Shown piece after piece: positions 1 through 64,000 of a DNA stretch of 64,000 nucleotides (position 1 is the stretch's first letter; every line of letters starts with the position of its first letter). Source of the stretch: Acidobacteriota bacterium (GTDB lineage Bacteria > Acidobacteriota > Terriglobia > Bryobacterales > Bryobacteraceae); the NCBI GenBank assembly GCA_017307505.1, contig JAFKEE010000017.1, positions 186,001-250,000 on the forward strand, given 5' to 3'. A program made the translations under genes and the position numbers. Under the pieces are notes generated by a model. That model saw only the letters and a program-made list of their open reading frames with translations, did not search any database and was not told where the DNA came from.

Positions 1-290
1 TCGTTGTTGTAGAGCCCGATCTGCTCAAAGACCCGGCCCTCCTCGCGGTAAGTGAAATAGGTGGAAGGCGACGCGTTCAACAGGGGGAAGTTCAGACCCG
101 GCGCGGTATGCCACACGCCGACCAGACGCTCCGTTTCGCTGTAGGGCAGAGGCTTCAACAAAACCCCGTTCACGACACTGAAGATGGCGCTGTTCGCTCC
201 GATGGCCAGAGCCAGGGTGAAGATGGCGATCGACGCGAACCCGGGCGACTTCCGGATCATCCTGATGGCAAACCGCAGGTCTTCAAGCAT
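1..290 (-). CDS. ADOP-family ABC transporter permease, N-terminal fragment (cut by window edge)
   Basis: This is the first 96 codons of a membrane protein that continues beyond the left edge. It begins [18 protein letters not shown], followed by a hydrophobic helix ([20 protein letters not shown]) and the segment [12 protein letters not shown]. That N-terminus is characteristic of the acidobacterial duplicated orphan permeases, MacB/FtsX-type permeases of about 800 residues that occur without a cognate ATPase in the same gene. The start at 290 is chosen because AGAGG lies six bases upstream; an in-frame ATG at 296 overlaps that ribosome binding site. The family is thought to act in efflux or envelope transport, but the substrate cannot be read from this fragment. 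Confidence 0.85.
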
Positions 291-678
291 GAGCATCCTC
301 TTTTCGGCGGCGCCTGCAGGCGCATGAACCTTATAACGAAGCTCGCGCGGCATTGTTCGGCAAAATCTTCGCGAAAATCACAGCGCACTTCTTTCCCTTC
401 TATTCCATCCCAGGAAACCTCCACGGAAAAAAGTACTTGCGCAGGGCCTCATTTCCGTAGATGCTACCGGGCACCGCCCCCTGTAACATTGCGGCAATCC
501 GCTTATTTTCTAAGGGTTAGCGGTTTGGCCGCCTTCCTGCACTTCATCCGGGCGTGAGCGGAAATCACCCGGAGAATCGACCTTGCGCCCGAGTCTCTAT
601 CTCGTCGTTCCGCTCATGGGGTGCCCCGCCGGCGGGAACTGGTGCGGTGGCGGCACGCAGAAAGACAGGAGCAAGCCG
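291..678. other. Intergenic region with a weak sigma-54-like promoter candidate
   Basis: No convincing coding sequence is visible between the permease start and the next gene. The stretch 526-541 reads TGGCCGCCTTCCTGCA, which keeps the GG-N10-GC spacing of a -24/-12 promoter and faces the gene starting at 679. Two consensus positions are off, so this is only a candidate. An ORF can be opened from 583, but it lacks a ribosome binding site. Confidence 0.3.
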
Positions 679-1035
679 ATGAAACTGAACCTGACATTGG
701 GATTCGCGGCTCCAACTCTCCTGGTGAGTGCTATGGCATTAGGGAACACCTCAATGGGCACTCTAAGTGCTCAATCGGAGGGGGGTGCCCGGCCCACTCA
801 CCAGGAAGCCCAAGCCGCGGAGAAGCAGGAGGTGACCGGCAGGATTGAGGCAGTGGACCAGGACCAGAGTGTGGTCCAGGTTCAAGGCACAAGCGTGCCG
901 ATCGTGACAACCTCCTCCACCCGCTATTCGCGGGGGCTGAGCTTCAAAAGTCTGAAGCCCGGCATGGAAGTGAAAATCGTCGCGGTGCTCCGCAGCGATG
1001 GAAAACTGGAAGCCCTGGAGGTGCGTAGCGCCTAA
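679..1035 (+). CDS. Small secreted DUF5666-like protein
   Basis: The 118-residue product starts MKLNLTLGFAAPTLLVSAMALG, a plausible Sec signal peptide. After a polar linker comes a compact beta-rich domain of about 60 residues containing VTGRIEAVDQDQSVVQVQG and ending LKPGMEVKIVAVLRSDGKLE. This pattern (G-x-I-x-x-V-D near the start, L-K-x-G-x-x-V near the end) resembles the OB-fold-like DUF5666 domain found in many exported bacterial proteins of unknown role. The start at 679 is preceded by AGGAG with seven bases of spacing, better supported than the in-frame start at 583. Function is unknown; a periplasmic binding role is possible but not shown. Confidence 0.7.
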   Translation: MKLNLTLGFAAPTLLVSAMALGNTSMGTLSAQSEGGARPTHQEAQAAEKQEVTGRIEAVDQDQSVVQVQGTSVPIVTTSSTRYSRGLSFKSLKPGMEVKIVAVLRSDGKLEALEVRSA

Positions 1036-1167
1036 CCTGACATCCAAATCACCTCAGTAGAAGGGAGCGCGCGGGTTTCCTCGGGGGAGCCCGCGTGCTT
1101 TGCGTTTTCACCCGCCGGTCCCGCACCGGCGGTCAGCCATTCATGGAAACCCACAGAGGAGTCTGCG

Positions 1168-1737
1168 TTGCAGTTGACTACCAAGGCCGATCCCATGGCC
1201 TTCTTCAGAAGCGTGAAGTCGATCGCCGCCAGTGTATCCGCCAGACTGATCGTCGAATTCCCATCCCTCAAGGATGCTGATGGACACAACCGCCGGGAGC
1301 GGGAGTCCCCCAGCATCCATATCAACAGCATGGCCACCGACCACACAGCACCAGCGCTGCCTGTGGAGTGGAACGGCCGCACCTTCACCGTCAGCGGCCG
1401 CATTCGCGGGAACGGCGGCCGGAGCCGGTCGATCTTCATGTCGGGCACCCTGTCCGAGGACTGCACCACCCTCGACCAGGTCCGCGTACAGGAAGTATTG
1501 GAGAGCGGCGGGCAAACGACGATCTCCGAATTCGAGGTTGCCACGCTCGTCATCCACGACCGTGCCGTCCTGGACCGCCTCCCTCAGGCGATCCCCAACT
1601 CCTATTGCCGTTACCAGGACCGCACCGGCGAATCGGTGATCTCCATTCGCCGCACCATCGTCCTCAACGGCCAGACCTTCAGCCAGGTGGCCAGCATCGT
1701 CGGCAAGGCGAGCACCGACCTGTCGTTCTATAACTAG
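1168..1737 (+). CDS. Hypothetical protein, TTG start
   Basis: The reading frame of 189 codons opens with TTG at 1168, six bases after a strong AGAGGAG ribosome binding site, which decides the start. I do not recognise the family. The first 50 residues are mixed helical and polar. From about residue 60 the sequence looks beta-rich (WNGRTFTVSGRIRGNGG, then ISEFEVATLVIHDRAVLDR) and it ends in SFYN. There is no signal peptide or membrane segment. Opposite-strand frames across the same stretch are open because of high GC, but none has a ribosome binding site. It converges on the thioesterase gene, with a short palindrome between them. Confidence 0.6.
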   Translation: MQLTTKADPMAFFRSVKSIAASVSARLIVEFPSLKDADGHNRRERESPSIHINSMATDHTAPALPVEWNGRTFTVSGRIRGNGGRSRSIFMSGTLSEDCTTLDQVRVQEVLESGGQTTISEFEVATLVIHDRAVLDRLPQAIPNSYCRYQDRTGESVISIRRTIVLNGQTFSQVASIVGKASTDLSFYN

Positions 1738-1752
1738 GCGCCGGTTGGCGCC
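1737..1752. terminator. Short palindrome between convergent genes
   Basis: GGCGCC (1737-1742), a GGTT loop and GGCGCC (1747-1752) form a six-pair hairpin that ends exactly at the stop codon of the minus-strand gene. No T-tract follows on either strand, so intrinsic termination would be weak. Confidence 0.35.
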
Positions 1753-2160
1753 TTACAGCAGCATATACGTCACCAGGGCCGTCGCAATCGCGTGCCCGTG
1801 CGAGTCGTGTACGTCCACACTGCCCACCGCCAGCGTTCGCCCCACCTTCACCAGTCTCGCCCTGGCCCGCACCTTGCCATGCGTCGCCGGACGCAGGTAG
1901 TTCAGCTTCATCTCCACTGTCGTCGCCGGAGCCCCGCCCCGAACGCCAATGATGGCGATACCCACCGCGGCATCCACCAGCGCGGCCGTCGCGCCGCCAT
2001 GCAGCGTACCCAGTCCATTTGACAGTTCGGGGCGCACCTCGAGTTCCAGCGTGAGCCCGTCTTTGAAGACGCGCGTCACGCGCAGTCCCAAATGGTGGTT
2101 GAATGGCATCTTGAGGATGAGCTCATTGAGCTCTTTGATGGATAGAGGCTGGGGCTTCAA
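1753..2160 (-). CDS. PaaI-like hotdog-fold thioesterase
   Basis: The 135-residue protein matches the hotdog thioesterase fold. The segment NGLGTLHGGATAALVDAA (about residues 48-65) carries the HGG turn and the Asp of the PaaI/YbgC-type active site, and VEMKLNYLRPA marks the second half. Enzymes of this family hydrolyse acyl-CoA thioesters in the cytoplasm. The start is a TTG at 2160 with no strong ribosome binding site; the next methionine, at residue 18, would remove the first helix. It is divergently arranged, 21 bases from a beta-oxidation enzyme, so both may share a promoter region and act on acyl-CoA pools. Exact substrate unknown. Confidence 0.85.
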   Translation of the reverse strand: MKPQPLSIKELNELILKMPFNHHLGLRVTRVFKDGLTLELEVRPELSNGLGTLHGGATAALVDAAVGIAIIGVRGGAPATTVEMKLNYLRPATHGKVRARARLVKVGRTLAVGSVDVHDSHGHAIATALVTYMLL

Positions 2161-2181
2161 ATTTCAGTGTAGGACAACCTT

Positions 2182-4269
2182 ATGAGCGATCTCGTCACGA
2201 CCTCCCGGCAGGGTTCCGTACTGGTGGTTACCATCAACAACCCGCCCGTCAATGCCCTGAGCCCCGGGGTGCCGGAAGGCATCGCCGCCGGGGTGCGCTC
2301 CGCTGCCTCCGACGAGGGCATTCATGCCGTGGTCGTCATCGGCGCGGGCCGCACCTTCATTGCGGGTGCCGACATCCGCGAATTCGGGCGTATCGTCTCG
2401 GGCGAAGCGCCGCCCCTGAACCTGAACGAGATCCTCTCCGAGATTGAGAACTCGCCGAAACCTGTCATCATGGCGATCCACGGCACCGCGCTCGGCGGCG
2501 GCCTGGAAACTGCCATGGCCGGCCACTACCGCGTCGCTGTCGCCTCCGCCAAGGTGGGCCAGCCCGAAGTCAAACTGGGCCTCATCCCGGGCGCTGGCGG
2601 CACCCAGCGGCTACCCCGGCTCGCCGGGATCGAAACCGCCATGCAGATGTGCGCCTTCGGCGAGCCCGTCAGCGCAGCCGAGGCCCTGGCCAGCGGCATC
2701 GTCGACCGCCTCATTGAGGGCGACCTGCTCACCGGCGCCGTGGCCTTTGCCAACGAGCATCCCCCGGTCCGCCGTACTCGCGACCTTTCCGGCAAACTCT
2801 TGGGCGCAGTCGCCGCCGAATCGCTCAAGTCGCTCTTCCAGGACTCCTGCCGCAAGAAACTCAAGGGACAGACCGCTCCGCTGGCCGCGGTGGAGGCGAT
2901 CGCCGCCACCGCCCGTCTCGATTTCGATGCCGGAATCAAATACGAAGCCACACTCTTCAACGAGTGCCTGTTCGGAACGCAGTCCAAAGCCCTGATCCAT
3001 GTCTTCTTCGGCGAACGCGCGGTCGCCCGCATCCCGGGCCTGCCCAAGGAGGTTCAGCCCCTGCCGCTGCGCCGCGCCGCGGTGGTGGGCGCGGGCACCA
3101 TGGGCGGAGGAATCGCCATGTGCTTCGCCAATGCCGGAATCCCTGTCGTCCTGAAGGAAACCACGCAGGGTGCGCTGGACCACGGCCTGGCCTCCATCCG
3201 CCGCAACTACGAGACCTCCGTCAAGCGCGGCCGCCTGACGGCCGAAGCCGCCGCCCAGCGGTTGGATCTGATCAAACCGGTCCTGCGCTACGAGGGCTTC
3301 GATGAGGCCGACATTGTTGTCGAAGCCGTCTTCGAGGAACTCGCCCTCAAGAAACACGTCTTCTCCGATCTCGACGCCGTCGCGCGCGATGGTGCCATTC
3401 TCGCCACCAATACCTCGACACTCGACATCGACGAGATCGCCTCGGCCACCAAACGCCCCGAATGGGTCCTCGGCACCCACTTCTTCAGCCCGGCCAATGT
3501 CATGCGTCTGCTGGAAGTGGTGCGCGGAAAGGCGACCTCGCCCACCGCCATCGCCACCGCCATGGAACTCGGCAAAACCCTGAAAAAGGTCGGAGTCCTC
3601 TCCGGCAACGCCTTCGGCTTCATCGGCAACCGCATGTTCGGTCCTTACCGCCACGAGGCCATCCGGCTGGTGGAGGAGGGCGCCTCAGTCAGCCAGGTCG
3701 ACCAGGCCCTCACGGATTGGGGTATGGCGATGGGCCCGCTGGCCGTCGGCGATCTCGCCGGCGTCGACGTCGCCTGGCGCGTCCGCCAGGAGGCCATCCG
3801 CCTGGGCATTCCGCACATCGAGGCGTCCTCCTTCGAGGACGAACTCTTCGTCCGCGGCCGGTACGGGCAGAAGTCTGGCGCCGGCTGGTACCTGTACGAC
3901 GAAAACCGCAAGGCTTCGCCCGACCCGGAGGTCGAACGGCTGGTCCGCGAATACGCCGCCTGCCAGGGCATCCCCCAGCGCACCTTCAGCCACACCGAGA
4001 TTCTGGAACGGACACTGTTCGCGCTCATCAACGAAGGCGCCCGGCTGCTGGAGGAGGGCATCGCCCTGCGGCCGGTGGATATCGACATCGTCTACGTGAA
4101 CGGCTACGGCTTCCCTGCCTGGCGGGGCGGCCCTATGCACTATGCCGAAACCCTCGGGCTGCAACGCGTGACCGACCGCATGCGCGCGCTCTACGACGAG
4201 TTCGGGCCATTCTGGAAACCGGCCGCGTTGTTGGAGCAGTCCGCCAAAGCCGGGCGCTGGAATTCCTAG
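2182..4269 (+). CDS. Fused enoyl-CoA hydratase / 3-hydroxyacyl-CoA dehydrogenase (FadB/FadJ-type)
   Basis: The 695-residue protein catalyses two consecutive beta-oxidation steps. The N-terminal crotonase domain (about 1-190) has AGAD at 61-64, the oxyanion segment ending GGGLE with Glu109, and [20 protein letters not shown] with Glu129, equivalent to the two catalytic glutamates. The NAD-binding domain begins at the Rossmann motif [12 protein letters not shown] (about 301-312), followed by [11 protein letters not shown] and [11 protein letters not shown] with catalytic His433. Two C-terminal 3HCDH domains complete the protein, which matches the usual 700-720 residues of the alpha subunit. The start has AGGA seven bases upstream. 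No thiolase partner lies in the window. Confidence 0.95.
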
Positions 4270-4319
4270 CCCGGCAGGACAGCACGCCGCACCGGGCGCT
4301 GGGTACACTGTGGGGTAAG

Positions 4320-5189
4320 ATGCCGTACGCCTCGATCCCCTCTCTCTCCCGCCGCACGTTTGCGCTGGCCATGGCCGGTGCCGGAGTTTCACTTCTGCGC
4401 TCCGCCGAGCCGGAGATGCACTGGGCGCTGGTCTCGGATACGCACATCCCGGCCGACGCGTCGGACAGCTACCGGGGCTTCAATCCCGTGGCCAATCTGA
4501 AGCGCGTCGTTGCCGAAATCGAAGCCATCAAACCCGAGGCGGTCCTGCACTGCGGCGACATCGCGCGCCTGAAGGGCATGCCGGCTGACTACGAGGCCGT
4601 TCATGGCCTGATGAAGCCGCTGTTCGCGAAGGTCCCTGTCGCCATGGCAATGGGGAATCACGACCACCGCAAGAACTTCCTCGACGTCTTTGGCAAAGAG
4701 CAGGCGGGCATCCAGAGCGTGAATCAGAAGCATGTGCTGGTGGTGGAAGGGCCGGCAGTGCGGGTCATCGTGCTGGACTCGCTCATGGAAGCGAATACCG
4801 TGCCCGGTCTGCTGGGCAAGGCGCAACGCGCCTGGCTGGCGGAGTTCCTGAAGACCTCCACCGATCTGCCCACCATCCTGTTCGTCCACCACACGCTGGA
4901 CGACGGCGACACCTCGCTGCTGGATGCGCCCCGCTTCTTTGAAATCCTGAAGCCCCACCGCAAAGTGAAGGCGGTCCTCTACGGCCACTCCCACGCCTAT
5001 AAATACGAAGCTTGGGAAGGCGTTCACCTGCTCAACCTGCCTGCGGTCGGCTACAACTTCAACGACTCGGAGCCCGTCGGCTGGGTGGAAAGCCGGCTCA
5101 GCAAAGCAGGCGGGGCGTTCACCCTCCACGCCTTCGGCGGCAACACGGAGAAGAATGGCAAGACGATGTTCCTGCCGTGGCGTGCCTAA
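4320..5189 (+). CDS. Calcineurin-like metallophosphoesterase with Tat-type signal
   Basis: The 289-residue protein begins MPYASIPSLSRRTFALAMAG, a twin-arginine-like export signal. It then shows the metallophosphoesterase motif set in order: SDTHI, CGDIARL, GNHDHRK, FVHHT and GHSH, which together supply the dinuclear metal site. Family members hydrolyse phosphomono- or diesters. Export suggests activity in the periplasm. The ATG at 4320 is 51 bases after the upstream stop, with GGGG as a modest ribosome binding site; a frame open from 3462 is only a shadow of the preceding gene. Its stop codon overlaps by two bases the stop of the convergent gene. Confidence 0.9.
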   Translation: MPYASIPSLSRRTFALAMAGAGVSLLRSAEPEMHWALVSDTHIPADASDSYRGFNPVANLKRVVAEIEAIKPEAVLHCGDIARLKGMPADYEAVHGLMKPLFAKVPVAMAMGNHDHRKNFLDVFGKEQAGIQSVNQKHVLVVEGPAVRVIVLDSLMEANTVPGLLGKAQRAWLAEFLKTSTDLPTILFVHHTLDDGDTSLLDAPRFFEILKPHRKVKAVLYGHSHAYKYEAWEGVHLLNLPAVGYNFNDSEPVGWVESRLSKAGGAFTLHAFGGNTEKNGKTMFLPWRA

Positions 5190-6340
5190 ATCGGCGTCGC
5201 AAAGCGCAGCCCCAGACCATCCGGCGACACAACCGTGAAGTCGCGCAGCCCATAATAGCGGTCCTCCACGGGCTTGATCACCCGCAGACCCAGGCACTGG
5301 CACAGGCTCCAGTAGTGATTTACGTCCGGCACCAGGATCCGCATGTTCGCCACGACAGTGGACGGCGGCTCGGGCTGGCCCGGAATCTCCTCCAGGAGCA
5401 GCCGCGACCGCTCCCAGTTCAGCGCCACGAAATGCTCCTCCGCGCGCTCCACCTGGAAGCCGAGCCGCTGATAGAACTCCGCCGACGCTTTCACATCCCG
5501 GACGTACAACTCCACCACTAACTGCTGTGGGCTCTCCGTAAAGCTCGTCAGCGAGGAGCCGATCGCCTGCAGGTAGCGTTCGGCAGACCGCCGCACCGCC
5601 CCTTTGGCGTCCTCCCGGATGGTTTTGCCGGGGAACACGCCGTACAATCTCTCGAATTCAAAGGGCTCCAGCGCCGCCACGATGCGCTTCACCGCCACGG
5701 CCCCCAGCGGCACCATGTTCGGGTAGCTGTAAAGGAAGCTCGTCCAGCGCCGGTCCATGGCGACCTGCGGCTGGTCTCCGGCGAACAGGGCGCCGGCCCG
5801 GTGCATCACCTGGTAACCCTCGAAGTGACCTCCGCAGCGGATCAGGGTAGCCCCGCCCGGCAGGCTGGCGGTTTCCCCCACCCACAGCCGGATCGCGCCG
5901 CTCCGGCGCTGCAGCCAGTCGCGCTCGTCTTCGTGGATCCAGACCGGAGCCCCGCCGAAGGCCTCGCTCCACTCGATCATCGACGAGTAGTAATGCGCGT
6001 GCGAGATGGCGATGGTCTGGATCCCGCCGAGTTCCTGCACGGCCCGCACCGTCTCATCATCCAGCAGCGAGATACAGTCCCAGAGGATATTGCCCTCCTC
6101 CGTACGCACCAGGAAGGCCCGCTGGCCAATTCCGAATGTAGGCTCGGTTACTATCGAGAAGACGCCTGGCTCCTCTTCGGTGATCACGTTGCGGTGCCGC
6201 GTGCGGAGTTCCTCCAGCGTCGTCCAGCGCTGGCCGGCCCACCCGACATACTGCCGGGCGTCCTCGCAGATAGGGCACCGTTCCGGCGCCTGTTCACTGG
6301 TTTCCTGCTGCGCTCCGCAGGTCGTGCAGATCCAATTCAT
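5186..6340 (-). CDS. Zinc-ribbon / metallo-beta-lactamase-like / VOC three-domain fusion
   Basis: The 384-residue protein combines three modules. Residues 1-30 form a rubredoxin-like zinc ribbon with two CxxC pairs (CTTC and CPIC). Residues about 40-270 look like a metallo-beta-lactamase fold, but the usual HxHxDH motif reads SHAHYYSSM, so the Asp-His half is missing, while GGHFEG and AGDQPQVAMD are retained. Residues about 275-384 form a VOC (glyoxalase/bleomycin-resistance) half-domain starting LVVELYVRDVKASAEFYQRLGF and ending DGLGLRF. I recall the ribbon-plus-MBL pairing from bacterial 'hydrolase glyoxylase' proteins; the VOC tail appears to be an addition. Substrate unknown; one metal site is probably altered. 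Confidence 0.85.
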   Translation of the reverse strand: MNWICTTCGAQQETSEQAPERCPICEDARQYVGWAGQRWTTLEELRTRHRNVITEEEPGVFSIVTEPTFGIGQRAFLVRTEEGNILWDCISLLDDETVRAVQELGGIQTIAISHAHYYSSMIEWSEAFGGAPVWIHEDERDWLQRRSGAIRLWVGETASLPGGATLIRCGGHFEGYQVMHRAGALFAGDQPQVAMDRRWTSFLYSYPNMVPLGAVAVKRIVAALEPFEFERLYGVFPGKTIREDAKGAVRRSAERYLQAIGSSLTSFTESPQQLVVELYVRDVKASAEFYQRLGFQVERAEEHFVALNWERSRLLLEEIPGQPEPPSTVVANMRILVPDVNHYWSLCQCLGLRVIKPVEDRYYGLRDFTVVSPDGLGLRFATPI

Positions 6341-6467
6341 ACTTTCTGTTCAATGGATGACGTTGCCGCCGCCCAGGATTCCGGCTGCACGCCGTGAATG
6401 GTGCAACATCCTTGCGGATGGCATACGATGTTGAGGGTTGATACCAACTACTCTCTGAGAGGCGATC

Positions 6468-7517
6468 ATGTCACAAATAAAAGGACCCGCCATTTTCCTG
6501 GCCCAATTCATGGGCGACGAAGCGCCGTTCAATAACCTGCCCAATATCACTGCCTGGGCCAAGGAACTCGGCTACATCGGCGTACAGATCCCGTCGTGGG
6601 ACAGCCGGGTGATCGACCTGAAGAAGGCCGCCGAATCGAAGACCTATTGCCAGGACCTCAAAGGCCAGATGAACGGCCTGGAGATTACGGAACTGGCGTC
6701 GCACCTGCAAGGCCAACTCATGGCCGTCCATCCCGCCTACGACGAGCTCTTCGATGGCTTCGCCGCACCGGAAGTGCGCGGCAATCCCAAGGCCCGCACC
6801 AAGTGGGCTGTCGAGCAGTTGAAGCTCGTCATCAAGGCATCGAAGAACCTCGGCCTCAGCGTCACCCCGTCATTCACCGGCGCTCTGCTGTGGCCCACGG
6901 TCTACCCCTGGCCGCAACGCCCCGCCGGTCTGGTGGACGAAGCCTTCAAGGAACTCGCCAAACGCTGGAAGCCCATCTTCGATTTCGCCGACAAGCACGG
7001 TGTCGATTTCGCGTTTGAGCTCCATCCTGGTGAGGATCTGCATGACGGGCTCACCTTCGAGCGCCTGCTGGAAGCCACCGGCAACCACCCCCGTCTCGGC
7101 ATCAATTACGACCCGTCGCACTTCGTGCTGCAGTGCATGGACTATGTCGGCTTCATCGACACCTACGGCCCTTACATCAAGGCCTTCCATGTGAAGGATG
7201 CCGAATTCGTTCCGTCCGCCAAGGCCGGCGTCTATGGTGGCTATGCGGACTGGAAGAACCGCCCCGGCCGCTTCCGCTCGCTCGGCGATGGCCAGGTCGA
7301 TTTCGGCCAGGTATTCTCACGCCTCACTGCGGCCGGCTACAAGAGCTGGGCCGTGCTCGAATGGGAATGCTGCTTCAAGGACGCGGCCCAGGGCGCGGCC
7401 GAAGGAGCCCCGTTCATCGAAGCCCATCTCATCGACGTCCCCAAGAAGGCGTTCGACGACTTCGCCGGCGGCGCCTCCGACACGAAGCGCAACCGCCGCA
7501 TCCTCGGCCTCGAATAG
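6468..7517 (+). CDS. Sugar phosphate isomerase/epimerase-like TIM barrel
   Basis: The 349-residue protein belongs to the xylose isomerase-like AP-endonuclease-2 superfamily. Metal ligand positions are visible as FELHPGED, INYDPSHF, FHVKDAEF and the C-terminal LEWE. Proteins of this group isomerise or epimerise sugars or inositol derivatives in the cytoplasm, often beside Gfo/Idh oxidoreductases. A GAGAGG ribosome binding site lies just upstream of the ATG. No signal peptide is seen. It is transcribed alone and followed by a good terminator. It could act in catabolism of uncommon sugars released by the hydrolases elsewhere in this window, but that link is inference. Confidence 0.88.
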   Translation: MSQIKGPAIFLAQFMGDEAPFNNLPNITAWAKELGYIGVQIPSWDSRVIDLKKAAESKTYCQDLKGQMNGLEITELASHLQGQLMAVHPAYDELFDGFAAPEVRGNPKARTKWAVEQLKLVIKASKNLGLSVTPSFTGALLWPTVYPWPQRPAGLVDEAFKELAKRWKPIFDFADKHGVDFAFELHPGEDLHDGLTFERLLEATGNHPRLGINYDPSHFVLQCMDYVGFIDTYGPYIKAFHVKDAEFVPSAKAGVYGGYADWKNRPGRFRSLGDGQVDFGQVFSRLTAAGYKSWAVLEWECCFKDAAQGAAEGAPFIEAHLIDVPKKAFDDFAGGASDTKRNRRILGLE

Positions 7518-7543
7518 CGCGAACTTCACCACCGGACACAAAG

Positions 7544-7575
7544 GGGCAGCTCGCAAGGGCTGCCCTTCTTTCTAT
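7544..7575 (+). terminator. Rho-independent terminator after the isomerase gene
   Basis: GGGCAGC (7544-7550) pairs with GCTGCCC (7559-7565) across a seven-base loop, and a T-rich tract (TTCTTTCTATTT) follows. It sits 27 bases after the isomerase stop and at the 3' end of the convergent AsmA-like gene. Confidence 0.8.
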
Positions 7576-9179
7576 TTCTTGCCGCGGTCCAGCCCAAACG
7601 AGGGCTTATCGCGCGTCCCCGTGATCTTGATCTTCGCCACCATCCCATAGCCCTCCTTCGCGAAGAAGGGATCCACCGGCTTCAGCGCCAGCCGCTTCCA
7701 GCGCGACTTCATCATCTGCGAGAGCCGCGCCTGCATGCGCGCCGTGCCATGGAAATCGAGCTCCTGTGTGTGGAAAACGTAGTTGCCGGCAAGATCCACC
7801 TCGGCGCCCGGAATCTCAAAGCCCAGCTTGGGAAACTGGATCTTCCCTTCTGCCATTTCGAAGTCGCCGGACATCTGGGAAGGGATCTCTCCGATCTCCT
7901 CGTTCTGCGGCTGCCCCTGGGCGCGGCGGCTCAGAGAGTCCAGGCCCTCCTGCACGTCGGGACTGCTGAACAGCGCATCGATCAGTTTGAAGGACCCCTT
8001 CAAACGCAGGCGGTCGGCGATCTCCCCCTGCCCCGGCGGCAGCACCACCCGGAAGTCGAGTTGGATGCCGCCTTTCATGAAGGGTTTTGGCCCCTTCATG
8101 GCCAGCAGCAGGACGTTCTCCAACTGGCCCTTGGGCATGACGGCCTTCAGGTCGACGGTCTTGCCCTTCGTGCCGGCATTGCGCACCACACCGCCTCGCA
8201 CTGTGAATGCCGTGGAGCCCAGCACGCCCTGGACCGGCTCCAGCCGGGTATCTCCGTTGGTGCCGTCCACAATGGCGTGATATTTCGTCGTCAATGGTAT
8301 GCGGTTGCCGCTCATGGTGAGCCGGAAGTCCGGCACACGCGTCTCACCATCCACTGTGATCTCGTCCAGCGTCCCCTGGAAATCGCCGGTGGAAGACAGA
8401 GTGCCCGCAATGCCTTTGAAGACGCCGAGGTTTGCGTTGTCGAAGGTGTACTTGCCGGTGAGCGGTGTATCCGACGGGCTGTCGGCCACCCAGGGCCCGA
8501 ACGTTCCGGTGCAGTGAATCATGCCTGGCGGTTTGGCGTTGGTCAATTGAGCCTGGTATTTCATGGCCACACCAGAACCGGCAGACTCAAGCCGAAGAGC
8601 ATGAATCCTGAAGATCAGGGGTGCTTTGGTGGCGTCCTTGGGCAGAATTGTCAGCACGCTGTCGCTGGCCAGCACCTCTTCAATGAGCACGTCTACCTTC
8701 TGAGGCTTCGCCCCGCCCGGTTCCGGCTCCGGCGCCTGCAGGCTGTTCGCCACCTTCGGCCGGTCGACCTTTGGGGGGACATTGATCTCGAACCCTTCCA
8801 GGTTGACGCGATTCACCAGGGCTTTGCCGTTCAGGAGCGCGTCCAGATCCGCCTCGAAGAGAAACTTCCGCATGCGGAGTATGGAGGGCGCCGTGGGCAG
8901 ACTTTTCAGCTTGATGTCGAGGTCTTCGCCGTTCACTCGCACCTTAATCATCTTGCCCTTGTGGAAGATGAGGTCCAGCGGCGATTTCAGGGGCAGGTTG
9001 ATGTGGATGCTCTTCAGCGAAACACTGGCGCGGAACCGTGTCTCCAGATACGCAATGGTCTGTTCTCTCAGAAATGGTTCAAACCGGCGCGCCAGGATGA
9101 TTCCGGCCACAAACAACCCGGCCACAACCATGCAAACCGCCACCGCAGACCACAGGATCCACTTCGTGCGCCTGGACAT
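7572..9179 (-). CDS. AsmA-like inner-membrane-anchored protein
   Basis: The 535-residue product starts MSRRTKWILWSAVAVCMVVAG, with one transmembrane helix at about residues 7-29, then a long beta-rich region. The pattern of repeated short strands with LDAVMPKGQLENVLLLAM-like segments and the C-terminal FQFPKLGFEIPGAEVDLAGNY-type motif fits the AsmA/TamB-like group, thought to help lipid transport or outer-membrane assembly. The ATG at 9179 is chosen because it places the helix at the N-terminus; a GTG at 9212 adds eleven residues and also lacks a ribosome binding site. Family assignment is from overall pattern rather than a single motif. Confidence 0.7.
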   Translation of the reverse strand: MSRRTKWILWSAVAVCMVVAGLFVAGIILARRFEPFLREQTIAYLETRFRASVSLKSIHINLPLKSPLDLIFHKGKMIKVRVNGEDLDIKLKSLPTAPSILRMRKFLFEADLDALLNGKALVNRVNLEGFEINVPPKVDRPKVANSLQAPEPEPGGAKPQKVDVLIEEVLASDSVLTILPKDATKAPLIFRIHALRLESAGSGVAMKYQAQLTNAKPPGMIHCTGTFGPWVADSPSDTPLTGKYTFDNANLGVFKGIAGTLSSTGDFQGTLDEITVDGETRVPDFRLTMSGNRIPLTTKYHAIVDGTNGDTRLEPVQGVLGSTAFTVRGGVVRNAGTKGKTVDLKAVMPKGQLENVLLLAMKGPKPFMKGGIQLDFRVVLPPGQGEIADRLRLKGSFKLIDALFSSPDVQEGLDSLSRRAQGQPQNEEIGEIPSQMSGDFEMAEGKIQFPKLGFEIPGAEVDLAGNYVFHTQELDFHGTARMQARLSQMMKSRWKRLALKPVDPFFAKEGYGMVAKIKITGTRDKPSFGLDRGKK

Positions 9180-9231
9180 GCTGTGAGTGTAGCTGGTATC
9201 TCTACCAAACACTCATATTTTGGCTATCTAA

Positions 9232-10242
9232 TTAGTGCACTTCCGCCAAAACCGGCACCGGGCCGCTGGATTCGCGCACAATCAGTTCGGGTTGAATTAG
9301 CGTTTCCCTGATCTCCTCCAGGCGTGCGGGCTCGGCCGTGAAGCTTTCGAAGATCCGCAATCCGATCAGATCGCGAGCCAGCCGCGCGGTGGTGAGGGCC
9401 GGAGAAACGACATCGGAAAGGTCCAGCCCATCGAAGCCGGTCACCGACACGTCGTCCGGGACGCGCAGCCCCAGATCCTTCAACTGGCGCAGGACGCCCA
9501 GCGCCATGAAGTCGTTCACGCAGACAATCGCCGTCGGCCGGAATCCGGATTGATAGATCTGCCGCACCGCACTGCGTCCGCCGGCCAGGCCATCCAGATC
9601 CGCGACGGTCCGGTATTCAACCTGCGGCGCGAAGTTCTCCATCACCTCTTCAAAGGTCTGCCGCCTGTCGTTGAGGGGCCCCAGGGTGGTGTGATGGCCC
9701 ACAAAAGCGAAACGCCGGTGGCCCAATTTAAAGAGGTATTCGGCGATCTGCTGCACCGCGGTCCGGTAATTTACCTTGATGCTGATGATGCTTTCGCGGG
9801 GCGTGCCGACGTCGTAGACGACGGTTGGAACCTTGCGCTCAGCCAGTTCTTCCAGCAGCGCTTCGTCCATCTCGGAAACCACCAGGGCCAGTCCGCCCAA
9901 TCTTCGACCGATCATGAGGCGAACGCTGGCTTTGAGGCGATCCACCTGATAATCGGTGTTTGCCACCAGGACCTCATACCCGTTGCGATTCGCCTCTGCT
10001 TCCAGACTGCGAAATACATCAAGAAAGAAGGGGTTTTCCAGGTTGGAGACGATGATGCCGATGGTCCGGTTGCTGCCTGCGGCCAAGGCCCGGGCATGCA
10101 TATTCGGGTAGTATTTCAGCTCTTCGACGGCCTTTAGCACGCGCTCACGGGTGGCATCCCGGACCACTCCGATATTGTTCAGCACACGGGAAACGGTGGC
10201 GGTTGAGACACCGGCTCGCTGTGCGACATCTTCAAGATTCAT
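9232..10242 (-). CDS. LacI-family transcriptional regulator
   Basis: The 336-residue protein begins with a classical LacI helix-turn-helix and hinge (MNLEDVAQRAGVSTATVSRV, then ALAAGSNRTIGIIV). A periplasmic-binding-protein-like effector domain follows, ending with VPDDVSVTGFDGLDLSDVVSPALTT, the usual LacI signature near the C-terminus. The start at 10242 has AAGGAG eight bases upstream; the longer frame to 10290 has no such support. It probably binds a sugar and represses or activates carbohydrate genes. It sits between the AsmA-like and M13 peptidase genes, neither an obvious target, so its regulon may be elsewhere. Confidence 0.93.
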   Translation of the reverse strand: MNLEDVAQRAGVSTATVSRVLNNIGVVRDATRERVLKAVEELKYYPNMHARALAAGSNRTIGIIVSNLENPFFLDVFRSLEAEANRNGYEVLVANTDYQVDRLKASVRLMIGRRLGGLALVVSEMDEALLEELAERKVPTVVYDVGTPRESIISIKVNYRTAVQQIAEYLFKLGHRRFAFVGHHTTLGPLNDRRQTFEEVMENFAPQVEYRTVADLDGLAGGRSAVRQIYQSGFRPTAIVCVNDFMALGVLRQLKDLGLRVPDDVSVTGFDGLDLSDVVSPALTTARLARDLIGLRIFESFTAEPARLEEIRETLIQPELIVRESSGPVPVLAEVH

Positions 10243-10367
10243 CCCAGAATCTCCTTGAATTCCTGCGCGGCGACATGGCGCATGAAGCACGGGTTTATCA
10301 CTACCTGGGGTCCGGCGTCAAATCGGCCGGCGTCCCCCGTGAGGCGCCGGCCGAACTTTATTGACAT

Positions 10368-12392
10368 CTACCAGAGCTTACACTGCTGATCGGCCGGGCG
10401 CACCATGGGGTCGCCCTGTTTGCAGTGGAACGCTGCGTGGAAAGCCGGCATATTCATCAGGGTTCCGTTTGCGCGGAACTTGGCCAGGGGGTGCGGATTT
10501 GTATTGAGCTGGAGCCTCATCGCCTCGGGCCGGTATTGTGAACTCCACACGCGCGCAAAGGCCAGGAAGAACCGTTGGTCTGCTGTGAAGCCGTCGATGA
10601 CGGGGCCGGGTTTGCCCTTCAGGGTGCGCTTGTAGGCTTCATAGGCGAGCGTCAGGCCGCCAAGATCGCCCATCGCCTCGCCCACCACCAGCTTGCCGGT
10701 GTGATGCAGGCCTTCGCCAACGTCCATGGTGTCGAACTGGTGAATCACGCAACCGGCTTTGGCATCGAACTTCTGGCGGTCTTCCGCGGTCCACCAGTCT
10801 TTCCGGTTGCCTTCGGCATCGAACTTCGACCCCTGATCGTCGAAGCCATGGCCCATTTCGTGGCCAATCACGGCCGCGATCGCGCCATAGTTCACGGCAT
10901 CGTCGGCCTGGAGGTCGAACATCGGCGACTGCAGGATACCCGCTGGAAAGACGATCTCGTTCATGAGCGGGCTGTAGTAGGCATTGACGGTCGGCGGCGT
11001 CATGCCCCAGTCGTTCCGGTTCACCGGCTTGCCGATTTTGGACAACTGGTACAGGCGATTGTTCAGGGAGGCTGCCCGCGTGTTCTCGAAGTAGGCCTTG
11101 GGATCCACCTTCACCGCGGAGTAGTCGCGCCACTTGTCGGGATAACCCACCTTCGGCACAAACGCATTCAGCTTGGCCACTGCGTTCTTGCGCGTCTCCG
11201 GGGTCAGCCATTCGGCCGACTGCAGTTGCTCGCGCAGCGTCACGCGGAGGTTCTCCACCAGTTCATTCATGCGGCGCTTGGCTTCAGGCGGGAAGTGCTT
11301 CTTCACGAAGACTTCTCCGAGCGCCTCGCCCAGGTTGCGGTCCACGGCGTTGGTGCAGGTCTGCCAGCGCGGCTGCTGCTCTTTCACCCCAGCCAGCACA
11401 GTGCGGCTGAAATGAAAATCCTCGTCCTCGAAGGCCTTCGGCAGCATATCGGCCGCGCTGCTTACGGTGCGCCAGCGGGCCCAGGTTTTCCAGTCGGCGA
11501 GGGAGGCGGCGGTGAGCTGGGAGTTCAGCTTCTTGAGCGTCTCGGGCTCGGCTACGTTGATGGGCGTCGTCTCGGCGATGTTGAACTGTTTGAACAGCGC
11601 GCTCCAGTTAAGTCCGGGCGCCAGGGTCTTCAATCCGGCCATGTCCATTTTGTGATAGCGGGCATCGGGATCGCGCCGCTGGACATTCGTCATCATCGAA
11701 CCGGCCAAGGCGGTCTCGAACTCAAGCACAGCCTTCGCTTCGGCAGCGGCTGCTTCCGGCTTGTCGCCCAGCAGTTGCATCATCTTGGCGACGTGCGCCA
11801 CGAACTCTTCGCGGATCTTCACGGAGCGCGGGTCGGTCTTGAAGTAGTAGTCGCGGTCCGGCAGGGAGATGCCGCCCACTCCGACGTTGGCGATGACTTC
11901 CTTGGAGTTGCGTTGATCCTGACCGCTCATGACGAAATAGGGGCCAATGGGGGTCATCTGCTGGAAGTCGTTGAGAGCCGCGGTCATGCCCGCCACATCC
12001 TTCACGGCGACGATGCGGTCCAGTTGCGGCTGGATGGGTTTCAGGCCGCGCGATTCGATGGCCGCCGTGTCCATGCAGCTGGCGTAGAAATCGCCAATTT
12101 TGCGCTCATTTGAAGTGGGTGGAGCGCTCTTGTTCGACGCCGCTGCTTCCAGAATGGTCCGCAGCCTTTCCCTGTTCCCTTCATTCATCACCGACATCGT
12201 GCCCCACGAGGGATAGCGGCCGGGGATTGGGTTCTTGTCGAGCCAGCCGCCGTTCGCGTACCGCCAGAAGTCGTCGCAAGGCTTACAGGACGTGTCGAGA
12301 TTCGAACGATCGATGCCGCTGCTGCCGGTTTGCTGCGCGAACAGGATCGTGACCAGGCATGTGCCCAGTAGAAGGGTATGTTGCAGTTTCAT
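10368..12392 (-). CDS. M13-family (neprilysin-like) zinc metallopeptidase
   Basis: The 674-residue protein has a signal peptide (MKLQHTLLLGTCLVTILFAQQ) and then the M13 N-terminal region containing CDDFWRYANGGWL. The catalytic motif VIGHEMGHGFDD places zinc ligands His511 and His515 with Glu512; GEAMGDLGGL downstream supplies the third ligand and NAYY the substrate-binding segment. The C-terminal CKLW is typical of neprilysin homologues. These enzymes cleave short peptides outside the cytoplasm. The start at 12392 has GGGAG seven to eight bases upstream, whereas the longer frame to 12488 runs through the promoter region. Transcribed alone, divergent from the rhodanese gene. Confidence 0.95.
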   Translation of the reverse strand: MKLQHTLLLGTCLVTILFAQQTGSSGIDRSNLDTSCKPCDDFWRYANGGWLDKNPIPGRYPSWGTMSVMNEGNRERLRTILEAAASNKSAPPTSNERKIGDFYASCMDTAAIESRGLKPIQPQLDRIVAVKDVAGMTAALNDFQQMTPIGPYFVMSGQDQRNSKEVIANVGVGGISLPDRDYYFKTDPRSVKIREEFVAHVAKMMQLLGDKPEAAAAEAKAVLEFETALAGSMMTNVQRRDPDARYHKMDMAGLKTLAPGLNWSALFKQFNIAETTPINVAEPETLKKLNSQLTAASLADWKTWARWRTVSSAADMLPKAFEDEDFHFSRTVLAGVKEQQPRWQTCTNAVDRNLGEALGEVFVKKHFPPEAKRRMNELVENLRVTLREQLQSAEWLTPETRKNAVAKLNAFVPKVGYPDKWRDYSAVKVDPKAYFENTRAASLNNRLYQLSKIGKPVNRNDWGMTPPTVNAYYSPLMNEIVFPAGILQSPMFDLQADDAVNYGAIAAVIGHEMGHGFDDQGSKFDAEGNRKDWWTAEDRQKFDAKAGCVIHQFDTMDVGEGLHHTGKLVVGEAMGDLGGLTLAYEAYKRTLKGKPGPVIDGFTADQRFFLAFARVWSSQYRPEAMRLQLNTNPHPLAKFRANGTLMNMPAFHAAFHCKQGDPMVRPADQQCKLW

Positions 12393-12522
12393 AGGGGATC
12401 TCCCAAGATCAGTACCCAATCTATCGTCTTTCGACACCCACCTGCGCATGCGACGGCCCTTCATTCCGTACAAAGTGGATCTATTCATTAAGCCGTTCCG
12501 GGTCTAGATTGGGGAATACGTT

Positions 12523-12945
12523 ATGAGCACCACTACCGCCCCTCGATTCTCTTCTGTCCTGGAAACGCCGGCGGCCGATCCGGAGACGGCGCGCCGCCAC
12601 TTCGCCTCCAAGCTGTCGCTGGAAACCGATCCGTCGGACGTGTATGCCGATATGGAGAAGGGCGTTCTGGGCTTCGTGGTGGTTGACGTGCGGAGCCCGG
12701 AACGCTATGCCGAAGGGCATATCCCGGGCGCGCTCAACATTCCCCACCGTACTCTGCGCGAGGACACGACCGCCGGAATCTCCAAGGAGACCGTGGTGAT
12801 TACCTATTGCGACGGGCCGGGCTGTAATGGGTCGACGAAAGGGGCTTTGCGGTTTGCGGCTCTGGGTTTCCGGGTGAAGGAGATGATCGGCGGGTTGGAG
12901 TGGTGGATCAAGGACGGATTCAAGGTGGAGGGAAACGGCCGCTGA
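12523..12945 (+). CDS. Rhodanese-like sulfurtransferase domain protein
   Basis: The 140-residue single-domain protein has the rhodanese hallmarks VVVDVRSPERYAEGHIPGA (about 52-70) and the active-site loop YCDGPGCNGS, with candidate catalytic Cys96 and a second cysteine at 101. The extra Cys in the loop is unusual and could form a disulfide with Cys96. Rhodaneses transfer sulfane sulfur or act in redox sensing. No export signal is seen, so it is probably cytoplasmic. The ribosome binding site is a GGGGA run. Its 3' end forms a hairpin shared with the convergent cytochrome gene. Confidence 0.88.
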   Translation: MSTTTAPRFSSVLETPAADPETARRHFASKLSLETDPSDVYADMEKGVLGFVVVDVRSPERYAEGHIPGALNIPHRTLREDTTAGISKETVVITYCDGPGCNGSTKGALRFAALGFRVKEMIGGLEWWIKDGFKVEGNGR

Positions 12946-12957
12946 GGACCGTTTCCC
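12930..12957. terminator. Hairpin overlapping the rhodanese stop codon
   Basis: GGGAAACGG (12930-12938) pairs perfectly with CCGTTTCCC (12949-12957) around a ten-base loop that contains the TGA stop. It lies between convergent genes and could end transcription from both sides, although no long T-tract follows. Confidence 0.5.
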
Positions 12958-12966
12958 CGGATTGAG

Positions 12967-13386
12967 CTACTGTTTGGCGGGCGGTGCGCCGCGCGGCGGA
13001 CCTTGAGCAGGAGGTTCCGGCAGCGTGATGTGCGCTTCGCCGCGGTGGCACGTCCAGCAGGCGACCTTTTCGGCGCGTCCGCCGGGGGCGAACTTATCGG
13101 CGTTCTCGCGGATGTTCATCACCATCTTGAGCATGGCGCGGGCGACGACCTTCTCTTCCTTGTCGTCCTTGGCAAACTCGCGGGCCACGTGGCAGAAGTC
13201 GCACTGGACGCCCAGCGCCTGGTTGAAGGCGCGCATGGTGTTCATCAGCTGCGGCCGCGGGATATCTTTCGGTAGCACCTGCAGGTTCGATGGTGCCGGA
13301 GGCTGCGCATAGAGGCTCGCGACGGCCAGACACGCCGCGAACAGAAATCCCCTGGAGCCCTTGACCAGTATGGTCTTAGTTGTCAT
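12967..13386 (-). CDS. Small secreted dihaem c-type cytochrome (reaction-centre cytochrome-like)
   Basis: The 139-residue protein carries a signal peptide (to about residue 27, SLYAQ) and two CxxCH haem-binding motifs, CDFCH at 62-66 and CWTCH at 110-114, with a methionine-containing helix between them. The pattern VLPKDIPRPQLMNTMRAFNQALGVQCDFCH resembles the c-type cytochromes related to the photosynthetic reaction-centre subunit, which are abundant in acidobacteria without phototrophy. A strong AAGGAG lies seven bases before the ATG, excluding the longer frame to 13632. It probably carries electrons in the periplasm; its partner is unknown. The tail is rich in proline. Confidence 0.88.
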   Translation of the reverse strand: MTTKTILVKGSRGFLFAACLAVASLYAQPPAPSNLQVLPKDIPRPQLMNTMRAFNQALGVQCDFCHVAREFAKDDKEEKVVARAMLKMVMNIRENADKFAPGGRAEKVACWTCHRGEAHITLPEPPAQGPPRGAPPAKQ

Positions 13387-13490
13387 CGTTACTCCTTTTT
13401 TGAGCCCTCTCGGCGGATTACGGAGATCCGCCATGGAGATAGTAGCGGATCTGGAGCCGCTTCGGTTACCCAACGGCCCGACATTTCTTC

Positions 13491-13847
13491 CTAGAGGAAG
13501 TCCTCGCGGATGGGGTTGAAGGTGTCGACGAGGCGGGCGGTGGGCGAGAGGAGTTGGATGGAGTGCGGGACTCCGGAGGCTACGGCGAAGAGGTCTCCAG
13601 CTCCGAGTCTGCGGGGTGGCTGGCCGCCGCACAGGAAGAGGATCTCGCCGGAGGCAACGTAGCTGATCTGCTCGTGGGAGTGGAAGTGCATCGGATCGGG
13701 CTCGGGCCAGGGGCCGCCTTCGATGTCGATCACCACGGTCATGAGATCGTTGGTGCGGATGATCTTGCGGGCGAAGCCGGGGCGAAATGCCTGGCCTTCC
13801 GTCTCGGCATCAAACAGGACCAGTGCGGTGTGCTCGGCGTGAAGCAT
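13491..13847 (-). CDS. Small cupin-domain protein
   Basis: The 118-residue protein is a single cupin barrel. Motif 1 reads MHFHSHEQISYVASGE, giving likely metal ligands His54, His56 and Glu59 (His58 also available), and motif 2 contains GVPHSIQ. No export signal. It is the last gene of a four-gene minus-strand operon and starts three bases after the stop of the DUF1080 gene. Single-domain cupins act as sugar-binding or enzymatic modules; the link with a keto-sugar hydrolase suggests carbohydrate metabolism, but this is inference. Confidence 0.85.
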   Translation of the reverse strand: MLHAEHTALVLFDAETEGQAFRPGFARKIIRTNDLMTVVIDIEGGPWPEPDPMHFHSHEQISYVASGEILFLCGGQPPRRLGAGDLFAVASGVPHSIQLLSPTARLVDTFNPIREDFL

Positions 13848-13850
13848 GCC

Positions 13851-14552
13851 CTAGTTTCGCACCGGCGGCAGCACCTGGATGTCGATGGACCGGAAGCTGG
13901 CGAAGGACTCGTGGTGCTGGAAGGCAATGGCGGTCTTGCGGTGTTCCAACCGCTCCAGCATGCGGGCGCTGTTCAACTTCTTCGCCGCCAGAGCGGCTCT
14001 CAGTTCCGGCGAGTGGAACGAATAGGCCAGCACGCGCCGGCCGTTGAGCCAGTGCTCCACGTCCTCGCCTTGTACCCTCAAGCGGCCTGTGTTCCATTGT
14101 CCGGCGGGCTTGGCCGCGCGCTCCGTGGGCGGCAGGTAGTTGTAGAGTGCGCCGGAGGCGTGCGCGGCCTGATCGGACCCGGCAGTCGAAGCGTCGTCGA
14201 CCAACTGGAACTCGAAGCCCAGCGAGGTCTCATGCAGGAACTCGCCTTTGGCGTCGTGGAGTTTGTCCGTCGCCGTGGCCTGGATCAGGTACTTGATGCC
14301 GGTATTGGCGCCGGGCGCGACCTTCCATTCGAAGGTCAGGTCGAAGTGGTCGTACTCGGCGGCGGTCCAGAGATCGCACTGGCGGCGGGCATCGGCGATG
14401 GTCTCGAGCACTCCGTTCTCGATCCGCCAACTGACATCCGGGCCGGTCAGGCCAGAGGGCGTGCGGAAGTTGCGGAAGCTGGCGCCGTCAAACAAGGTGG
14501 CGGGCGTCGCCCGGGCGGCGGTGAGGAGAAGAAGGGCGGAACGGCGGGTCAC
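13851..14552 (-). CDS. DUF1080 (3-keto-disaccharide hydrolase) family protein, secreted
   Basis: The 233-residue protein starts with a GTG whose TGA overlaps the end of the kinase gene (GTGA), indicating translational coupling. A short hydrophobic N-terminus (RRSALLLLTAARATPA) suggests export. The body is a lectin-like jelly roll with SWRIENGVLETIADARRQ, FDLTFEWKVAPGANTGIKY and GQWNTGRLRVQGEDVEHWLNG, the DUF1080 pattern. Some members hydrolyse 3-keto-disaccharides made by flavin or Gfo/Idh-type sugar oxidation. Being in an operon with a sigma factor and a kinase is notable. Confidence 0.85.
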   Translation of the reverse strand: MTRRSALLLLTAARATPATLFDGASFRNFRTPSGLTGPDVSWRIENGVLETIADARRQCDLWTAAEYDHFDLTFEWKVAPGANTGIKYLIQATATDKLHDAKGEFLHETSLGFEFQLVDDASTAGSDQAAHASGALYNYLPPTERAAKPAGQWNTGRLRVQGEDVEHWLNGRRVLAYSFHSPELRAALAAKKLNSARMLERLEHRKTAIAFQHHESFASFRSIDIQVLPPVRN

Positions 14553-16543
14553 TTGCCTGATTGTAGCGGCAATGCGCCGGCCGGCAGCAGGGCTCGGATG
14601 AGGTCGCCCGATCTGGAGTAGTAGAGAAAGCGGCCATCCGGGCTGACCGAGATGCCGCCGGGCAGCACCTGTGCGGTCTCTTCCAGAGGCAGGAACTGCA
14701 TGGCGCGGGTGTCGAGAGGGAAGAGGCAGAGTTGGGCGGAGTGCGGCGGGGTGGATGAGTCGCTTGTGGCATCGAGGAGGAGGATGGCCCGGTTGAGCAC
14801 AATGAAGTTGGGATTGCGGATGTCGGGGTGGACGAGTTCAGAGGGTCCGCCGGATGCGGGCATGCGCCACAGCTGTCCCGCCTGCCGGCTCTTGAGGTAG
14901 TAGAGGAAACGGCCATCCGGTGAGAAGCGGACGCGGTAGCCGGCTTGATCCAGGACGAGTTCCGGTGCACCGCCTTGGGTGGAGACGCGCCAGATGGCGG
15001 GCTGGTCCGGTGTGAAGTAGATCGAGGCGCCATCCGGTGACCAGGCAGGGTGGAGTTCTCCGTGGTAGCCGGATAGCAGAGCGCGGCCTGCACCAGAAGT
15101 ATCCGCGATGAAGAGGCCGCCTTCAGACTGGTCGAATGCCAGCCGTTGGCCGTCGGGCGACCACGCGGGATTCGTCTCGGCTTCCGGGCGACTGGTGAGC
15201 CGCCGTGGTCCACCTCCGGCTGACGGCTGGAGGTAGATATGGAAGCGGTTGCCGCCGCCATTCCAGGCGAAGGCCACAGAGGTACCGTCCGGGGAGACGG
15301 CAGGTGCGGTCTCGATTCCGGGATAAGCGCTGAAGGCTGCTACTGGTTCCTGGCGATGCAGGAGAGAGTAGGCGACTGCGCCTGCGACGATGAGAAGCGC
15401 GAGCAACCAGGGCCACCACGGCTTGCGTCGCGGCGGACCCGGAATGATGTGCGGAGAGGGCCCCTCGCCGCGCCACTGCCTCAGGCGGTGCAGGGTCTCC
15501 ATGACCTCGGTCATGGTCTGCGGCCGCTGCTCCGGCGCTTTGGACAGACAGGCGGCCACGAAGGCGGAGAGTCCCGGCGTGAGGCCGGATCGGAGCGAGT
15601 CGAGCGGCGGCGGGTCCTCGCGAATCAGGGCGGCGAGACTACGGAGAGCGGTCTCGCGCCGGAAGGCCTGGCGGCCGGAGAGCATCTCGTAGAGGACGAC
15701 GCCGAAGGAAAAGATGTCGGACCGGGCATCGGCTGTGCGGCCCTCCGCCTGTTCGGGCGCCATGTAGGGGATGCTGCCGAGGATCGCGCCCTCGGTGGTA
15801 CGCAGGGAGAGGCCCGAGCGCGTGCGGGTCTCCTCCTGGTCGCCCAGGTCGCGGCGGGCCAGTCCGAAGTCGAGCAGTTTCACGGTGCCTTCGGGCAGCA
15901 CCAGGATGTTGCCGGGCTTGAGATCGCGGTGGACGATGCCTCGGGCATGCGCGGCCTGCAGGGCAGAGGCGACCTGGAGAGCGAGGTGGATGACCTCTTC
16001 TTCTTTCGCTTCACGACCGCTGAGGTGCTCCGCCAAGGGGCGGCCCTTCACAAACTCCAGCACCAGGACGACGGCGTCGCCATGGGTCTCGTAGGCATAG
16101 AGGCCGGCGATGTTGGGATGGTTCAACATCGCGAGGAGCCGGGCCTCGCGGCGGAAGCGCGCCATGTAGGCGGGATCCTGGATCAGGGCCGGGTGCAGGA
16201 GTTTGAGGGCGACATCGCGCGCGAGACGCTCGTCGCGGGCCTGATAGACCTGCCCCATGCCGCCGGCGCCCAGCGCCTTCACGATGGAGTAGTGACCAAG
16301 CTGGTCGCCGGGCGACAGAATCGAGGCGGGCCGGGCTTCTCCGTCCGTGAGGTTCGCCCAGGCCGGGACCTCGAGGAGCGAGTCCCGCTGGCCTTCGTAG
16401 CCCAGAAGGGACTGGATCTCGCGCAACAGCGACTCGTCGCCGGCGCAGGCGTCCTGCAGGTAGGCATCGCGCTGCCCATCCGGGCAATCCAGCGCGGCAT
16501 GGAAGAGCAGTTCCACCCGGCGCCAGCGGCCGTCCTCACTCAT
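14549..16543 (-). CDS. Transmembrane Ser/Thr protein kinase with C-terminal PD40 beta-propeller
   Basis: The 664-residue protein has a short helical region of about 80 residues, then a complete Hanks-type kinase domain: GAGGMG (92-97), VALK with Lys114, HRDLKP (205-210), DFG (226-228) and APEQ. A single membrane helix (WWPWLLALLIVAGAVAYSLL, about 373-392) follows, then WD40/PD40-like repeats such as VSPDGTSVAFAW, WSPDGQRLAF and WSPDGASIYF. The kinase is therefore cytoplasmic and the propeller extracytoplasmic, a common acidobacterial sensor layout. Its start overlaps the end of the sigma factor gene by eight bases, so the pair is co-translated. Confidence 0.95.
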   Translation of the reverse strand: MSEDGRWRRVELLFHAALDCPDGQRDAYLQDACAGDESLLREIQSLLGYEGQRDSLLEVPAWANLTDGEARPASILSPGDQLGHYSIVKALGAGGMGQVYQARDERLARDVALKLLHPALIQDPAYMARFRREARLLAMLNHPNIAGLYAYETHGDAVVLVLEFVKGRPLAEHLSGREAKEEEVIHLALQVASALQAAHARGIVHRDLKPGNILVLPEGTVKLLDFGLARRDLGDQEETRTRSGLSLRTTEGAILGSIPYMAPEQAEGRTADARSDIFSFGVVLYEMLSGRQAFRRETALRSLAALIREDPPPLDSLRSGLTPGLSAFVAACLSKAPEQRPQTMTEVMETLHRLRQWRGEGPSPHIIPGPPRRKPWWPWLLALLIVAGAVAYSLLHRQEPVAAFSAYPGIETAPAVSPDGTSVAFAWNGGGNRFHIYLQPSAGGGPRRLTSRPEAETNPAWSPDGQRLAFDQSEGGLFIADTSGAGRALLSGYHGELHPAWSPDGASIYFTPDQPAIWRVSTQGGAPELVLDQAGYRVRFSPDGRFLYYLKSRQAGQLWRMPASGGPSELVHPDIRNPNFIVLNRAILLLDATSDSSTPPHSAQLCLFPLDTRAMQFLPLEETAQVLPGGISVSPDGRFLYYSRSGDLIRALLPAGALPLQSGK

Positions 16544-17108
16544 CGTCCGCCTGGCTCATGTGCCGCAGCAGCCAGGCCTTGGCGAGCTTCCAATCGCGCA
16601 TCACGGTTTGGGTGGAGACGTCCAGGACGCTGGCTGTCTCTTCGACGCTGAGGCCGGCGAAGAAGCGGAGCTCGACGATGCGGGCCTTGCGGGCGTCCTG
16701 TTTGGCGAGCTCGTTGAGGGCGTCGTCGAGCTGGACGACCTCGGATTCGCGGCCAGGCGCCATGACCATGGACTCTTCGAGCGGGATGCGTTTGGCTCCG
16801 CCGCCGCGCTTCTGGTAGGTGCGCGAGCGGGCATGGTCAACCAGGACGCGGCGCATCATCTGGGCGGCGAGCGCGAAGAAGTGGACGCGGTCCTGATACT
16901 GCATCTCGCGCGTGCCGAGGAGTCGGAGGTAGGCCTCGTTGACCAGGTCGTTCGTCTGGAAGCTGTGGCCGGGGCGCTCCAGGCGCATGTAGTGACGGGC
17001 GGTGCGCCGCAGCTCCTCATAGAGCATGGGCATGAGCCGCTCAAGCGCGGCCTGATCGCCGGCTCGCCAGGCGTTGAGGAGGCCGGTGACATTGATTGAG
17101 GGCTCCAT
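16536..17108 (-). CDS. ECF-type RNA polymerase sigma factor (TIGR02999-like)
   Basis: The 190-residue protein shows sigma region 2 (LLNAWRAGDQAALERLMP, then TNDLVNEAYLRLL and FFALAAQMMRRVLVDHARSR) and region 4 (VELRFFAGLSVEETASVLDVSTQTVMRDWKLAKAWL). The HARSR-x-x-x-KRGGG segment is typical of the ECF group named TIGR02999, usually encoded with a Ser/Thr kinase, as here. GGAGG lies seven bases before the ATG at 17108. No anti-sigma gene is present, suggesting activity is controlled by the kinase or a phosphorylated partner. It heads the operon of kinase, DUF1080 and cupin genes. Confidence 0.93.
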   Translation of the reverse strand: MEPSINVTGLLNAWRAGDQAALERLMPMLYEELRRTARHYMRLERPGHSFQTNDLVNEAYLRLLGTREMQYQDRVHFFALAAQMMRRVLVDHARSRTYQKRGGGAKRIPLEESMVMAPGRESEVVQLDDALNELAKQDARKARIVELRFFAGLSVEETASVLDVSTQTVMRDWKLAKAWLLRHMSQADDE

Positions 17109-17286
17109 GTGGCGCCTCCGGAGAGCCGATTGTAGCATGGGTCACTCGAATTGCTCCCCCGATTCGAGGTTGCCCGGGTGGGTGTGCCGCCCTGCCGGCT
17201 CAGGCCATCGCGCGGAAACTGAGGAGCCTGCCGCAGAAGAACCAGGACGACCATCCGAGCATTCTGAAGGCCGGCGGGGCCCGGAA

Positions 17287-18318
17287 CTAGGGCGTGGGCA
17301 GAGGGGCGCCCCGAGAAAGGGTGCGCGGGTCGTCGAAGAGGGCTTTGTGGGCGTCGCCGGCGCGGCGGTCGAAGATATCAGACCAGCCCATGAACCAGAC
17401 CCAGCGCGGCTGGCTGTTGAGCACTTCGGCGGAGGGCGGCTGGCCCACCTCGCCGAGCGCCACGGGCTTGCCGGCGGCGAGGGCGACAAGGTCGTCGTAA
17501 TAGCTCTGCTTGAATTCGCCGTAGACGTCGGTGGCCAGTACATCGACGTATTGGAGGCCCGGGAAGAAGTCGTAGTAGGGGCTGGTGGCGCGGCCGGTGT
17601 GCGCGTTCTCGTTCCAGACCCAGATGAGGTTATCGAGGCGGTGGAAGTTTACCAGGCGCTCGTAGGTCATGCGGTAGAGGGCGATGTAGCCGGTCTCGCC
17701 TTTGCGGCCGCCCCACCAGAACCAGGTGCCGTTGTTCTCGTGATAGGGCCGCCAGAGGACAGGGATCTTCGCGTCGCGAAGCTTCTTCAGATGACCCGCC
17801 ACGACGTCGAGTTGGGCCAGCCAGCGGCGGTTGAGTTCGGTGCCGGGCGTAATGAGGGCCGCCCACTGGTCGTCGGTGAGTTTAGCCTGGACACTGCCGC
17901 GCCAGCCGCTGCCGGCGGAGACGGGCTCGTCGTCGATGGGGCGGACGGCATGCCACATGAGGGTGATGATGGAGCCGGCGGCGTACTGCTTCTTCGCTTC
18001 CTCGATCATGGCGTCGCGGCCGGCGATGGAGTCTTTGTCGTCGCCGCCGGTGAAGCCGAAGTCGGAGCCCCAGACATAGGGGTACTTGCCGACTTTCGCG
18101 GCGAGATGGTCGCTGTGCCGGGAGCGATGATTGGGGAAGTTGTGCTGGCCGGAGAGGATGGACTTGCCGGAGAGGGCGCAGAGGGTCCGCAGCAGGCTGC
18201 GCGCCTCCGGCGTGGCGTTCGGGTTGACGGGCTCACAGGGGGCCGGGACCGGCGAGAGCAGCGACGGCTGGGCAAAGGCGCTCATGGCCAGCAGGAGAGG
18301 GGCGGCGCGTTTCCACAT
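17287..18318 (-). CDS. Secreted glycoside hydrolase family 26 (beta-mannanase-like)
   Basis: The 343-residue protein has a signal peptide (MWKRAAPLLLAMSAFAQ) and a (beta/alpha)8 GH26 domain. Motifs include SGQHNFPNH, YVWGSDFGF, TLMWHAVRP, the acid/base region RPYHENNG with Glu184, WVWNENAH, and the nucleophile region VALGEVG with Glu290. GH26 enzymes mostly cleave beta-1,4-mannan, some beta-1,3-xylan or glucan. Length fits a single catalytic domain without a carbohydrate-binding module. It is a stand-alone gene upstream of which the ABC-F gene runs in the same direction. Confidence 0.93.
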   Translation of the reverse strand: MWKRAAPLLLAMSAFAQPSLLSPVPAPCEPVNPNATPEARSLLRTLCALSGKSILSGQHNFPNHRSRHSDHLAAKVGKYPYVWGSDFGFTGGDDKDSIAGRDAMIEEAKKQYAAGSIITLMWHAVRPIDDEPVSAGSGWRGSVQAKLTDDQWAALITPGTELNRRWLAQLDVVAGHLKKLRDAKIPVLWRPYHENNGTWFWWGGRKGETGYIALYRMTYERLVNFHRLDNLIWVWNENAHTGRATSPYYDFFPGLQYVDVLATDVYGEFKQSYYDDLVALAAGKPVALGEVGQPPSAEVLNSQPRWVWFMGWSDIFDRRAGDAHKALFDDPRTLSRGAPLPTP

Positions 18319-18347
18319 GTGGTTAGTCTCTGGGATACCACAGTGGA

Positions 18348-19982
18348 TCAGGAATGGATGCCCGGCGCTTCGTGGCCGGTGCGGGCTACGTACTCGATGT
18401 AGGAGCCGGGATAGATGTGGGGGTTGCGGTCGCTCTCGTCGCCGCTGAGCTCCAGGACGCGGGAGCCGAGGCCGCGCAGGAAGGTGCGGTCATGGGAGAC
18501 GAAGATCATGGTGCCTTCGAACTCCTTGAGGGCGTCGACGAGCATCTCTTTGGTGGCGAGGTCGAGGTGGTTGGTGGGCTCGTCGAGGACCAGGAAGTTT
18601 GGCGGATCGTAAAGCATGCGGGCCATGGCGAGGCGGGACTTCTCACCGCCGGAGAGGGCGCGGATGGGCTTCTCGACGTCGTCGCCGCTGAACTGGAAGG
18701 CCCCGGCGAGGGTGCGCAGGGAGCCGATGCCATCGAGGGGGAAGTCGCGCTGCAACTGCTCGAGGACGGTGAGGTCGTAGTCGAGCACGTCGAGGGACTG
18801 CTGAGCGAAGTAGCCCATCTTGAGGCTGGCTCCGAGGCGGACGGTGCCTTCGTCGGGCTGGAGGGCTCCGGCGATCATCTTAAGGAGCGTGGTCTTCCCC
18901 GCCCCGTTGCGGCCCATGACGGCCCAGCGTTCGCCGCGACGGACGGTGAAGTTGAGACCCTGGTAGATGGTCCGCGTGCCGTAGCTCTTGTGGAGATTCT
19001 CGATGACGGCGACCTGATCGCCGGAGCGCGGCGGGACGCGGAACTCGAACTTCACGACCTGGCGTTTCTTGGGGAGTTCGATGCGTTCGATCTTGTCGAG
19101 GGACTTGATGCGGCTCTGGACCTGGGCGGCTTTGGCGGCGTGGGTCTTGAAGCGTTCGATGAAGCGCTGCTGCTTGGCGAGCATGGCCTGCTGGCGGGTG
19201 AAGGCGGCCTGCTGGTTGGCCTCGCGGATGGCGCGCTCGCGTTCGTAGAAGTCGTAGTTGCCGGAATAAGAGACGATTTCGCCGGCGTCGATCTCGACGA
19301 TCTTGGTGACGATGCGGTTCATGAACTCGCGGTCGTGCGAGGTCATGAGGAGGGTGCCGGGGAGCGACTTGAGGAACTGTTCGAGCCAGATGATGGACTC
19401 GATGTCGAGGTGGTTGGTCGGCTCGTCCATGAGCAGGATGTCGGGCCGGCCCAGGAGGACGCGGGCGAGAGCGACGCGCATCTTCCAACCGCCGGAGAGG
19501 GCTCCGACATCGCCGTCGATCTGTTCTTCTGAGAAGCCGAGTCCGCTGAGGACTTCGCGGGCCTGGGCTTCGATGGTGTAGCCGCCGAGGTGCTCGTACT
19601 CTTCCTGGACCTCACCAAAGCGGGTGAGGATGCGTTCCATGTCGCCGGCCTGATCGGGGTCGCCGAGCGCGTGGTTGAGGGCTTCGAGTTCGTGGTGGAG
19701 GTCGCCGACGCGGCCGCTGCCGGCGATGGCCTCATCGAGGACGGAGCGGCCGTTCATCTCCTCGACGTCCTGGCGGAAGTAGCCGACGGTGAGCTTTTTG
19801 GGCACGGAGAGCTCGCCCTCGTCGGGGAACTCCTCGCCGACGATCATGCGGAAGAGAGTGGTTTTGCCGGAGCCGTTCGGACCGACGAGGCCGACCTTTT
19901 CGCCGGGGTTGAGCTGGTAGGATGCCTCAACGAAGATGAGTTGCTTGCCGTACTGTTTATTGACGTTGGAGAAAGAGATCAT
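18348..19982 (-). CDS. ABC-F family ATPase (ribosome-associated type)
   Basis: The 544 residues from MISFSNVNKQYG contain two ATP-binding cassettes. The first has GPNGSGKTT, signature LSGGWKMRVALARVLL and DILLMDEPTNHLD; the second has GRNGAGKTT, LSGGEKSRLAMARML and FLVLDEPTNHLD. Between them lies a charged helical linker (about KQQRFIERFKTHAAKAAQV) typical of ABC-F proteins, which lack membrane domains and act on the ribosome. The usual ABC-F start is at 19982, yet it has no clear ribosome binding site and the frame stays open upstream to 21086. The protein may thus be made as a 912-residue fusion, or from both starts. Confidence 0.93.
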   Translation of the reverse strand: MISFSNVNKQYGKQLIFVEASYQLNPGEKVGLVGPNGSGKTTLFRMIVGEEFPDEGELSVPKKLTVGYFRQDVEEMNGRSVLDEAIAGSGRVGDLHHELEALNHALGDPDQAGDMERILTRFGEVQEEYEHLGGYTIEAQAREVLSGLGFSEEQIDGDVGALSGGWKMRVALARVLLGRPDILLMDEPTNHLDIESIIWLEQFLKSLPGTLLMTSHDREFMNRIVTKIVEIDAGEIVSYSGNYDFYERERAIREANQQAAFTRQQAMLAKQQRFIERFKTHAAKAAQVQSRIKSLDKIERIELPKKRQVVKFEFRVPPRSGDQVAVIENLHKSYGTRTIYQGLNFTVRRGERWAVMGRNGAGKTTLLKMIAGALQPDEGTVRLGASLKMGYFAQQSLDVLDYDLTVLEQLQRDFPLDGIGSLRTLAGAFQFSGDDVEKPIRALSGGEKSRLAMARMLYDPPNFLVLDEPTNHLDLATKEMLVDALKEFEGTMIFVSHDRTFLRGLGSRVLELSGDESDRNPHIYPGSYIEYVARTGHEAPGIHS

Positions 19983-21086
19983 CGGGAACCAAAGGGGACA
20001 AACGCCGCCGGACGGCGGTGTCGCACGTTGAGGCAGTCTTCTTCCAGTGTACAAAGCGGGGTGGCGGTGCCGCGCGGGCCGGGTGGCGGCGGCGATGTCC
20101 GGGGCCCGGGGGATCGGGGCTGTGAAGCTGGGGCGCGGGTCCGGGCTCAGAGGTTGGGAGGGGGTGACGGGCGCAGGTTCCAGTGGCAGGAAAGGGGCCA
20201 GGCGGTGGTGGGTTTGTTCGGCACTGGAATCTGAAAGGGACTGCTGAGACGGAGGTTCTGGAGTGGGGGCGGCTGGGTCTCGGCGGTCCGGGCTGGGTGG
20301 GATTTGGCTGGGCCGTTGGGTTTGTTCGGCACTGGGATTTGAAAGCGACTGCGGAGGTGTAGGTTCTGGAGGGACGCCGGCTGGGTCTTGGGGGTCCGGG
20401 CGGGCTGGGCTCTCGTTGGGCAGTTGGGTTTGTTCGGCACTGGATTTGGTTTGGAGCGGTTCTGGGGCGAGAGGAGGAGTCAGGCCGGGTTCGTGGGTCG
20501 GCATGCTGCCGGCTTGCCCGTCTGAGTCTGGATGAGAGGCGGCGGCAGGGCCGGCGAGAGAGGTTCTTCCTTCGAGCGCGGCCGACAGGGCAAGGGTGCG
20601 CATGGCTGCGGCTTCGGCCGGCGTGCGAGGCGGATCGGGGTAATAGAAGCGGGCTATGGCCGTCTCGGCCTCGCGGGTGCGGGCCTGGATCCAGCCGTCA
20701 TAGCGGCGGAGCGATTCCAGGTAACTGCCCTGGCTTTTCACCCACTCGATGGCCTTTTCCTCGTTGCCACCGGCGTACTCGATGGCCGCGTTGAAGAGGG
20801 CTCGTTCCCGGGCCTCGAAGACCCGCAGGTGGCCCGCGAAGATCCACCAGTTGAAGACGAGTTTGCGAAGTTGGGGCTCCGCGATGGCGGCTGAGTTCTG
20901 GAGGGCCAGATTGCTGATGTGTTCTTCGAGGCGAGCGGAAAGCCGATGTTTGCGGGCGTAGGCGTGCGTCTTGCAGGCGTTCGCGGAGACCTTGCGTTTT
21001 CCTTCCACCGTCCGAGGACCGGTGGATTTCTGGGCGTTGGCACGATTCGCGGCCAGGCGCCGGGGGGAGAGAACGGTATTCGACAT
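19983..21086 (-). CDS. In-frame N-terminal extension of the ABC-F gene (helical domain plus Pro-rich repeats)
   Basis: These 368 codons begin MSNTVLSPRRLAANRANAQKS and continue without a stop into the ABC-F domain. Residues 1-160 are charged and helical, opening with ANRANAQKSTGPRT and GKRKVSANACKTHAYA. I recognise this as the N-terminus of a widespread acidobacterial hypothetical family usually encoded as a free-standing gene. Residues about 195-340 are a low-complexity Pro/Ser/Gln linker with a 36-residue tandem repeat (SAEQTQ). The last 25 residues look like translated leader sequence (PPSGGVCPLWFP), suggesting fusion by loss of a stop codon. The start has AGGCGG eight bases upstream, inside a terminator-like hairpin. 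Confidence 0.6.
20211..20440. repeat. 108-bp tandem repeat coding a Pro-rich linker
   Basis: The motif GGTTTGTTCGGCACTGG recurs at 20211, 20319 and 20427, an exact 108-base period with degenerate filler, giving two full units and a partial third. Read on the minus strand it codes for 36-residue repeats beginning SSAEQTQ or PSAEQTQ and rich in Pro. The period is a multiple of three, so expansion or contraction keeps the frame. Confidence 0.85.
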
Positions 21087-21112
21087 AAAAAAGCCGCCTG
21101 TTTGGGGCGGCT
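21087..21112 (-). terminator. Terminator-like hairpin with U-tract abutting a start codon
   Basis: On the minus strand AGCCGCC (21112-21106) pairs with GGCGGCT (21098-21092) over a seven-base loop, and TTTTTT (21092-21087) follows immediately, directly before the ATG at 21086. It has the full form of a Rho-independent terminator and also includes the only candidate ribosome binding site, so it could act as an attenuator. Confidence 0.7.
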
Positions 21113-21599
21113 GGCTGATACCAGTATGCGGGTGGGGCGTATCGTTGAGCCGTGGTGGATGAGGCTAAGTTATTGATTCTGTGCAGCTATAATTATTTCG
21201 AAGCCGTAAACTAAAATTTCTTAATGGTGCTTGAGACGGGGAATTGTGTGGCGCGGTGGAGAGGCGCATGGCTGGCAGGCATTCGCCGAGGGGGGTAGTG
21301 TCGGGCGCTTCAACGGAGGGGAATATTGCCGTAGGCCCAATTGGCGACCCGTCCCAGCGGCAGTTTTGGCTCCTTGAATGCGTACTTCGGGGTATGGCCC
21401 ACAGAGGGGAGAGTGAGGCAAGTTGTCGCTATGGTGCTGAATCCGAGGCGGTTACGAGACGGAGGGAGGATCCGCGAACGGCCGTATTTCGTGATTACGG
21501 ATGGCCTGCAGTGGTCTTTATTCGGCAGTAAAGCCCTATTTTTCAGTCTATTGGGCGAAGGTGCACGTCAGGCTGTTTGAATGAATAAGTAGGGGGCTT
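21113..21599. other. Non-coding region between the ABC-F extension and the insertion sequence
   Basis: No recognisable gene is seen. A locally AT-rich patch at about 21165-21230 (containing TATAATTATTTC) contrasts with the surroundings and is a plausible promoter region for the minus-strand gene. The rest, up to the IS, includes short open frames without recognisable domains. Confidence 0.5.
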
Positions 21600-21662
21600 T
21601 CTGCGGCAAAATGCTGAGACCGGCGTGAAGCTGGCTCAGAAACCGAAACGAGGAGAACCCCC

Positions 21663-22733
21663 ATGAATAGCTTGTACTATCTCGGCCTCGATGTGCACAA
21701 GAAGACTATCAGCTACTGCCTTAAACTTGGCGACGGCTCCATTGCCGCCGAGGGCACGGTGAGTACACAACGGAAGCCCATGGAGGCTTGGGTCAGCCGA
21801 CTGCCCACCCCTTGGTGTGGAGCTATGGAGGCAACTCTGTTTACGGGCTGGATCTACGACTTTTTGCTGCCTCATTCCGAGTCGCTTCAGGTCGCGCACC
21901 CTGCCATGCTCAAAGCGATTTCGGCTTCCAAGAAGAAGAACGACAAAATTGATGCCCGCAAGGTGGCGGACCTGCTGCGATGCAATCTGCTGCCAACTTG
22001 CTACATGGCGCCGCCGGAGTTACGGGAACTGCGCCGACTCCTGCGCTACCGGAGTTTGATGGTGCGCCAGGCGGTCCGCATGAAGAACAAGACGGCAGGT
22101 CTGCTGATGGATGTGGGAGCTGAGTACAACAAGGAAAAGCTGCATCAAACTGGCTATTTTCGCGATTTGCTGGAGACCGTCGAGCACGTACCCGATTCCG
22201 TGAAAGACCTGCTCAAGATCAGCCGCGGAGCCGCCGAGCTATTCGACGAGGCGCAGCGGCGCCTGGTACTGGGCCTTTTGCGCAATCCACTTCTCAAGCA
22301 ACGCGTCACGCGGCTGAGGAGCATCGGCGGAGTCGGCGAGATTCTGGCGCTGACCTGGGCCGTTGAGGTTGGGGAGCCTGACCGGTTCCCGTCGGTGGGG
22401 CATGCTCTGAGCTACTGTGGGCTGACCAGCGCGCAGTTCAGTTCGGCCGGCAAAGACCAGCGGGCTCCGATATCCAAACAACGCAACAAACATTTACAGA
22501 CGATTCTGATTGAAGCCGCCAAGGTGGCCCCACTGTGGAACCCGCAGCTCAAACTGGTGCACGAACGGGAACGAACCCGGGGCAATGCCAACCGAGCCAC
22601 GTTGGCCGTGGCTCGTAAACTGGTGGCCTACCTGTTGGCGGTGGATCGCAGCGGCCTGGAATTCCAGCCGCGCGCTATCGCTGAGAAAGAAACCGAACAC
22701 CTGGAGGAGCGGGCTGTAATGCCAGCGCAATAA
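21663..22733 (+). CDS. IS110-family transposase (DEDD recombinase)
   Basis: The 356-residue protein is full length and shows no frameshift. The N-terminal RuvC-like domain has a DEDD set: Asp10 in YLGLDVHKK, Glu56 in GAMEAT, and Asp94/Asp97 in KKNDKIDARK. The C-terminal transposase-20 domain contains IGGVGEILALTWAVEVGEP and SYCGLTSAQFSSAGK, with the serine region expected to attack DNA. GAGGAG lies nine bases before the ATG. These enzymes act with a bridge RNA encoded in the element. The intact frame suggests recent activity. Confidence 0.95.
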   Translation: MNSLYYLGLDVHKKTISYCLKLGDGSIAAEGTVSTQRKPMEAWVSRLPTPWCGAMEATLFTGWIYDFLLPHSESLQVAHPAMLKAISASKKKNDKIDARKVADLLRCNLLPTCYMAPPELRELRRLLRYRSLMVRQAVRMKNKTAGLLMDVGAEYNKEKLHQTGYFRDLLETVEHVPDSVKDLLKISRGAAELFDEAQRRLVLGLLRNPLLKQRVTRLRSIGGVGEILALTWAVEVGEPDRFPSVGHALSYCGLTSAQFSSAGKDQRAPISKQRNKHLQTILIEAAKVAPLWNPQLKLVHERERTRGNANRATLAVARKLVAYLLAVDRSGLEFQPRAIAEKETEHLEERAVMPAQ

Positions 22734-22744
22734 CACGCCTTGAA

Positions 22745-23045
22745 GAACGAACAAAGAATCTGCTGTTGATGAGAGCCAGCACCGGCCGTTCCTCCCGAAA
22801 CTAGGGACTGCGCAAAGGGCCGCAAGGCCCGGATGCGCCACACAGGCTGTTTGAGGCCGGCCGGTAGTCCAAACTTAAACTTCCGCGATGGTCCGAGAAG
22901 GGCACGGATGCGGCAAATGGATGTCTGACCACGCCGGCAATCGGCGGTGGTTCAACCTAAAGCTGGGGACGTCGGCAGGGGAGCGGGCAACACGAAAGAA
23001 GTTCCACCAACGGGAGCGCAGGGAAAGGTGTGTTTTCCCTTGACA
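22745..23045 (+). ncRNA. Candidate bridge (seek) RNA region of the IS110 element
   Basis: Three stem-loops are visible downstream of the transposase. At 22810-22838, GCGCA and TGCGC enclose GGGCC-GCAA-GGCCC with a GNRA-type tetraloop. At 22928-22951, a long stem of the form ACCACGCCG/CGGCGGTGGT has a single bulge. At 23020-23040, AGGGAAA pairs with TTTCCCT. The region has no gene and lies where IS1111-type elements encode their guide RNA. Boundaries, promoter and guide loops are not determined. Confidence 0.35.
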
Positions 23046-23077
23046 ACTACTTATCATGGATGTCCCCGTCCCCCGTC

Positions 23078-23361
23078 CCATGGAAGACGCATAGGTAGCC
23101 CGTCGCTGTCGCTCCGGGACTTGGTCCGCGGCTTCATCTCATTTGGCTGCCGCAGGGCCATGGGGACTCCATGGAGAGACACGGTGTGCCGTCGTTGGGC
23201 CTGAGTCCGGGTAGTCGACCAGGGGGTCGACTGCGGACCAGGGGTCCGCCCTACCAACGGGTTTGGCCATGAGGGTTTCATCCAGTTTGGCGCCCCGGTG
23301 GGGCATGGGGGCTCCATGGATGACGCGCCGGTAGCCCGTCGCTGTCGCTCCGGGACTTGGG
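23078..23361. repeat. Direct repeat of a 48-bp unit, 236 bp apart
   Basis: The 48-base stretch 23078-23125 (CCATGGAAGACGCATAGGTA, continuing through TAGCCCGTCGCTGTCGCTCC) recurs at 23314-23361 with only a few changes. The intervening sequence contains further GC-rich palindromes, so a degenerate 236-bp unit seems to have been duplicated and truncated. No coding content recognised. Confidence 0.8.
23197..23316. repeat. 120-bp interspersed repeat with twin hairpins, copy 1
   Basis: This 120-base stretch is closely matched by 26778-26897. It contains two adjacent palindromes: GTCGACC-aggg-GGTCGAC and GCGGACC-agg-GGTCCGC. Such repeats look like REP or MITE-type elements; similarity also extends about 50 bases further upstream in both copies. 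Confidence 0.85.
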
Positions 23362-23617
23362 TTGGGACGAGGGCTATACGGTCCGCAGGGCGCCCATGGG
23401 TCGAGGCGGGTGGCGCGGCGCGCGGGCAGCGAGGCCGTCATGAGTTCCACTGCCAACAGCAGCCGTATGACGCTGGTGCTGACCAGTTTTCCGGGCCCAG
23501 GGAACCTGGCTTTCCTCGGTTGCTTGCATTTCGCTCCTGCATTCGCTTTTGCAATCACGAGTGAGGCTCGCCGTCTCTGATAGAGTGACGGAGAAATCTG
23601 CGAGGTTCCGATCCGTC

Positions 23618-24670
23618 ATGAAAGCGCTACTGATTACCCTTTGCTTCGCTGTCACAGGATTTTGCCAGGTGAAGACTGAGGTTCCTCCCGTGGAACCTGC
23701 GGCCAAAGCGGTCACGGTCGAGAGGATTAAGATTCACGGCGCGGCGCTTGAAGGCAATCTCGAAGGCAATGCCGTCGACCGCGACGCGATTGTCTATCTG
23801 CCGCCCAGCTATTCCTCCAACAAGAAGAAGCGGTATCCGGTTGTTTACGCGCTTCACGGCTATAGCATTGGCGCGGAGCAGTGGTCCAAGGAGATCCATA
23901 CGCCACAGGTGATCGAGGGCGCCTTTGCCAAGGGCGCTCAGGAGATGATCGTCGTGCTGCCCGACTCCAAGACGGTCCACAACGGGTCGATGTATTCGAG
24001 TTCGGTCACCACCGGTGATTTTGAGCAGTACGTCGCGCGCGATGTGGTGCAGTACATCGACTCGCACTACAGAACCATCCCCAAACGCAGCAGCCGCGGT
24101 CTGGTGGGGCACTCCATGGGCGGCTATGGGGCCAGCCGGATCGGCATGAAGCACTCCGATGTGTTCGGGAGCTTGTACATCATGAGCCCGTGCTGCATGG
24201 CTGCGCGCGCCGGTGGGCCATCGAATCCGGCCATGGACAAGGCGCTCGAAGAGGTGAAGGTACCCGCTGACTCGGCGAAGCTGAACTTTGGCCTGCGGGC
24301 GCAGCTGGCCACGGCCGCGGCCTGGTCCCCGAATCCGAAGAACCCTCCTCTGTATCTCGATCTGCCGTCAAAAGACGGCGTACCGCAACCGAGCGTGCTC
24401 AACCGGTGGGCTGCGAATGCGCCGCTGGTGTTTGTCCATCAATACATCGGCAACCTGCGGCAGTATCGTGCCATCGCCATCGATGTTGGCGACCAGGACG
24501 GGCTCCGCGCGGGCGCCAAGGAACTGCACGAAATTCTGGATACCTACGGGATTGCCAACTCCTTTGAGATTTATTCCGGCACGCACACCAGCGCGGTCGC
24601 CGTCCGGTTTCAGAACTTCGTCATGCCGTTTTTCCACAAGCATCTGTGCGCAGGTGCCGGGTGTCAATGA
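23618..24670 (+). CDS. Secreted alpha/beta-hydrolase esterase (esterase D/CE1-like)
   Basis: The 350-residue protein starts MKALLITLCFAVTGFCQ, a signal peptide. An alpha/beta-hydrolase fold follows: YLPPSY, YPVVYALHGY, then VGHSMGGYGA with nucleophile Ser156, and a late Asp/His pair in DVGDQDGL and YSGTHTSA. The arrangement fits feruloyl or acetyl esterases and the tributyrin esterase FrmB/EstA group. The ATG at 23618 puts the signal sequence at the terminus; a start at 23549 is less likely, and no strong ribosome binding site is present. It is 13 bases upstream of a GH51 gene, so the two probably work together on arabinose-decorated polymers. Confidence 0.88.
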   Translation: MKALLITLCFAVTGFCQVKTEVPPVEPAAKAVTVERIKIHGAALEGNLEGNAVDRDAIVYLPPSYSSNKKKRYPVVYALHGYSIGAEQWSKEIHTPQVIEGAFAKGAQEMIVVLPDSKTVHNGSMYSSSVTTGDFEQYVARDVVQYIDSHYRTIPKRSSRGLVGHSMGGYGASRIGMKHSDVFGSLYIMSPCCMAARAGGPSNPAMDKALEEVKVPADSAKLNFGLRAQLATAAAWSPNPKNPPLYLDLPSKDGVPQPSVLNRWAANAPLVFVHQYIGNLRQYRAIAIDVGDQDGLRAGAKELHEILDTYGIANSFEIYSGTHTSAVAVRFQNFVMPFFHKHLCAGAGCQ

Positions 24671-24683
24671 GCAGGAGCCTCCC

Positions 24684-26663
24684 ATGGATCGCCGCCACTT
24701 TCTGAAGCATTCGGCCGCCGCGATCGCGGGGCCTTTGTCCGCCTCCTCCTCCAGCCTTCCGGCACAGAGCGCCGGCTCGGCGGGCTCGGACGCCAGAGTG
24801 GCCGTCCTTCTCATCGATACAGAGCGGACGAGCGGTTCCATCTACAAACGGATCTATGGTCACTTCCTGGAAGAGATCAACCATTCTGCCGTCGACGGAT
24901 TGTACGCCGAACAGATTCGGGGTTGTGGCTTTGAAGGGAAGGATTTCGAAACGTACTGGCAGCCCTTTTCAGAGCGCGGGGCGGTTGAGCACGCCGACAT
25001 CGATTTCCGGAACGGGAAGAAAAGCGTCCGGCTGAAGTGCGAAGGCGGCCGGGCCGGAATCAGGCAGGGCCGCATCTATCTGGCCGCCGGGCAGGTGTAC
25101 GACGGATCGATTTGGGTCAGAAGAGAAGCCGGCTCGGCACGTCTCAGCCTTCGAGCAGCCGACTCGAAGGGTGCACCGATTGCAGCCGTGCCGCTGGCTC
25201 CGGCCGGTTCGGACTGGCAGGAACTCCCGTTCTCGTTCTCCAGTTCCGTGACGGACGCGCAGGCCTCGGTTGAATTGGTGGCCGAAGGTACAGGAACGCT
25301 GCTGGTCGACTACTTCTCCATGATGCGAGCCGATGCCAGACGGAACGGGATGCTGCGCCCGGACCTGCTGGAAGCACTGCGCGATCTCGCTCCGCCCTTC
25401 ATCCGGTGGCCGGGCGGATCGTTCGCCTCCACCTACAAATGGAAGGACGGCATCGGCCCGCATGTGTCGCGCCGCTACACGCCCAATGTTTTCTGGGGCG
25501 GCTATTCGGATTACTACGGCTTCGGGACCGATGAGTTTCTGGGTCTCTGCCGCAAGCTGGGCAGTGAACCGCTGATCGTCCTGCCGGCGCCCGGCACCGG
25601 CCCTGACCAACTGCAATATGCGATGGATTGGGTGCGTTATCTGAACGACCCGCCGACGACCGAATGGGGTAAGGTTCGGGCCGCGAACGGACACTCCGAA
25701 CCGTACGGGGTGCGGTACTTCCAAATTGACAATGAGCCGATGAACAACGGCTTTACGCCGGATCGCTATGCAGAGATCGTTAACCTCTACGGCAGCAAAC
25801 TGCGCGAGCTCGCCCCCGGTGCTCACATCGTCGCCTGCGGACAGAAGCGATCGAATGACATGATCTGGAGCCAGAAGATTATCGACCTGGCCGGCAAGAA
25901 CTTCGACGTCCTGGGCGTGCACAACTACGAGTACGAACCGGTGGGATTCGAAACGGGGCTCCGCCGCATCGGCAACTACCTTTCGAAGCTGCGCGACTAC
26001 ATCCGTGCGTCGGCTCATCCGCAGATTGAAATCGGCGTCCTCGAATGGAATCTTTCGCGCACCTATGACTGGAGGGCCGGTCTGCATGCCGCGGGCAGTC
26101 TGATCCTGTATGAGCAACTCAGCCCTGGATTGAGCATGAGTTGCCCGGCGCTGCTGATGCGCAACACGACGGACGATCCGACGTGGACGTCGTTTATCTA
26201 CCACGACCACGTCTCGTGGTTTCCCGGATCGGCTTATCCGGTGGAGAAGCTCTTCCGTGCGCATTACGCGGAGCGGTACCTTGCCTCCAGCAGCGGCACC
26301 TTCCGTGACATCCCCAACCGGAAAGCTTTCTTCGACGAGATTGCAACCATGAAGCCGGAGGATTGGCGACCCGGCTCAGTGGACGCGATCGCGACGCGCA
26401 GCGCGGACGGCCGCCGGATTGTGATCAAGGCGGTGAACTACGAAGGCCGGCGGAACATCCTGTACGTTCGACTGCAGGGACAAGGCACTCCGGAGAAAGC
26501 GACGGGACGCCTGCATACCATCAGCGCCGGGCTCACGGATGCCGCCTCGCTCGAGCATCCCAACGCGATCGCGCCGATCAGCCGCGAGCTGAACTATTCC
26601 AAAGAATTCAGCCTGGACCTGGAGCCATACACGGTGGCCGTCATTACATTCCAAGGGGCCTGA
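24684..26663 (+). CDS. Secreted GH51-like alpha-L-arabinofuranosidase
   Basis: The 659-residue protein begins MDRRHFLKHSAAAIAGP, a twin-arginine signal. IYGHFLEEINHSAVDGLYAE opens the catalytic region; a carbohydrate-binding-like insert (about 110-220) follows. FIRWPGGSFASTYKWKDGIG, YFQIDNEP with acid/base Glu351, and GVLEWN with nucleophile Glu454 identify the GH51 clan GH-A barrel. A C-terminal beta-sandwich ends the protein. These enzymes release alpha-L-arabinofuranosyl residues. AGGAG lies six bases before the ATG. The gene follows the esterase by 13 bases. Confidence 0.93.
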   Translation: MDRRHFLKHSAAAIAGPLSASSSSLPAQSAGSAGSDARVAVLLIDTERTSGSIYKRIYGHFLEEINHSAVDGLYAEQIRGCGFEGKDFETYWQPFSERGAVEHADIDFRNGKKSVRLKCEGGRAGIRQGRIYLAAGQVYDGSIWVRREAGSARLSLRAADSKGAPIAAVPLAPAGSDWQELPFSFSSSVTDAQASVELVAEGTGTLLVDYFSMMRADARRNGMLRPDLLEALRDLAPPFIRWPGGSFASTYKWKDGIGPHVSRRYTPNVFWGGYSDYYGFGTDEFLGLCRKLGSEPLIVLPAPGTGPDQLQYAMDWVRYLNDPPTTEWGKVRAANGHSEPYGVRYFQIDNEPMNNGFTPDRYAEIVNLYGSKLRELAPGAHIVACGQKRSNDMIWSQKIIDLAGKNFDVLGVHNYEYEPVGFETGLRRIGNYLSKLRDYIRASAHPQIEIGVLEWNLSRTYDWRAGLHAAGSLILYEQLSPGLSMSCPALLMRNTTDDPTWTSFIYHDHVSWFPGSAYPVEKLFRAHYAERYLASSSGTFRDIPNRKAFFDEIATMKPEDWRPGSVDAIATRSADGRRIVIKAVNYEGRRNILYVRLQGQGTPEKATGRLHTISAGLTDAASLEHPNAIAPISRELNYSKEFSLDLEPYTVAVITFQGA

Positions 26664-26777
26664 GCCAACAAAGGCACCGCCCAGTCCGCTTGTCTCTGCT
26701 GAGGGGTTGACTCCCTCCGCTTTGACGACACGCTCGGGGCCCTGGGGACTCCTTTGAAAGTCAGGTGTGACGGCACT

Positions 26778-26897
26778 GGGCCCAAGTCCGGGTAGTCGAC
26801 CTGGGGGTCGACTGCGGACCAGGGGTCCGCCCTCCCAACGGGCACAGCCATGGGGCTTTCATCGAACCTGGCGGCCCGGAGGGTCATGGGGCCTCCA
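26778..26897. repeat. 120-bp interspersed repeat with twin hairpins, copy 2
   Basis: This is the second copy of the repeat at 23197-23316, with identical length and only scattered substitutions. Both contain GTCGACC/GGTCGAC and GCGGACC/GGTCCGC stems. It lies between the GH51 gene and the PEP-CTERM gene, in the same orientation as copy 1. Confidence 0.85.
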
Positions 26898-26992
26898 ATG
26901 TAGTTGCCATGACTTTCATTGGAGGGTTATCATCTCTAAACATGATTTCCCGGGCATTACAGAGAATGCCTGGATTCACCTGGAGGACCTGA

Positions 26993-27538
26993 ATGTCGAG
27001 CCGCTCATTCCTGTTGTGCCTTGCTGCGCTTGCGCTGTCCGTGCCCGCCCTGGCATCGCCGATCCCGTACGTTATCAACTTCGTTCAGGACAACGGATTC
27101 GGACCGCTCCCTTCCTCGGGTGGCTTCACCTACGACCCTGCTACCTCTACCTTCTCCAACTTCCTAGTTGTGTGGCACTCGGTGACGTTCGACATGACGG
27201 CTCTCGCGAACGCTGGACCTGACTTTCAAGGCTCGCCCAGCGTCTGCGGGCTTCCATCCGGCCCCTCTGGCTCATTCGAGCTTCTTTCCACAGCACCGTG
27301 TCTTTCGGGGTGGTATGCCGCCAGCCTTTTCGGCGGAGCCGATTTTACCTTTTATTCCAACCAGCCCCAAGTCGGGACGGCCTATCTCAGACTCCTTTCG
27401 ATGCCCGACCCCTCCAGGGCGAACCTGGTCCCCTCTGGAACCTTTTCGATCACCGCCGTGCCTGAACCGTCAGGCGCTGTTTTGTTGGGCCTTGGGTTCG
27501 CCGCGCTTGGGGTGATGCGCAAGTTTCGATCCCGCTAG
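26993..27538 (+). CDS. PEP-CTERM exosortase-substrate protein
   Basis: The 181-residue protein has a signal peptide (MSSRSFLLCLAALALSVPALA) and a C-terminal PEP-CTERM signal: VPEPSGAVLLGLGFAALGV followed by MRKFRSR. The middle is beta-rich and has two cysteines (VCGLP and PCLSG). PEP-CTERM proteins are cleaved and anchored by exosortase and often tied to exopolysaccharide. GGAGG precedes the ATG. No exosortase gene is in this window. Confidence 0.9.
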   Translation: MSSRSFLLCLAALALSVPALASPIPYVINFVQDNGFGPLPSSGGFTYDPATSTFSNFLVVWHSVTFDMTALANAGPDFQGSPSVCGLPSGPSGSFELLSTAPCLSGWYAASLFGGADFTFYSNQPQVGTAYLRLLSMPDPSRANLVPSGTFSITAVPEPSGAVLLGLGFAALGVMRKFRSR

Positions 27539-27881
27539 TTTGGTGTACGGGACCAGACTGTCGCGATGATCCGCAGACAGGGAACCGGGCCTGTGGAGAT
27601 GTCGTCCAGCCGCTTGTGAACGTTGAGCCAAGGTGGGTGGGTGGCGGATCGGAAGGCCTTCCCTGCGGGGGGATTGGCAGGCGGGCGGAAGTTCCAGCGT
27701 GCTCTGTGGTCATGGCGTGGCCATGTCGGGCGCTTCGAACCTGCGGTGGCCGTCCCTGTGATTCATTCAGCGGCCCCTTCGATGGACGCGATCCCTCGTT
27801 CTTGCGGATAGCCAGCCTGCGGATTTCGGGGCCATTGCCTGCAGAAGGAAGAAGCCGAACGGTGGGGGCGGCTGTTCCGTA
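27539..27881. other. Non-coding GC-rich stretch
   Basis: Between the PEP-CTERM stop and the SDR remnant there is no frame with a ribosome binding site or recognisable protein. It may be decayed sequence of the former SDR gene or its neighbour. Confidence 0.5.
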
Positions 27882-28077
27882 GCTCGACTATTATCGCTTG
27901 CTAAACGGTGGCAAGCGAACGGGGACCGCGGATGAGATAGCCAGGACCGTCGCATTCCTTGGCTCCAGCGAAAGAAGCTTCGTCTCCGGCATGGAACTCT
28001 TCGTGGACGGTGGTCAGGGCCAGATCCAAGAACCGCGCCGCCGGCTGCCTGTACGATTGGATCTCAATGGCATTTGA
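27882..28077 (+). pseudogene. Remnant of a short-chain dehydrogenase/reductase gene (C-terminal part)
   Basis: Translating + strand after the TAG at 27879-27881 gives a frame to the TGA at 28075-28077. It contains GGKRTGTADEIARTVAFLGS and SFVSGMELFVDGGQGQ, the classical C-terminal SDR segments (G-T-x-x-E-I-A, FL-x-S, G-x-x-x-x-V-D-G-G). The cofactor motif and YxxxK active site are absent, there is no start codon, and upstream sequence does not continue the fold. It is a degraded C-terminal fragment of about 65 codons. Confidence 0.85.
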
Positions 28078-28127
28078 CCTTTGAACCGCAGAGGGTCTGC
28101 GCGGCAGAGGGCCGCACTTCGCGGCCT

Positions 28128-28967
28128 TCAAGGCCTATTCAGAACTATCCGATCCCGATAATCGGAGGAGGCACTTAGTTCCATTTGAGAAGTGAAGACC
28201 GCGACCCCGTTCTCCTCGACCTTTACCTCGTACGTGCCAGCAATCACCTGCACGAAGTATTGCCCCAGGCTATTCGTGATTGAACAATTTGACCGCTGAT
28301 TCCGAATCAGGCAGACCTTGGCATTGGCTACTGGCGCGTCCTGCCTGCGCAGCGTGCCAAAGAATCGACAAAAGGGATTTGCTTCCCCGACCCCGTCCAT
28401 GATGCCCCTTCCGATATGCAAGCGAAAGTCAAACTGAAAGGTGTCGGGAAAGCGAACCCTGAGGGGATAGTGTTTCACCGTCAGGAATCCAGGGGCCGTT
28501 GCCTCCAGTGAATAAGTCCCGTCCGGCAGTGGCGGGACTCGATACTTCCCCTGCTGTGCATTCACTACAACAACTCCGGCTGACCGATCCAGCCGCTCCA
28601 GCTTCAAAACAGCTCCTTCGATCAGTCCTCCGGAAATGTCGGTGATCGTTCCGAAGATTGAGGCCTGCGTGGGTGACTGGGCGGCGGCAGGCAGCTGCCC
28701 ACCAAGCATCCCTGCGCCCACCACCCAACAGCAGACGGAAACCAGTAAGCGCCGTATCGACCACTCCTTTCCAGATTGCCCACGACTTTGCAGAGCTGTG
28801 GTTCTTTCCGGCAGGTGTGAGTCCAGGTGGTGCGGAAATCCTCTCACCGCTGGAAGGCTTCCTCCGGGTCTCAGGTTTGCTTTTCGCACCGACGATGCCG
28901 GACAGGCAAGGTGGCTCGCGTATGAAGACTGGCCGGCGGCAAACGCATTTACTGGATGATTCCGCAT
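28128..28967 (-). CDS. Secreted protein with two carboxypeptidase-regulatory-like domains (start uncertain)
   Basis: The C-terminal 190 residues carry two beta-sandwich modules. The first contains ASIFGTITDISGGLIEGAVLK and YRVPPLPDGTYSLEATAPGF, as in the N-terminal domain of Oar-type receptors; the second contains FGTLRRQDAPVANAKVCLI and SLGQYFVQVIAGTYEVKVEE. A signal-like segment (RRLLVSVCCWVVGAGMLGG) precedes them, but the ATG at 28967 lies about 75 codons further upstream and the spacing of its AAAGGG is poor. A GTG near the signal segment may be the real start. Nothing upstream of 28967 looks genuine because repeats begin there. Role unknown; probably cell-surface. Confidence 0.65.
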   Translation of the reverse strand: MRNHPVNAFAAGQSSYASHLACPASSVRKANLRPGGSLPAVRGFPHHLDSHLPERTTALQSRGQSGKEWSIRRLLVSVCCWVVGAGMLGGQLPAAAQSPTQASIFGTITDISGGLIEGAVLKLERLDRSAGVVVVNAQQGKYRVPPLPDGTYSLEATAPGFLTVKHYPLRVRFPDTFQFDFRLHIGRGIMDGVGEANPFCRFFGTLRRQDAPVANAKVCLIRNQRSNCSITNSLGQYFVQVIAGTYEVKVEENGVAVFTSQMELSASSDYRDRIVLNRP

Positions 28968-29132
28968 ATCCCTTTGGACTTTATCACCAGGACTGCTTTG
29001 GATTGCCCAAAGTATTGCCTTGATGTGGCGCGCCGCAGCACGCTGCGGAACTGGGTTTGGGTGGGCGGCTTTGCCCGTTTCGGCGGGGCGCTGCGGGCAT
29101 GCGTTTGGGGATGGGGGATGTCCGTGGCCCGC

Positions 29133-29335
29133 TCCTTTCCAGTCGCGGTTCGCAGCGGGTTGGGCCCCGCTGACGGTTGTGGCCCGGTCCGCTAAAGACG
29201 GACTGGGCACGCGCGCCCGCTTACTTACGTGCGCGGTTCGCAGCGGGGTTGGGGCCCCGTTGACGGTTGTGGCCCGGTCCGCTGGAGACCCACTGGGAAC
29301 ACGCGCCGGCTGAGTTACGTGCGCCGTTCGTATCT
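29133..29335. repeat. 88-bp tandem repeat, about two and a half copies
   Basis: The motif CGGTTCGCAGCGGG recurs at 29146 and 29234, an 88-base period, with GACGGTTGTGGCCCGGTCCG shared in both units and a partial third copy ending near 29335. The same element (CCCGCTTACTNACGTGCGCG and so on) reappears at 33823 and 33894. CCCGCT and AGCGGG at the ends can pair. Open frames across it are shadows. Confidence 0.85.
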
Positions 29336-29383
29336 CGGCTCGGGGCGCCGTGGCGATGAGGTGGCGGAGCACGGACAGGGGCG

Positions 29384-29737
29384 CTAACCGATCCGGCCGT
29401 GGCTTTCGTAGATCCGGAGGATCTGGACGCTTGTGGGGCGTTCGATGAGGAACTCGGGATCCCGCGGCAGATGGTGGATCCGGGTGGGGTCTCCGCCGGT
29501 GAAACGCGACATCGCTTCGACACTCTCCCAGTAGGAGATCGTCATAAACTCAGTCTCCGTCTCGCGATCCTCGCGAAGACATTGGACACCCAGGGCCTTC
29601 TGAAGAAGGGGTTGGATGCCGGCCTCGAAGTTGTACTTTTCGTATTCGTCGGCGCGCTCCCGTTTCACGCGACCGCGCCAGATTCGGGCGATGGCCGGCT
29701 TCGGTTTGCGCTCATCCGGCGACTGGGGTTGAGCCAT
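29384..29737 (-). CDS. Small protein, antibiotic biosynthesis monooxygenase (ABM)-like fold
   Basis: The 117-residue protein from MAQPQSPDER contains IARIWRGRVKRERADEYEKY, GVQCLREDRETETEFMTISYWES and EFLIERPTSVQILRIYE, the ferredoxin-like alpha/beta dimer pattern of ABM proteins. GGAGG lies eight bases before the ATG at 29737. An in-frame ATG at 29830 would add RRRSFLLASLMALPGC, which resembles a Tat or lipoprotein signal, so an exported longer form is possible, though no ribosome binding site supports it. Function is unknown; ABM proteins include haem-degrading and quinone-modifying enzymes. Confidence 0.65.
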   Translation of the reverse strand: MAQPQSPDERKPKPAIARIWRGRVKRERADEYEKYNFEAGIQPLLQKALGVQCLREDRETETEFMTISYWESVEAMSRFTGGDPTRIHHLPRDPEFLIERPTSVQILRIYESHGRIG

Positions 29738-29830
29738 TGCAGGATTCCTCCGTTTGCGGACGCAACCCGGCAGCGCCATCAGTGAGGCCAGTAGGAACGA
29801 TCGCCGGCGGGTCCGGCCCTCGGGGTGCAT

Positions 29831-30553
29831 ACGCCGAACCTATCACAGGCTGGCCGGGTTGAGCGGGTTTACCCCGCGAGAACCGCGGGCGCCTGCAGTG
29901 GAAGGCATATCGCGATTGAGAATCTCAACACAGGTTGGGGCCGAGAGATGCGGTCGCAGACACCAGGCGCGTTGCAGTTGATCGCCTCGCGCCGGACCGC
30001 CTGCTGACTGTCCTGTGCATCCCTTTTGGAAGAACCGCGGCACTCGGTTGCGCTCCGGCCGCACTGACGAACCGAGGCGGAGAGCGCGGATTCGAGGCGA
30101 GGTCCCTGATTCATTCGTGAGGGTGCTCCCTGACGATGCTTTTGGTGAAGAGTTCACGACTCGTCGCTGTCGAGGAGAACCGTTGGGATGCCCTCTGGAC
30201 TTTGTCGTCCTCACGGGGTGGTCGATCGGTCGTCGTTGACGGGGCTTTGGCGGCGGGCCGGCCCGAGTTTCGATAGGCGTGCCGCAGCGGGCGCAACGTT
30301 TCGGAGAGGTGGGGCCGGCGGATGGCGAGGTGATGGTGAAGGGACAGAACACTAGGAAACTGCCCTGGAGGCTATCTTGCGTTGTAACCCCATTGCAATA
30401 GATTAGTAACTGACGCGACGGCGGAACGCTCGGAAGAAGCCAGCAAGCAGGACCGCTGGGGGGCGCCTTGAGCAGCAGCCTGAAGTCTAATTTGGAGTCC
30501 GCGGCTGAATCCGCACATTCAGGATCGCGGCTCGCCCGGAGTGTATTGCTGCG
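29831..30553. other. Long intergenic stretch without a supportable gene
   Basis: About 720 bases show only high-GC shadow frames. A minus-strand segment near 30250-30310 translates to KRCARCGTPIETRAGP, reminiscent of a zinc-ribbon, but it has no start or ribosome binding site and is flanked by unrelated sequence. It may be a degraded gene. I see no RNA gene. Confidence 0.4.
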
Positions 30554-32149
30554 ATGCTGTTGATACGAGCCACTGCGTGCCTGGCCTGTTCCGCCTTCCT
30601 GATTTGTCCTTCCCTGTGTGGAGCGGAGCCGGAGGGACCGGCCGATGCTCTGGCGGAGCTGCATGCGTTGCGGCTCAAGATCTCAGAGCAACAGCGCGTC
30701 ATCGATGAGTTGCGGACACAGGTTGGCGCTCAGGCGCAGGTTCTGGACCGCCTGATCGCAGCCGCGCCAGCGCGCATGGCTCCAACCGTAGCTGCTGCCG
30801 CTCCCGTGGCTCCGGCTGCGCCAGTGGTTCAGGCCCGTGCGGAAAAGCCAGCCCCGGAGCAACCGCTCTATCTTCAGTTGGGCAAGGTGCGGTTGAAGCC
30901 CGGCGGCTTTCTGGACCTGGGGTTTGTGGCCCGATCAAAGAACCTCGGCAGCGGGGTCCCCACCGCCTTCGACTCGATTCCGTTTGGCGACACGGTCCGG
31001 GGGCAGTTGTCGGATGTGCGCTTTTCCGCGCAGAACTCGCGGGTCAGCCTGGGCCTGGAGACCTCGTTCTCGGGTATGGATTTGAAGGCCTACATTGAGT
31101 CCGACTTCCTGGGCACCGCGCCCGCGAACCTGGCGGTAACGAGCAATAGCGGTACCCTGCGGATGCGGCAGTATTGGGCCAGAGTGGGGACTTCGAAGTG
31201 GGCCGTGCTGGGCGGACAGGCATGGAGCCTGCTGACGCCCAACCGGGTCGGGGTGGGGTCGGAACCGAGTTCCGTCTTCACGACGGTGAACGAGGATCCC
31301 AACTACATGGTTGGCCTGGTCTGGGGCCGGGATCCGCAGGTGCGGGTGATCCTCACGCCCGGGAAGGGTGTGTCCGCGGCGTTCTCGCTGGAAGCAGCCG
31401 AACAGCACAGCGCGGGCGTCGTGACCTTGCCGGCGGCGCTCAGTTCGATTTACAACACGCAGATCAATACGGGTGCGGGTTTTCAGCTCGCTCCGACGAT
31501 TCTGCCGGACCTCATCGCCAAGGTGGCCTGGGACGGGACCGTGGGCGGGCGCCTGGTTCACGTGGAGACCGCCGGACTGGCTCGGGCGTTCCGCACGTTC
31601 AATCCTCTGACCACGCATCACTATCTCGCGCCGGGGTATGGCGCCAGCGTGAATGGTTCGGTGGAGGTGGTGCGCAATTTTCGACTGCTGGCCAACAGCT
31701 TCCTTTCCAGCGGCGGCGGTCGCTACGTGTTTGGTCTGGGACCTGATCTGATTGCGCGGGCCGATGGTAGCCTGCGGCCGGTTTCCTCGTATGCAGGACT
31801 GGGCGGTTTCGAGTACACGTTGAGGCCGAAGGAGAATCCGAATGGAATGGCTACGACGCTGTTCGGCTATTTCGGCGCCAGCTATTTCCAGCGTGAAACG
31901 GCCGTGGACACCGATGGCAGCCTGATTGGTTTTGGGTATGCCGGGTCACCTTCGAGCGCCAACCGACTGCTCCAGCAGGTGTCGATTGGACTGAATCAGA
32001 CAATTTGGAGCAACCCGATGTTCGGGTCGGTGCGGATTATGAGCCAGTTGTCCCATTTGACGCGGAGTCCGTGGTGGGTTACGACGGGCCGGCCCCGGAA
32101 TGCCCCGGTCAACATGATCTTTGTGGGGCTGCGCTATGAGTTGCCGTGA
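30554..32149 (+). CDS. Outer-membrane porin with N-terminal coiled coil
   Basis: The 531-residue protein has a signal peptide (to about residue 22), a short coiled coil (LRLKISEQQRVIDELRTQV), an Ala/Pro-rich linker, and then a long series of amphipathic beta strands from about 105 to the end, such as GGFLDLGFVARSKN, SRVSLGLETSFSGMDLKAYIE and TLRMRQYWARVGTSKWAVLGGQ. The last strand (MIFVGLRYELP) lacks the usual terminal aromatic residue. The layout matches DcaP/porin-type proteins of acidobacteria. The ribosome binding site is poor. It is transcribed alone; a role in solute uptake is inferred. Confidence 0.8.
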   Translation: MLLIRATACLACSAFLICPSLCGAEPEGPADALAELHALRLKISEQQRVIDELRTQVGAQAQVLDRLIAAAPARMAPTVAAAAPVAPAAPVVQARAEKPAPEQPLYLQLGKVRLKPGGFLDLGFVARSKNLGSGVPTAFDSIPFGDTVRGQLSDVRFSAQNSRVSLGLETSFSGMDLKAYIESDFLGTAPANLAVTSNSGTLRMRQYWARVGTSKWAVLGGQAWSLLTPNRVGVGSEPSSVFTTVNEDPNYMVGLVWGRDPQVRVILTPGKGVSAAFSLEAAEQHSAGVVTLPAALSSIYNTQINTGAGFQLAPTILPDLIAKVAWDGTVGGRLVHVETAGLARAFRTFNPLTTHHYLAPGYGASVNGSVEVVRNFRLLANSFLSSGGGRYVFGLGPDLIARADGSLRPVSSYAGLGGFEYTLRPKENPNGMATTLFGYFGASYFQRETAVDTDGSLIGFGYAGSPSSANRLLQQVSIGLNQTIWSNPMFGSVRIMSQLSHLTRSPWWVTTGRPRNAPVNMIFVGLRYELP

Positions 32150-32304
32150 GGTGCGCCGGTTTTGGGCTGGTGCCTGGAGGCCGTGCCAGGGTGGCCGCGG
32201 ACGTGCGATTGCGAGGAGAGCGGTCGCCCTTGCGGGATGAACCCTGCCCTCCAAGAGGCTGGCAGAGGCCTCCCGATGGAGAAAGCCAGACCTCCTCGCG
32301 ACCA

Positions 32305-33198
32305 TCAGCGCGACTCGCCGAGGTGCAGACGTAGGAACTCGGCAATGTCGGACATTGCTTCTCTGGCGACGCCAAGAGCTCCGGGCATGGTGAAGAAGCC
32401 GTGGATCGTGCCCGGGTAGCGGCGCAGTTGCACGCGGTTTCCGGATTCGCTGAGTTTGCGCGCATAGGCTTCGCCTTCGTCCCGCAACGTGTCGTATTCG
32501 GCCGTGAGGACAAAGGCCGGCGGCTGACCGGAGGTGTCCGGGGCATGGAGCGGCGAGGCGACGGGGTTGCGCGGATTCGTTCCTGGCGGCAGATAGAGTG
32601 ACCAGCCGCGCTGCATGTCGATGGCTCCGGGGCCGTAGCCTTCGGCGTATGCGGCATAGGACGGCGAACCGCATTCGGGGTCGAGCATGGGGTAGATCAG
32701 GACCTGGCAGCGCAGGGATGGCGTGGGGCGGGTTAAGGCGGCGACAGCGGCCAGATTGGCTCCGGCGCTGTCTCCCGCTGTGGCGACGGGCACTGCCTGG
32801 TTCGACACCCACTCCAGGGCGCGGCAGGCGTCCTCGGCCGCGGCGGGAAAGGGATGCTCGGGCGCCAGGCGGTAAGCGACGGCCATTACGCGGCAACCGG
32901 CCGCGCGGGCCAGCAGGCGGCAGATGGTGTCGTGGCTGTCCAGGTCGCCGCTGAAGAAGCGGCCCCCGTGAAAGAAGAGAACCACCGGTTGGCCGGCGTC
33001 TGTTGTGGGGCAGTAGTGCCGGATTGGCGGCAGGCCTGGTAGCCGGAGGTCTTCCACGAGCGCCAGGGGCGGCGGCGGGCCGGCCAGGGCTCCGGCCTCG
33101 CGCAGCCGCTCGCGCGTCTCGGCGACGCTGAGCGAAGAGCGAGGCGGCTGGCCTTGCTGGCGCTCCAGCAGGGCGGCGACTTCAGGATCGAGCGGCAT
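32305..33198 (-). CDS. Alpha/beta-hydrolase of the hormone-sensitive lipase (HSL/GDSAG) family
   Basis: The 297-residue protein shows FFHGGRF (His-Gly-Gly oxyanion hole at 77-79), AGDSAGAN with nucleophile Ser144, an Asp in EYDTLRDEG and His in TIHGFFT. No signal peptide. Family enzymes hydrolyse short-chain esters. The start at 33198 overlaps the end of the DJ-1-like gene by 17 bases and has no ribosome binding site, so translation is probably coupled. A longer frame to 33495 is a shadow of that gene. Confidence 0.92.
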   Translation of the reverse strand: MPLDPEVAALLERQQGQPPRSSLSVAETRERLREAGALAGPPPPLALVEDLRLPGLPPIRHYCPTTDAGQPVVLFFHGGRFFSGDLDSHDTICRLLARAAGCRVMAVAYRLAPEHPFPAAAEDACRALEWVSNQAVPVATAGDSAGANLAAVAALTRPTPSLRCQVLIYPMLDPECGSPSYAAYAEGYGPGAIDMQRGWSLYLPPGTNPRNPVASPLHAPDTSGQPPAFVLTAEYDTLRDEGEAYARKLSESGNRVQLRRYPGTIHGFFTMPGALGVAREAMSDIAEFLRLHLGESR

Positions 33199-33751
33199 CT
33201 GGTTTGGCGGCCAATTGCGCGAAGATCTCGCGGTAGAACTCGGGGTGCGATTGCCAGGTCTGCGCGGAGATGATGCGACCGTCGCGGACGGCTTGCTGGC
33301 TGACGAAGGTTCCGCCGCCCTGCTCCGCTTCGTAACGGACGTGCTCGTAGCAGGTGAGGCGTTTGCCTTGCGTGAGGCCGGCTGCGACCAGGATCTGAAT
33401 GCCGTGGCAGATGGAGAAGATCCACTTGCCCTGTGCATCGAATTCCCGAACGAGGTCCAGGAGCTTGGCATCGTTGCGGAGATATTCGGGGGCACGGCCG
33501 CCGAGGAGGAGGATGGCGGCGTAGTCGGTGACGCGGACTTCGTGAAAGGTCAGATCGGATTCGAGACCGTAGCCGGGGCGCTCCACGTAGGTGTCCCAGC
33601 CGGGCTCGAAGTCGTGCATGACGAGGTGCAGGCGGCGTTTCGAGGGCGCGGCGACTACGGCGTCCCAGTTTTCCTCCTGGAACCGGTGCACGGCATAGAG
33701 TGCTTCGTAGGACTCGCCGGCGTCGCCTGTGACGATCAGGATCTTTGGCAT
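33182..33751 (-). CDS. DJ-1/PfpI family protein
   Basis: The 189-residue protein has a flavodoxin-like fold with the nucleophile elbow IFSICHGIQ, giving Cys115, and an N-terminal GDAGESYEALY carrying the acidic residue. LLLGGRAPEYLRND matches the PfpI-type loop. Members act as glyoxalase III-like or deglycase enzymes, or as stress proteins. The ATG follows a GAGGG at very short spacing. It precedes the HSL-like gene in one transcript. Confidence 0.88.
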   Translation of the reverse strand: MPKILIVTGDAGESYEALYAVHRFQEENWDAVVAAPSKRRLHLVMHDFEPGWDTYVERPGYGLESDLTFHEVRVTDYAAILLLGGRAPEYLRNDAKLLDLVREFDAQGKWIFSICHGIQILVAAGLTQGKRLTCYEHVRYEAEQGGGTFVSQQAVRDGRIISAQTWQSHPEFYREIFAQLAAKPDAARS

Positions 33752-33822
33752 CCCTCTACTGTAATGCGGGGCGTGGTGGGGGGTGGGCGTCTGTGCCTTC
33801 GGGGAAATATGTGATGGCCGTG

Positions 33823-33927
33823 GCCCGCTTACTAACGTGCGCGGTTCGCAGCGGGGTGGAAAGTATTCCGGGGATGACGCACGGGGGACGGGGGCCCGCT
33901 TACTAACGTGCGCGGTTCGCAGCGGGG
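33823..33927. repeat. 34-bp repeat pair (GC-rich palindromic element)
   Basis: The 34-base element GCCCGCTTACTAACGTGCGC and its continuation to GCGGGG occurs at 33823-33856 and 33894-33927, separated by 37 bases. It matches part of the tandem repeats at 29.1-29.3 kb. CCCGCT near one end and AGCGGG near the other allow a hairpin. No gene in the stretch. Confidence 0.85.
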
Positions 33928-34024
33928 ACTCCGCGGGCGTGGTTCGTTGGGATTGTCCGGTTGGCGGAGATTGGGAGGGGAGCAGCGTGGGTGCTCCCCT
34001 TTTCCTCGGTTCGGTTGGACGGCT

Positions 34025-37000
34025 CTAGAAGAGCAGCTTGAGTCCGAACTGCAGTTGCCTGGGGTCGTTGGCCTGGGCGGTGACGCGGCCGAAGTTTGCG
34101 CCGCCGTTCACGTTGGTGTTCGGGCTGGCGAAGCGGACGCGATTCATGGAGTTGAATGCTTCCGCGCGGAATTGCAGTTGGAACTTCTCTGTGAGCTTGA
34201 ACTGCTTGAAGACGGAGAGATCGAGGTTGTTGGTGTAGTGGTTGCGGAGGTCGGCGATGAGCGGGCTCAGGTTGCCGAGAGTATAGGGCGCGGGCTGGCT
34301 GAAGACGCTGGTGTCGAACCAGCGGTCCAGGCGGGCGTGGGCGTCGCCGCTGAGGGAGGCGCGCCGACCGTTGTTGTTGGCTCGGGCGGCTTCGCTGAAC
34401 AGAGCGGCGGTGCCGCTGGCACTGATGCCCAGCGGGTTGCCGGATTGGAGCGTGAAGATGCCGTTCACCTGCCAGCCGCCGATGACGGCGTCGAAGGTGC
34501 GGGACATATTCGTGCCGAAGCGGCGGCCCCGGCCCACAGGCAGTTCGTAGACGCCCCCGAAGACGAGGCGATGGGGGACGTCGATGCTCGAGATGGCGCG
34601 GCTGCCGAGGACATCGTAGCTGTTCTGGTAGCTGGTGCCGGTGTCGATGGCCTTGGCCCAGGTGTAGCTGCCTTCGAACGTGAGGCCCTTGGCATAACGT
34701 TTGCTGAAGGTAGTCTGGAGCGCGTTGTAGTCGGACGTAGCGCCCTGCGAGAACAACGGGTAGATGCTGCCGTATTGCGGGTAAGGCCGCAGCAACTGGG
34801 CCCTGGAGACCTGGCGATTGGCAATGACGCCGCCGATGTTCGGTTGTCCGAAGAACGGGTTGTCGACGAGTTGATTCAGCTGCGAACCCAGGCTGAGCAG
34901 CGAGGGATCGAGCTGGTTGAGTGTGAAGCCGCCTTCCCCGCCCCGGGAGAGCTGACGGCCGCGGTTGCCGACATAGGCCACTTCGACGAGGATGGCTCCG
35001 GGGAGTTCGTGCTGCACGGTGAAGTTGTACTGCAGGGTGTAAGGCGTATTGGTGTTGCTGAGGGGGGCGTCGAGATTGCTGCCCAGGGCTGTCCTGGCTC
35101 CGAGGGAAGAGCCCGGCACCGGCGGGAAGCCGGCGGGGAACGGGTTGTTGAGCAGGTTGAGCGGTGTGAAGCCATCGAGACTGGTGACCCAGGTGGATTC
35201 AACACGGAAGCCGTAGGGGCCGACGGTGCCCTGGGCGGCAAGGGTGCTGGGTCCGAAGAGCTGGGCGAAGCCGGCGCGGATGGCGGTCTTGTTGTTGATC
35301 TGATAGGCCAGGCCGAGGCGAGGCGCGAAGTTGTTGTAGTCGCCGGTGTACTGTGAGCGGCCGTTGCCGTCCGCTCCGACGAAGCGGAGGGCTCCCTTGA
35401 GGTTCGAGTAACCATTCACGCTGGCGAGAGGAGACGCCAACGATGGATCGAACCAGCTCATGCGGTTGAAGCGTTCGGTGCGCGGGGTGTCGAAGTCGTA
35501 GCGGAGGCCGAGGTTGAGAGTGAGCTTGCGGGTGATGCGCCAGTCGTCCTGGATGTAGAACGCATGGTAGAAGCTATTGGCGGCGACGTTTTTCCAGTTC
35601 TGGTAGAAGTTGCCGCTGGTGCCCGCGCCCAGGAGCAGGGAGGCGAAGCCGAACCCGGCGGAGGAGCTGCTGACGGCCGGATTGGGTCCCTGGGTCATGG
35701 CTGCCGTAAAGCCAAAGGTGCCAGCCGCACGGGCTTCCCAGACGTTGATGCGGAGCATGCGTCCCTCATAGCCGGCCTTGATGGTATGGTTGCCGGAGAG
35801 TTTCGTGAAGCTGCCGGCCAGGCCGTAATTGTTGAAGCCGCTCTGGCGGTGGTCGCCGCCGCCCAGGGAGGTTTGGGTGCTGACGTCGAAGCGGGGGAAC
35901 ATCAGGCGGTCCACGGCGGAATCGAGAGCCGTGGGTAGGCCGAGGCTGGAGGGGACGAAGTCGAGGCCCTGGTTGTCGTAGAGGAAGCGATTGCGGGCGA
36001 AAGAGATGCGCAGGTTGAGAAGGGCCGTCGGTGTGACGGTATTGGTGTAGTCCACCACGGCGTTGCGCCCGAAATCATTGTTATTGATGCGGCCTTCGGC
36101 GATGCCCGTCGCGCCCGGGAAGAGCTGGGGTGGTCCGTTGAAGTAGCGGCGATAGGAGAAGCGGCCGAAGAGGCGCTGGCGGTCGGTAAGGTTGTGATCG
36201 ACACGGATGTCGAAGTTGTCGGTATTGAACTGGGCCGAACCGGTGCCATAGAAGTTATTGCGGCCGATGGAGTCGCCGGCCAGGTTCGGCGTGGGGTAGT
36301 ACTTCATGAGGTTGCGGGCGACGGGGTCCCAGCGGTTGGAAGGAATCAGATTGCCGGGGAACGCATCGCGGATGGAGCCGGAGCCGGACGGATTGGGGCG
36401 GGTTGTAAAGGGGTCGAAGATGGTGATGCCCTGTGTGGCGGTGGCGCGGGTCTGGGAGAAGTCGCCGGCGCGCTCCAGTGTGGTGGGCACGGTGGTGAGG
36501 CGCTCGGAGAAGCTGCGTTCACGAAGACCTTCGAAAGCGGCGAGGAAGAAGAGTTTGTTGCGGAGAATCGGTCCGCCGAGATTGCCTCCGAACTGGTTGC
36601 GTTTGAAGCTCGAGAGGCCGACGCCGCGCTGGTTGGCGTAGTAGTTGTTGGCGTCCAGCACGGAGTTGCGGAGGAACTCGAAGGCGCCGCCGTGGAAGTT
36701 GTTGCCGCCGGATTTGTAGAGGAGATTGAGGACGGCGGTCATGCTGCGTCCGAATTCAGCGGGGAAGTTCTGGGCCTGCAGTTTGAATTCGGCCACGGCA
36801 TCGACGGAGGGGAAGACGGAGACGCCGGCGAAGCCGTTCACGGTGGGGAAGGCGCCGCTGGAGCCGTCGATGAGGACATCAAAGGTGCCACCGCGCGCGC
36901 CGTTTACGCTGAAGCTGACACCGTTGTGCGCGTTGCCGATGCCACCGGCGAGTCCGGGGGTGAGATTGACCAGGCTGTAGACGTTGCGGGTGTTGAGAGG

Positions 37001-37432
37001 CAGGTCAGCGATTCGTTTGTTGTCGACGACCTTGCCGACGGAGGAGGAGGTGGCCTCGACGACGGCGGCGTCGCCTTTTACCTGGACGCTTTCACTGACG
37101 GCGCCGACCTGCAGGGCCACATCGACACGGGCCTGCTGCTGGATCTGAACCCGGATGCCGGTTTGAGAGAAGGCTTTGAAGCCGGGGGCGGAGACGGCAA
37201 TGGCGTAGTCGCCTGGCGGAAGGAGCGGAGCGGTGTAGTCACCTTCGGCATTGGTGGTGACTTCCAGCTTGGAACTGGTGCCGGTATTGGTGACGGTGAC
37301 GCCGGCATTGGCCACGACAGCACCGCTGCCGTCAGTGACGGTGCCAATAATGGTTCCCGTTGCGGTCTGCGGCCAGGCCGGCGTGGAGCAGGCCAGTAGT
37401 GACACTACCAGCAGGAGTGGGTTCTGTTTCAT
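34025..37432 (-). CDS. TonB-dependent receptor-like (Oar-type) outer-membrane protein
   Basis: The 1135-residue protein begins MKQNPLLLVVSLLACSTPAWPQ (signal peptide), followed by a carboxypeptidase-regulatory domain (about 24-105; GTIIGTVTDGSGAVVANAGV and YTAPLLPPGDYAIAVSAPGF), a plug-like region (ADLPLNTRNVYSLVNLTPGLA) and a 22-strand-like barrel with GGNFH-type repeats, ending FGLKLLF with a terminal Phe. This architecture is expanded in acidobacteria and thought to import polymers or peptides. The start at 37432 is preferred; a TTG at 37465 lacks support. It lies downstream of a paralogue. Confidence 0.92.
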   Translation of the reverse strand: MKQNPLLLVVSLLACSTPAWPQTATGTIIGTVTDGSGAVVANAGVTVTNTGTSSKLEVTTNAEGDYTAPLLPPGDYAIAVSAPGFKAFSQTGIRVQIQQQARVDVALQVGAVSESVQVKGDAAVVEATSSSVGKVVDNKRIADLPLNTRNVYSLVNLTPGLAGGIGNAHNGVSFSVNGARGGTFDVLIDGSSGAFPTVNGFAGVSVFPSVDAVAEFKLQAQNFPAEFGRSMTAVLNLLYKSGGNNFHGGAFEFLRNSVLDANNYYANQRGVGLSSFKRNQFGGNLGGPILRNKLFFLAAFEGLRERSFSERLTTVPTTLERAGDFSQTRATATQGITIFDPFTTRPNPSGSGSIRDAFPGNLIPSNRWDPVARNLMKYYPTPNLAGDSIGRNNFYGTGSAQFNTDNFDIRVDHNLTDRQRLFGRFSYRRYFNGPPQLFPGATGIAEGRINNNDFGRNAVVDYTNTVTPTALLNLRISFARNRFLYDNQGLDFVPSSLGLPTALDSAVDRLMFPRFDVSTQTSLGGGDHRQSGFNNYGLAGSFTKLSGNHTIKAGYEGRMLRINVWEARAAGTFGFTAAMTQGPNPAVSSSSAGFGFASLLLGAGTSGNFYQNWKNVAANSFYHAFYIQDDWRITRKLTLNLGLRYDFDTPRTERFNRMSWFDPSLASPLASVNGYSNLKGALRFVGADGNGRSQYTGDYNNFAPRLGLAYQINNKTAIRAGFAQLFGPSTLAAQGTVGPYGFRVESTWVTSLDGFTPLNLLNNPFPAGFPPVPGSSLGARTALGSNLDAPLSNTNTPYTLQYNFTVQHELPGAILVEVAYVGNRGRQLSRGGEGGFTLNQLDPSLLSLGSQLNQLVDNPFFGQPNIGGVIANRQVSRAQLLRPYPQYGSIYPLFSQGATSDYNALQTTFSKRYAKGLTFEGSYTWAKAIDTGTSYQNSYDVLGSRAISSIDVPHRLVFGGVYELPVGRGRRFGTNMSRTFDAVIGGWQVNGIFTLQSGNPLGISASGTAALFSEAARANNNGRRASLSGDAHARLDRWFDTSVFSQPAPYTLGNLSPLIADLRNHYTNNLDLSVFKQFKLTEKFQLQFRAEAFNSMNRVRFASPNTNVNGGANFGRVTAQANDPRQLQFGLKLLF

Positions 37433-37635
37433 GGGTTGGATGAGACCTTTCCCGGAGACTAGCAACCGGAGGTTACGACTGGTTCAATGCAACGTTAGCG
37501 TTGGATGAATCGAACCGCCGGGTTGGGCGGGAGAGACATCACCCTCAATGCGCCGCAGGGAATGAAGCGCACCGCTACGGCCGAAGCATCTGCCCAGCCC
37601 AGGGTCGATAGATATCAGATTGCCGGGCCGGATTC

Positions 37636-37678
37636 AATAAAAAAGGCCGGTTCTTCTCAAGAAAGAGGAGAACCGGCT
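37636..37678 (-). terminator. Rho-independent terminator after the second receptor gene
   Basis: On the minus strand GCCGGTTCT pairs with AGAACCGGC (positions 677-669 and 654-646 of 37 kb), extended by further pairs, and TTTTTTATT follows. It lies 46 bases beyond the stop at 37724. Confidence 0.9.
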
Positions 37679-37723
37679 CTGGTGTAAACGCAGGGATGCG
37701 TTGGAGTGGTGCTGTGAGATGTA

Positions 37724-40700
37724 TCAGAAGTAAAACTTCGCGCCGAGTTGAATGACGCGAGTGGTCTGGCCCTGGAGTCCGGAGCCGACTTTGCCGAAGT
37801 TGACGGAGCGGATGCCGCGATCGACGGAGCCGGGCTGGATGTTGTAGTGATTGAACAGATTGTAGAACTCAGTGCGGAGTTCGGCGCGGCGCGATTCTCC
37901 GATGCGGAACTGCTTGTTCACAGAGAAATCCACGTTGACGAGGCCGGGCAGCCGGATGGCTCCGGTGCGGGCGGCGTTGCCGTAGCGGCCGAAGGCGGGT
38001 TCGGCGAAGGCCGCGGTGTTGAACCAGCGCTGGTAGCTGCGTTCGCCGGGATCGAGGTTGGCGTTCTGGCCGGCCACCATATCGGGGCGGGAGCCGACGC
38101 CGGTGCCGGTGGTGTCGACGCCGAAAGCGATTTCGGCCGGGAAGCCGCTTTGGGCGACGACGATGGAGGAAGCCTGCCAGCCGCCGAGCAGAGAGCGCAT
38201 GACGGAGGGGGCTCCGCTGAAGAAGGGGATGTCGTAGACGACGGACTGGACGAAGCGCTGAGTGACGTCGAACCCACAGAGCGAGTGTTCGCCGCGCATG
38301 TCGTAGATGTTCTGAAGGGTGCCGATGAAAGAACCGCCGCCGATGTCGGCGCCGATGTCGCTGGGTCCGGAGAGGCACTTGGACCAGGTGTAGGAGGTGA
38401 GGAGATTGAGGCCGCGGCCCAGGCGGCGGTCGGCGCGCACCTGGAGGGAGTGGTAATTGGAGTTCCCGATGGACTTGTCGCCCTGGATGGAGCGTTGGAA
38501 GGCCTGATTGGGGCGCCGGGCGTTGATGGAAGCGAGGCCAGGCGTGCGCGGATCGACGAGAACGTCGGGGCGATTCATGGACGGCAGGGTCACGCTGAGG
38601 CGAGTGCTCTTGGAGGCGACGTAGCCGGTGTCGAGTACGAAGCCGCCAATGATCCTCTTCTGGAGAGTGAGGTTCCACTGCTGAATGTAGGCGTCGCGAT
38701 AGTTGGGGTCGTTGGAGGGAACGGCATTCAACTGGGGGGTGGGGGAGAGCGCGCTGGCGAACGGGTCGTTGAAGAAGACGGTGGGTTTGCCGGCGGGCGC
38801 TCCGTCGACCTGGTAGCTGCCCTTGGCCTGCGAGGATTCGGTCATGCCGAAGGGCGCGTTGGGGTGGATGTGGTTGTAGTAGATGCCGTAGCCGGCGCGG
38901 ATGACGAAATCCTTCGTAAAGGACGGGCGCCAGGCGAGGCCGATGCGGGGGGCGAAGTTGTTCTTGTCGCCGCTGACCATGCGCGGATAGCTGGCAGTGG
39001 AGGGTGTGACGAGTCTGGTGACGTAAACCCCATTCTGTTCGATGTTGGCCATGCGGCCCTGGGAGTCGAACAGGGGCTGGAGATAGTCATAGCGAAGGCC
39101 GAGGTTGACTGTGAGATTAGGGGTCACTTTCCAGTCGTCCTGAACGAAGTAGCTCTGCCAGAGCCCCTTGAGGTCGGTGTTGGTGTGATCCGGATTGATC
39201 TCGGCGTACTTGACGTAGCCGAGAATGAAGTCGGCGAGCGAGGAACCGGTGTAGGTGCCATCGAAGCGGAAGGTGCCGCGCGCGTTGCGGGCCTGTTCGA
39301 AGGTGAAGCCGCGGCGGACGAAATCGGCGCCGATCTTGATAAAGTGCTTGCCGCGCTGCATGGAGACGATGTCGTTGAAGTTATAGACGGCGTTGGCGCG
39401 AATGCGAGGACCGATCTGGCGCTGAAGGTCGAAGACGCTGTAGCCGCCGTCGAGGCCGTTGGCGATGGAGATGCTGGGCGGGCCGAAGTCGACGGGGAGG
39501 CGGGAGACGAGCGGGAGTTTCATGGCACCGGCGATGTCGAAGGCCGGGTTGTTGGTGGTGCCGAAGATTTCGTCTTCGGTCATGTCGTTCCAGCCGAAGC
39601 GGGCTTCGTTGACGATGGTGGGACTGAACATGCGCGTCCAGGTGCCGGCCAGGTTCTGGGTTTTGGCATCGTTGTCCCGCACGTCGTTGCCCCAGTACGG
39701 TGTTCCCTTTTCCTTGGTGGAATTCCAGACGTAGCGGAAGGCAAGGGAGTCCTTGGAGGTGAGGTTGTGATCGAGGCGGTAGGTGTAGTTGTCCTGGGTG
39801 GCGACGGCGCTTCTGGGGGTATTGATGAAGTTCTGCGTGCCGACGGCGGTATTGGGCTCGGGTGTGAACTTGAGGAACTCGACGGCCTGCGGGCTGAGGA
39901 AAGACTTGGGGATCTGGTTGTTGACGATGCCGATGTTCATGGGGTCCTTCAGCGTGAGGGACTGGCCGGTCCGGGCATCGCGGAGGGCGCTGAAGTCGCC
40001 GTTGCGCATGGGAGTCGGCGGGACCAGACGGTAAGAGGCAGTGGCGCCTGAGGCGAGGCGGCCGCTCTCCCAGTTAAAGAAGAAGAAGGTCTTGTTTTTG
40101 CCGTTGTAAATCTTTGGCAACTGGACGGGGCCGCCGATGTTGGCTCCGAACTGATTGCGGTTGAGGCGGGGATTGGCGACGGAGGTCTTGGCGATGGCGT
40201 CGTAGGTCTGGGTGAGGGCGTCGTTGCGGTTGAATTCCCAGAGGGTGCCGCGGAACTGGTTGCCGCCGCGGCGGGTGAGGATGGAGACCTGACCGCCGGG
40301 GGAGCCGCCATATTCGGCGGAGAAGGTGGAGGTTTCGACGCGGAATTCCGACAACGAGTCGACGGAGAGGGCGAAGGGGTAAGTGTAGGCGTCGTAGTCC
40401 ATAAATTCGACGCCGTCCAGATAGAAGCGGTTGTTGGTGTCGCGGGCACCGTTGGCGGACATGCCGGTGCCGCCGAACGCGGAAGAGGTCTCACCGATGG
40501 AGCCGCGGCCGCGGCGGACGGAGATGGAACCGGGGGTACCCGGGTTCACGCCGGGAATGAGTTGGGCGAGTTGGATGAAGTTGCGGCCGTTGAGGGGCAG
40601 GTCAACGATCTTCTCGGCGTTGATGACGGCGCCTACCGAGGTGGACTCGGTTTGGAGCGCCATGATGTTGCCGGAGACATTGAGGGTCTGGGTGACGTCA

Positions 40701-41026
40701 CCGATCTCGAGAGCAAGGTCGAGTCGGGCGGTCTGCCCGACCTGGAGAACAAACGAATCGATCTGGAAGGTGCGGAAGCCCTTCGCGGTCGCGGTCAGTG
40801 AGTAGGAGGCCGCGGGCAGGAAGGGGACGGAGAAGGCGCCGCTGGCTTCGGTCGTGGTTTCGCGGGCGACGTTGGTCTGGAGATTCGTAACTTTGACGAG
40901 GACCCCGGGCAATCCGGCGCCGCTTGGGTCCGTGGCGATGCCGGTAACCGTACCGGTGATCTGCTGGGCGGAGAGGAGGGTGGCGAACAGTAACGCCAGC
41001 GAGACAAGTCTTGACGTCAACATCAT
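37724..41026 (-). CDS. TonB-dependent receptor-like (Oar-type) outer-membrane protein
   Basis: The 1100-residue protein has a signal peptide (to about residue 20), a carboxypeptidase-regulatory domain (ITGTVTGIATDPSGAGLPGV, FSVPFLPAASYSLTATAKGF), a plug region containing DLPLNGRNFIQLAQLIPGV, and a long barrel ending IQLGAKFYF with a C-terminal aromatic. Two methionine codons at 41026 and 41023 follow GGGG by about seven bases. It is a diverged paralogue of the gene at 34025-37432. Its start is 140 bases from a divergent regulator gene. Confidence 0.93.
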   Translation of the reverse strand: MMLTSRLVSLALLFATLLSAQQITGTVTGIATDPSGAGLPGVLVKVTNLQTNVARETTTEASGAFSVPFLPAASYSLTATAKGFRTFQIDSFVLQVGQTARLDLALEIGDVTQTLNVSGNIMALQTESTSVGAVINAEKIVDLPLNGRNFIQLAQLIPGVNPGTPGSISVRRGRGSIGETSSAFGGTGMSANGARDTNNRFYLDGVEFMDYDAYTYPFALSVDSLSEFRVETSTFSAEYGGSPGGQVSILTRRGGNQFRGTLWEFNRNDALTQTYDAIAKTSVANPRLNRNQFGANIGGPVQLPKIYNGKNKTFFFFNWESGRLASGATASYRLVPPTPMRNGDFSALRDARTGQSLTLKDPMNIGIVNNQIPKSFLSPQAVEFLKFTPEPNTAVGTQNFINTPRSAVATQDNYTYRLDHNLTSKDSLAFRYVWNSTKEKGTPYWGNDVRDNDAKTQNLAGTWTRMFSPTIVNEARFGWNDMTEDEIFGTTNNPAFDIAGAMKLPLVSRLPVDFGPPSISIANGLDGGYSVFDLQRQIGPRIRANAVYNFNDIVSMQRGKHFIKIGADFVRRGFTFEQARNARGTFRFDGTYTGSSLADFILGYVKYAEINPDHTNTDLKGLWQSYFVQDDWKVTPNLTVNLGLRYDYLQPLFDSQGRMANIEQNGVYVTRLVTPSTASYPRMVSGDKNNFAPRIGLAWRPSFTKDFVIRAGYGIYYNHIHPNAPFGMTESSQAKGSYQVDGAPAGKPTVFFNDPFASALSPTPQLNAVPSNDPNYRDAYIQQWNLTLQKRIIGGFVLDTGYVASKSTRLSVTLPSMNRPDVLVDPRTPGLASINARRPNQAFQRSIQGDKSIGNSNYHSLQVRADRRLGRGLNLLTSYTWSKCLSGPSDIGADIGGGSFIGTLQNIYDMRGEHSLCGFDVTQRFVQSVVYDIPFFSGAPSVMRSLLGGWQASSIVVAQSGFPAEIAFGVDTTGTGVGSRPDMVAGQNANLDPGERSYQRWFNTAAFAEPAFGRYGNAARTGAIRLPGLVNVDFSVNKQFRIGESRRAELRTEFYNLFNHYNIQPGSVDRGIRSVNFGKVGSGLQGQTTRVIQLGAKFYF

Positions 41027-41165
41027 AGTGAGCCCCTTATTGAGTGTTCTTTGGCTCCAGGTATGATGGCCAGCCGGGGCTTCCGTGAACAAGTGAATTC
41101 TCGCGAAATCTCCGCTAAGAGCTTCCGCAAGTCATTCATAACCTTAAGGTGTTACTATTCCTCAT

Positions 41166-42455
41166 ATGTTGAGGGATGCACCACTGCGCGAGAAGTCCAA
41201 GTTCGCCCTGCCGGCGGAGTTGGACGAGCGCTGGGCGGTGGTGGAGCGGGTGTGTAACTCCGGCCCGCTGCAGAGATCAGCGAAGTTACGAGACCTGCTG
41301 ATCTACCTCTGCCATCGCTGTTGGGTGGACGGTGCGGTGGAGATCCGCGACCACGACATCGGCGTGGACGTTTTCCAAAGGACAGCGGATTACGACTCCG
41401 CACAGGATTCCCTGGTTCGCGTGCAGGCTTCTCAGTTGAGGAAACGGCTGGAGCGTTACTTCAGTGAGGAGGGCCGGGACGAGCCCATGGTGCTGGAGAT
41501 CGCCAAGGGCACCTACGAGCCGGTGCTGCGGGAGCGGACGTCCGCGGTGATGCCACCGCCGGCGGAGGCGATCGCCCCAACGGAGGCAGCGGGTTCCCGA
41601 TGGACTGTCCGAATCCTTTCGATCGCGTGCGTGTTGCTGGGGTGCCTGAGCATCTGGCTGGCGGTGCGCCATCCGGAACCGGGCATCGAAGGTACGGTGC
41701 TGCGCCGGTTCTGGACCGCGTTTGCGCCAGCAGGGCAGGAAACGACTATTGTGATCGCGGATGCGGCCTTCTCCGCCGTGCAGGACTTTCTTCACAGGCC
41801 GATCCTTCTGGATGAATACGTCAGCCGAGGGTATCGAACCGAGTTGGACAGGCCGGACTATTCGGCCGAGAAGAAGGATGTGTTGCGTTATCTGATGGAA
41901 AGGCGCTACACGTCGCTGGCGGACATCATGTTGATGAAGCGGCTGTGGGCGGCGCGGGTTCTGGACCCGGCGCGCACTTCCGTGCTCTACTCGCGCGACC
42001 TGAACCTGCGGAGTTTCCAGAAAGGGAACCACATTCTGGTGGGTTCCCGGCGTGCTGTGCCGTGGGTGGATCTATTCGATGAGTCGCTGGACTTCCATTT
42101 CGTGTACGACGAGAAGACGCGCAGTGTCAGCGTAGAGAACCGGCGGCCGGTGGCGGGCGAACCCGCTTCCTTCACGTTGCCGACAGCGGGCAAGGGGCTC
42201 GGGGAACGGTTCTCGGTGGTGGCCTTCCTGGCGAATCCCAGCAGAACGGGGAATATCCTGATCCTGTCGGGGCAGGAGATGTCGGGCACGGAAGCGGCGG
42301 CCAATCTGGTGACCACGGACCGGCTCTTCCAGGAGGTATTGGCGAAGCTCCCGCAGAAGGGCGAGGAGGTGCCGCACTTTGAGGCACTGCTGCGGGTGAA
42401 GCACGTGGAGTACACGATGCAGAGTTACGAGATTCTGGCCGTGCATTCCCATTAG
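41166..42455 (+). CDS. Membrane-anchored winged-helix-like regulator, acidobacterial family
   Basis: The 429-residue protein has an N-terminal helical module (about 20-110): LRDLLIYLCHRCWVDGAVEI, then IGVDVFQRTADYDSAQDSLVRV and LRKRLERYFSEEG, then IAKGTYEPVL. I recognise it as a family fused to TM or TPR regions in acidobacteria and reminiscent of winged-helix DNA-binding domains. One membrane helix lies at about 147-168 (VRILSIACVLLGCLSIWLAV). The C-terminal 240 residues are unidentified. Its divergent position 140 bases from a receptor gene suggests local control. The ribosome binding site is weak. Confidence 0.7.
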   Translation: MLRDAPLREKSKFALPAELDERWAVVERVCNSGPLQRSAKLRDLLIYLCHRCWVDGAVEIRDHDIGVDVFQRTADYDSAQDSLVRVQASQLRKRLERYFSEEGRDEPMVLEIAKGTYEPVLRERTSAVMPPPAEAIAPTEAAGSRWTVRILSIACVLLGCLSIWLAVRHPEPGIEGTVLRRFWTAFAPAGQETTIVIADAAFSAVQDFLHRPILLDEYVSRGYRTELDRPDYSAEKKDVLRYLMERRYTSLADIMLMKRLWAARVLDPARTSVLYSRDLNLRSFQKGNHILVGSRRAVPWVDLFDESLDFHFVYDEKTRSVSVENRRPVAGEPASFTLPTAGKGLGERFSVVAFLANPSRTGNILILSGQEMSGTEAAANLVTTDRLFQEVLAKLPQKGEEVPHFEALLRVKHVEYTMQSYEILAVHSH

Positions 42456-42705
42456 GATGGCGCCGAGGTGGGATCGAGTGGCGGAGAAGAGTTGGGTTCC
42501 TGTGAGGCGAGCGCTTGCGGAGGACGGACGGCCCTGGCCGCGGGCTCATCACCGGGATGAGGTGTGCAGAATCGCTGGCTGTGGAGTCTCCTTCGATTTG
42601 GAAGCTCCGGACCTGGGCGCGTAGCGGTCCGGGCTGTTCGCTCTAACCGCTTCCGCCTGCAGCGCGGAGCCGACGTGGCGCGCCGGCGGCGGCAGGCGTC
42701 GGGCA

Positions 42706-43491
42706 TCAGGACTCGAAAGCCACGCGGCCGGGGACAGTGATCTCGATCTCGGTGCCGAGGGCGGCGCGGCTGAGGATTCGGAGTCTGGCGCCGATGCGTT
42801 CCGCGCGCTCGTGCATCCCCAGCAGGCCCCAGTGTCCGCAGCGGCAAAGGGCATCGGGTTCGATGCCGCAACCGTTGTCGCGGACAACCAGGCGCAATCC
42901 GGAGTGCCTGTACTCGATCTCGGCCTCCAGTTCAGTACCTTTTGAGTGGCGGCAGGCATTGATTATTGCCTCGCGACCAATCTGGTAGAGTTCGTCCCGC
43001 AACTCCTGCTGAAGTTGCCGCTCTTTGCCAAGAACTACGACGCGGTAGCTGAGATCCGAAAGAAGGCCGGCCTCCTCGGGGACTTTGGCCAATGCTTCCC
43101 CCAGGGAGGCCCAAGATCGATTGGGTGAACGTAAGCCCTGCACAGCGTATCGCCCCTCCTCGAGGACACGATCCAACAAAAGAAGAACCTCGCTGAGCCG
43201 CAGTTTCGTGACGGGGCAATCCACCGGGAGGTCATCGAGGACCGAGTGCAACCGCATAGATACGGCGAAGAAGCCCTGTAACAGAGTGTCGTGGAGTTCG
43301 CGGGCCAGCCGCGTCCGTTCGGCCTGTCGTTCCTCCCCACTCGACGGGAGTGTCACGGGGCTGGACATGGGGGCGGTCTCCGCGCGGCGCAAGAGGCTGG
43401 TCAGGTGGACGGCGCTTTGTGGCCGGAGGGCCCGGTCGAAGGGATCCGGGCCGGAGTGAAATCCAGGCTCTATGATCCTCTCGAGTCTCAT
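42706..43491 (-). CDS. Cytoplasmic sensor histidine kinase (HisKA_3/HATPase)
   Basis: The 261-residue protein contains the dimerisation/phosphoacceptor helix RTRLARELHDTLLQGFFAVS, with His67, and an HATPase domain with EAIINACRHSKGTELEAEIE, VVRDNGCGI and GHWGLLGMHERAERIGARL. No membrane segment or sensor domain is present. AGGA lies six bases before the ATG. Kinases of this NarX/LiaS class usually phosphorylate NarL-type regulators, but the adjacent regulator is a sigma-54 activator with a REC domain. It is 69 bases downstream of the STAS-like gene. Confidence 0.92.
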   Translation of the reverse strand: MRLERIIEPGFHSGPDPFDRALRPQSAVHLTSLLRRAETAPMSSPVTLPSSGEERQAERTRLARELHDTLLQGFFAVSMRLHSVLDDLPVDCPVTKLRLSEVLLLLDRVLEEGRYAVQGLRSPNRSWASLGEALAKVPEEAGLLSDLSYRVVVLGKERQLQQELRDELYQIGREAIINACRHSKGTELEAEIEYRHSGLRLVVRDNGCGIEPDALCRCGHWGLLGMHERAERIGARLRILSRAALGTEIEITVPGRVAFES

Positions 43492-43560
43492 TGCATTCCT
43501 TTCTGATCCGGCGAATGTCCGGCAGCTGCGGTGTCCATTGCGGCTCCTCAGAATCCTGAT

Positions 43561-43824
43561 TCACGATTGGCGGCGTTCGGTGTCGATCCATTGACGCAGG
43601 TAGAGCGGGCAGTTCGTCAGGCCGACACCGTCCGCCTCGCAGCAGGCCAGAAAGGTCACGGCCTCCCGGTCGACCAGGGTGATGTCCTGGAGATCAAACC
43701 GAAGGGACTCTCCAGGTGTTTCCTGGTCGACAAGGCGCTGGATCTCCACAACATCCGCGGCTTCGATGTAGCCGCTAAACGAAAGGAGGACTCCCTGGTG
43801 TAAGGTCCGCTGAATCATTACCAT
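43561..43824 (-). CDS. STAS-like small protein
   Basis: The 87-residue protein contains FSGYIEAADVVEIQRLVDQE, then LRFDLQDITLVDREAVTFLACCEADGVGL, a pattern of one alternating strand-helix unit typical of STAS-like anti-sigma antagonists of acidobacteria, with Val-Asp rather than Ser at the usual phosphosite. It starts with ATG at 43824 (a second ATG at 43818 is possible). It lies directly downstream of a sigma-54-type promoter and three TTCGCGA sites and 133 bases from the activator gene. Its partner is unknown. Confidence 0.7.
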   Translation of the reverse strand: MVMIQRTLHQGVLLSFSGYIEAADVVEIQRLVDQETPGESLRFDLQDITLVDREAVTFLACCEADGVGLTNCPLYLRQWIDTERRQS

Positions 43825-43849
43825 GTCTGCCCATTCACGTGCTTTCTGT

Positions 43850-43865
43850 AGCAAGCTACATGCCA
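43850..43865 (-). promoter_or_regulatory. Sigma-54 (-24/-12) promoter for the STAS-like gene
   Basis: Read on the minus strand, the 16-mer is TGGCATGTAGCTTGCT, a close match to the TGGCAY-N5-TTGCW consensus with exact GG-N10-GC spacing. The predicted start of transcription is near 43839, about 15 bases before the ATG. The overlapping TGTAGC-AA-GCTACA is a perfect inverted repeat. Confidence 0.8.
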
Positions 43866-43912
43866 GTCGTAAGCTTTTGAAAACAGGTTGGCGGACTGCC
43901 CGCTTTTCACGG

Positions 43913-43951
43913 ATTCGCGAGAAAGACACGAATTCGCGAGAGGATTCGCGA
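43913..43951. promoter_or_regulatory. Three TTCGCGA sites, likely activator-binding upstream sequences
   Basis: ATTCGCGA occurs at 43913, 43932 and 43944 (the first two ending in G, the last in A). TTCGCGAA is self-complementary. The sites lie about 75-110 bases upstream of the predicted transcription start, the usual distance for enhancer-binding proteins, and immediately follow the stop codon of the sigma-54 activator gene. Confidence 0.65.
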
Positions 43952-43957
43952 AGCGGG

Positions 43958-45793
43958 CTACTCGGACTTGAAGCGGAATTTGTTGATTTTGAGGGTGCGG
44001 ATTTTCGACTCGAGGGTGGAGGCGGGCATATTGAGGAGGACAGCGGCGCCGGAAGGACCGGAGACCCGGCCTCCAGATGCGGCCAGAGCCGCCTCGATCT
44101 CCGCTCTTTCCGCTCCGGCTGGGCGCTTCGCAGCGGATGCGATTGCCTGGGTCGCGGGTGGTGTTTCGCGGGAGATCCAACTGGGATCCACGGAGAAGAC
44201 ATCCGATTCGCAGACGATGACGGAGCGTTCGATGATGTTCTGGAGTTCGCGGATATTGCCGGGCCAGGAGTAGGCCGAAAGCAATTCGAGCGTGCGCGGC
44301 TCGATCGTCCGGATCTTCCTGCCCGCCTTGCGGGCGTAGCGGTGAACAAAGTAGTCGATGAGGGTGGGGATGTCTTCCCTGCGTTCGCGCAGGGCGGGCG
44401 TCTGAATGGGGAAGACGTTCAGGCGGTAGAAGAGGTCCTTGCGGAACAAACCGGTGGCAATGGAGCTTTCCAGGTCGCGATTGGTGGCGGCGATGACCCG
44501 GACGTCGGCACGGATGGGCTGGCTGCCTCCGAGGCGATCAAACTCCCGCTCCTGAAGCACGCGGAGCAGGGCGATCTGGGTCTCAGCGGGCAGTTCGCCA
44601 ACCTCATCGAGGAAGAGGGTGCCACCCTCGGCGAGTTCGAAGCGGCCGAGGCGCCGCTGGAGGGCGCCAGTGAAGACTCCTTTCTCGTGACCAAAGAGTT
44701 CGGAAGCGATGAGGGTGGCTGGTGTGGCGGCGCAGTTTACAGTAATGAAGGCACGGGCCGCGCGATTGGAGCGCTTGTGGATCGCGCGGGCGACGAGTTC
44801 TTTGCCGGTGCCGGTCTCTCCGGTGATGAGCACCGTGGAGTCAGTTGGCGCGACTTTGGCCACACGGGCGAGCACAGCACGGAGAGCGGGCGACTCGCCG
44901 ACGATCTCCTCGAACATCGATGCCTTGGCGACCTCCTCGCGCAAGGCGAGATTCTCCTTAAAAAGGATGTCGCGCAGTTTCCTGATCTCCTCGAGCGCCT
45001 GCTGGAGCTCGGCCTCGCCCCGGCGGCGCTCTGTGATGTCGGAAACCGCGCCGAGCAGTTCGGTGCGGCCAGCCGCATTGACGGCACGACGGCCCACCAC
45101 GCGGAGGTGCTTGGTCGAACCGTCGGGCATGAGGAGACGGTGCTCCAGTTCGAAATTAGCCTGCTCCCTGGGAATGCGTTCGAGGGCTTCGCGCAAAAAG
45201 GCGAGGTCGTCCGGATGGGTCCGCCGGATCACGTGGTCGATGGTGATCCGGGTTTCCGGATCGTAGCCGAAGATACGGAAGGTTTCGGGGGACCAGTAGA
45301 TTTCGCCGCTGGCAAAGTCCCAGGCGAAACTGCCGGTGTGGCTGAGACGCTGGGCTTCCGCGAGATAGACTTCACTCCGGCTCAGCGACTGCGCGGTGCG
45401 GGCGAGTTCGGCCCGCTCGACGGCCTCGCGCAGGGCGCGCTGAACTGAGGGCACGAGCCGGGGCAGGCGGGTTTTGGAGACGTAGTCGGTGGCGCCGATC
45501 TTGAGTGCCTCGATGGCCGTCTCTTCGTCGAGGGTTCCAGAGACGAGGAGAAAAGGGATCCTTGGTCGGAGACGGAGTGCGATTCTCAGTGCGGACAAGC
45601 CGTCCAAGGAAGGCAGGGCGCAGTCAGCCAGGATGAGGTCATAGCCACCATATTCGAGGGAGGCGGTGAACTCGGCCTCCGTCTCCACACGAGTGAGAGT
45701 GCAGTCGAGACCGCCGGATTCGAGGCAACTCCGAACCAGTTCCGCATCCGCGGGATCATGTTCCAGGTGCAAGATGCGCAAGGGGGCTGACAT
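43958..45793 (-). CDS. Sigma-54-dependent response regulator (REC-PAS-AAA+-HTH)
   Basis: The 611-residue protein has a receiver domain (1-125; LILADCALPSLDGL and ending ATDYVSKTRL), a PAS domain (about 150-265; YWSPETFRIFGYDPETRI), a sigma-54 interaction AAA+ domain (ITGETGTGKEL Walker A; ELFGHEKGVFTGA; TLFLDEVGELP Walker B; ATNRDLE), and a Fis-type HTH (GPSGAAVLLNMPASTLESKI). The sigma-54 loop reads GVFTGA instead of the usual GAFTGA. It is upstream of the STAS and histidine kinase genes on the same strand. Confidence 0.95.
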   Translation of the reverse strand: MSAPLRILHLEHDPADAELVRSCLESGGLDCTLTRVETEAEFTASLEYGGYDLILADCALPSLDGLSALRIALRLRPRIPFLLVSGTLDEETAIEALKIGATDYVSKTRLPRLVPSVQRALREAVERAELARTAQSLSRSEVYLAEAQRLSHTGSFAWDFASGEIYWSPETFRIFGYDPETRITIDHVIRRTHPDDLAFLREALERIPREQANFELEHRLLMPDGSTKHLRVVGRRAVNAAGRTELLGAVSDITERRRGEAELQQALEEIRKLRDILFKENLALREEVAKASMFEEIVGESPALRAVLARVAKVAPTDSTVLITGETGTGKELVARAIHKRSNRAARAFITVNCAATPATLIASELFGHEKGVFTGALQRRLGRFELAEGGTLFLDEVGELPAETQIALLRVLQEREFDRLGGSQPIRADVRVIAATNRDLESSIATGLFRKDLFYRLNVFPIQTPALRERREDIPTLIDYFVHRYARKAGRKIRTIEPRTLELLSAYSWPGNIRELQNIIERSVIVCESDVFSVDPSWISRETPPATQAIASAAKRPAGAERAEIEAALAASGGRVSGPSGAAVLLNMPASTLESKIRTLKINKFRFKSE

Positions 45794-46147
45794 CGAGGAC
45801 TAGCTCTTTTTTGCGCTGCCGGGCGGCGGCTGCATGATCACGGGCCAAAACAGGGCCTGTTCGTGGATGGGATTCGCAATCGCGCGGGGCTGCAAAGGAT
45901 TGACGAGGCGGGCGCTTGCTTTGAGGCAGCAACTGACGGCCAGGGGCATCAGGCGTAGTCTATCGCCCATGTATAAAGGCAGTCCCGGAGATTGGGGCAT
46001 CGGTTTCGCCATGATTTGCCCGGCATCAGGGCCCAGAGCCCGGTGGCAGGGCGGATGGACAGGCACTATGATAGCCCGATATTCGGTATTGACTGAGGAC
46101 TGATGCCTCGGGACGATTGTGCCTCCGCCGGACCGATATCACGCGAA
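45794..46147. other. Intergenic region
   Basis: About 350 bases separate two minus-strand genes. Short frames exist on both strands, but none has a good ribosome binding site or recognisable domain. It may hold the promoter of the sigma-54 activator gene; I see no clear -24/-12 box. Confidence 0.4.
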
Positions 46148-47053
46148 CTATCCATTCGGATTTGAGGTGCCTTCGAGATTGCAGGCGCCACCGGCCGGCA
46201 GAACCGTTGCGGAGACCGGGTAACCGATGAGGTAAGTAATGGGTATTATTCCGGAGCGTTGCACACCGACCTGCCAGCGATAGCCGGAACCGGCGTGCGC
46301 CGCAACCAAGGCGAGGTAGTCCGCCTGAGAATAGGAGCGCAGGCAGGACATCCAGCCGTCGAACAGAAGAACAAAGGGTACGACTGGGACGAAGTAGGTC
46401 CAGAAGAGCCGCGACCAGCGAAAAGGACGGATCCACGGCGTTGCCAGTAAACCGAGGAATGGCACGCAGACCACAGAGAGTATCGCCCTCCACTCGCGCT
46501 GGCAGGCCTCGAAGATGGCAATGCCGGTCCGGCATTCGAGTGCGTTGGCAACAACCTTGTTCAGTTCCTCGACGCCGAGATGATGCGCAGACGAAAAGAT
46601 GGTGCGGAATCCTCTCAGCCCGACCGGCACGCAGGTGGCGTACACCGGACTGGGATGCGAACGGATTTGGCTTTCAGAATGAAGAGCTGCCCGAGCGAAT
46701 GCTTCCGGATTCGGATGTTTGTCCGTGAGGCAGACCGTGACTGGATAATGAAGCACCCGGCTGACGTGGCGGGCAAGCTGAATCCAGGGACCTCCGGCTC
46801 CGGAACACAGGTCGAGGACACGGGTCGTGCCGGCTGCAGCCATTGCATCGCGGAGAAGTGGCGCGATGGGGCGATAAGCATTGGTCACCTCCCAGACGGC
46901 CTGTAGCGCATCAGTCACCAGGTTTCGAAGGTGGGCCGGAAACCAGGAGCTGTCGTGAATTTCGAAGAGATCGGAACGGCTCAAACGTTGTGAGTGCCTT
47001 CCATGGAATTCGTAACTAGCGGAGTGCTCCGATTGTTGCGAGCCACCAGTCAA
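46148..47053 (-). CDS. Class I SAM-dependent methyltransferase-like protein with C-terminal membrane segments
   Basis: The 301-residue frame starts with TTG at 47053, seven bases after AAGGAG, which decides the start. FEIHDSSWFPAHLRNLVTDALQ is followed by a SAM-binding glycine loop (RVLDLCSGAGGPWIQLARH). Residues about 185-235 are hydrophobic (AILSVVCVPFLGLLATPWI and FVPVVPFVLLFDGWMSCL), and the tail contains YRWQVG and TYLIGYP. I recognise the pattern as a bacterial methyltransferase family with a membrane-associated tail. Substrate unknown. Confidence 0.75.
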   Translation of the reverse strand: MTGGSQQSEHSASYEFHGRHSQRLSRSDLFEIHDSSWFPAHLRNLVTDALQAVWEVTNAYRPIAPLLRDAMAAAGTTRVLDLCSGAGGPWIQLARHVSRVLHYPVTVCLTDKHPNPEAFARAALHSESQIRSHPSPVYATCVPVGLRGFRTIFSSAHHLGVEELNKVVANALECRTGIAIFEACQREWRAILSVVCVPFLGLLATPWIRPFRWSRLFWTYFVPVVPFVLLFDGWMSCLRSYSQADYLALVAAHAGSGYRWQVGVQRSGIIPITYLIGYPVSATVLPAGGACNLEGTSNPNG

Positions 47054-47347
47054 ATGACAGCTCCTTCCGAGCGGTTTCGAGTGCTCCTTCCACTGTGCGC
47101 GACTTAGCAGTAAAAGTGTGGATTTTGTAGGGACTTTTTACAAGTCCGGCAAGCTGCAATGGGAAATAGGCGAAGAAGCGGTTGACGCGAGCTATGGGCG
47201 CCGGCGAGGCGGGGTTTCGTTCCCTTTTAGACTCGCCCGGTCGGCCGGGACCCAAGCCAGACGTCGCGGAGGAGGAGTCCGGTTTCGACGGCCTGGGTCA
47301 CGGATGAAAACCAATACACAGGAGGGAGCCAGCAGGGCTGCTTTCCG

Positions 47348-50251
47348 TCACTTGGTGACCGGCGGGCAGCCCATCACCTGCATTTGATAGTTGCCAGTTG
47401 TGAACGGCGCAAAGGACGTGACTTCGATGCGCCACATGCCGCCGAGCGGCAGGGTTTCGGTGATACGAGAGCCGATGCCAGAGGCGTCGTCATCGTTGGC
47501 GGCGAGGATCGCGCCTGTGGGCGAGATCAGGTAGACGAAACTGTCGAAGTCCGCCTCAGAGACAGCGATATCGAGCCGCTGCCCGGCGAAGGCCTGTAAC
47601 ACATAGGCCTGGGTACGATAGAGGCTGCCGCGCCTGCCGTCGGGCGAAGAGGACTCCGTCAGTTGACCTGGAGTCGTGTAAGGGCAACCCGTGATCTGTC
47701 TGGGGAATGCTTCCGCGGGCGGAGCCTCCTGCGGACCGCCGAACTCAACCTTCAGGACGAAGGTCCCTTCACGAAGAACGTAGGAGGTCGCGACGATTGT
47801 GTAGGTGCCGGAATAGGGAAGTGTGAGCCTGCCGGTTGGGCCGGGGATTCTCGAATCGGTCTTTCCGATGCTGTCGTCATCGTAAGCGACGAGATTCAGA
47901 TTGGGTCCCAGGAGTTCGAGATAGGTATCGAAGTCGGCCGACTCCATCTGGATCGAAACAGTTTGTCCTGCCTTGGCGTCGAACGTGAAAAGCTTGGCAC
48001 GGCTGCCGTAGTAAATGCAGTCCATGATGCCGAGATACTTGCGGATCTCCGGGTCCCCCGACAAGGGTTCCACGGTACAGGGCCCGGACTGATTGACCCG
48101 CAATTCCTTTCCAGCCAGGCGGAGCATGGTGGATCTCGTCCCGCTGGTCTGGTTGGCTTCCACACGCAACTTCACGACGGAACTGCCCTGGACCGGCCCC
48201 GCGGTGGAAGTCTGCACCCAACCGGAAGGGTTCTCGATCTCTCCGGGAGGACACTGGTTGGCCTGGGTGAGCACAACAGGGATGGTGCCTCCTGTTTCCG
48301 CGACGGTCAATTCCGGAGTATCCAGGGTCACGGTGCAGGCTGGAAGGGCGACGGGCTCGAAGGTCCAGGTGAGCGCGTATTCCTGTTCGCCTTCCCCAAT
48401 GCGGTAAGCAGAGACGGTGGCCGTGAATTCGCCCGGGGCGGGGTTTTGAATCACAACCTGCTCGACGTTATCGCGCCGGTTCACCGCAGGCTGTGCGTTT
48501 GCGCCGGGATTTCTGGGATTTAGGGTCAGCGGCAGGACGGGGGCGGCGTCGCCGTGGGACACAGAGAGGTCGAGGTCGTTCACGAGGCTGGTGGCTGATT
48601 CCGGCGAACCGGGGGCGTCGGACCAGACCAGCATGACCCGCAGCGTGCCGGTGCCGCCCGGCACAGTGATGGAGTGATTGGCGCTGCCGCTGGAGATCCT
48701 GTTTACCAGGTAGCGCTTCTCATCCACGGTCGCCATAGCCGCCGGGGCGTTGGGGATGCCATAGCCGAAGACGTAGTCGGGCCCCGGATTACCGACATCG
48801 CGCGCACTGTTCAGGAGAATCGCTTTCAGGACGGAAGCCTTGGGTTGGGATTCGCTCTGTTTTGTTTGAAGCCGTTCCACCAGCAGCGCAAGCATGCCGG
48901 AGATAGCGGGTGCCGCCATGGAAGTCCCGCTGGCGGTCAGAGATCCGCCGACAGCCACACTGCGGACCCCGACGCCCAACGCGGTGACATCGGGCTTGAG
49001 CCTGCCGTCGCGCGTGGGTCCGAATCCACTGAAGGTGCTGATGTCTGAGAGACGGTTGGCCGCGGCTACGGCAATGGCGTTCTTTGCGGAGGCAGGGACA
49101 CCAGCGGAGTAGAAGCCCGCGCGGGAGGACAGGGCACACTCCCCGGAGGTGCGAGGATTGCCCATGGAGAAGACGAGACTGAGATTCTGGTTCACGGTCA
49201 ACGAATCGACCAGGCCTTCCTCCTGAGTGTATTCTCCATACATTTCGCAGTTGCCAAGATCCTCATAGATTGCTTCGCCCCACGAATTCTGAGAGATCTG
49301 AACGCCGGAGGAGGATACGGCCAGACGCATTTTCTCGAAGACATCGTCATAGTACGAGCCGCTAAACAACAGGGCGCCGGGCGCGATGCCTCTAAGGGCC
49401 TGATCGGTGGCGCCGTCACCCGCGAGGGTGCCCGCCACATGTGTGGCGTGTGCCCCGGCAAACTGCGGCTCGAGAAACTTCAGTCTTCCTGTGAAATCAG
49501 CGAGCGGGCTGACGGTCCCACCATCCCAGATTCCGACTTTTACCCCGTTGCCGGTGACTCCCCCGGCGCCGGTGTTCACTTTGTCGGCCTCCATCAACTG
49601 CGCCGACCAGATATTGTCAAACTCCACAGGAGAGGGCGCGGTGGGCTGGATGTGCCGGACGAAATCGAGGGCGGCCAACCGATTCAGGTCGTCCCGGGCG
49701 ATGCGCAAGGTGATCCGGTGCTGCCAGCCGGACTGACCGAGGATGCCCCAACCCTGGCCGCGGGCCCGGTTCGCGGCATCGTCCACGTCCACATCGGAGA
49801 AAAGCAGGACGGCGACATCTACCGCCGGACGGCCCTGCCATTCGGCGTCGGCCCATTTTGCGCTGGACGCTCCACGAAGATAAATGGAGATCTTGTCAGA
49901 GGGATTGAGGTCGAAGATGGAAATACCGTCAAGGGCAAGACGACTGGCCGTCCTGGCCGCCAAGAGACGCGGTGCGACTGTGGCGAAATAGCGCGCGCCG
50001 TCAATCCATTCCTGAAGTTCGATGCCGGAACCGCGAAGTGCGGTTCGTACCGCGGCTGTCGCCGGCGAGGAAAGTTCGACAACAACGTGCGTCCGAGCTG
50101 ATTCCGGTTGAGCCGCCAGGCGATTCCAATCGACGGGCGTCCTGGAAATGGATGAAGATTCCCGTAGAGGAAGGACCAGGGGCTCAGGGGTCTGACCGAA
50201 GAGACCGAATGGCATCACGCACAAAATTGGAATGAATTGCTTCCACCACAT
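47348..50251 (-). CDS. Secreted subtilisin-like serine protease (S8, KP-43-like) with C-terminal PPC domains
   Basis: The 967-residue protein has a signal peptide (to about residue 20), a prodomain (about 40-220) and an S8 catalytic domain: Asp243 in GIWDGGT, His271 in HATHVAGTL, the oxyanion region NSWGE and MGNPRTSG, and Ser444 in SGTSMAAP. LNSARDVGNPGPDYVFGYG ends the catalytic domain. A beta-sandwich (about 520-640) and two PPC-like domains (FTFDAKAGQTVSIQMESADFDTY and LQAFAGQRLDIAVSEADFDSFVY) follow. It is likely a large extracellular protease. Confidence 0.95.
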   Translation of the reverse strand: MWWKQFIPILCVMPFGLFGQTPEPLVLPLRESSSISRTPVDWNRLAAQPESARTHVVVELSSPATAAVRTALRGSGIELQEWIDGARYFATVAPRLLAARTASRLALDGISIFDLNPSDKISIYLRGASSAKWADAEWQGRPAVDVAVLLFSDVDVDDAANRARGQGWGILGQSGWQHRITLRIARDDLNRLAALDFVRHIQPTAPSPVEFDNIWSAQLMEADKVNTGAGGVTGNGVKVGIWDGGTVSPLADFTGRLKFLEPQFAGAHATHVAGTLAGDGATDQALRGIAPGALLFSGSYYDDVFEKMRLAVSSSGVQISQNSWGEAIYEDLGNCEMYGEYTQEEGLVDSLTVNQNLSLVFSMGNPRTSGECALSSRAGFYSAGVPASAKNAIAVAAANRLSDISTFSGFGPTRDGRLKPDVTALGVGVRSVAVGGSLTASGTSMAAPAISGMLALLVERLQTKQSESQPKASVLKAILLNSARDVGNPGPDYVFGYGIPNAPAAMATVDEKRYLVNRISSGSANHSITVPGGTGTLRVMLVWSDAPGSPESATSLVNDLDLSVSHGDAAPVLPLTLNPRNPGANAQPAVNRRDNVEQVVIQNPAPGEFTATVSAYRIGEGEQEYALTWTFEPVALPACTVTLDTPELTVAETGGTIPVVLTQANQCPPGEIENPSGWVQTSTAGPVQGSSVVKLRVEANQTSGTRSTMLRLAGKELRVNQSGPCTVEPLSGDPEIRKYLGIMDCIYYGSRAKLFTFDAKAGQTVSIQMESADFDTYLELLGPNLNLVAYDDDSIGKTDSRIPGPTGRLTLPYSGTYTIVATSYVLREGTFVLKVEFGGPQEAPPAEAFPRQITGCPYTTPGQLTESSSPDGRRGSLYRTQAYVLQAFAGQRLDIAVSEADFDSFVYLISPTGAILAANDDDASGIGSRITETLPLGGMWRIEVTSFAPFTTGNYQMQVMGCPPVTK

Positions 50252-50465
50252 GGAGAAAGTCTATCGAAACCATTCGACAGCATGTTGTGGAAACAGGCAG
50301 CTATCTACACCAAAGTATGTACAAATCTGCCCACTTCTAATTGCAGGTGTGCGTGGGATCGGAGACGATGTGGGTCCACGAAAGCAGGTATGGCCGCGGA
50401 CCAGGCGAAGATCAACTGCGGCCGCCGTTTCGAGGTACGCAACTAAACAACGAGGCAACGCCGCA

Positions 50466-51215
50466 TTACCGGGCAGCACCATGGCGATTGTCGACCACCC
50501 ATGTGCGAATCAACGTATCGGTCCCATACGGCACATCGAGGAGCACGGAACAGTTCAGCGAGAAGGGCGGTTGGTCGAGAAAGATTCCGGAGCCCACCTC
50601 GAGGCGTGTATTGGGCCCGTGAGGATGGTCCAGATTGGGCGCGGAGCAATGTGTGGGGACGTGCTCGGTGATGATGCTGAAGGGGTAGTGCGCGCACTGC
50701 CTGAGTGCGCTGGCAATCTGTTCATTCGACAGGTGCTGCAGGACTTGCCGGAGGAGAACCGCGCCTGCTGCGGGCAGGGGGTCGCGGGTGAGATCCAGAC
50801 AGTGGAAGGAGACGCCGTTGCGCGTTTCGGTCCTGCGCAGGTGGGCGATGAGGTCAGGAACGCAATCGACACCGTTGTACTGATCCACAAGGGCGGACAC
50901 GCGGCGCCCCACGCGGAAGTCTCCGCAGCCCAGGTCGGTTACGCTTCGGATCCCCTGCTGGCCGAGGAAATGTCCGACCGCGGCGGCATAAGGGACGGCG
51001 ATTTCATCGACGGACCCCGGACCGGAGCAGAAATCCTGGCCGGGGATTTGCCCCCAGATCCCGTCGCGATAGATCAACGCAAAGGTCTCCTGGAGGGACA
51101 GATTAACAAAGGACTCCTGGATACTCCGCTGGCGCTGAATCCTCCGATACCAACGGTGGAAGATCTCCGGCACTAGAGGGCGGATGGATTTTCTCAATGA
51201 TTGCCGCAAGATCAT
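50466..51215 (-). CDS. SAM-dependent methyltransferase-like protein
   Basis: The 249-residue protein has an N-terminal basic, helical segment (LRQSLRKSIRPLVPEIFHRW) and a Rossmann-type SAM motif, SVTDLGCGDFRVGRRVSAL, followed by the acidic position in NGVDCVPDLI. Further strands include VSFHCLDLT and AVLLRQVLQHLSN. The ATG at 51215 is chosen; a TTG at 51227 adds four residues, and neither has a strong ribosome binding site. Substrate is unknown. It is 34 percent shorter than typical fused methyltransferases and has no membrane segment. Confidence 0.78.
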   Translation of the reverse strand: MILRQSLRKSIRPLVPEIFHRWYRRIQRQRSIQESFVNLSLQETFALIYRDGIWGQIPGQDFCSGPGSVDEIAVPYAAAVGHFLGQQGIRSVTDLGCGDFRVGRRVSALVDQYNGVDCVPDLIAHLRRTETRNGVSFHCLDLTRDPLPAAGAVLLRQVLQHLSNEQIASALRQCAHYPFSIITEHVPTHCSAPNLDHPHGPNTRLEVGSGIFLDQPPFSLNCSVLLDVPYGTDTLIRTWVVDNRHGAAR

Positions 51216-51463
51216 GCAGAATACCAAACGAAGCGAGTGCGACGCAGGTTGCCGGCCTCCCGAACCGGTTCTGGCGCGGGTGCCGGTGGGCGCCCGGATC
51301 GCCTGAATGCCCGCGGGTTGGCAGGGCTGATTGGTTCGCTACACTGAGGATTCGGGCCGGGCACACGGGCGTGCCGAAGCGGAATGCCAATGCCATCGAG
51401 TGGTCTGGTCGCGTACCTATCCTGAGGCCAACCTGGCAGTTTCAGTCGATCCAAGGGGAGCGA

Positions 51464-51802
51464 ATGAAGAAGATTGAGGCGGTCATCCAACCATTCAAGC
51501 TGGACGAGGTGAAACAGAGCCTTGAAGATGCGGGTGTCGGCGGGATGACGGTTCTGGAGGTGCGCGGCCGAGGATCCCGGGAAGAGGCGGCCCTGCTATA
51601 TCGCGGCCACGAGAGCCAGTCCTGGCCTACCGCCAAGATGAAGATAGAGGTTGTCGTAGGTGACCGTGAACTGCAGGAAGTGCTGGCGGCCATCCGGCAG
51701 GCAGCGTGGACAGGCCGCTCAGGAGACGGAATGATCTTCGTGTCGGACGTCGTGGAGGCGATCCGGATCCGCAACGATCAGCGGGACGAAGCGGCAGTCT
51801 GA
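51464..51802 (+). CDS. glnB: Divergent PII signal-transduction protein (GlnB-like)
   Basis: The 112-residue protein aligns without gaps to canonical GlnB: MKKIEAVIQPFKLDEV, GGMTVLEVRG, LYRG, MKIEVVV, TGRSGDGMIFV and AIRIR. Yet several key residues differ. Tyr51, the uridylylation site, is Ser; Gln39, a 2-oxoglutarate/Mg ligand, is Arg; and Lys90, an ATP-phosphate contact, is Met. Lys58, Arg101 and Arg103 remain. The trimeric fold should be preserved, but effector sensing is probably altered. GGGGAG lies five bases before the ATG. No amtB, glnA or glnD is nearby. Confidence 0.9.
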   Translation: MKKIEAVIQPFKLDEVKQSLEDAGVGGMTVLEVRGRGSREEAALLYRGHESQSWPTAKMKIEVVVGDRELQEVLAAIRQAAWTGRSGDGMIFVSDVVEAIRIRNDQRDEAAV

Positions 51803-51836
51803 AGCGGACCTCAGCCGGGTCCCGGGAACGATGGCG

Positions 51837-52598
51837 CTAGGCCGGAGTGGCTCTTCTAATCCGCTCGAAGATATCCACCGGCAAGGGGAAGACGATGGTG
51901 GTATTGTGCTCCGCCCCGATCTCGACCAGCGTTTGCAGGTAGCGGAGTTGAATGGCGGATGGTTCCTGCTGCAGGACCTGGGCTGCCTCGGCCAGGCGTT
52001 GTGACGCCATGAATTCGCCCTCTGCATGAATGACCTTGGCCCTGCGTTCGCGCTCGGCTTCCGCCTGACGAGCGATGGCGCGCACCATCTGATCCGGAAG
52101 ATCGACCTGCTTTACCTCGACCATGGACACTTTAATGCCCCAGGAGGCCGTGTGGCCATCGAGGATGGTTTGCAGACGGGCGTTCAATTTCTCGCGCGCA
52201 GACAAAAGCTCATCGAGATCCGCCTCGCCGAGCACGCTGCGCAACGTGGTCTGGCCGAGTTGGGAGGTGGCGTAGAGGAAGTTGGTGACCTCCAGAACCG
52301 CCAGTTTGGGGTCGAAGACCCGGAAGTAGATTACCGCGTTGACTTTGACGGTGACATTGTCGTGCGTGACGACATCCTGGGAAGGGACTTCGAAGGCTTC
52401 GATGCGAAGGGAGATGCGGACCATACGGTCAATGGGCGCGAACACCAGGATGAGGCCCGGTCCTTTCGCCTGCGGCAGGACGCGGCCAAGCCGGAAGATC
52501 ACAGCGCGCTCATACTCACGCAGGATCTTGATGGAGGAGAGGAGGTAGAGGACAACGATGAGGAGCGCAATGAGTGGAATGGGGAATGCGTCGGACAT
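51837..52598 (-). CDS. Slipin / stomatin-like SPFH protein
   Basis: The 253-residue protein has one N-terminal membrane helix ([17 protein letters not shown]) and an SPFH domain: [66 protein letters not shown], and a helical tail with [19 protein letters not shown]. It likely forms large oligomers at the membrane. It starts one base after the stop of the nfeD gene, a conserved bacterial pair. GGAG precedes the ATG at 52598. Confidence 0.95.
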
Positions 52599-52599
52599 G

Positions 52600-53883
52600 T
52601 CAGTCTCCGGGTGGTTGGGATTCGACGTCGAGGGTGAGCCCGTCGATGGAGGTGATGCGAACCGTGGCGCCGGCGGGCCGCGGTTCCAGTGAACGGGCTC
52701 GCCAAATCTCGCCATGAAAGAGAACCTGCCCCTCCGGATGGAGAGGGCTGAGGGTCACCGCGGAGGCGCCCAGGTAGGTCTCGCGCCCCGTCGCGGGGGC
52801 GGAGATGCGGGCGCGCACGGCCAGCGTGACCAGGAATGTGGTGATCAGGGTAAACGGAAGTACGAGGCCAAGGGCGGTGGAGAGGTGAATGCGGAGTTCC
52901 GGCAGGGGACTGTCCACGAGCAGTAGTGCTCCGAGCACCATGGCGACAGCGCCGCCGGCGCCCAGAACGCCATGGGTCGTGAATTTCAACTCAAGTCCAA
53001 AGAAGGTGAGAGCCAGCAGGAGGAGAGCCACGCCGGACCAGCTCAACGGCAGGACGGAGAGAGAGAACAGGCCGGTGAGAAGCAGAATGGCTCCCGCCAC
53101 GCCAGGCAGGAAGAGCCCCGGAGTGGTGAACTCCACATAGAGGCAGAGTGCGCCAAGCAGGGTGAGGGCTAGCGCGATGTTCGGATCGGAAAGAGCCAAC
53201 TGGATGTGCTGGCGTACGGTGAGCTGATAGGGGATGAACTCGGCATCCTGAAGGTCAAGGGTGATGGTGGACGCGTCGAAGCGGCGGACCGGGTGAGTCC
53301 GCAACTGGCTGAGCAGGTCGCGCTCATCGCGCGCGACGAAGTCGATAAGGCGGCCGCGGAGCGCCTCCTGGTCTGTGTAGGAGATGGACTCGAGCACGGC
53401 CTTCTGCGCCAGGTCAGAGTTCCGGCCGCGACGGTCGGTGAGGGTGCGCAGGGCAGCGGCGGTGTCGTTTTCGATCTTCTTTTTCATGACCTCATCGGGC
53501 GTCCCGATGAGGGAGATTGGGTGTGCCGCGCCGGTGTGAGTCCCCGGCGCCATGACGGCGACGTCGGCGGCCTGGAGGATGAGGAAGCCCGCTGACGAAG
53601 CGCGTCCGCCTCCCGGCGAGACGAATACGGCCACTGGCACTGGAGAAGAGACGATGCGCTCGGTGATAGAGCGGGTGGCCTCCAGGTAGCCGCCCGGCGT
53701 GTTCAGGCGGAGCAGGAGCAGCGAGCATTGGCGGTTCCGTGCCTGAAGGAGCGAGCGGTCCACCAGATCGACGGTGACGGGATGAATCACAGAATCGATG
53801 TCGAGGGTGACTATGCAGGAGGCGCGGCCCAGGGGGGCCGCCGCAACGAGGAAAAGAGCAGCAAGCGGGAGAGTCGAGGACAT
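52600..53883 (-). CDS. nfeD: NfeD-type membrane serine protease (ClpP-like) partner of slipin
   Basis: The 427-residue protein has a signal sequence, an N-terminal ClpP-like serine protease domain with [23 protein letters not shown] (Ser97 of the SAG motif as candidate nucleophile) and [12 protein letters not shown] (candidate Lys), then four or so membrane helices (from about 235 to 365), and a C-terminal OB-fold soluble domain ([32 protein letters not shown]). This is the long-NfeD architecture. GGAGG precedes the ATG. Long NfeD and slipin are thought to form a proteolytic membrane complex. Confidence 0.95.
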
Positions 53884-54181
53884 ACTTTACCTCCCTGCCG
53901 TGAGTTTAGGACTGCAGGAGGCGGGGGGGAAGGGGCAAAATGGGAGCGGCTCTGCCAAAGAGCGCAATCCGCTGCCGGGGAGGCACAATCTCGGAAGCAG
54001 CCCCACAGACCGCCCAGGGTGGGGCGACTGTAGTCCCGGCGGCTATCTGATACTTTCGAAGTGCCGCCTGGAAGCGCCGGGATCCTGCAGGAACTGGTCC
54101 GGGGCCTCCGGCGCGAGTCCGAGACTGCTCTGGCGATAGGGATTGCCAGGCGTTGCCCAACCCGGGTGAGAGGAAGTGGTC

Positions 54182-55378
54182 ATGCCATCCAGCAGACGAG
54201 AGTTTCTTGCGGGCGCCCTCAGTGCCGCGCCCATGATTATTCCCGCAAGCGCCTGGGGCGCCAACGACCGTCCCGCCTATGGACTGATTGGGACCGGCAA
54301 CCGCGGCGGGGGCATGAATCGCGCGTTTCAGAAGATTGGCGCGCAGTGCGCCGCCCTGTGCGATGTATATCAGCCGTATCTGGAAAAGGCCCGAAGCGAA
54401 TCTCCAACTGGCGTGAAGATCTATCGGGATTATGAGGATCTGCTGGCGCAACCTGGCCTCGATTTTGTGGTGGTCGCCACGCCTGACCACCAGCACTGTC
54501 CCATGTTGAAAAAGGTCCTGGCGGCACGGAAAGACCTTTATCTGGAGAAGCCCCTCTCTCTGTCGTTGAGCCAGAGTGATGAGATGATTGGGGCGGTTCG
54601 CAAGTCGAAGCAGGTGGTGCAGATCGGCATGCAGCGGCGCAGCATGAGCTTCGTCCGGCAGGCCAGGCAGATGATCCAGGATGGAGTTATCGGCCGGATT
54701 TCCCTGGTGCAGGCACGCTGGAACTGGCATTTCGAATTGCCCCTGGACAAGTCTCCACTGCCCGGCGAACTGGACTGGACCCGCTTTCTGGGCTCCGCCC
54801 CCAAGAGACCGCTCGATCCGGTTCGATTCCGGTGGTGGCGCGGCTTCTGGGACTATTCCGGCGGAAACATGACGGACCAGGGCACGCACCTGATGGATGT
54901 GGTGCAGTGGATGACCAACTCCGGCGCGCCGCTTTCGGCGGTGTGCCAGGGCCGCATCGCAGAGGCGACAGGCGTGGAGGTGCCCAACGTTTTCAGCGCG
55001 AGTTTCGAGTATCCGGAGTTCCTGGCGACCTGGACGCTGGATTACCGCAGTACGTATGACTTCGACTGGTCGATCCGGTTCCAGGGCGAGGCGGGCACGC
55101 TGATGCTCGATCGCAAGGGATTGCGTGTGTACAAAGACGCCGGTGCGTCCAGCACGCCCTGGACGCAAAAGGTGCCCACCGAGCCGAGCCAGGAGTTGAG
55201 CGATACCGATCAGGCCGAAGCGCACCAGCAGAACTTCCTGGATTGCATTCGCAGCCGCCAGGAGCCGAATTGCCCGATCGAGGTCGCAGCTGCCGCCGTG
55301 GCCGGCCCGCACATGGCGAATCTTGCCTTCAAGGAAGAACGCAAGGTGAAGAGAATGGCCGACGGCAAGATCGTTTAG
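54182..55378 (+). CDS. Gfo/Idh/MocA-family oxidoreductase with Tat signal
   Basis: The 398-residue protein starts MPSSRREFLAGALSAAPM, a twin-arginine signal. It has a Rossmann NAD(P) loop (YGLIGTGNRGGGM, about 33-45), VVVATPDHQH, and the EKPLSLS motif with Lys123, then NMTDQGTHLMDVVQWM, which holds the catalytic Asp/His. Export with a bound cofactor is typical of acidobacterial members. It acts on sugar-like substrates of unknown identity. The ATG at 54182 follows GAGAGGA by about nine bases; a GTG at 54176 is too near that site. Confidence 0.93.
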   Translation: MPSSRREFLAGALSAAPMIIPASAWGANDRPAYGLIGTGNRGGGMNRAFQKIGAQCAALCDVYQPYLEKARSESPTGVKIYRDYEDLLAQPGLDFVVVATPDHQHCPMLKKVLAARKDLYLEKPLSLSLSQSDEMIGAVRKSKQVVQIGMQRRSMSFVRQARQMIQDGVIGRISLVQARWNWHFELPLDKSPLPGELDWTRFLGSAPKRPLDPVRFRWWRGFWDYSGGNMTDQGTHLMDVVQWMTNSGAPLSAVCQGRIAEATGVEVPNVFSASFEYPEFLATWTLDYRSTYDFDWSIRFQGEAGTLMLDRKGLRVYKDAGASSTPWTQKVPTEPSQELSDTDQAEAHQQNFLDCIRSRQEPNCPIEVAAAAVAGPHMANLAFKEERKVKRMADGKIV

Positions 55379-55581
55379 CGGAGGAAAGGCCCCCGGGATC
55401 CCGTCGTCAACCGATCACCCGGTTCAGGATTGCGGGCCCGGAGAAACTTCAGCAGGGCCTGCCGTTCCGGGGCTTCCAACTGGCCGTCTCCGTTGACGTC
55501 GAAGTGTTGAAACACCGACCGGAACCGCTGCAGGTCGACGCCCTGCACTCCGGGGGGCAGGTCATTGAGGCGCGCCGCTGC
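55375..55581 (-). pseudogene. Fragment encoding an EF-hand-like calcium-binding segment
   Basis: The minus-strand frame from the TGA at 55582-55584 to the TAA at 55375-55377 gives about 68 codons with FDVNGDGQLEAPERQALLKFL, which has the loop pattern D-x-N-x-D-G-x-L-E-x-x-E of EF-hands. There is no ATG and a stop lies just upstream, so it is probably a decayed gene, or a small protein from a GTG at 55548. Its end overlaps the oxidoreductase stop codon. Confidence 0.6.
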
Positions 55582-55712
55582 TCAGCAGAGAGTCCAGATC
55601 CTGGAGCCGCATGCCACGGCGAAACGAGTCATGATTTGTCGTGCCAGCGGCGCATCAGCGTGACCGGGAGCCAGTCCGGCTCAGAGCACGCAACGAAAGC
55701 TATCCTGAAGCT

Positions 55713-56471
55713 GTGACCAGTAGCCCGCTGTCGAGCATCCGTGAAGCCATGGAATCTCAAGGCTTTGCCGTTTGCCGCGCCTTCGCCGATCAAAACCTCC
55801 TCGGGCTGCTCGAGGCCGGACTGACGGAGGTCGAAACTGATGCCGGAGTTCGCAGCCGTGGCGGCGTTTATGCGATTCGAAACCTGCTCGATGCCGCTCC
55901 GGCGATGCGGACGCTCGCGTCGACTGGCCCCCTGCTTGAATTAGCGAGGACGGTTCTGGGGCAAGGCGCCCGGCCCGTCCGGGGCCTGCTCTTCGACAAG
56001 CATCCGGACGCCAACTGGCTGGTCCCGTGGCATCAGGACCTGACGATCTGCCTGAAGGAACGCCGGCACGTGGAGGGCTTCGGGCCCTGGAGTGTAAAAG
56101 CGGGTGTCGTTCACGTCCAGCCACCGGCCGAGATCCTCGAGCAGATGGTGGCGCTGCGTATTCATCTCGACGACGCGGGGGACGCGAACGGAGCGCTGCG
56201 AGTGCTGCCCGGAACGCACAAACTGGACCGGCTCACGACACAGCAGGTGGTGGAGTGCCAGCAGAGAATCGCGGAGGTATCCTGTGCCGCTTCCAGGGGC
56301 GATGTGCTGTTGATGAGGCCCCTGCTGCTGCACGCCTCGTCGGCCAGCGAGAAACCGGGACGGCGCAGGGTGGTGCACATCGAGTATGCGTCGTGTACTT
56401 TGCCGGCCTGTCTTCACTGGCATGAGGAGGCCGTGCCGCAGAGTGATTCCGAAAACGGTGCGGACGCCTAG
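55713..56471 (+). CDS. Phytanoyl-CoA dioxygenase-like Fe(II)/2-oxoglutarate oxygenase
   Basis: The 252-residue protein opens at a GTG (55713) with a weak ribosome binding site; an ATG at 55749 would drop 12 residues. The iron triad is readable: PWHQDLT (His107 and Asp109) and RPLLLHASS (His207), with RRRVVHIEYA giving the 2-oxoglutarate arginine. It belongs to the PhyH superfamily, which includes enzymes acting on phytanoyl-CoA and on natural products. No neighbouring phytol genes. Its stop overlaps that of the convergent ligase gene by four bases. Confidence 0.88.
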   Translation: MTSSPLSSIREAMESQGFAVCRAFADQNLLGLLEAGLTEVETDAGVRSRGGVYAIRNLLDAAPAMRTLASTGPLLELARTVLGQGARPVRGLLFDKHPDANWLVPWHQDLTICLKERRHVEGFGPWSVKAGVVHVQPPAEILEQMVALRIHLDDAGDANGALRVLPGTHKLDRLTTQQVVECQQRIAEVSCAASRGDVLLMRPLLLHASSASEKPGRRRVVHIEYASCTLPACLHWHEEAVPQSDSENGADA

Positions 56472-57874
56472 TTTCCAGGCTTGGGCAGCAGGTGTTTCTG
56501 GATCTTGCCCAGGGCGGTGCGGGGTAGTTTGTCCACCACAACAAACTCCCGCGGGATCTTGAACGACGCAAGCTTCTCCCGGCACCGCTGGTCCAGTGCA
56601 GAGGGCTCAATGGGGGCGCGCGGCACAATATAGGCGACAGGAATCTCACCGCGCAGTTTGTCAGGTACTCCGACCACGGCCGCTTCCGCCACCTCTGTCT
56701 GCTCCAGCAGGAACTCCTCGATTTCACGCGGATAAATGTTAAAGCCACCGGAAATGATGAGGTCGCTCTTCCGGCCCAGCAGCGTGTAGTAACCGTCGGG
56801 GGCGCACTCGGCGATATCTCCGGTCTTGAACCAGCCTTCCTCAAAGGCAGATCTCGTAGCATCCTCCCGGCGCCAGTAACCGGCGCAGACATTGGGCCCG
56901 CGCAACTGCAATTCACCATCGACGATCCGAACGGAGATACCTGGCAACGGCACACCGACAGTACCAGGCCGGCGTTCGCCGACGTATGGATTGGAGAGGT
57001 TCATTAGAGTCTCGGTCATCCCGTAGCGCTCCAGAATGGTATGGCCGAACCGGGCGTGAAACTCTTCAAACACCTGAGGTGGCAGAGGCGCCGAGCCCGA
57101 AACGAACAATCGCATGAAGCCGCCCACCTCGCGTGCCACCTCCGGGGCAAAATCGAGCAGCCGCACATAGACTGTCGGCACGCCGAAGAAGAGCGTTGGG
57201 CGGAAATCCAGAAATTCCCCGGCCGCCTTCTGATGCTCGAAACGTTCCAGCAGACGCATGCGGCACCCACTTAGCAGCCAGCAATGCAGGCCGTTGCCCA
57301 GGGCGTGGACATGAAATAGGGGAAGAGCGAGCAGGAAGCGATCTGAGCTGGAAACCGACCAGCAGGCATTCAGATTGATGGCGTTGACCGCGAAATTGTT
57401 GTGCGTCAGGATGGCACCCTTCGACGCACCAGTGGTGCCTGACGTGTAAACCAGGGCCGCGGGCGAATCCCCGTCCAGTGCGACGGTGGGCCGCGGAGCC
57501 TGAGCCGGCGTCCGGAGTTCACTCACCGGCCAAAGCGGAACGTCTCCCGGCATCTCCTGCGTGGAGATCACGGCCTTAGGGTCCGAATCGCCCAGGATAT
57601 GCAGGATCTCGCGTTCGCGGTAGAGGATATTGATCGGCACAAAGATCACGCCGAGTTTGACGCAGGCGAGATAGATATCGATGAGCTCCACGCAGTTGGA
57701 GAGGTAGACGCACAGGCGGTCGCCCTTCTCCAGACCTCGCGCCTGAAAGAGCGCGGCCATACGGTTGCTGCGGTCATCGATCTCTCCGAAGGTGAAGGTA
57801 CCGCCGCCAAACTCCAGCGCCACCTCCTGACGGCGGTCCTGAAACGAGAGATCGAACAACTGATTGAGGTTCAT
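56468..57874 (-). CDS. Acyl-CoA synthetase (AMP-binding, MatB-like)
   Basis: The 468-residue protein carries the AMP-forming motifs VYTSGTTGASKGAILTHNN, MRLFVSGSAPL, LERYGMTETLMN and DGYYTLLGRKSDLI, plus PRTALGKIQKHLL near the C-terminus. ERYGMTETLMNLSNPYVGERRPGTVG closely follows malonyl-CoA synthetase (MatB), so it may activate malonate or a related dicarboxylate. The start ATG overlaps the stop of the MFS gene (ATGA) on the same strand. Reading frames extending further upstream are shadows of the MFS gene. Confidence 0.88.
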   Translation of the reverse strand: MNLNQLFDLSFQDRRQEVALEFGGGTFTFGEIDDRSNRMAALFQARGLEKGDRLCVYLSNCVELIDIYLACVKLGVIFVPINILYREREILHILGDSDPKAVISTQEMPGDVPLWPVSELRTPAQAPRPTVALDGDSPAALVYTSGTTGASKGAILTHNNFAVNAINLNACWSVSSSDRFLLALPLFHVHALGNGLHCWLLSGCRMRLLERFEHQKAAGEFLDFRPTLFFGVPTVYVRLLDFAPEVAREVGGFMRLFVSGSAPLPPQVFEEFHARFGHTILERYGMTETLMNLSNPYVGERRPGTVGVPLPGISVRIVDGELQLRGPNVCAGYWRREDATRSAFEEGWFKTGDIAECAPDGYYTLLGRKSDLIISGGFNIYPREIEEFLLEQTEVAEAAVVGVPDKLRGEIPVAYIVPRAPIEPSALDQRCREKLASFKIPREFVVVDKLPRTALGKIQKHLLPKPGN

Positions 57875-59007
57875 TGCTTCTCCGAGATGGCGGCAGCCGA
57901 CAAGCCCGCGGCAGCCGAAAATCCGCCCAGCACGAGGAAGCTGGAGCGGAACTGACCGGTCCAATCGGCCAGATAGCCGACAGCGGGCGCGCCGGCGAGA
58001 ATCATGAGAATGCCCACCATATTGACAAGCCCCATGGCCGCCCCGGCTCGGCCGGGAAAGAGCGCGGCGGCGCGATTGAAAAGACCAGCGTAGGGCAATC
58101 CGCAGCCTACCCCGAGTACAATGATCGCCGCAAGAGTCAGCTCCATCGAGTGTCCCCAGGCAAGGGCGCCGCAGGCAGCGGCATTGGCCAGCAGAGCGTA
58201 GCGGACCAGAATACGGATTCGCATGCGGTGCAGCAGCCAGCCGCCCAGCGGCCGCGAGACAATGCCGAGCAGCAGCACCGTCGAACCCATCAGCCCGGCC
58301 TGTTTGAGAGGCAGCTGATATGCGGTCTTCAGCAGCGTGGTGATCCACGTGCCCACCACGATGACCAGTCCGAACGATGCCATCTGGATCAATCCCAGCA
58401 GCCACAACTGCCGGCTCCGCAGCATCTCGGAAAGACTTCCCGAGGCATGGGCCCGAGAGGCGGCTGGCGGAGCGGAGAAGGACCATCCCACCCACACAAC
58501 GGCCGCCACTATGGCCGAGCCGGCAAATCCACCCCGCCAGCCAAAGGCCCCCAGCAGCTGGGGGATGGCAAACAGCACGAATCCGGAACCAAGCACCACG
58601 GAGCCGCCAAAGAAGCCCTGGGCTACATGCAGGTCGCGGCCTTCGAAGGACGATACGATGTACCGTGCGCCGGCGGTAAAGCAGGCGCCGGTGCCTACAC
58701 CCGCGAACGCTTTCCAAAACAGGAGCAGCCAGTAGGAGCCGGCAAAGGCAATGGCCAGATTTGCCAGCGCGACCCAGGCAAGAGCGAACGTCAGGACCCG
58801 GACCGGTCCGAACCTGTCGGCCAGGCGCCCACCGGGAATCTGCATGAGAGCGTGGGTGAGAAAGATGCCGGTGGTCAGCAGCCCCGCGCTGGCGTTGTCG
58901 AAGCCAAATTCTCCGCGCAAGGCCGGAACCATGGGCGCATGGTTCGTATAGTTGGCGGAAAAGGCAAATCCGACGGCACAACCAGCAACCAGCGCACGTT
59001 TGTTCAT
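57871..59007 (-). CDS. Major facilitator superfamily transporter
   Basis: The 378-residue protein has about twelve hydrophobic helices and the MFS loop motifs GGRLADRFGPVRV and GGWLLHRMRIRI. The ATG at 59007 is preferred because the first helix then starts near residue 5; an in-frame ATG at 59031 adds eight residues, and neither has a strong ribosome binding site. Its stop overlaps the start of the MatB-like gene, so the two probably form one functional unit, for example uptake and activation of a carboxylate. Substrate not determinable from sequence. Confidence 0.9.
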   Translation of the reverse strand: MNKRALVAGCAVGFAFSANYTNHAPMVPALRGEFGFDNASAGLLTTGIFLTHALMQIPGGRLADRFGPVRVLTFALAWVALANLAIAFAGSYWLLLFWKAFAGVGTGACFTAGARYIVSSFEGRDLHVAQGFFGGSVVLGSGFVLFAIPQLLGAFGWRGGFAGSAIVAAVVWVGWSFSAPPAASRAHASGSLSEMLRSRQLWLLGLIQMASFGLVIVVGTWITTLLKTAYQLPLKQAGLMGSTVLLLGIVSRPLGGWLLHRMRIRILVRYALLANAAACGALAWGHSMELTLAAIIVLGVGCGLPYAGLFNRAAALFPGRAGAAMGLVNMVGILMILAGAPAVGYLADWTGQFRSSFLVLGGFSAAAGLSAAAISEKQ

Positions 59008-59159
59008 AGGAGCGTCGCAACAGTCTATCATTGCGATGCCGGCCGGCTCTTCCGACTCACGTGCCTGTTTTGGCCCCCCTCACGGAGTCCAGCAGGCCCA
59101 ACATTCGAAGAGCAGTTGGGTATACCGTTACCAGTGGAGATTTCGTCCTGAGGTGACTG

Positions 59160-60332
59160 ATGATGAGACCGCTCCTGCTGTTTGCCCTACTGCCCAGCCT
59201 GTTCGCCCAGCAGGCCAATGTGAATCTGGACTATAACCCGCAGAAGAACACCGAAAACCTGATCCCATTTGGCGCTTCGGTGCTCTCGCCGGAAGTGCGC
59301 GACGACCGCACCGTGACGTTTCGACTGAAAGCTCCGCAGGCACACGAGGTGCTGCTCACAGGGGGCGCCCTGCTGATTGCCCTCGGCGGGGACAACAAGC
59401 CGCTGCCCTTCCAACGCGGCGACGGCGGTGTCTGGACGCTCACGATCGGACCCGTAAAGCCCGACATGTACGTGTACTCCCTGACGGTAGACGGGGTGCG
59501 CATGGCGGATCCGAACAACACCATCGCGGGCACCGCGGCCCAACCGGCCTTTAGCCAGCTTGTGGTGCCCGGCGACGGCCCGGCCTACTATGACGCTCGC
59601 AATGTGCCACACGGGAACGTGACCCGGCACGTTTATCACTCCGGTGTTACGGACGGAGAACGAGAGCTGTATGTCTACACTCCGCCCGGCTATGACCGAT
59701 CTAAACGGTATCCGGTGCTCTACCTGTTGGGAGGCAGCGGTGAGTTGGCCCAGAACTGGATCTACGACGGCCGGGTGAACTTCATCATGGATAATCTGCT
59801 GGCGGAACGGAAAGTGGTGCCTATGATTATCGCCATCCCAAATAACCAGATGATTCACAGGAATCATCCGAAGCACACGGAGCTGACGTTTCGACTCTTC
59901 GAGGCGGATCTGCGGCAGAACATTATTCCGCTGGTGGACAGCCAGTACAGCACGCGCAAAGAAGCGCGCGGCCGGGCCCTTTCGGGCCTTTCGATGGGCG
60001 GACGGCACACTCAGTTTGTCGGTTTCAACAGCCTGGACCTGTTTGCCTCCTTCGGAGTGTTGAGCGCCGGCGACACCGACAGCGAGAAGACCATCAGCAA
60101 GTTCCTCAATGATCCCGATGTCAACAAGAAGGTGTCTTACCTGTTTGTAGGTCAGGGCACGGGTGAGGCGAATGAGCGGATTGGGGCCCGCTGCGTGGCG
60201 CTGCACCAGGCCCTGGTCAATCACAAGATCGCGCACGAGTATTACGTGGGCGGTAACGGCGGGCACGATTGGGCCACCTGGCGGCATCTGCTCTACTACC
60301 GCTTTCTGCCCAAGTTGTGGCGGACTGAATAG
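59160..60332 (+). CDS. Secreted esterase with N-terminal E-set domain (CE1/enterochelin-esterase-like)
   Basis: The 390-residue protein has a signal peptide (MMRPLLLFALLPSLFAQ), an immunoglobulin-like E-set domain (about 40-130; VTFRLKAPQAHEVLLTGG, WTLTIGPVKPDMYVYSLTVDG) and an alpha/beta-hydrolase domain with YVYTPPGYDRSKRYPVLYLLGG, ALSGLSMGGRH (nucleophile Ser268) and GGHDWATWR (catalytic His). This layout is shared by feruloyl esterases. GAGGTG precedes the ATG at 59160. It converges on a GH30 gene, and both may attack plant cell-wall polymers. Confidence 0.9.
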   Translation: MMRPLLLFALLPSLFAQQANVNLDYNPQKNTENLIPFGASVLSPEVRDDRTVTFRLKAPQAHEVLLTGGALLIALGGDNKPLPFQRGDGGVWTLTIGPVKPDMYVYSLTVDGVRMADPNNTIAGTAAQPAFSQLVVPGDGPAYYDARNVPHGNVTRHVYHSGVTDGERELYVYTPPGYDRSKRYPVLYLLGGSGELAQNWIYDGRVNFIMDNLLAERKVVPMIIAIPNNQMIHRNHPKHTELTFRLFEADLRQNIIPLVDSQYSTRKEARGRALSGLSMGGRHTQFVGFNSLDLFASFGVLSAGDTDSEKTISKFLNDPDVNKKVSYLFVGQGTGEANERIGARCVALHQALVNHKIAHEYYVGGNGGHDWATWRHLLYYRFLPKLWRTE

Positions 60333-60374
60333 GGCGCGCCGGAAGAACTCTCCGCGACCGACGGGCCCTCAGTC

Positions 60375-61904
60375 CTACTTTGTTCCGTCGAATTCACTGA
60401 CGAAGGTGACGACGGATCGCCCGGGAATCTGGAAGGCCTCGCCAGCTTTGACGGGGGCATACGGCTTCAATTCATCGCCCTCCCGATCGGAAGTCACCCA
60501 CGGTGTCGTCCGCGTGAGCCGCCATCCGCGTTTTGCCAGTTCGATTCTGGTGGTGACGCTGACAGGCGACTGGGCCATGTTCACATAGACTGCGATAACG
60601 CGCCGCGCCTGTGCGTCGATATAGGCGGTCCGCATGAGGCCTCGTATGTCATCCGGCTCGCCGGCTACGGCCACTCGTTGCATGCCGGGGCGTACAAACC
60701 GGCTGTAGTTGCCGAGGGTCCAGAGAAGCCGGGATGGCAGAATCGTCTCGGCGTCACCCGGCTTCCTGTAGTCGGTGTAGATCAGGCCGTCTTTGTAGTC
60801 TTCCGGCGACATTGCGGTCCACCACTGCCAGGCCGACGCATCTGCCACCGCCAAGTCCAGGTGGATGATGCGGGCCACATCGAGAGCGGTTGCCATCGTC
60901 AGATCGCGCTTGTTGCCGCCTTTGCCTTCCGGGCCGACGAGGATACAGTATTCGGTCTGCCAGAGACGGCGTTCGGGATACTTCTTCATTCGTTCCGCCA
61001 GCGCGGTGCGATCGGTAACAATGGGCCCATTCAAGCGATCGGAACCGTAAGCGTGATACCCGAACATGGGGGCCAGCAGCGAAGCCAGCGTGCTGTCGCC
61101 GAGGAGGTCATCAATGTAGTTGCCGTACGTGGCCCCGTATTGTGCGGTCATCTCCTTGTTCGGCCGGATCATATCCGGCAGGCTGCCGCTCTCGATCAAG
61201 GCAATCTGTGTCGGCAACTTGCGGCTCTTGAGTTCGGCGGCCAATGCCCGTGTGATCGCCTTGATGTCGGCATTGCTGGCCCGTGTGCCCTCCTGCGAAG
61301 TTCCGTCCCACTGCCACTGCGGCTCGTTGATGGGGCTGATGTACTGGAAATCAATCCTCTCCGTTGAATCCGGGTTCGCACGGAAGTGGCTGAGGATGTC
61401 AACGAGGTAGCGCGCATACTGAGCCTCGAAGCCCGGCTTCAAGTTCGAACTGCCTTCTCCTTTCGTGGTGAACGTGAGCCCGTTGCGCGTCATGCGTCCG
61501 GGCGGACTGTTGACGAAAGCGAGGAATTGAGGCACCCCTCGAGTCTTGGCTGCGCCCAGGAACCAACGTTCGCCCGCCTGGCGTGTCCAGTCGTACTTGC
61601 CTTCCGATACTTCAAAGGTTTCCGGACTGCGCCAGGGGTGAGTGATCTTTGGGTTGACACCGCCGCCAATATTGAAGCGCCAGCAACTCAGCCCGATGCC
61701 CTTGGTTTGGGAGAAGAGCAGATCGGCCACGCGCTCGCGGGACGCCAGGCTCCAGGAGGCGAGCTTCTGCATGGTCCAGCAGTCGGAAGCGCCAAAGTTG
61801 TCAATTCGCTGATACCTGGTGTCCAGCTGAATCGTATCCACACGCTGCGCGCGGACAGGAAAAGCAAGTAGGAGCAGGAGAAGAGCGTTGAGTGCCCGGT
61901 ACAT
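60375..61904 (-). CDS. Secreted GH30 glycoside hydrolase (endo-galactanase/glucanase-like)
   Basis: The 509-residue protein has a signal peptide (to about residue 19) and a GH30 barrel starting with YQRIDNFGASDCWTM. SPINEPQWQW contains acid/base Glu194, and LWQTEYC contains nucleophile Glu318. QEGTRASNADI is also typical of subfamily 5-type endo-beta-1,6-galactanases. A C-terminal beta-sandwich (about 400-509) is fused. GAGAGGA lies six bases before the ATG. Possible substrates are arabinogalactan side chains or related polymers. Confidence 0.9.
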   Translation of the reverse strand: MYRALNALLLLLLAFPVRAQRVDTIQLDTRYQRIDNFGASDCWTMQKLASWSLASRERVADLLFSQTKGIGLSCWRFNIGGGVNPKITHPWRSPETFEVSEGKYDWTRQAGERWFLGAAKTRGVPQFLAFVNSPPGRMTRNGLTFTTKGEGSSNLKPGFEAQYARYLVDILSHFRANPDSTERIDFQYISPINEPQWQWDGTSQEGTRASNADIKAITRALAAELKSRKLPTQIALIESGSLPDMIRPNKEMTAQYGATYGNYIDDLLGDSTLASLLAPMFGYHAYGSDRLNGPIVTDRTALAERMKKYPERRLWQTEYCILVGPEGKGGNKRDLTMATALDVARIIHLDLAVADASAWQWWTAMSPEDYKDGLIYTDYRKPGDAETILPSRLLWTLGNYSRFVRPGMQRVAVAGEPDDIRGLMRTAYIDAQARRVIAVYVNMAQSPVSVTTRIELAKRGWRLTRTTPWVTSDREGDELKPYAPVKAGEAFQIPGRSVVTFVSEFDGTK

Positions 61905-62205
61905 GGTGTCCTCTCTAAGTTCAATCAGCTATTAAGAACTCTAACACCCTATATGTGTTCCGGAGCCGGAAGCCCGGCACACATCCGAAGCAGGCGGTCT
62001 GAGTCAGCCCCGCCTATCTCTAATAAAGAAATTTAACCTTTCAGCGCCCAGGCGTGAGAGGAATTCATCGTTTTCTTTTCATGAAGACAGTGACAAATCC
62101 GATATGCGTATCTGGAATCAGATTGATTCAGTGCGGCCTTGTCTGTTGATGCGATGGCCGGCAGACCGGCGGCGCAGCCGGTGACGATCCGAACGAGCAA
62201 GGCCA
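61905..62205. other. Divergent intergenic region before cheA
   Basis: The 300 bases between divergent genes are relatively AT-rich (62000-62130). No repeat or riboswitch pattern was recognised, and no small gene. It must hold promoters for both the GH30 gene and cheA. Confidence 0.5.
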
Positions 62206-64000
62206 ATGGAAGACCAGGAAGTTATCAAAGAGTTTTTGATCGAGAGCAGTGAGAATCTCAGCCGTCTGGACCGGGAACTGGTCGAACTGGAGCAAAATTC
62301 GTGTGAGCCGGAGTTGCTGGCCGGGATCTTCCGCACCTTTCACACGATCAAGGGGACCTGCAGTTTTCTGGGCTTCACGCGGCTTGAGAGCGTCGCGCAT
62401 CAGGCGGAGAACGTCCTCTGCCGCCTGCGCGCCTTCGAACTGGAACTTACTCCCGAACTTATTTCTCTGATTTTGAGGGCAGTGGATGCCATGCGCATTC
62501 ATCTGGCCTCGATCGAGTCCGAAGGGAAAGAGGCTGAGACCAGCGATGGAGAACTCTGCCGCCAAATGCAGGCAGCCGCCGAGGAGGGCAAACCGGCGTC
62601 GGCCCGTCCCGTCACGGAAGCGGAAGCAGCTCCGCCGAGAGGTCAGAATGGCGTTGCCGATTCCGCCATCCGGGTCGACGTGCACCTGCTGGACACTCTG
62701 ATGAATCTGGTGGGGGAACTGGTTCTTACCCGGAATCAGATTCTGCAGTTCACCTCAAGCCAGGAAGGGGCCGCGCTGAACTCCTCGTCGCAGCGTCTCA
62801 ACCTGATCACCTCCGAACTGCAGGAGAGTGTGATGAAGACGCGCATGCAGCCCATTGGAGTGGTGTGGAACAAGATTCCGCGCCTGGTGCGCGATGTGGC
62901 TATGGCCTGCGGAAAACGGATTTCTCTGGAAATGGAAGGAGCTGGGACAGAACTCGACAAGACGATCATCGAAGCCATCAAGGATCCGATCACTCACATC
63001 GTGAGGAACTGCTGTGATCACGGCATCGAGAAGCCGCAACTGAGGAAGTCCCGGGGCAAACCGATAGAGGGCCGGCTCACGCTGCGGGCGTTCCATGAAG
63101 GCGGCCAGGTGATCATTGAGATCGCCGATGACGGGGCAGGCGTAGACGTCGAAGCGGTGAAGGCAAAGGCGATCAATGCCGGCCTGCTTCGGGCTGCCCA
63201 GGCGGAATCGCTGTCGGAACGGGAAGCGCTCAACCTGCTCTTCGAGCCGGGTCTTTCCACCGCGCGCACAGTGACGAACGTATCAGGCCGAGGTGTCGGG
63301 ATGGACGTCGTCCGCACCAACATCGAACGGATTGGCGGCGCGGTCGAGGTAGCGAGCCAACTGGGCGCGGGAACCACGATTCGCCTGAAGATCCCACTCA
63401 CGCTGGCCATCATTCCGGGCCTGGTGGTCGCCTTGGGGGAGCGCCGGTCCGCTCCGAGACCAGGGCGGGCGGGCTCCGAGGACGGGGTGATGCACTTTAT
63501 CATTCCCCAGGTGAGCCTGATCGAGCTCGTCAGGCTGGAGGGAGGCGCCGCCCGGCATTCCATCGAGAGGATCCGCGACACCGCGGTGTATCGTCTGCGC
63601 GGCAACCTGCTGCCGATCGTCTACCTGCGGACTGTTCTGGGCTGTGAGAGTGGCGAGCACGCTTCCGACGTGGTGAACATCGCCGTGCTGCAGGCCGGAG
63701 ACAGGCAGTTTGGCCTGGTAGTCGATGGGATCCGTGACACACAGGAGATCGTCGTCAAGCCGCTGGGCAAGCACCTGAAGGGGCTGACGTGTTACGCCGG
63801 GGCGACGATTATGGGAGACGGCAAGGTAGCGTTGATCCTCGATGTGATGGGGATTGCGCAGCGTTGCGGCGAGATCTCTGACAACAATCGCGAGCGGGCG
63901 CATGGCGGACCAGGCTCAACGTTGGACGAGCGCGCCTCGGGAAAGCAGGCCTACCTTCTATTCGGCTCTGGTCCCTATAAGAGGATTGCGGTCCCACTCT
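62206..64000 (+). CDS. cheA: Chemotaxis histidine kinase CheA, partial at right edge
   Basis: The 598 codons seen encode an Hpt domain (1-105) with phosphoacceptor His46 in FRTFHTIKG, a short acidic linker with no P2 domain, a dimerisation domain (about 155-215; LLDTLMNLVGELVLTRNQI and SVMKTRMQPIG), an HATPase domain (DPITHIVRNCCDHGIE, IADDGAGVD, GRGVGMDVV) and a CheW-like domain (about 395-540). After a linker, AYLLFGSGPYKRIAVPL starts what looks like a second CheW domain when the window ends. A missing P2 and tandem CheW point to an acidobacterial CheA of unusual architecture. AAGG lies four bases before the ATG. Confidence 0.95.
   Translation, partial: MEDQEVIKEFLIESSENLSRLDRELVELEQNSCEPELLAGIFRTFHTIKGTCSFLGFTRLESVAHQAENVLCRLRAFELELTPELISLILRAVDAMRIHLASIESEGKEAETSDGELCRQMQAAAEEGKPASARPVTEAEAAPPRGQNGVADSAIRVDVHLLDTLMNLVGELVLTRNQILQFTSSQEGAALNSSSQRLNLITSELQESVMKTRMQPIGVVWNKIPRLVRDVAMACGKRISLEMEGAGTELDKTIIEAIKDPITHIVRNCCDHGIEKPQLRKSRGKPIEGRLTLRAFHEGGQVIIEIADDGAGVDVEAVKAKAINAGLLRAAQAESLSEREALNLLFEPGLSTARTVTNVSGRGVGMDVVRTNIERIGGAVEVASQLGAGTTIRLKIPLTLAIIPGLVVALGERRSAPRPGRAGSEDGVMHFIIPQVSLIELVRLEGGAARHSIERIRDTAVYRLRGNLLPIVYLRTVLGCESGEHASDVVNIAVLQAGDRQFGLVVDGIRDTQEIVVKPLGKHLKGLTCYAGATIMGDGKVALILDVMGIAQRCGEISDNNRERAHGGPGSTLDERASGKQAYLLFGSGPYKRIAVPL

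Follow-up and report, generated by a model that had tools for sequence, protein, structure and literature searches.

The 912-codon open frame that joins a predicted helical domain to an ABC-F ATPase in this Acidobacteriota bacterium is best described as two genes that overlap in phase, the fusion being incidental and not a novel type of protein; we put the probability of this reading at roughly 0.7. The frame lies on the minus strand of the window (the whole stretch of 64,000 nucleotides that was analysed), where it runs from 21086 to 18348 with an ATG start and zero internal stops. It encodes, in order, a ANRANAQKSTGPRT-type domain (codons 1–165), a Pro-rich tail and a complete YheS-like ABC-F (codons 369–912, first residues MISFSNVNK). 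The features are given below, with G000 denoting the window's own genome (a 75-contig draft), G006 a congener (a two-contig assembly) and G005 a relative.

17287..18318, minus strand: GH26 glycosyl hydrolase (Pfam Glyco_hydro_26, 2.1e-53), downstream of the ABC-F
18351..19982, minus strand: ABC-F ATPase, 544 aa, start MISFSNVNK, stop codon at 18348-18350
19983..20062, minus strand: ABC-F leader block, about 80 nt, common to G000, G006 and G005 (the last without the domain)
20055..20591, minus strand: Pro-rich tail on 108-bp repeats; codon score 0.02; GC at codon positions 1/2/3 0.76/0.65/0.66
20209..20219, minus strand: motif copy 3 (GAACAAACCCA)
20317..20327, minus strand: motif copy 2 (GAACAAACCCA)
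20425..20435, minus strand: motif copy 1 (GAACAAACCCA)
20592..21086, minus strand: N-terminal domain of about 165 codons, ANRANAQKSTGPRT family, predicted all-helical
21092..21112, minus strand: terminator-like hairpin, its T run touching the domain ATG; fold −15.2 kcal/mol, z −2.76
21663..22733, plus strand: IS110-type transposase (Pfam Transposase_20 8.4e-18, DEDD_Tnp_IS110 1.1e-16), adjoining the domain gene

The fused open frame in two species

A preliminary description of this DNA had stated that no stop separates the domain and its repeats from the ABC-F, and the 912 codons are indeed uninterrupted. A stop erased by sequencing or assembly error would be a trivial explanation for this, and G000 is a draft in 75 contigs; the two-contig assembly of G006, however, also shows the fused frame, a single one of 1,130 codons (1,099 aa from the first start) that contains both parts and yet has a different tail. 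This unbroken arrangement makes a sequencing error unlikely, and we regard the explanation as hardly credible. One open frame in more than one genome, which a functional fusion calls for, is thus present in G000 and G006. Between the two genomes, both of soil bacteria, the ABC-F is 99% identical and the domain 89% identical over 173 aligned residues, while the stretch preceding the ABC-F is 187 codons longer in G006 and is best aligned at the motif copies.

The ABC-F ATPase and the helical domain

The claim that the ABC-F is complete holds: Pfam ABC_tran (PF00005, 1e-54) matches in two stretches, so that a single chain carries both ABC ATPase domains in tandem, and the inter-domain linker ABC_tran_Xtn (PF12848, 1.1e-24) is found at ORF residues 597-679. 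The protein scores 432 bits against the NCBIfam model for ribosomal protection-like ABC-F proteins (NF000355), above the cut-off of 380, and 434.6 bits against PRK10636, which we take to be the YheS model, under the equivalog cut-off of 917 bits. Since that cut-off is missed, we label the ABC-F YheS-like and do not file it as YheS. Its best solved relative is the YheS chain 9nlh_H (386.6 bits). It is single-copy in G000, being the sole match at E 1e-150 or better, has a dN/dS of 0.025 between G000 and G006 with a dS of 0.158, and is followed by the GH26 glycosyl hydrolase in G000, G006 and G005 alike.

The 368-aa part preceding the ABC-F has zero Pfam or NCBIfam matches at E 1, and searches of the domain against Pfam, NCBIfam and PHROGs returned nothing worth naming. 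The AlphaFold2 model of the domain has a mean pLDDT of 86.6, and 0/135 Foldseek matches in the PDB reach E 0.001. Compared between G000 and G006, the domain has a dN/dS of 0.165 and a dS of 0.455, corresponding to purifying selection. This dS is about three times that of the ABC-F (0.158); at a second locus, where the enzyme is FolD, the dS values of domain and enzyme agree (0.225 and 0.218).

The domain belongs to a dispersed family with 16 matches in G000, 34 in G006, 27 in G005 (one of which is the ABC-F leader only) and 10 in G003. Neighbourhoods were sampled for 55 of these (16/16 in G000, the window included, 19/34 in G006, 16/27 in G005 and 4/10 in G003), and the 49 with the strict motif were used, L074, L075, L092, L093, L095 and L101 being dropped because the motif is absent; the family alignment (A1) holds 48 sequences. 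A partner gene of about 160 aa lies upstream on the same strand in 30 of the 49 domain loci, and the usual unit therefore consists of two genes. The partner protein has weak, below-cut-off Pfam matches and weak PHROGs matches only, and its gene was not found at the window locus, at the G006 ortholog or at 17 other domain copies.

Coding signal across the junction

Codon usage was scored after training on 30 long window ORFs, with the fused ORF among them, which could inflate the scores of that ORF's segments but not lower them. In the window the domain scores 0.28 and the tail 0.02, and the final 24 codons ahead of the ABC-F score −0.26 as against +0.47 for the ABC-F itself, in agreement with the earlier remark that the last 25 codons resemble leader. 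Averaged over 48 family copies, the domain scores 0.323 and the first 150 tail codons 0.018, the tail's own frame being higher than its other two (−0.184 and −0.141). GC at codon positions 1/2/3 across the family is 0.69/0.50/0.83 for domains and 0.68/0.63/0.67 for tails. The last 30 codons ahead of the ABC-F have a dN/dS of 1.16 between G000 and G006, on only 10 differences in 90 nt, and the substitutions there appear neutral at the protein level. A coding signal with protein-level constraint was thus not found across the junction, given the values for leader (−0.26), tail (0.02) and dN/dS (1.16).

The leader block also stands before the ABC-F of G005, which has no domain, and so it acts, or once acted, as an ABC-F leader whether or not the domain is present. 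The G005 copy differs by one nucleotide in length, and the frame upstream hits an in-frame TGA. A stop or frameshift in relatives, named beforehand as evidence against the fusion, is therefore seen in part in G005 and contradicted by G006. The proposal that a stop codon had been lost is unsupported, as we found no domain-plus-ABC-F locus with an intervening stop and G005 is simply without the domain. Folding of the leader is no better than that of shuffles (z 0.28), and a search for a sigma-70 promoter in 19900-21300 gave none.

A repeat at the DNA level

The three motif copies of the window are spaced by exactly 108 bp, or 36 codons, with 0.01 expected by chance in the window. The motif is about 15 bp long with the core GAnCAAACCCA, and genome counts used the variant spelling GNNNGANCAAACCCA, which leaves out the three copies in the window. 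Against a reversed control, GNNNGANCAAACCCA occurs 96 vs. 7 times in G000, 106 vs. 4 in G006, 42 vs. 1 in G005 and 9 vs. 1 in G003, and in each of the other 57 genomes 0–9 times vs. 0–5 for the control.

Copies outside known domain loci were followed in 31 G000 neighbourhoods (several at contig ends), in which a tblastn search with 47 domain sequences found nothing at E 0.001. Two or more copies are present in 17 of the 31, and 0/17 of these arrays overlap called genes. All three frames contain stops in 9/17 of these arrays without detected domain; in 8/17 one frame is open throughout. Among the 15 arrays with a called gene next to them, 11 are on the strand of that gene and 4 on the opposite one, an orientation bias that is suggestive only. 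Within 25 tails, 37 copies of GNNNGANCAAACCCA fall in one reading frame, 15 in another and a single copy in the third, which would, by our own reading, take the common TGAG start as a stop; two tails (L079 and L110) mix reading frames. Since the repeat occurs in arrays that overlap no called gene and in two frames, the peptide repeats are best taken as a by-product of a repeat at the DNA level. The 36-residue repeats described earlier are hence real in their spacing of 108 bp, and as peptides are best seen as such a by-product.

Between G000 and G006, eight array pairs without the domain have 334/390 identical positions in the motif and 776/1269 in the flanks (26/28 copies used; some of the arrays have an open frame), and four tail pairs with 10 copies have 109/147 and 231/433, respectively, figures in which the motif may be favoured because the alignment anchors there. 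The window and FolD pairs were dropped from the tail comparison as they have no GNNNGANCAAACCCA copy. A palindromic unit was not seen by eye in the consensus of 93 distinct copies. Rfam gave no family at the arrays or junction of 12 loci, the single match being an SRP RNA outside the array (L129:1510-1607). Among the papers listed, no description of the fusion or the repeat was found, and among the matches listed for the peptides STGPRT, STGPKT and ANRANA, all were unrelated.

Open tails and the phase in which they meet the next gene

Tail openness was measured from 150 codons past the domain motif, with lengths that include downstream genes entered in frame. Over the 49 copies, frame 0 of the tails stays open for a median of 286 codons, and the two alternative frames for 61 and 57 (P 7e-12 and 7e-10). 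Omitting the 12 loci that enter a gene leaves 37 copies, with medians of 230 codons in frame 0 and of 62 and 77 in the others (P 1e-7 and 4e-6). Openness of frame 0 is far above chance, and the tail is therefore not plain non-coding DNA.

Among the 49 copies there are nine independent loci at which the tail stays free of stops up to the start of the next gene on its strand, counting orthologs once and considering the first gene met only. Four are in phase and five are out of phase, all five shifted by +1:

In phase: ABC-F (G000, G006)
In phase: FolD (G000, G006)
In phase: GH95 (G006)
In phase: glutamyl-tRNA synthetase-type enzyme (G005)
Out of phase: GGACT protein (L063)
Out of phase: MIP channel (L065, ortholog L086)
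Out of phase: XdhC protein (L099)
Out of phase: sodium:solute symporter (L104)
Out of phase: gene without Pfam match (L078)

In this small sample there is no in-phase excess over 1/3 (P(≥4/9) = 0.35), nor is there when one doubtful locus is removed (4/8 in phase, P 0.26). At L065/L086 and L078 the frame continues beyond this first gene, with which it is out of phase, and terminates in phase with a second one. The N-terminus of the GH95 protein, MLPKPTRRHLLQAAAL, reads by eye as a twin-arginine export signal, and a long N-terminal fusion would therefore bury the signal. A possible GH95 arrangement in G000, split over two contig ends (L062 and L128), was left uncounted.

Distribution of the fusion among relatives

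We searched 41 genomes (G000 and 40 relatives) for the ABC-F and found it in 12 at E 1e-150 or better; among these the domain is in frame with the ABC-F in G000 and G006 only. The remaining 10 have no fusion, their ABC-F being standalone in open frames of 545–628 codons. The ABC-F of G005 is 94% identical and has different upstream genes and no domain. Immediately before the ABC-F start of G007 and G008 lies the stop of an unrelated frame from upstream, which is not a fusion and shows that neighbours can come near an in-phase junction. A scan of species-representative genomes gave 400 candidate stretches, 383 of which encoded relatives, and the best 80 of 383 were kept; five of these were unparsed and two run off the contig, leaving 73 assessable ABC-F loci. 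An in-frame domain is present at 0/73 of these loci from the best 80 of 383, and the median number of open codons upstream of the ABC-F in the scan loci is 13. One of the best 80, L152, has the domain motif elsewhere within its locus. At least 6 of the 10 other relatives (G003, G007, G008, G009, G021 and G023) are the same genomes as scan loci, and the two sets are therefore not independent.

These counts bear on a functional fusion, in which a disordered linker would carry the helical domain to the ribosome, or the ABC-F to the target of the domain. Such a protein would agree with a single ORF in two species, with the lack of a stop between its parts and with purifying selection on both domains. 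Long repetitive extensions at the N-terminus also occur in eukaryotic ABC-F proteins, and for some of them partners are known (PMC6723617). The junction is, however, almost without codon signal, with a leader dN/dS near 1 on few changes; the phases at sister loci match chance; the fusion is absent at the 73 assessable loci and the 10 other relatives (overlapping sets); the leader exists in G005 without the domain; and bacterial terminal extensions tend to be C-terminal (PMC6723617). We consider a functional fusion of this kind improbable, including the idea that it and a second, short ABC-F from an internal start would, as dual products, tune access to the ribosome.

The region upstream of the domain start

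A strong hairpin with a trailing run of six or seven T's extends right up to the domain ATG in G000 and likewise in G006, where the counterpart has an RNA fold of −23.7 kcal/mol and a z of −3.96. By eye, no such hairpin was seen before any of the 46 other domain starts inspected. Terminator-like sites in the region number 2 as against a shuffle mean of 1.7, so that the signal lies in fold strength and presence in both species and not in the count. No Shine-Dalgarno sequence is visible by eye at the domain ATG. Beside the domain gene of G006, a partial relative of the IS110 transposase could be aligned.

This region could also be taken as a half-unit in decay, in which IS110 material occupies the place of the partner gene, the hairpin now silences the domain gene and the fused frame is a barely read relic. 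The partner is upstream at 30/49 domain loci and missing at the window locus and its G006 ortholog, IS110 material sits at the usual partner position in both genomes, the hairpin with its T6 or T7 run abuts the domain ATG in both, and that ATG has no Shine-Dalgarno sequence visible by eye. A dN/dS of 0.165 for the domain between the species is, however, not what decay leaves, and 17 other domain copies are likewise without a detected partner. We judge the decay of a half-unit to be unlikely, with a chance that is small and not negligible.

Comparison with known systems

The ABC-F resembles YheS-type proteins (9nlh_H, 9vvi_W) in a sequence match over residues 1–505 and differs from them in its length (544 aa vs. 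647 in 9vvi_W) and in having an unrelated helical domain and a repeat tail in frame before it. A long repetitive region before the first ABC domain is shared with eukaryotic ABCF1/ABC50, ABCF2, ABCF3/Gcn20 and New1, as described in PMC6723617. Their extensions are charged or Y/N/Q/G-rich repeats, some with known partners (PMC6723617), whereas the present one is Pro-rich, built from a DNA repeat and found in two species only.

Same-strand overlaps are described in PMC2542354 as arising by mutation of the upstream stop, with phase bias attributed to composition. As in those stop-loss overlaps the upstream frame enters the next gene, and our five +1-shifted overruns would correspond to the paper's phase 1 if the two definitions, which we assume to be equivalent, coincide (PMC2542354). 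Unlike them, the tails here are repeat arrays, and the in-phase class falls outside the two phases of that paper (PMC2542354). The repeat is similar to REP/BIME elements in being short, high-copy, clustered and outside genes (PMC2817692, PMC3733652); unlike them, its consensus is non-palindromic by eye, its copies run in the same direction within each listed G000 array, and we linked no transposase to it.

A probable overlap of two genes in phase

The overlap of two genes can be pictured as follows. A domain gene of the dispersed family would have come to sit upstream of the ABC-F in the lineage of G000 and G006, its stop-poor repeat tail, kept open in one frame, would cross the ABC-F leader, and the tail would meet the ABC-F start in phase by chance. 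On this view most ABC-F is probably the 544-aa protein translated from its own ATG. The 912-aa fusion is probably a minor product, because the terminator-like hairpin with its six T's abuts the domain ATG. Some fusion protein is nevertheless probably made, which follows by logic from purifying selection on the domain together with the lack of an intervening stop. The earlier suggestion of dual starts and two products fares well in this respect, an internal start being likely and two products possible. The new architecture that had been claimed is not borne out, given a DNA-level repeat, a junction almost devoid of coding signal, a phase that matches chance and absence elsewhere (the 73 loci and the 10 other relatives, which overlap).

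Several observations count against the overlap reading. With the domain at a dN/dS of 0.165 its gene is probably translated and, since no stop is available, can give only the fusion as a full-length product; the frame has persisted in G006 despite the 187-codon difference in the tail; and the in-phase FolD pair is also kept in both species. Frame 0 of the tails is kept open well beyond chance, the frames of L065/L086 and L078 reach a second gene in phase, and 8/17 domain-free arrays have one frame open throughout.

A more far-reaching idea is that a dispersed two-gene unit has a portable, stop-free repeat tail made of the DNA element that also forms separate intergenic arrays, that it inserts ahead of housekeeping genes and so repeatedly gives rise to fusions with them, and that its helical proteins bind the repeat, amounting to genome-wide self-targeting; we hold this to be a long shot. 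The N-terminal fusions that come under it are those of ABC-F, FolD, the glutamyl-tRNA synthetase-type enzyme and GH95.

Viewed as a fusion, the locus is a clear warning that long open frames of a GC-rich genome, conserved ones included, can link unrelated genes yet create no new architecture, and an annotation pipeline may report an "ABC-F" of 912 aa here. The same motif of about 15 bp is kept both in intergenic arrays and in the tails of a protein family, where it is read in either of two stop-free frames. A DNA-level element inside coding sequence would be an unusual case, and this frame-indifferent DNA repeat is a more interesting by-product of the analysis than the fusion.

Gene context of the STGPRT-family domain

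The gene for the STGPRT-family domain is the second in a two-gene unit with a partner of approximately 160 aa in 30 of 49 cases across the fetched domain neighbourhoods (L061-L105), and no named family was found for either the domain protein or this partner. At the fused frame of the window, and at its ortholog in the related genome G006 (L059), a terminator-like hairpin precedes the domain; no hairpin placed in this way was seen at the 46 other domain starts inspected.

Window 21092-21112, and L059: terminator-like hairpin whose T6/T7 run stops exactly at the domain-gene ATG

Comparison of the window (19983-21086) with L059 gives a synonymous divergence for the domain approximately three times that of the joined ABC-F.

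Open tails of the same domain family also overrun in phase into other downstream genes.

L064/L084: into FolD
L079: into a GH95 enzyme
L097: into a glutamyl-tRNA synthetase-type enzyme

Unlike the window locus, the FolD locus is without such a disparity in synonymous divergence between domain and enzyme. STQPEQSKP-type repeats occur in the long, strongly similar tails at L097 and L098 (both G005), of which L097 enters the synthetase gene and L098 does not. At the ABC-F loci L021 and L022 (G007 and G008), the upstream frame is unrelated, with its stop codon directly abutting the ABC-F GTG start, in phase.

Arrays of a short DNA motif

The arrays, examples of which are listed below, are built from a non-palindromic motif of approximately 15 bp whose consensus is roughly GAGSGAWCAAACCCAYY; a less pronounced AATCC lies about 10-14 bp upstream.

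G000 (the window's genome): L116, L117, L124, L129, L138, L140
G006: L225-L231

Counted against the reversed spelling of the motif in the same genomes, the motif stays near this control in most other relatives searched, and arrays are present in three genomes, all of them large and from a single genus.
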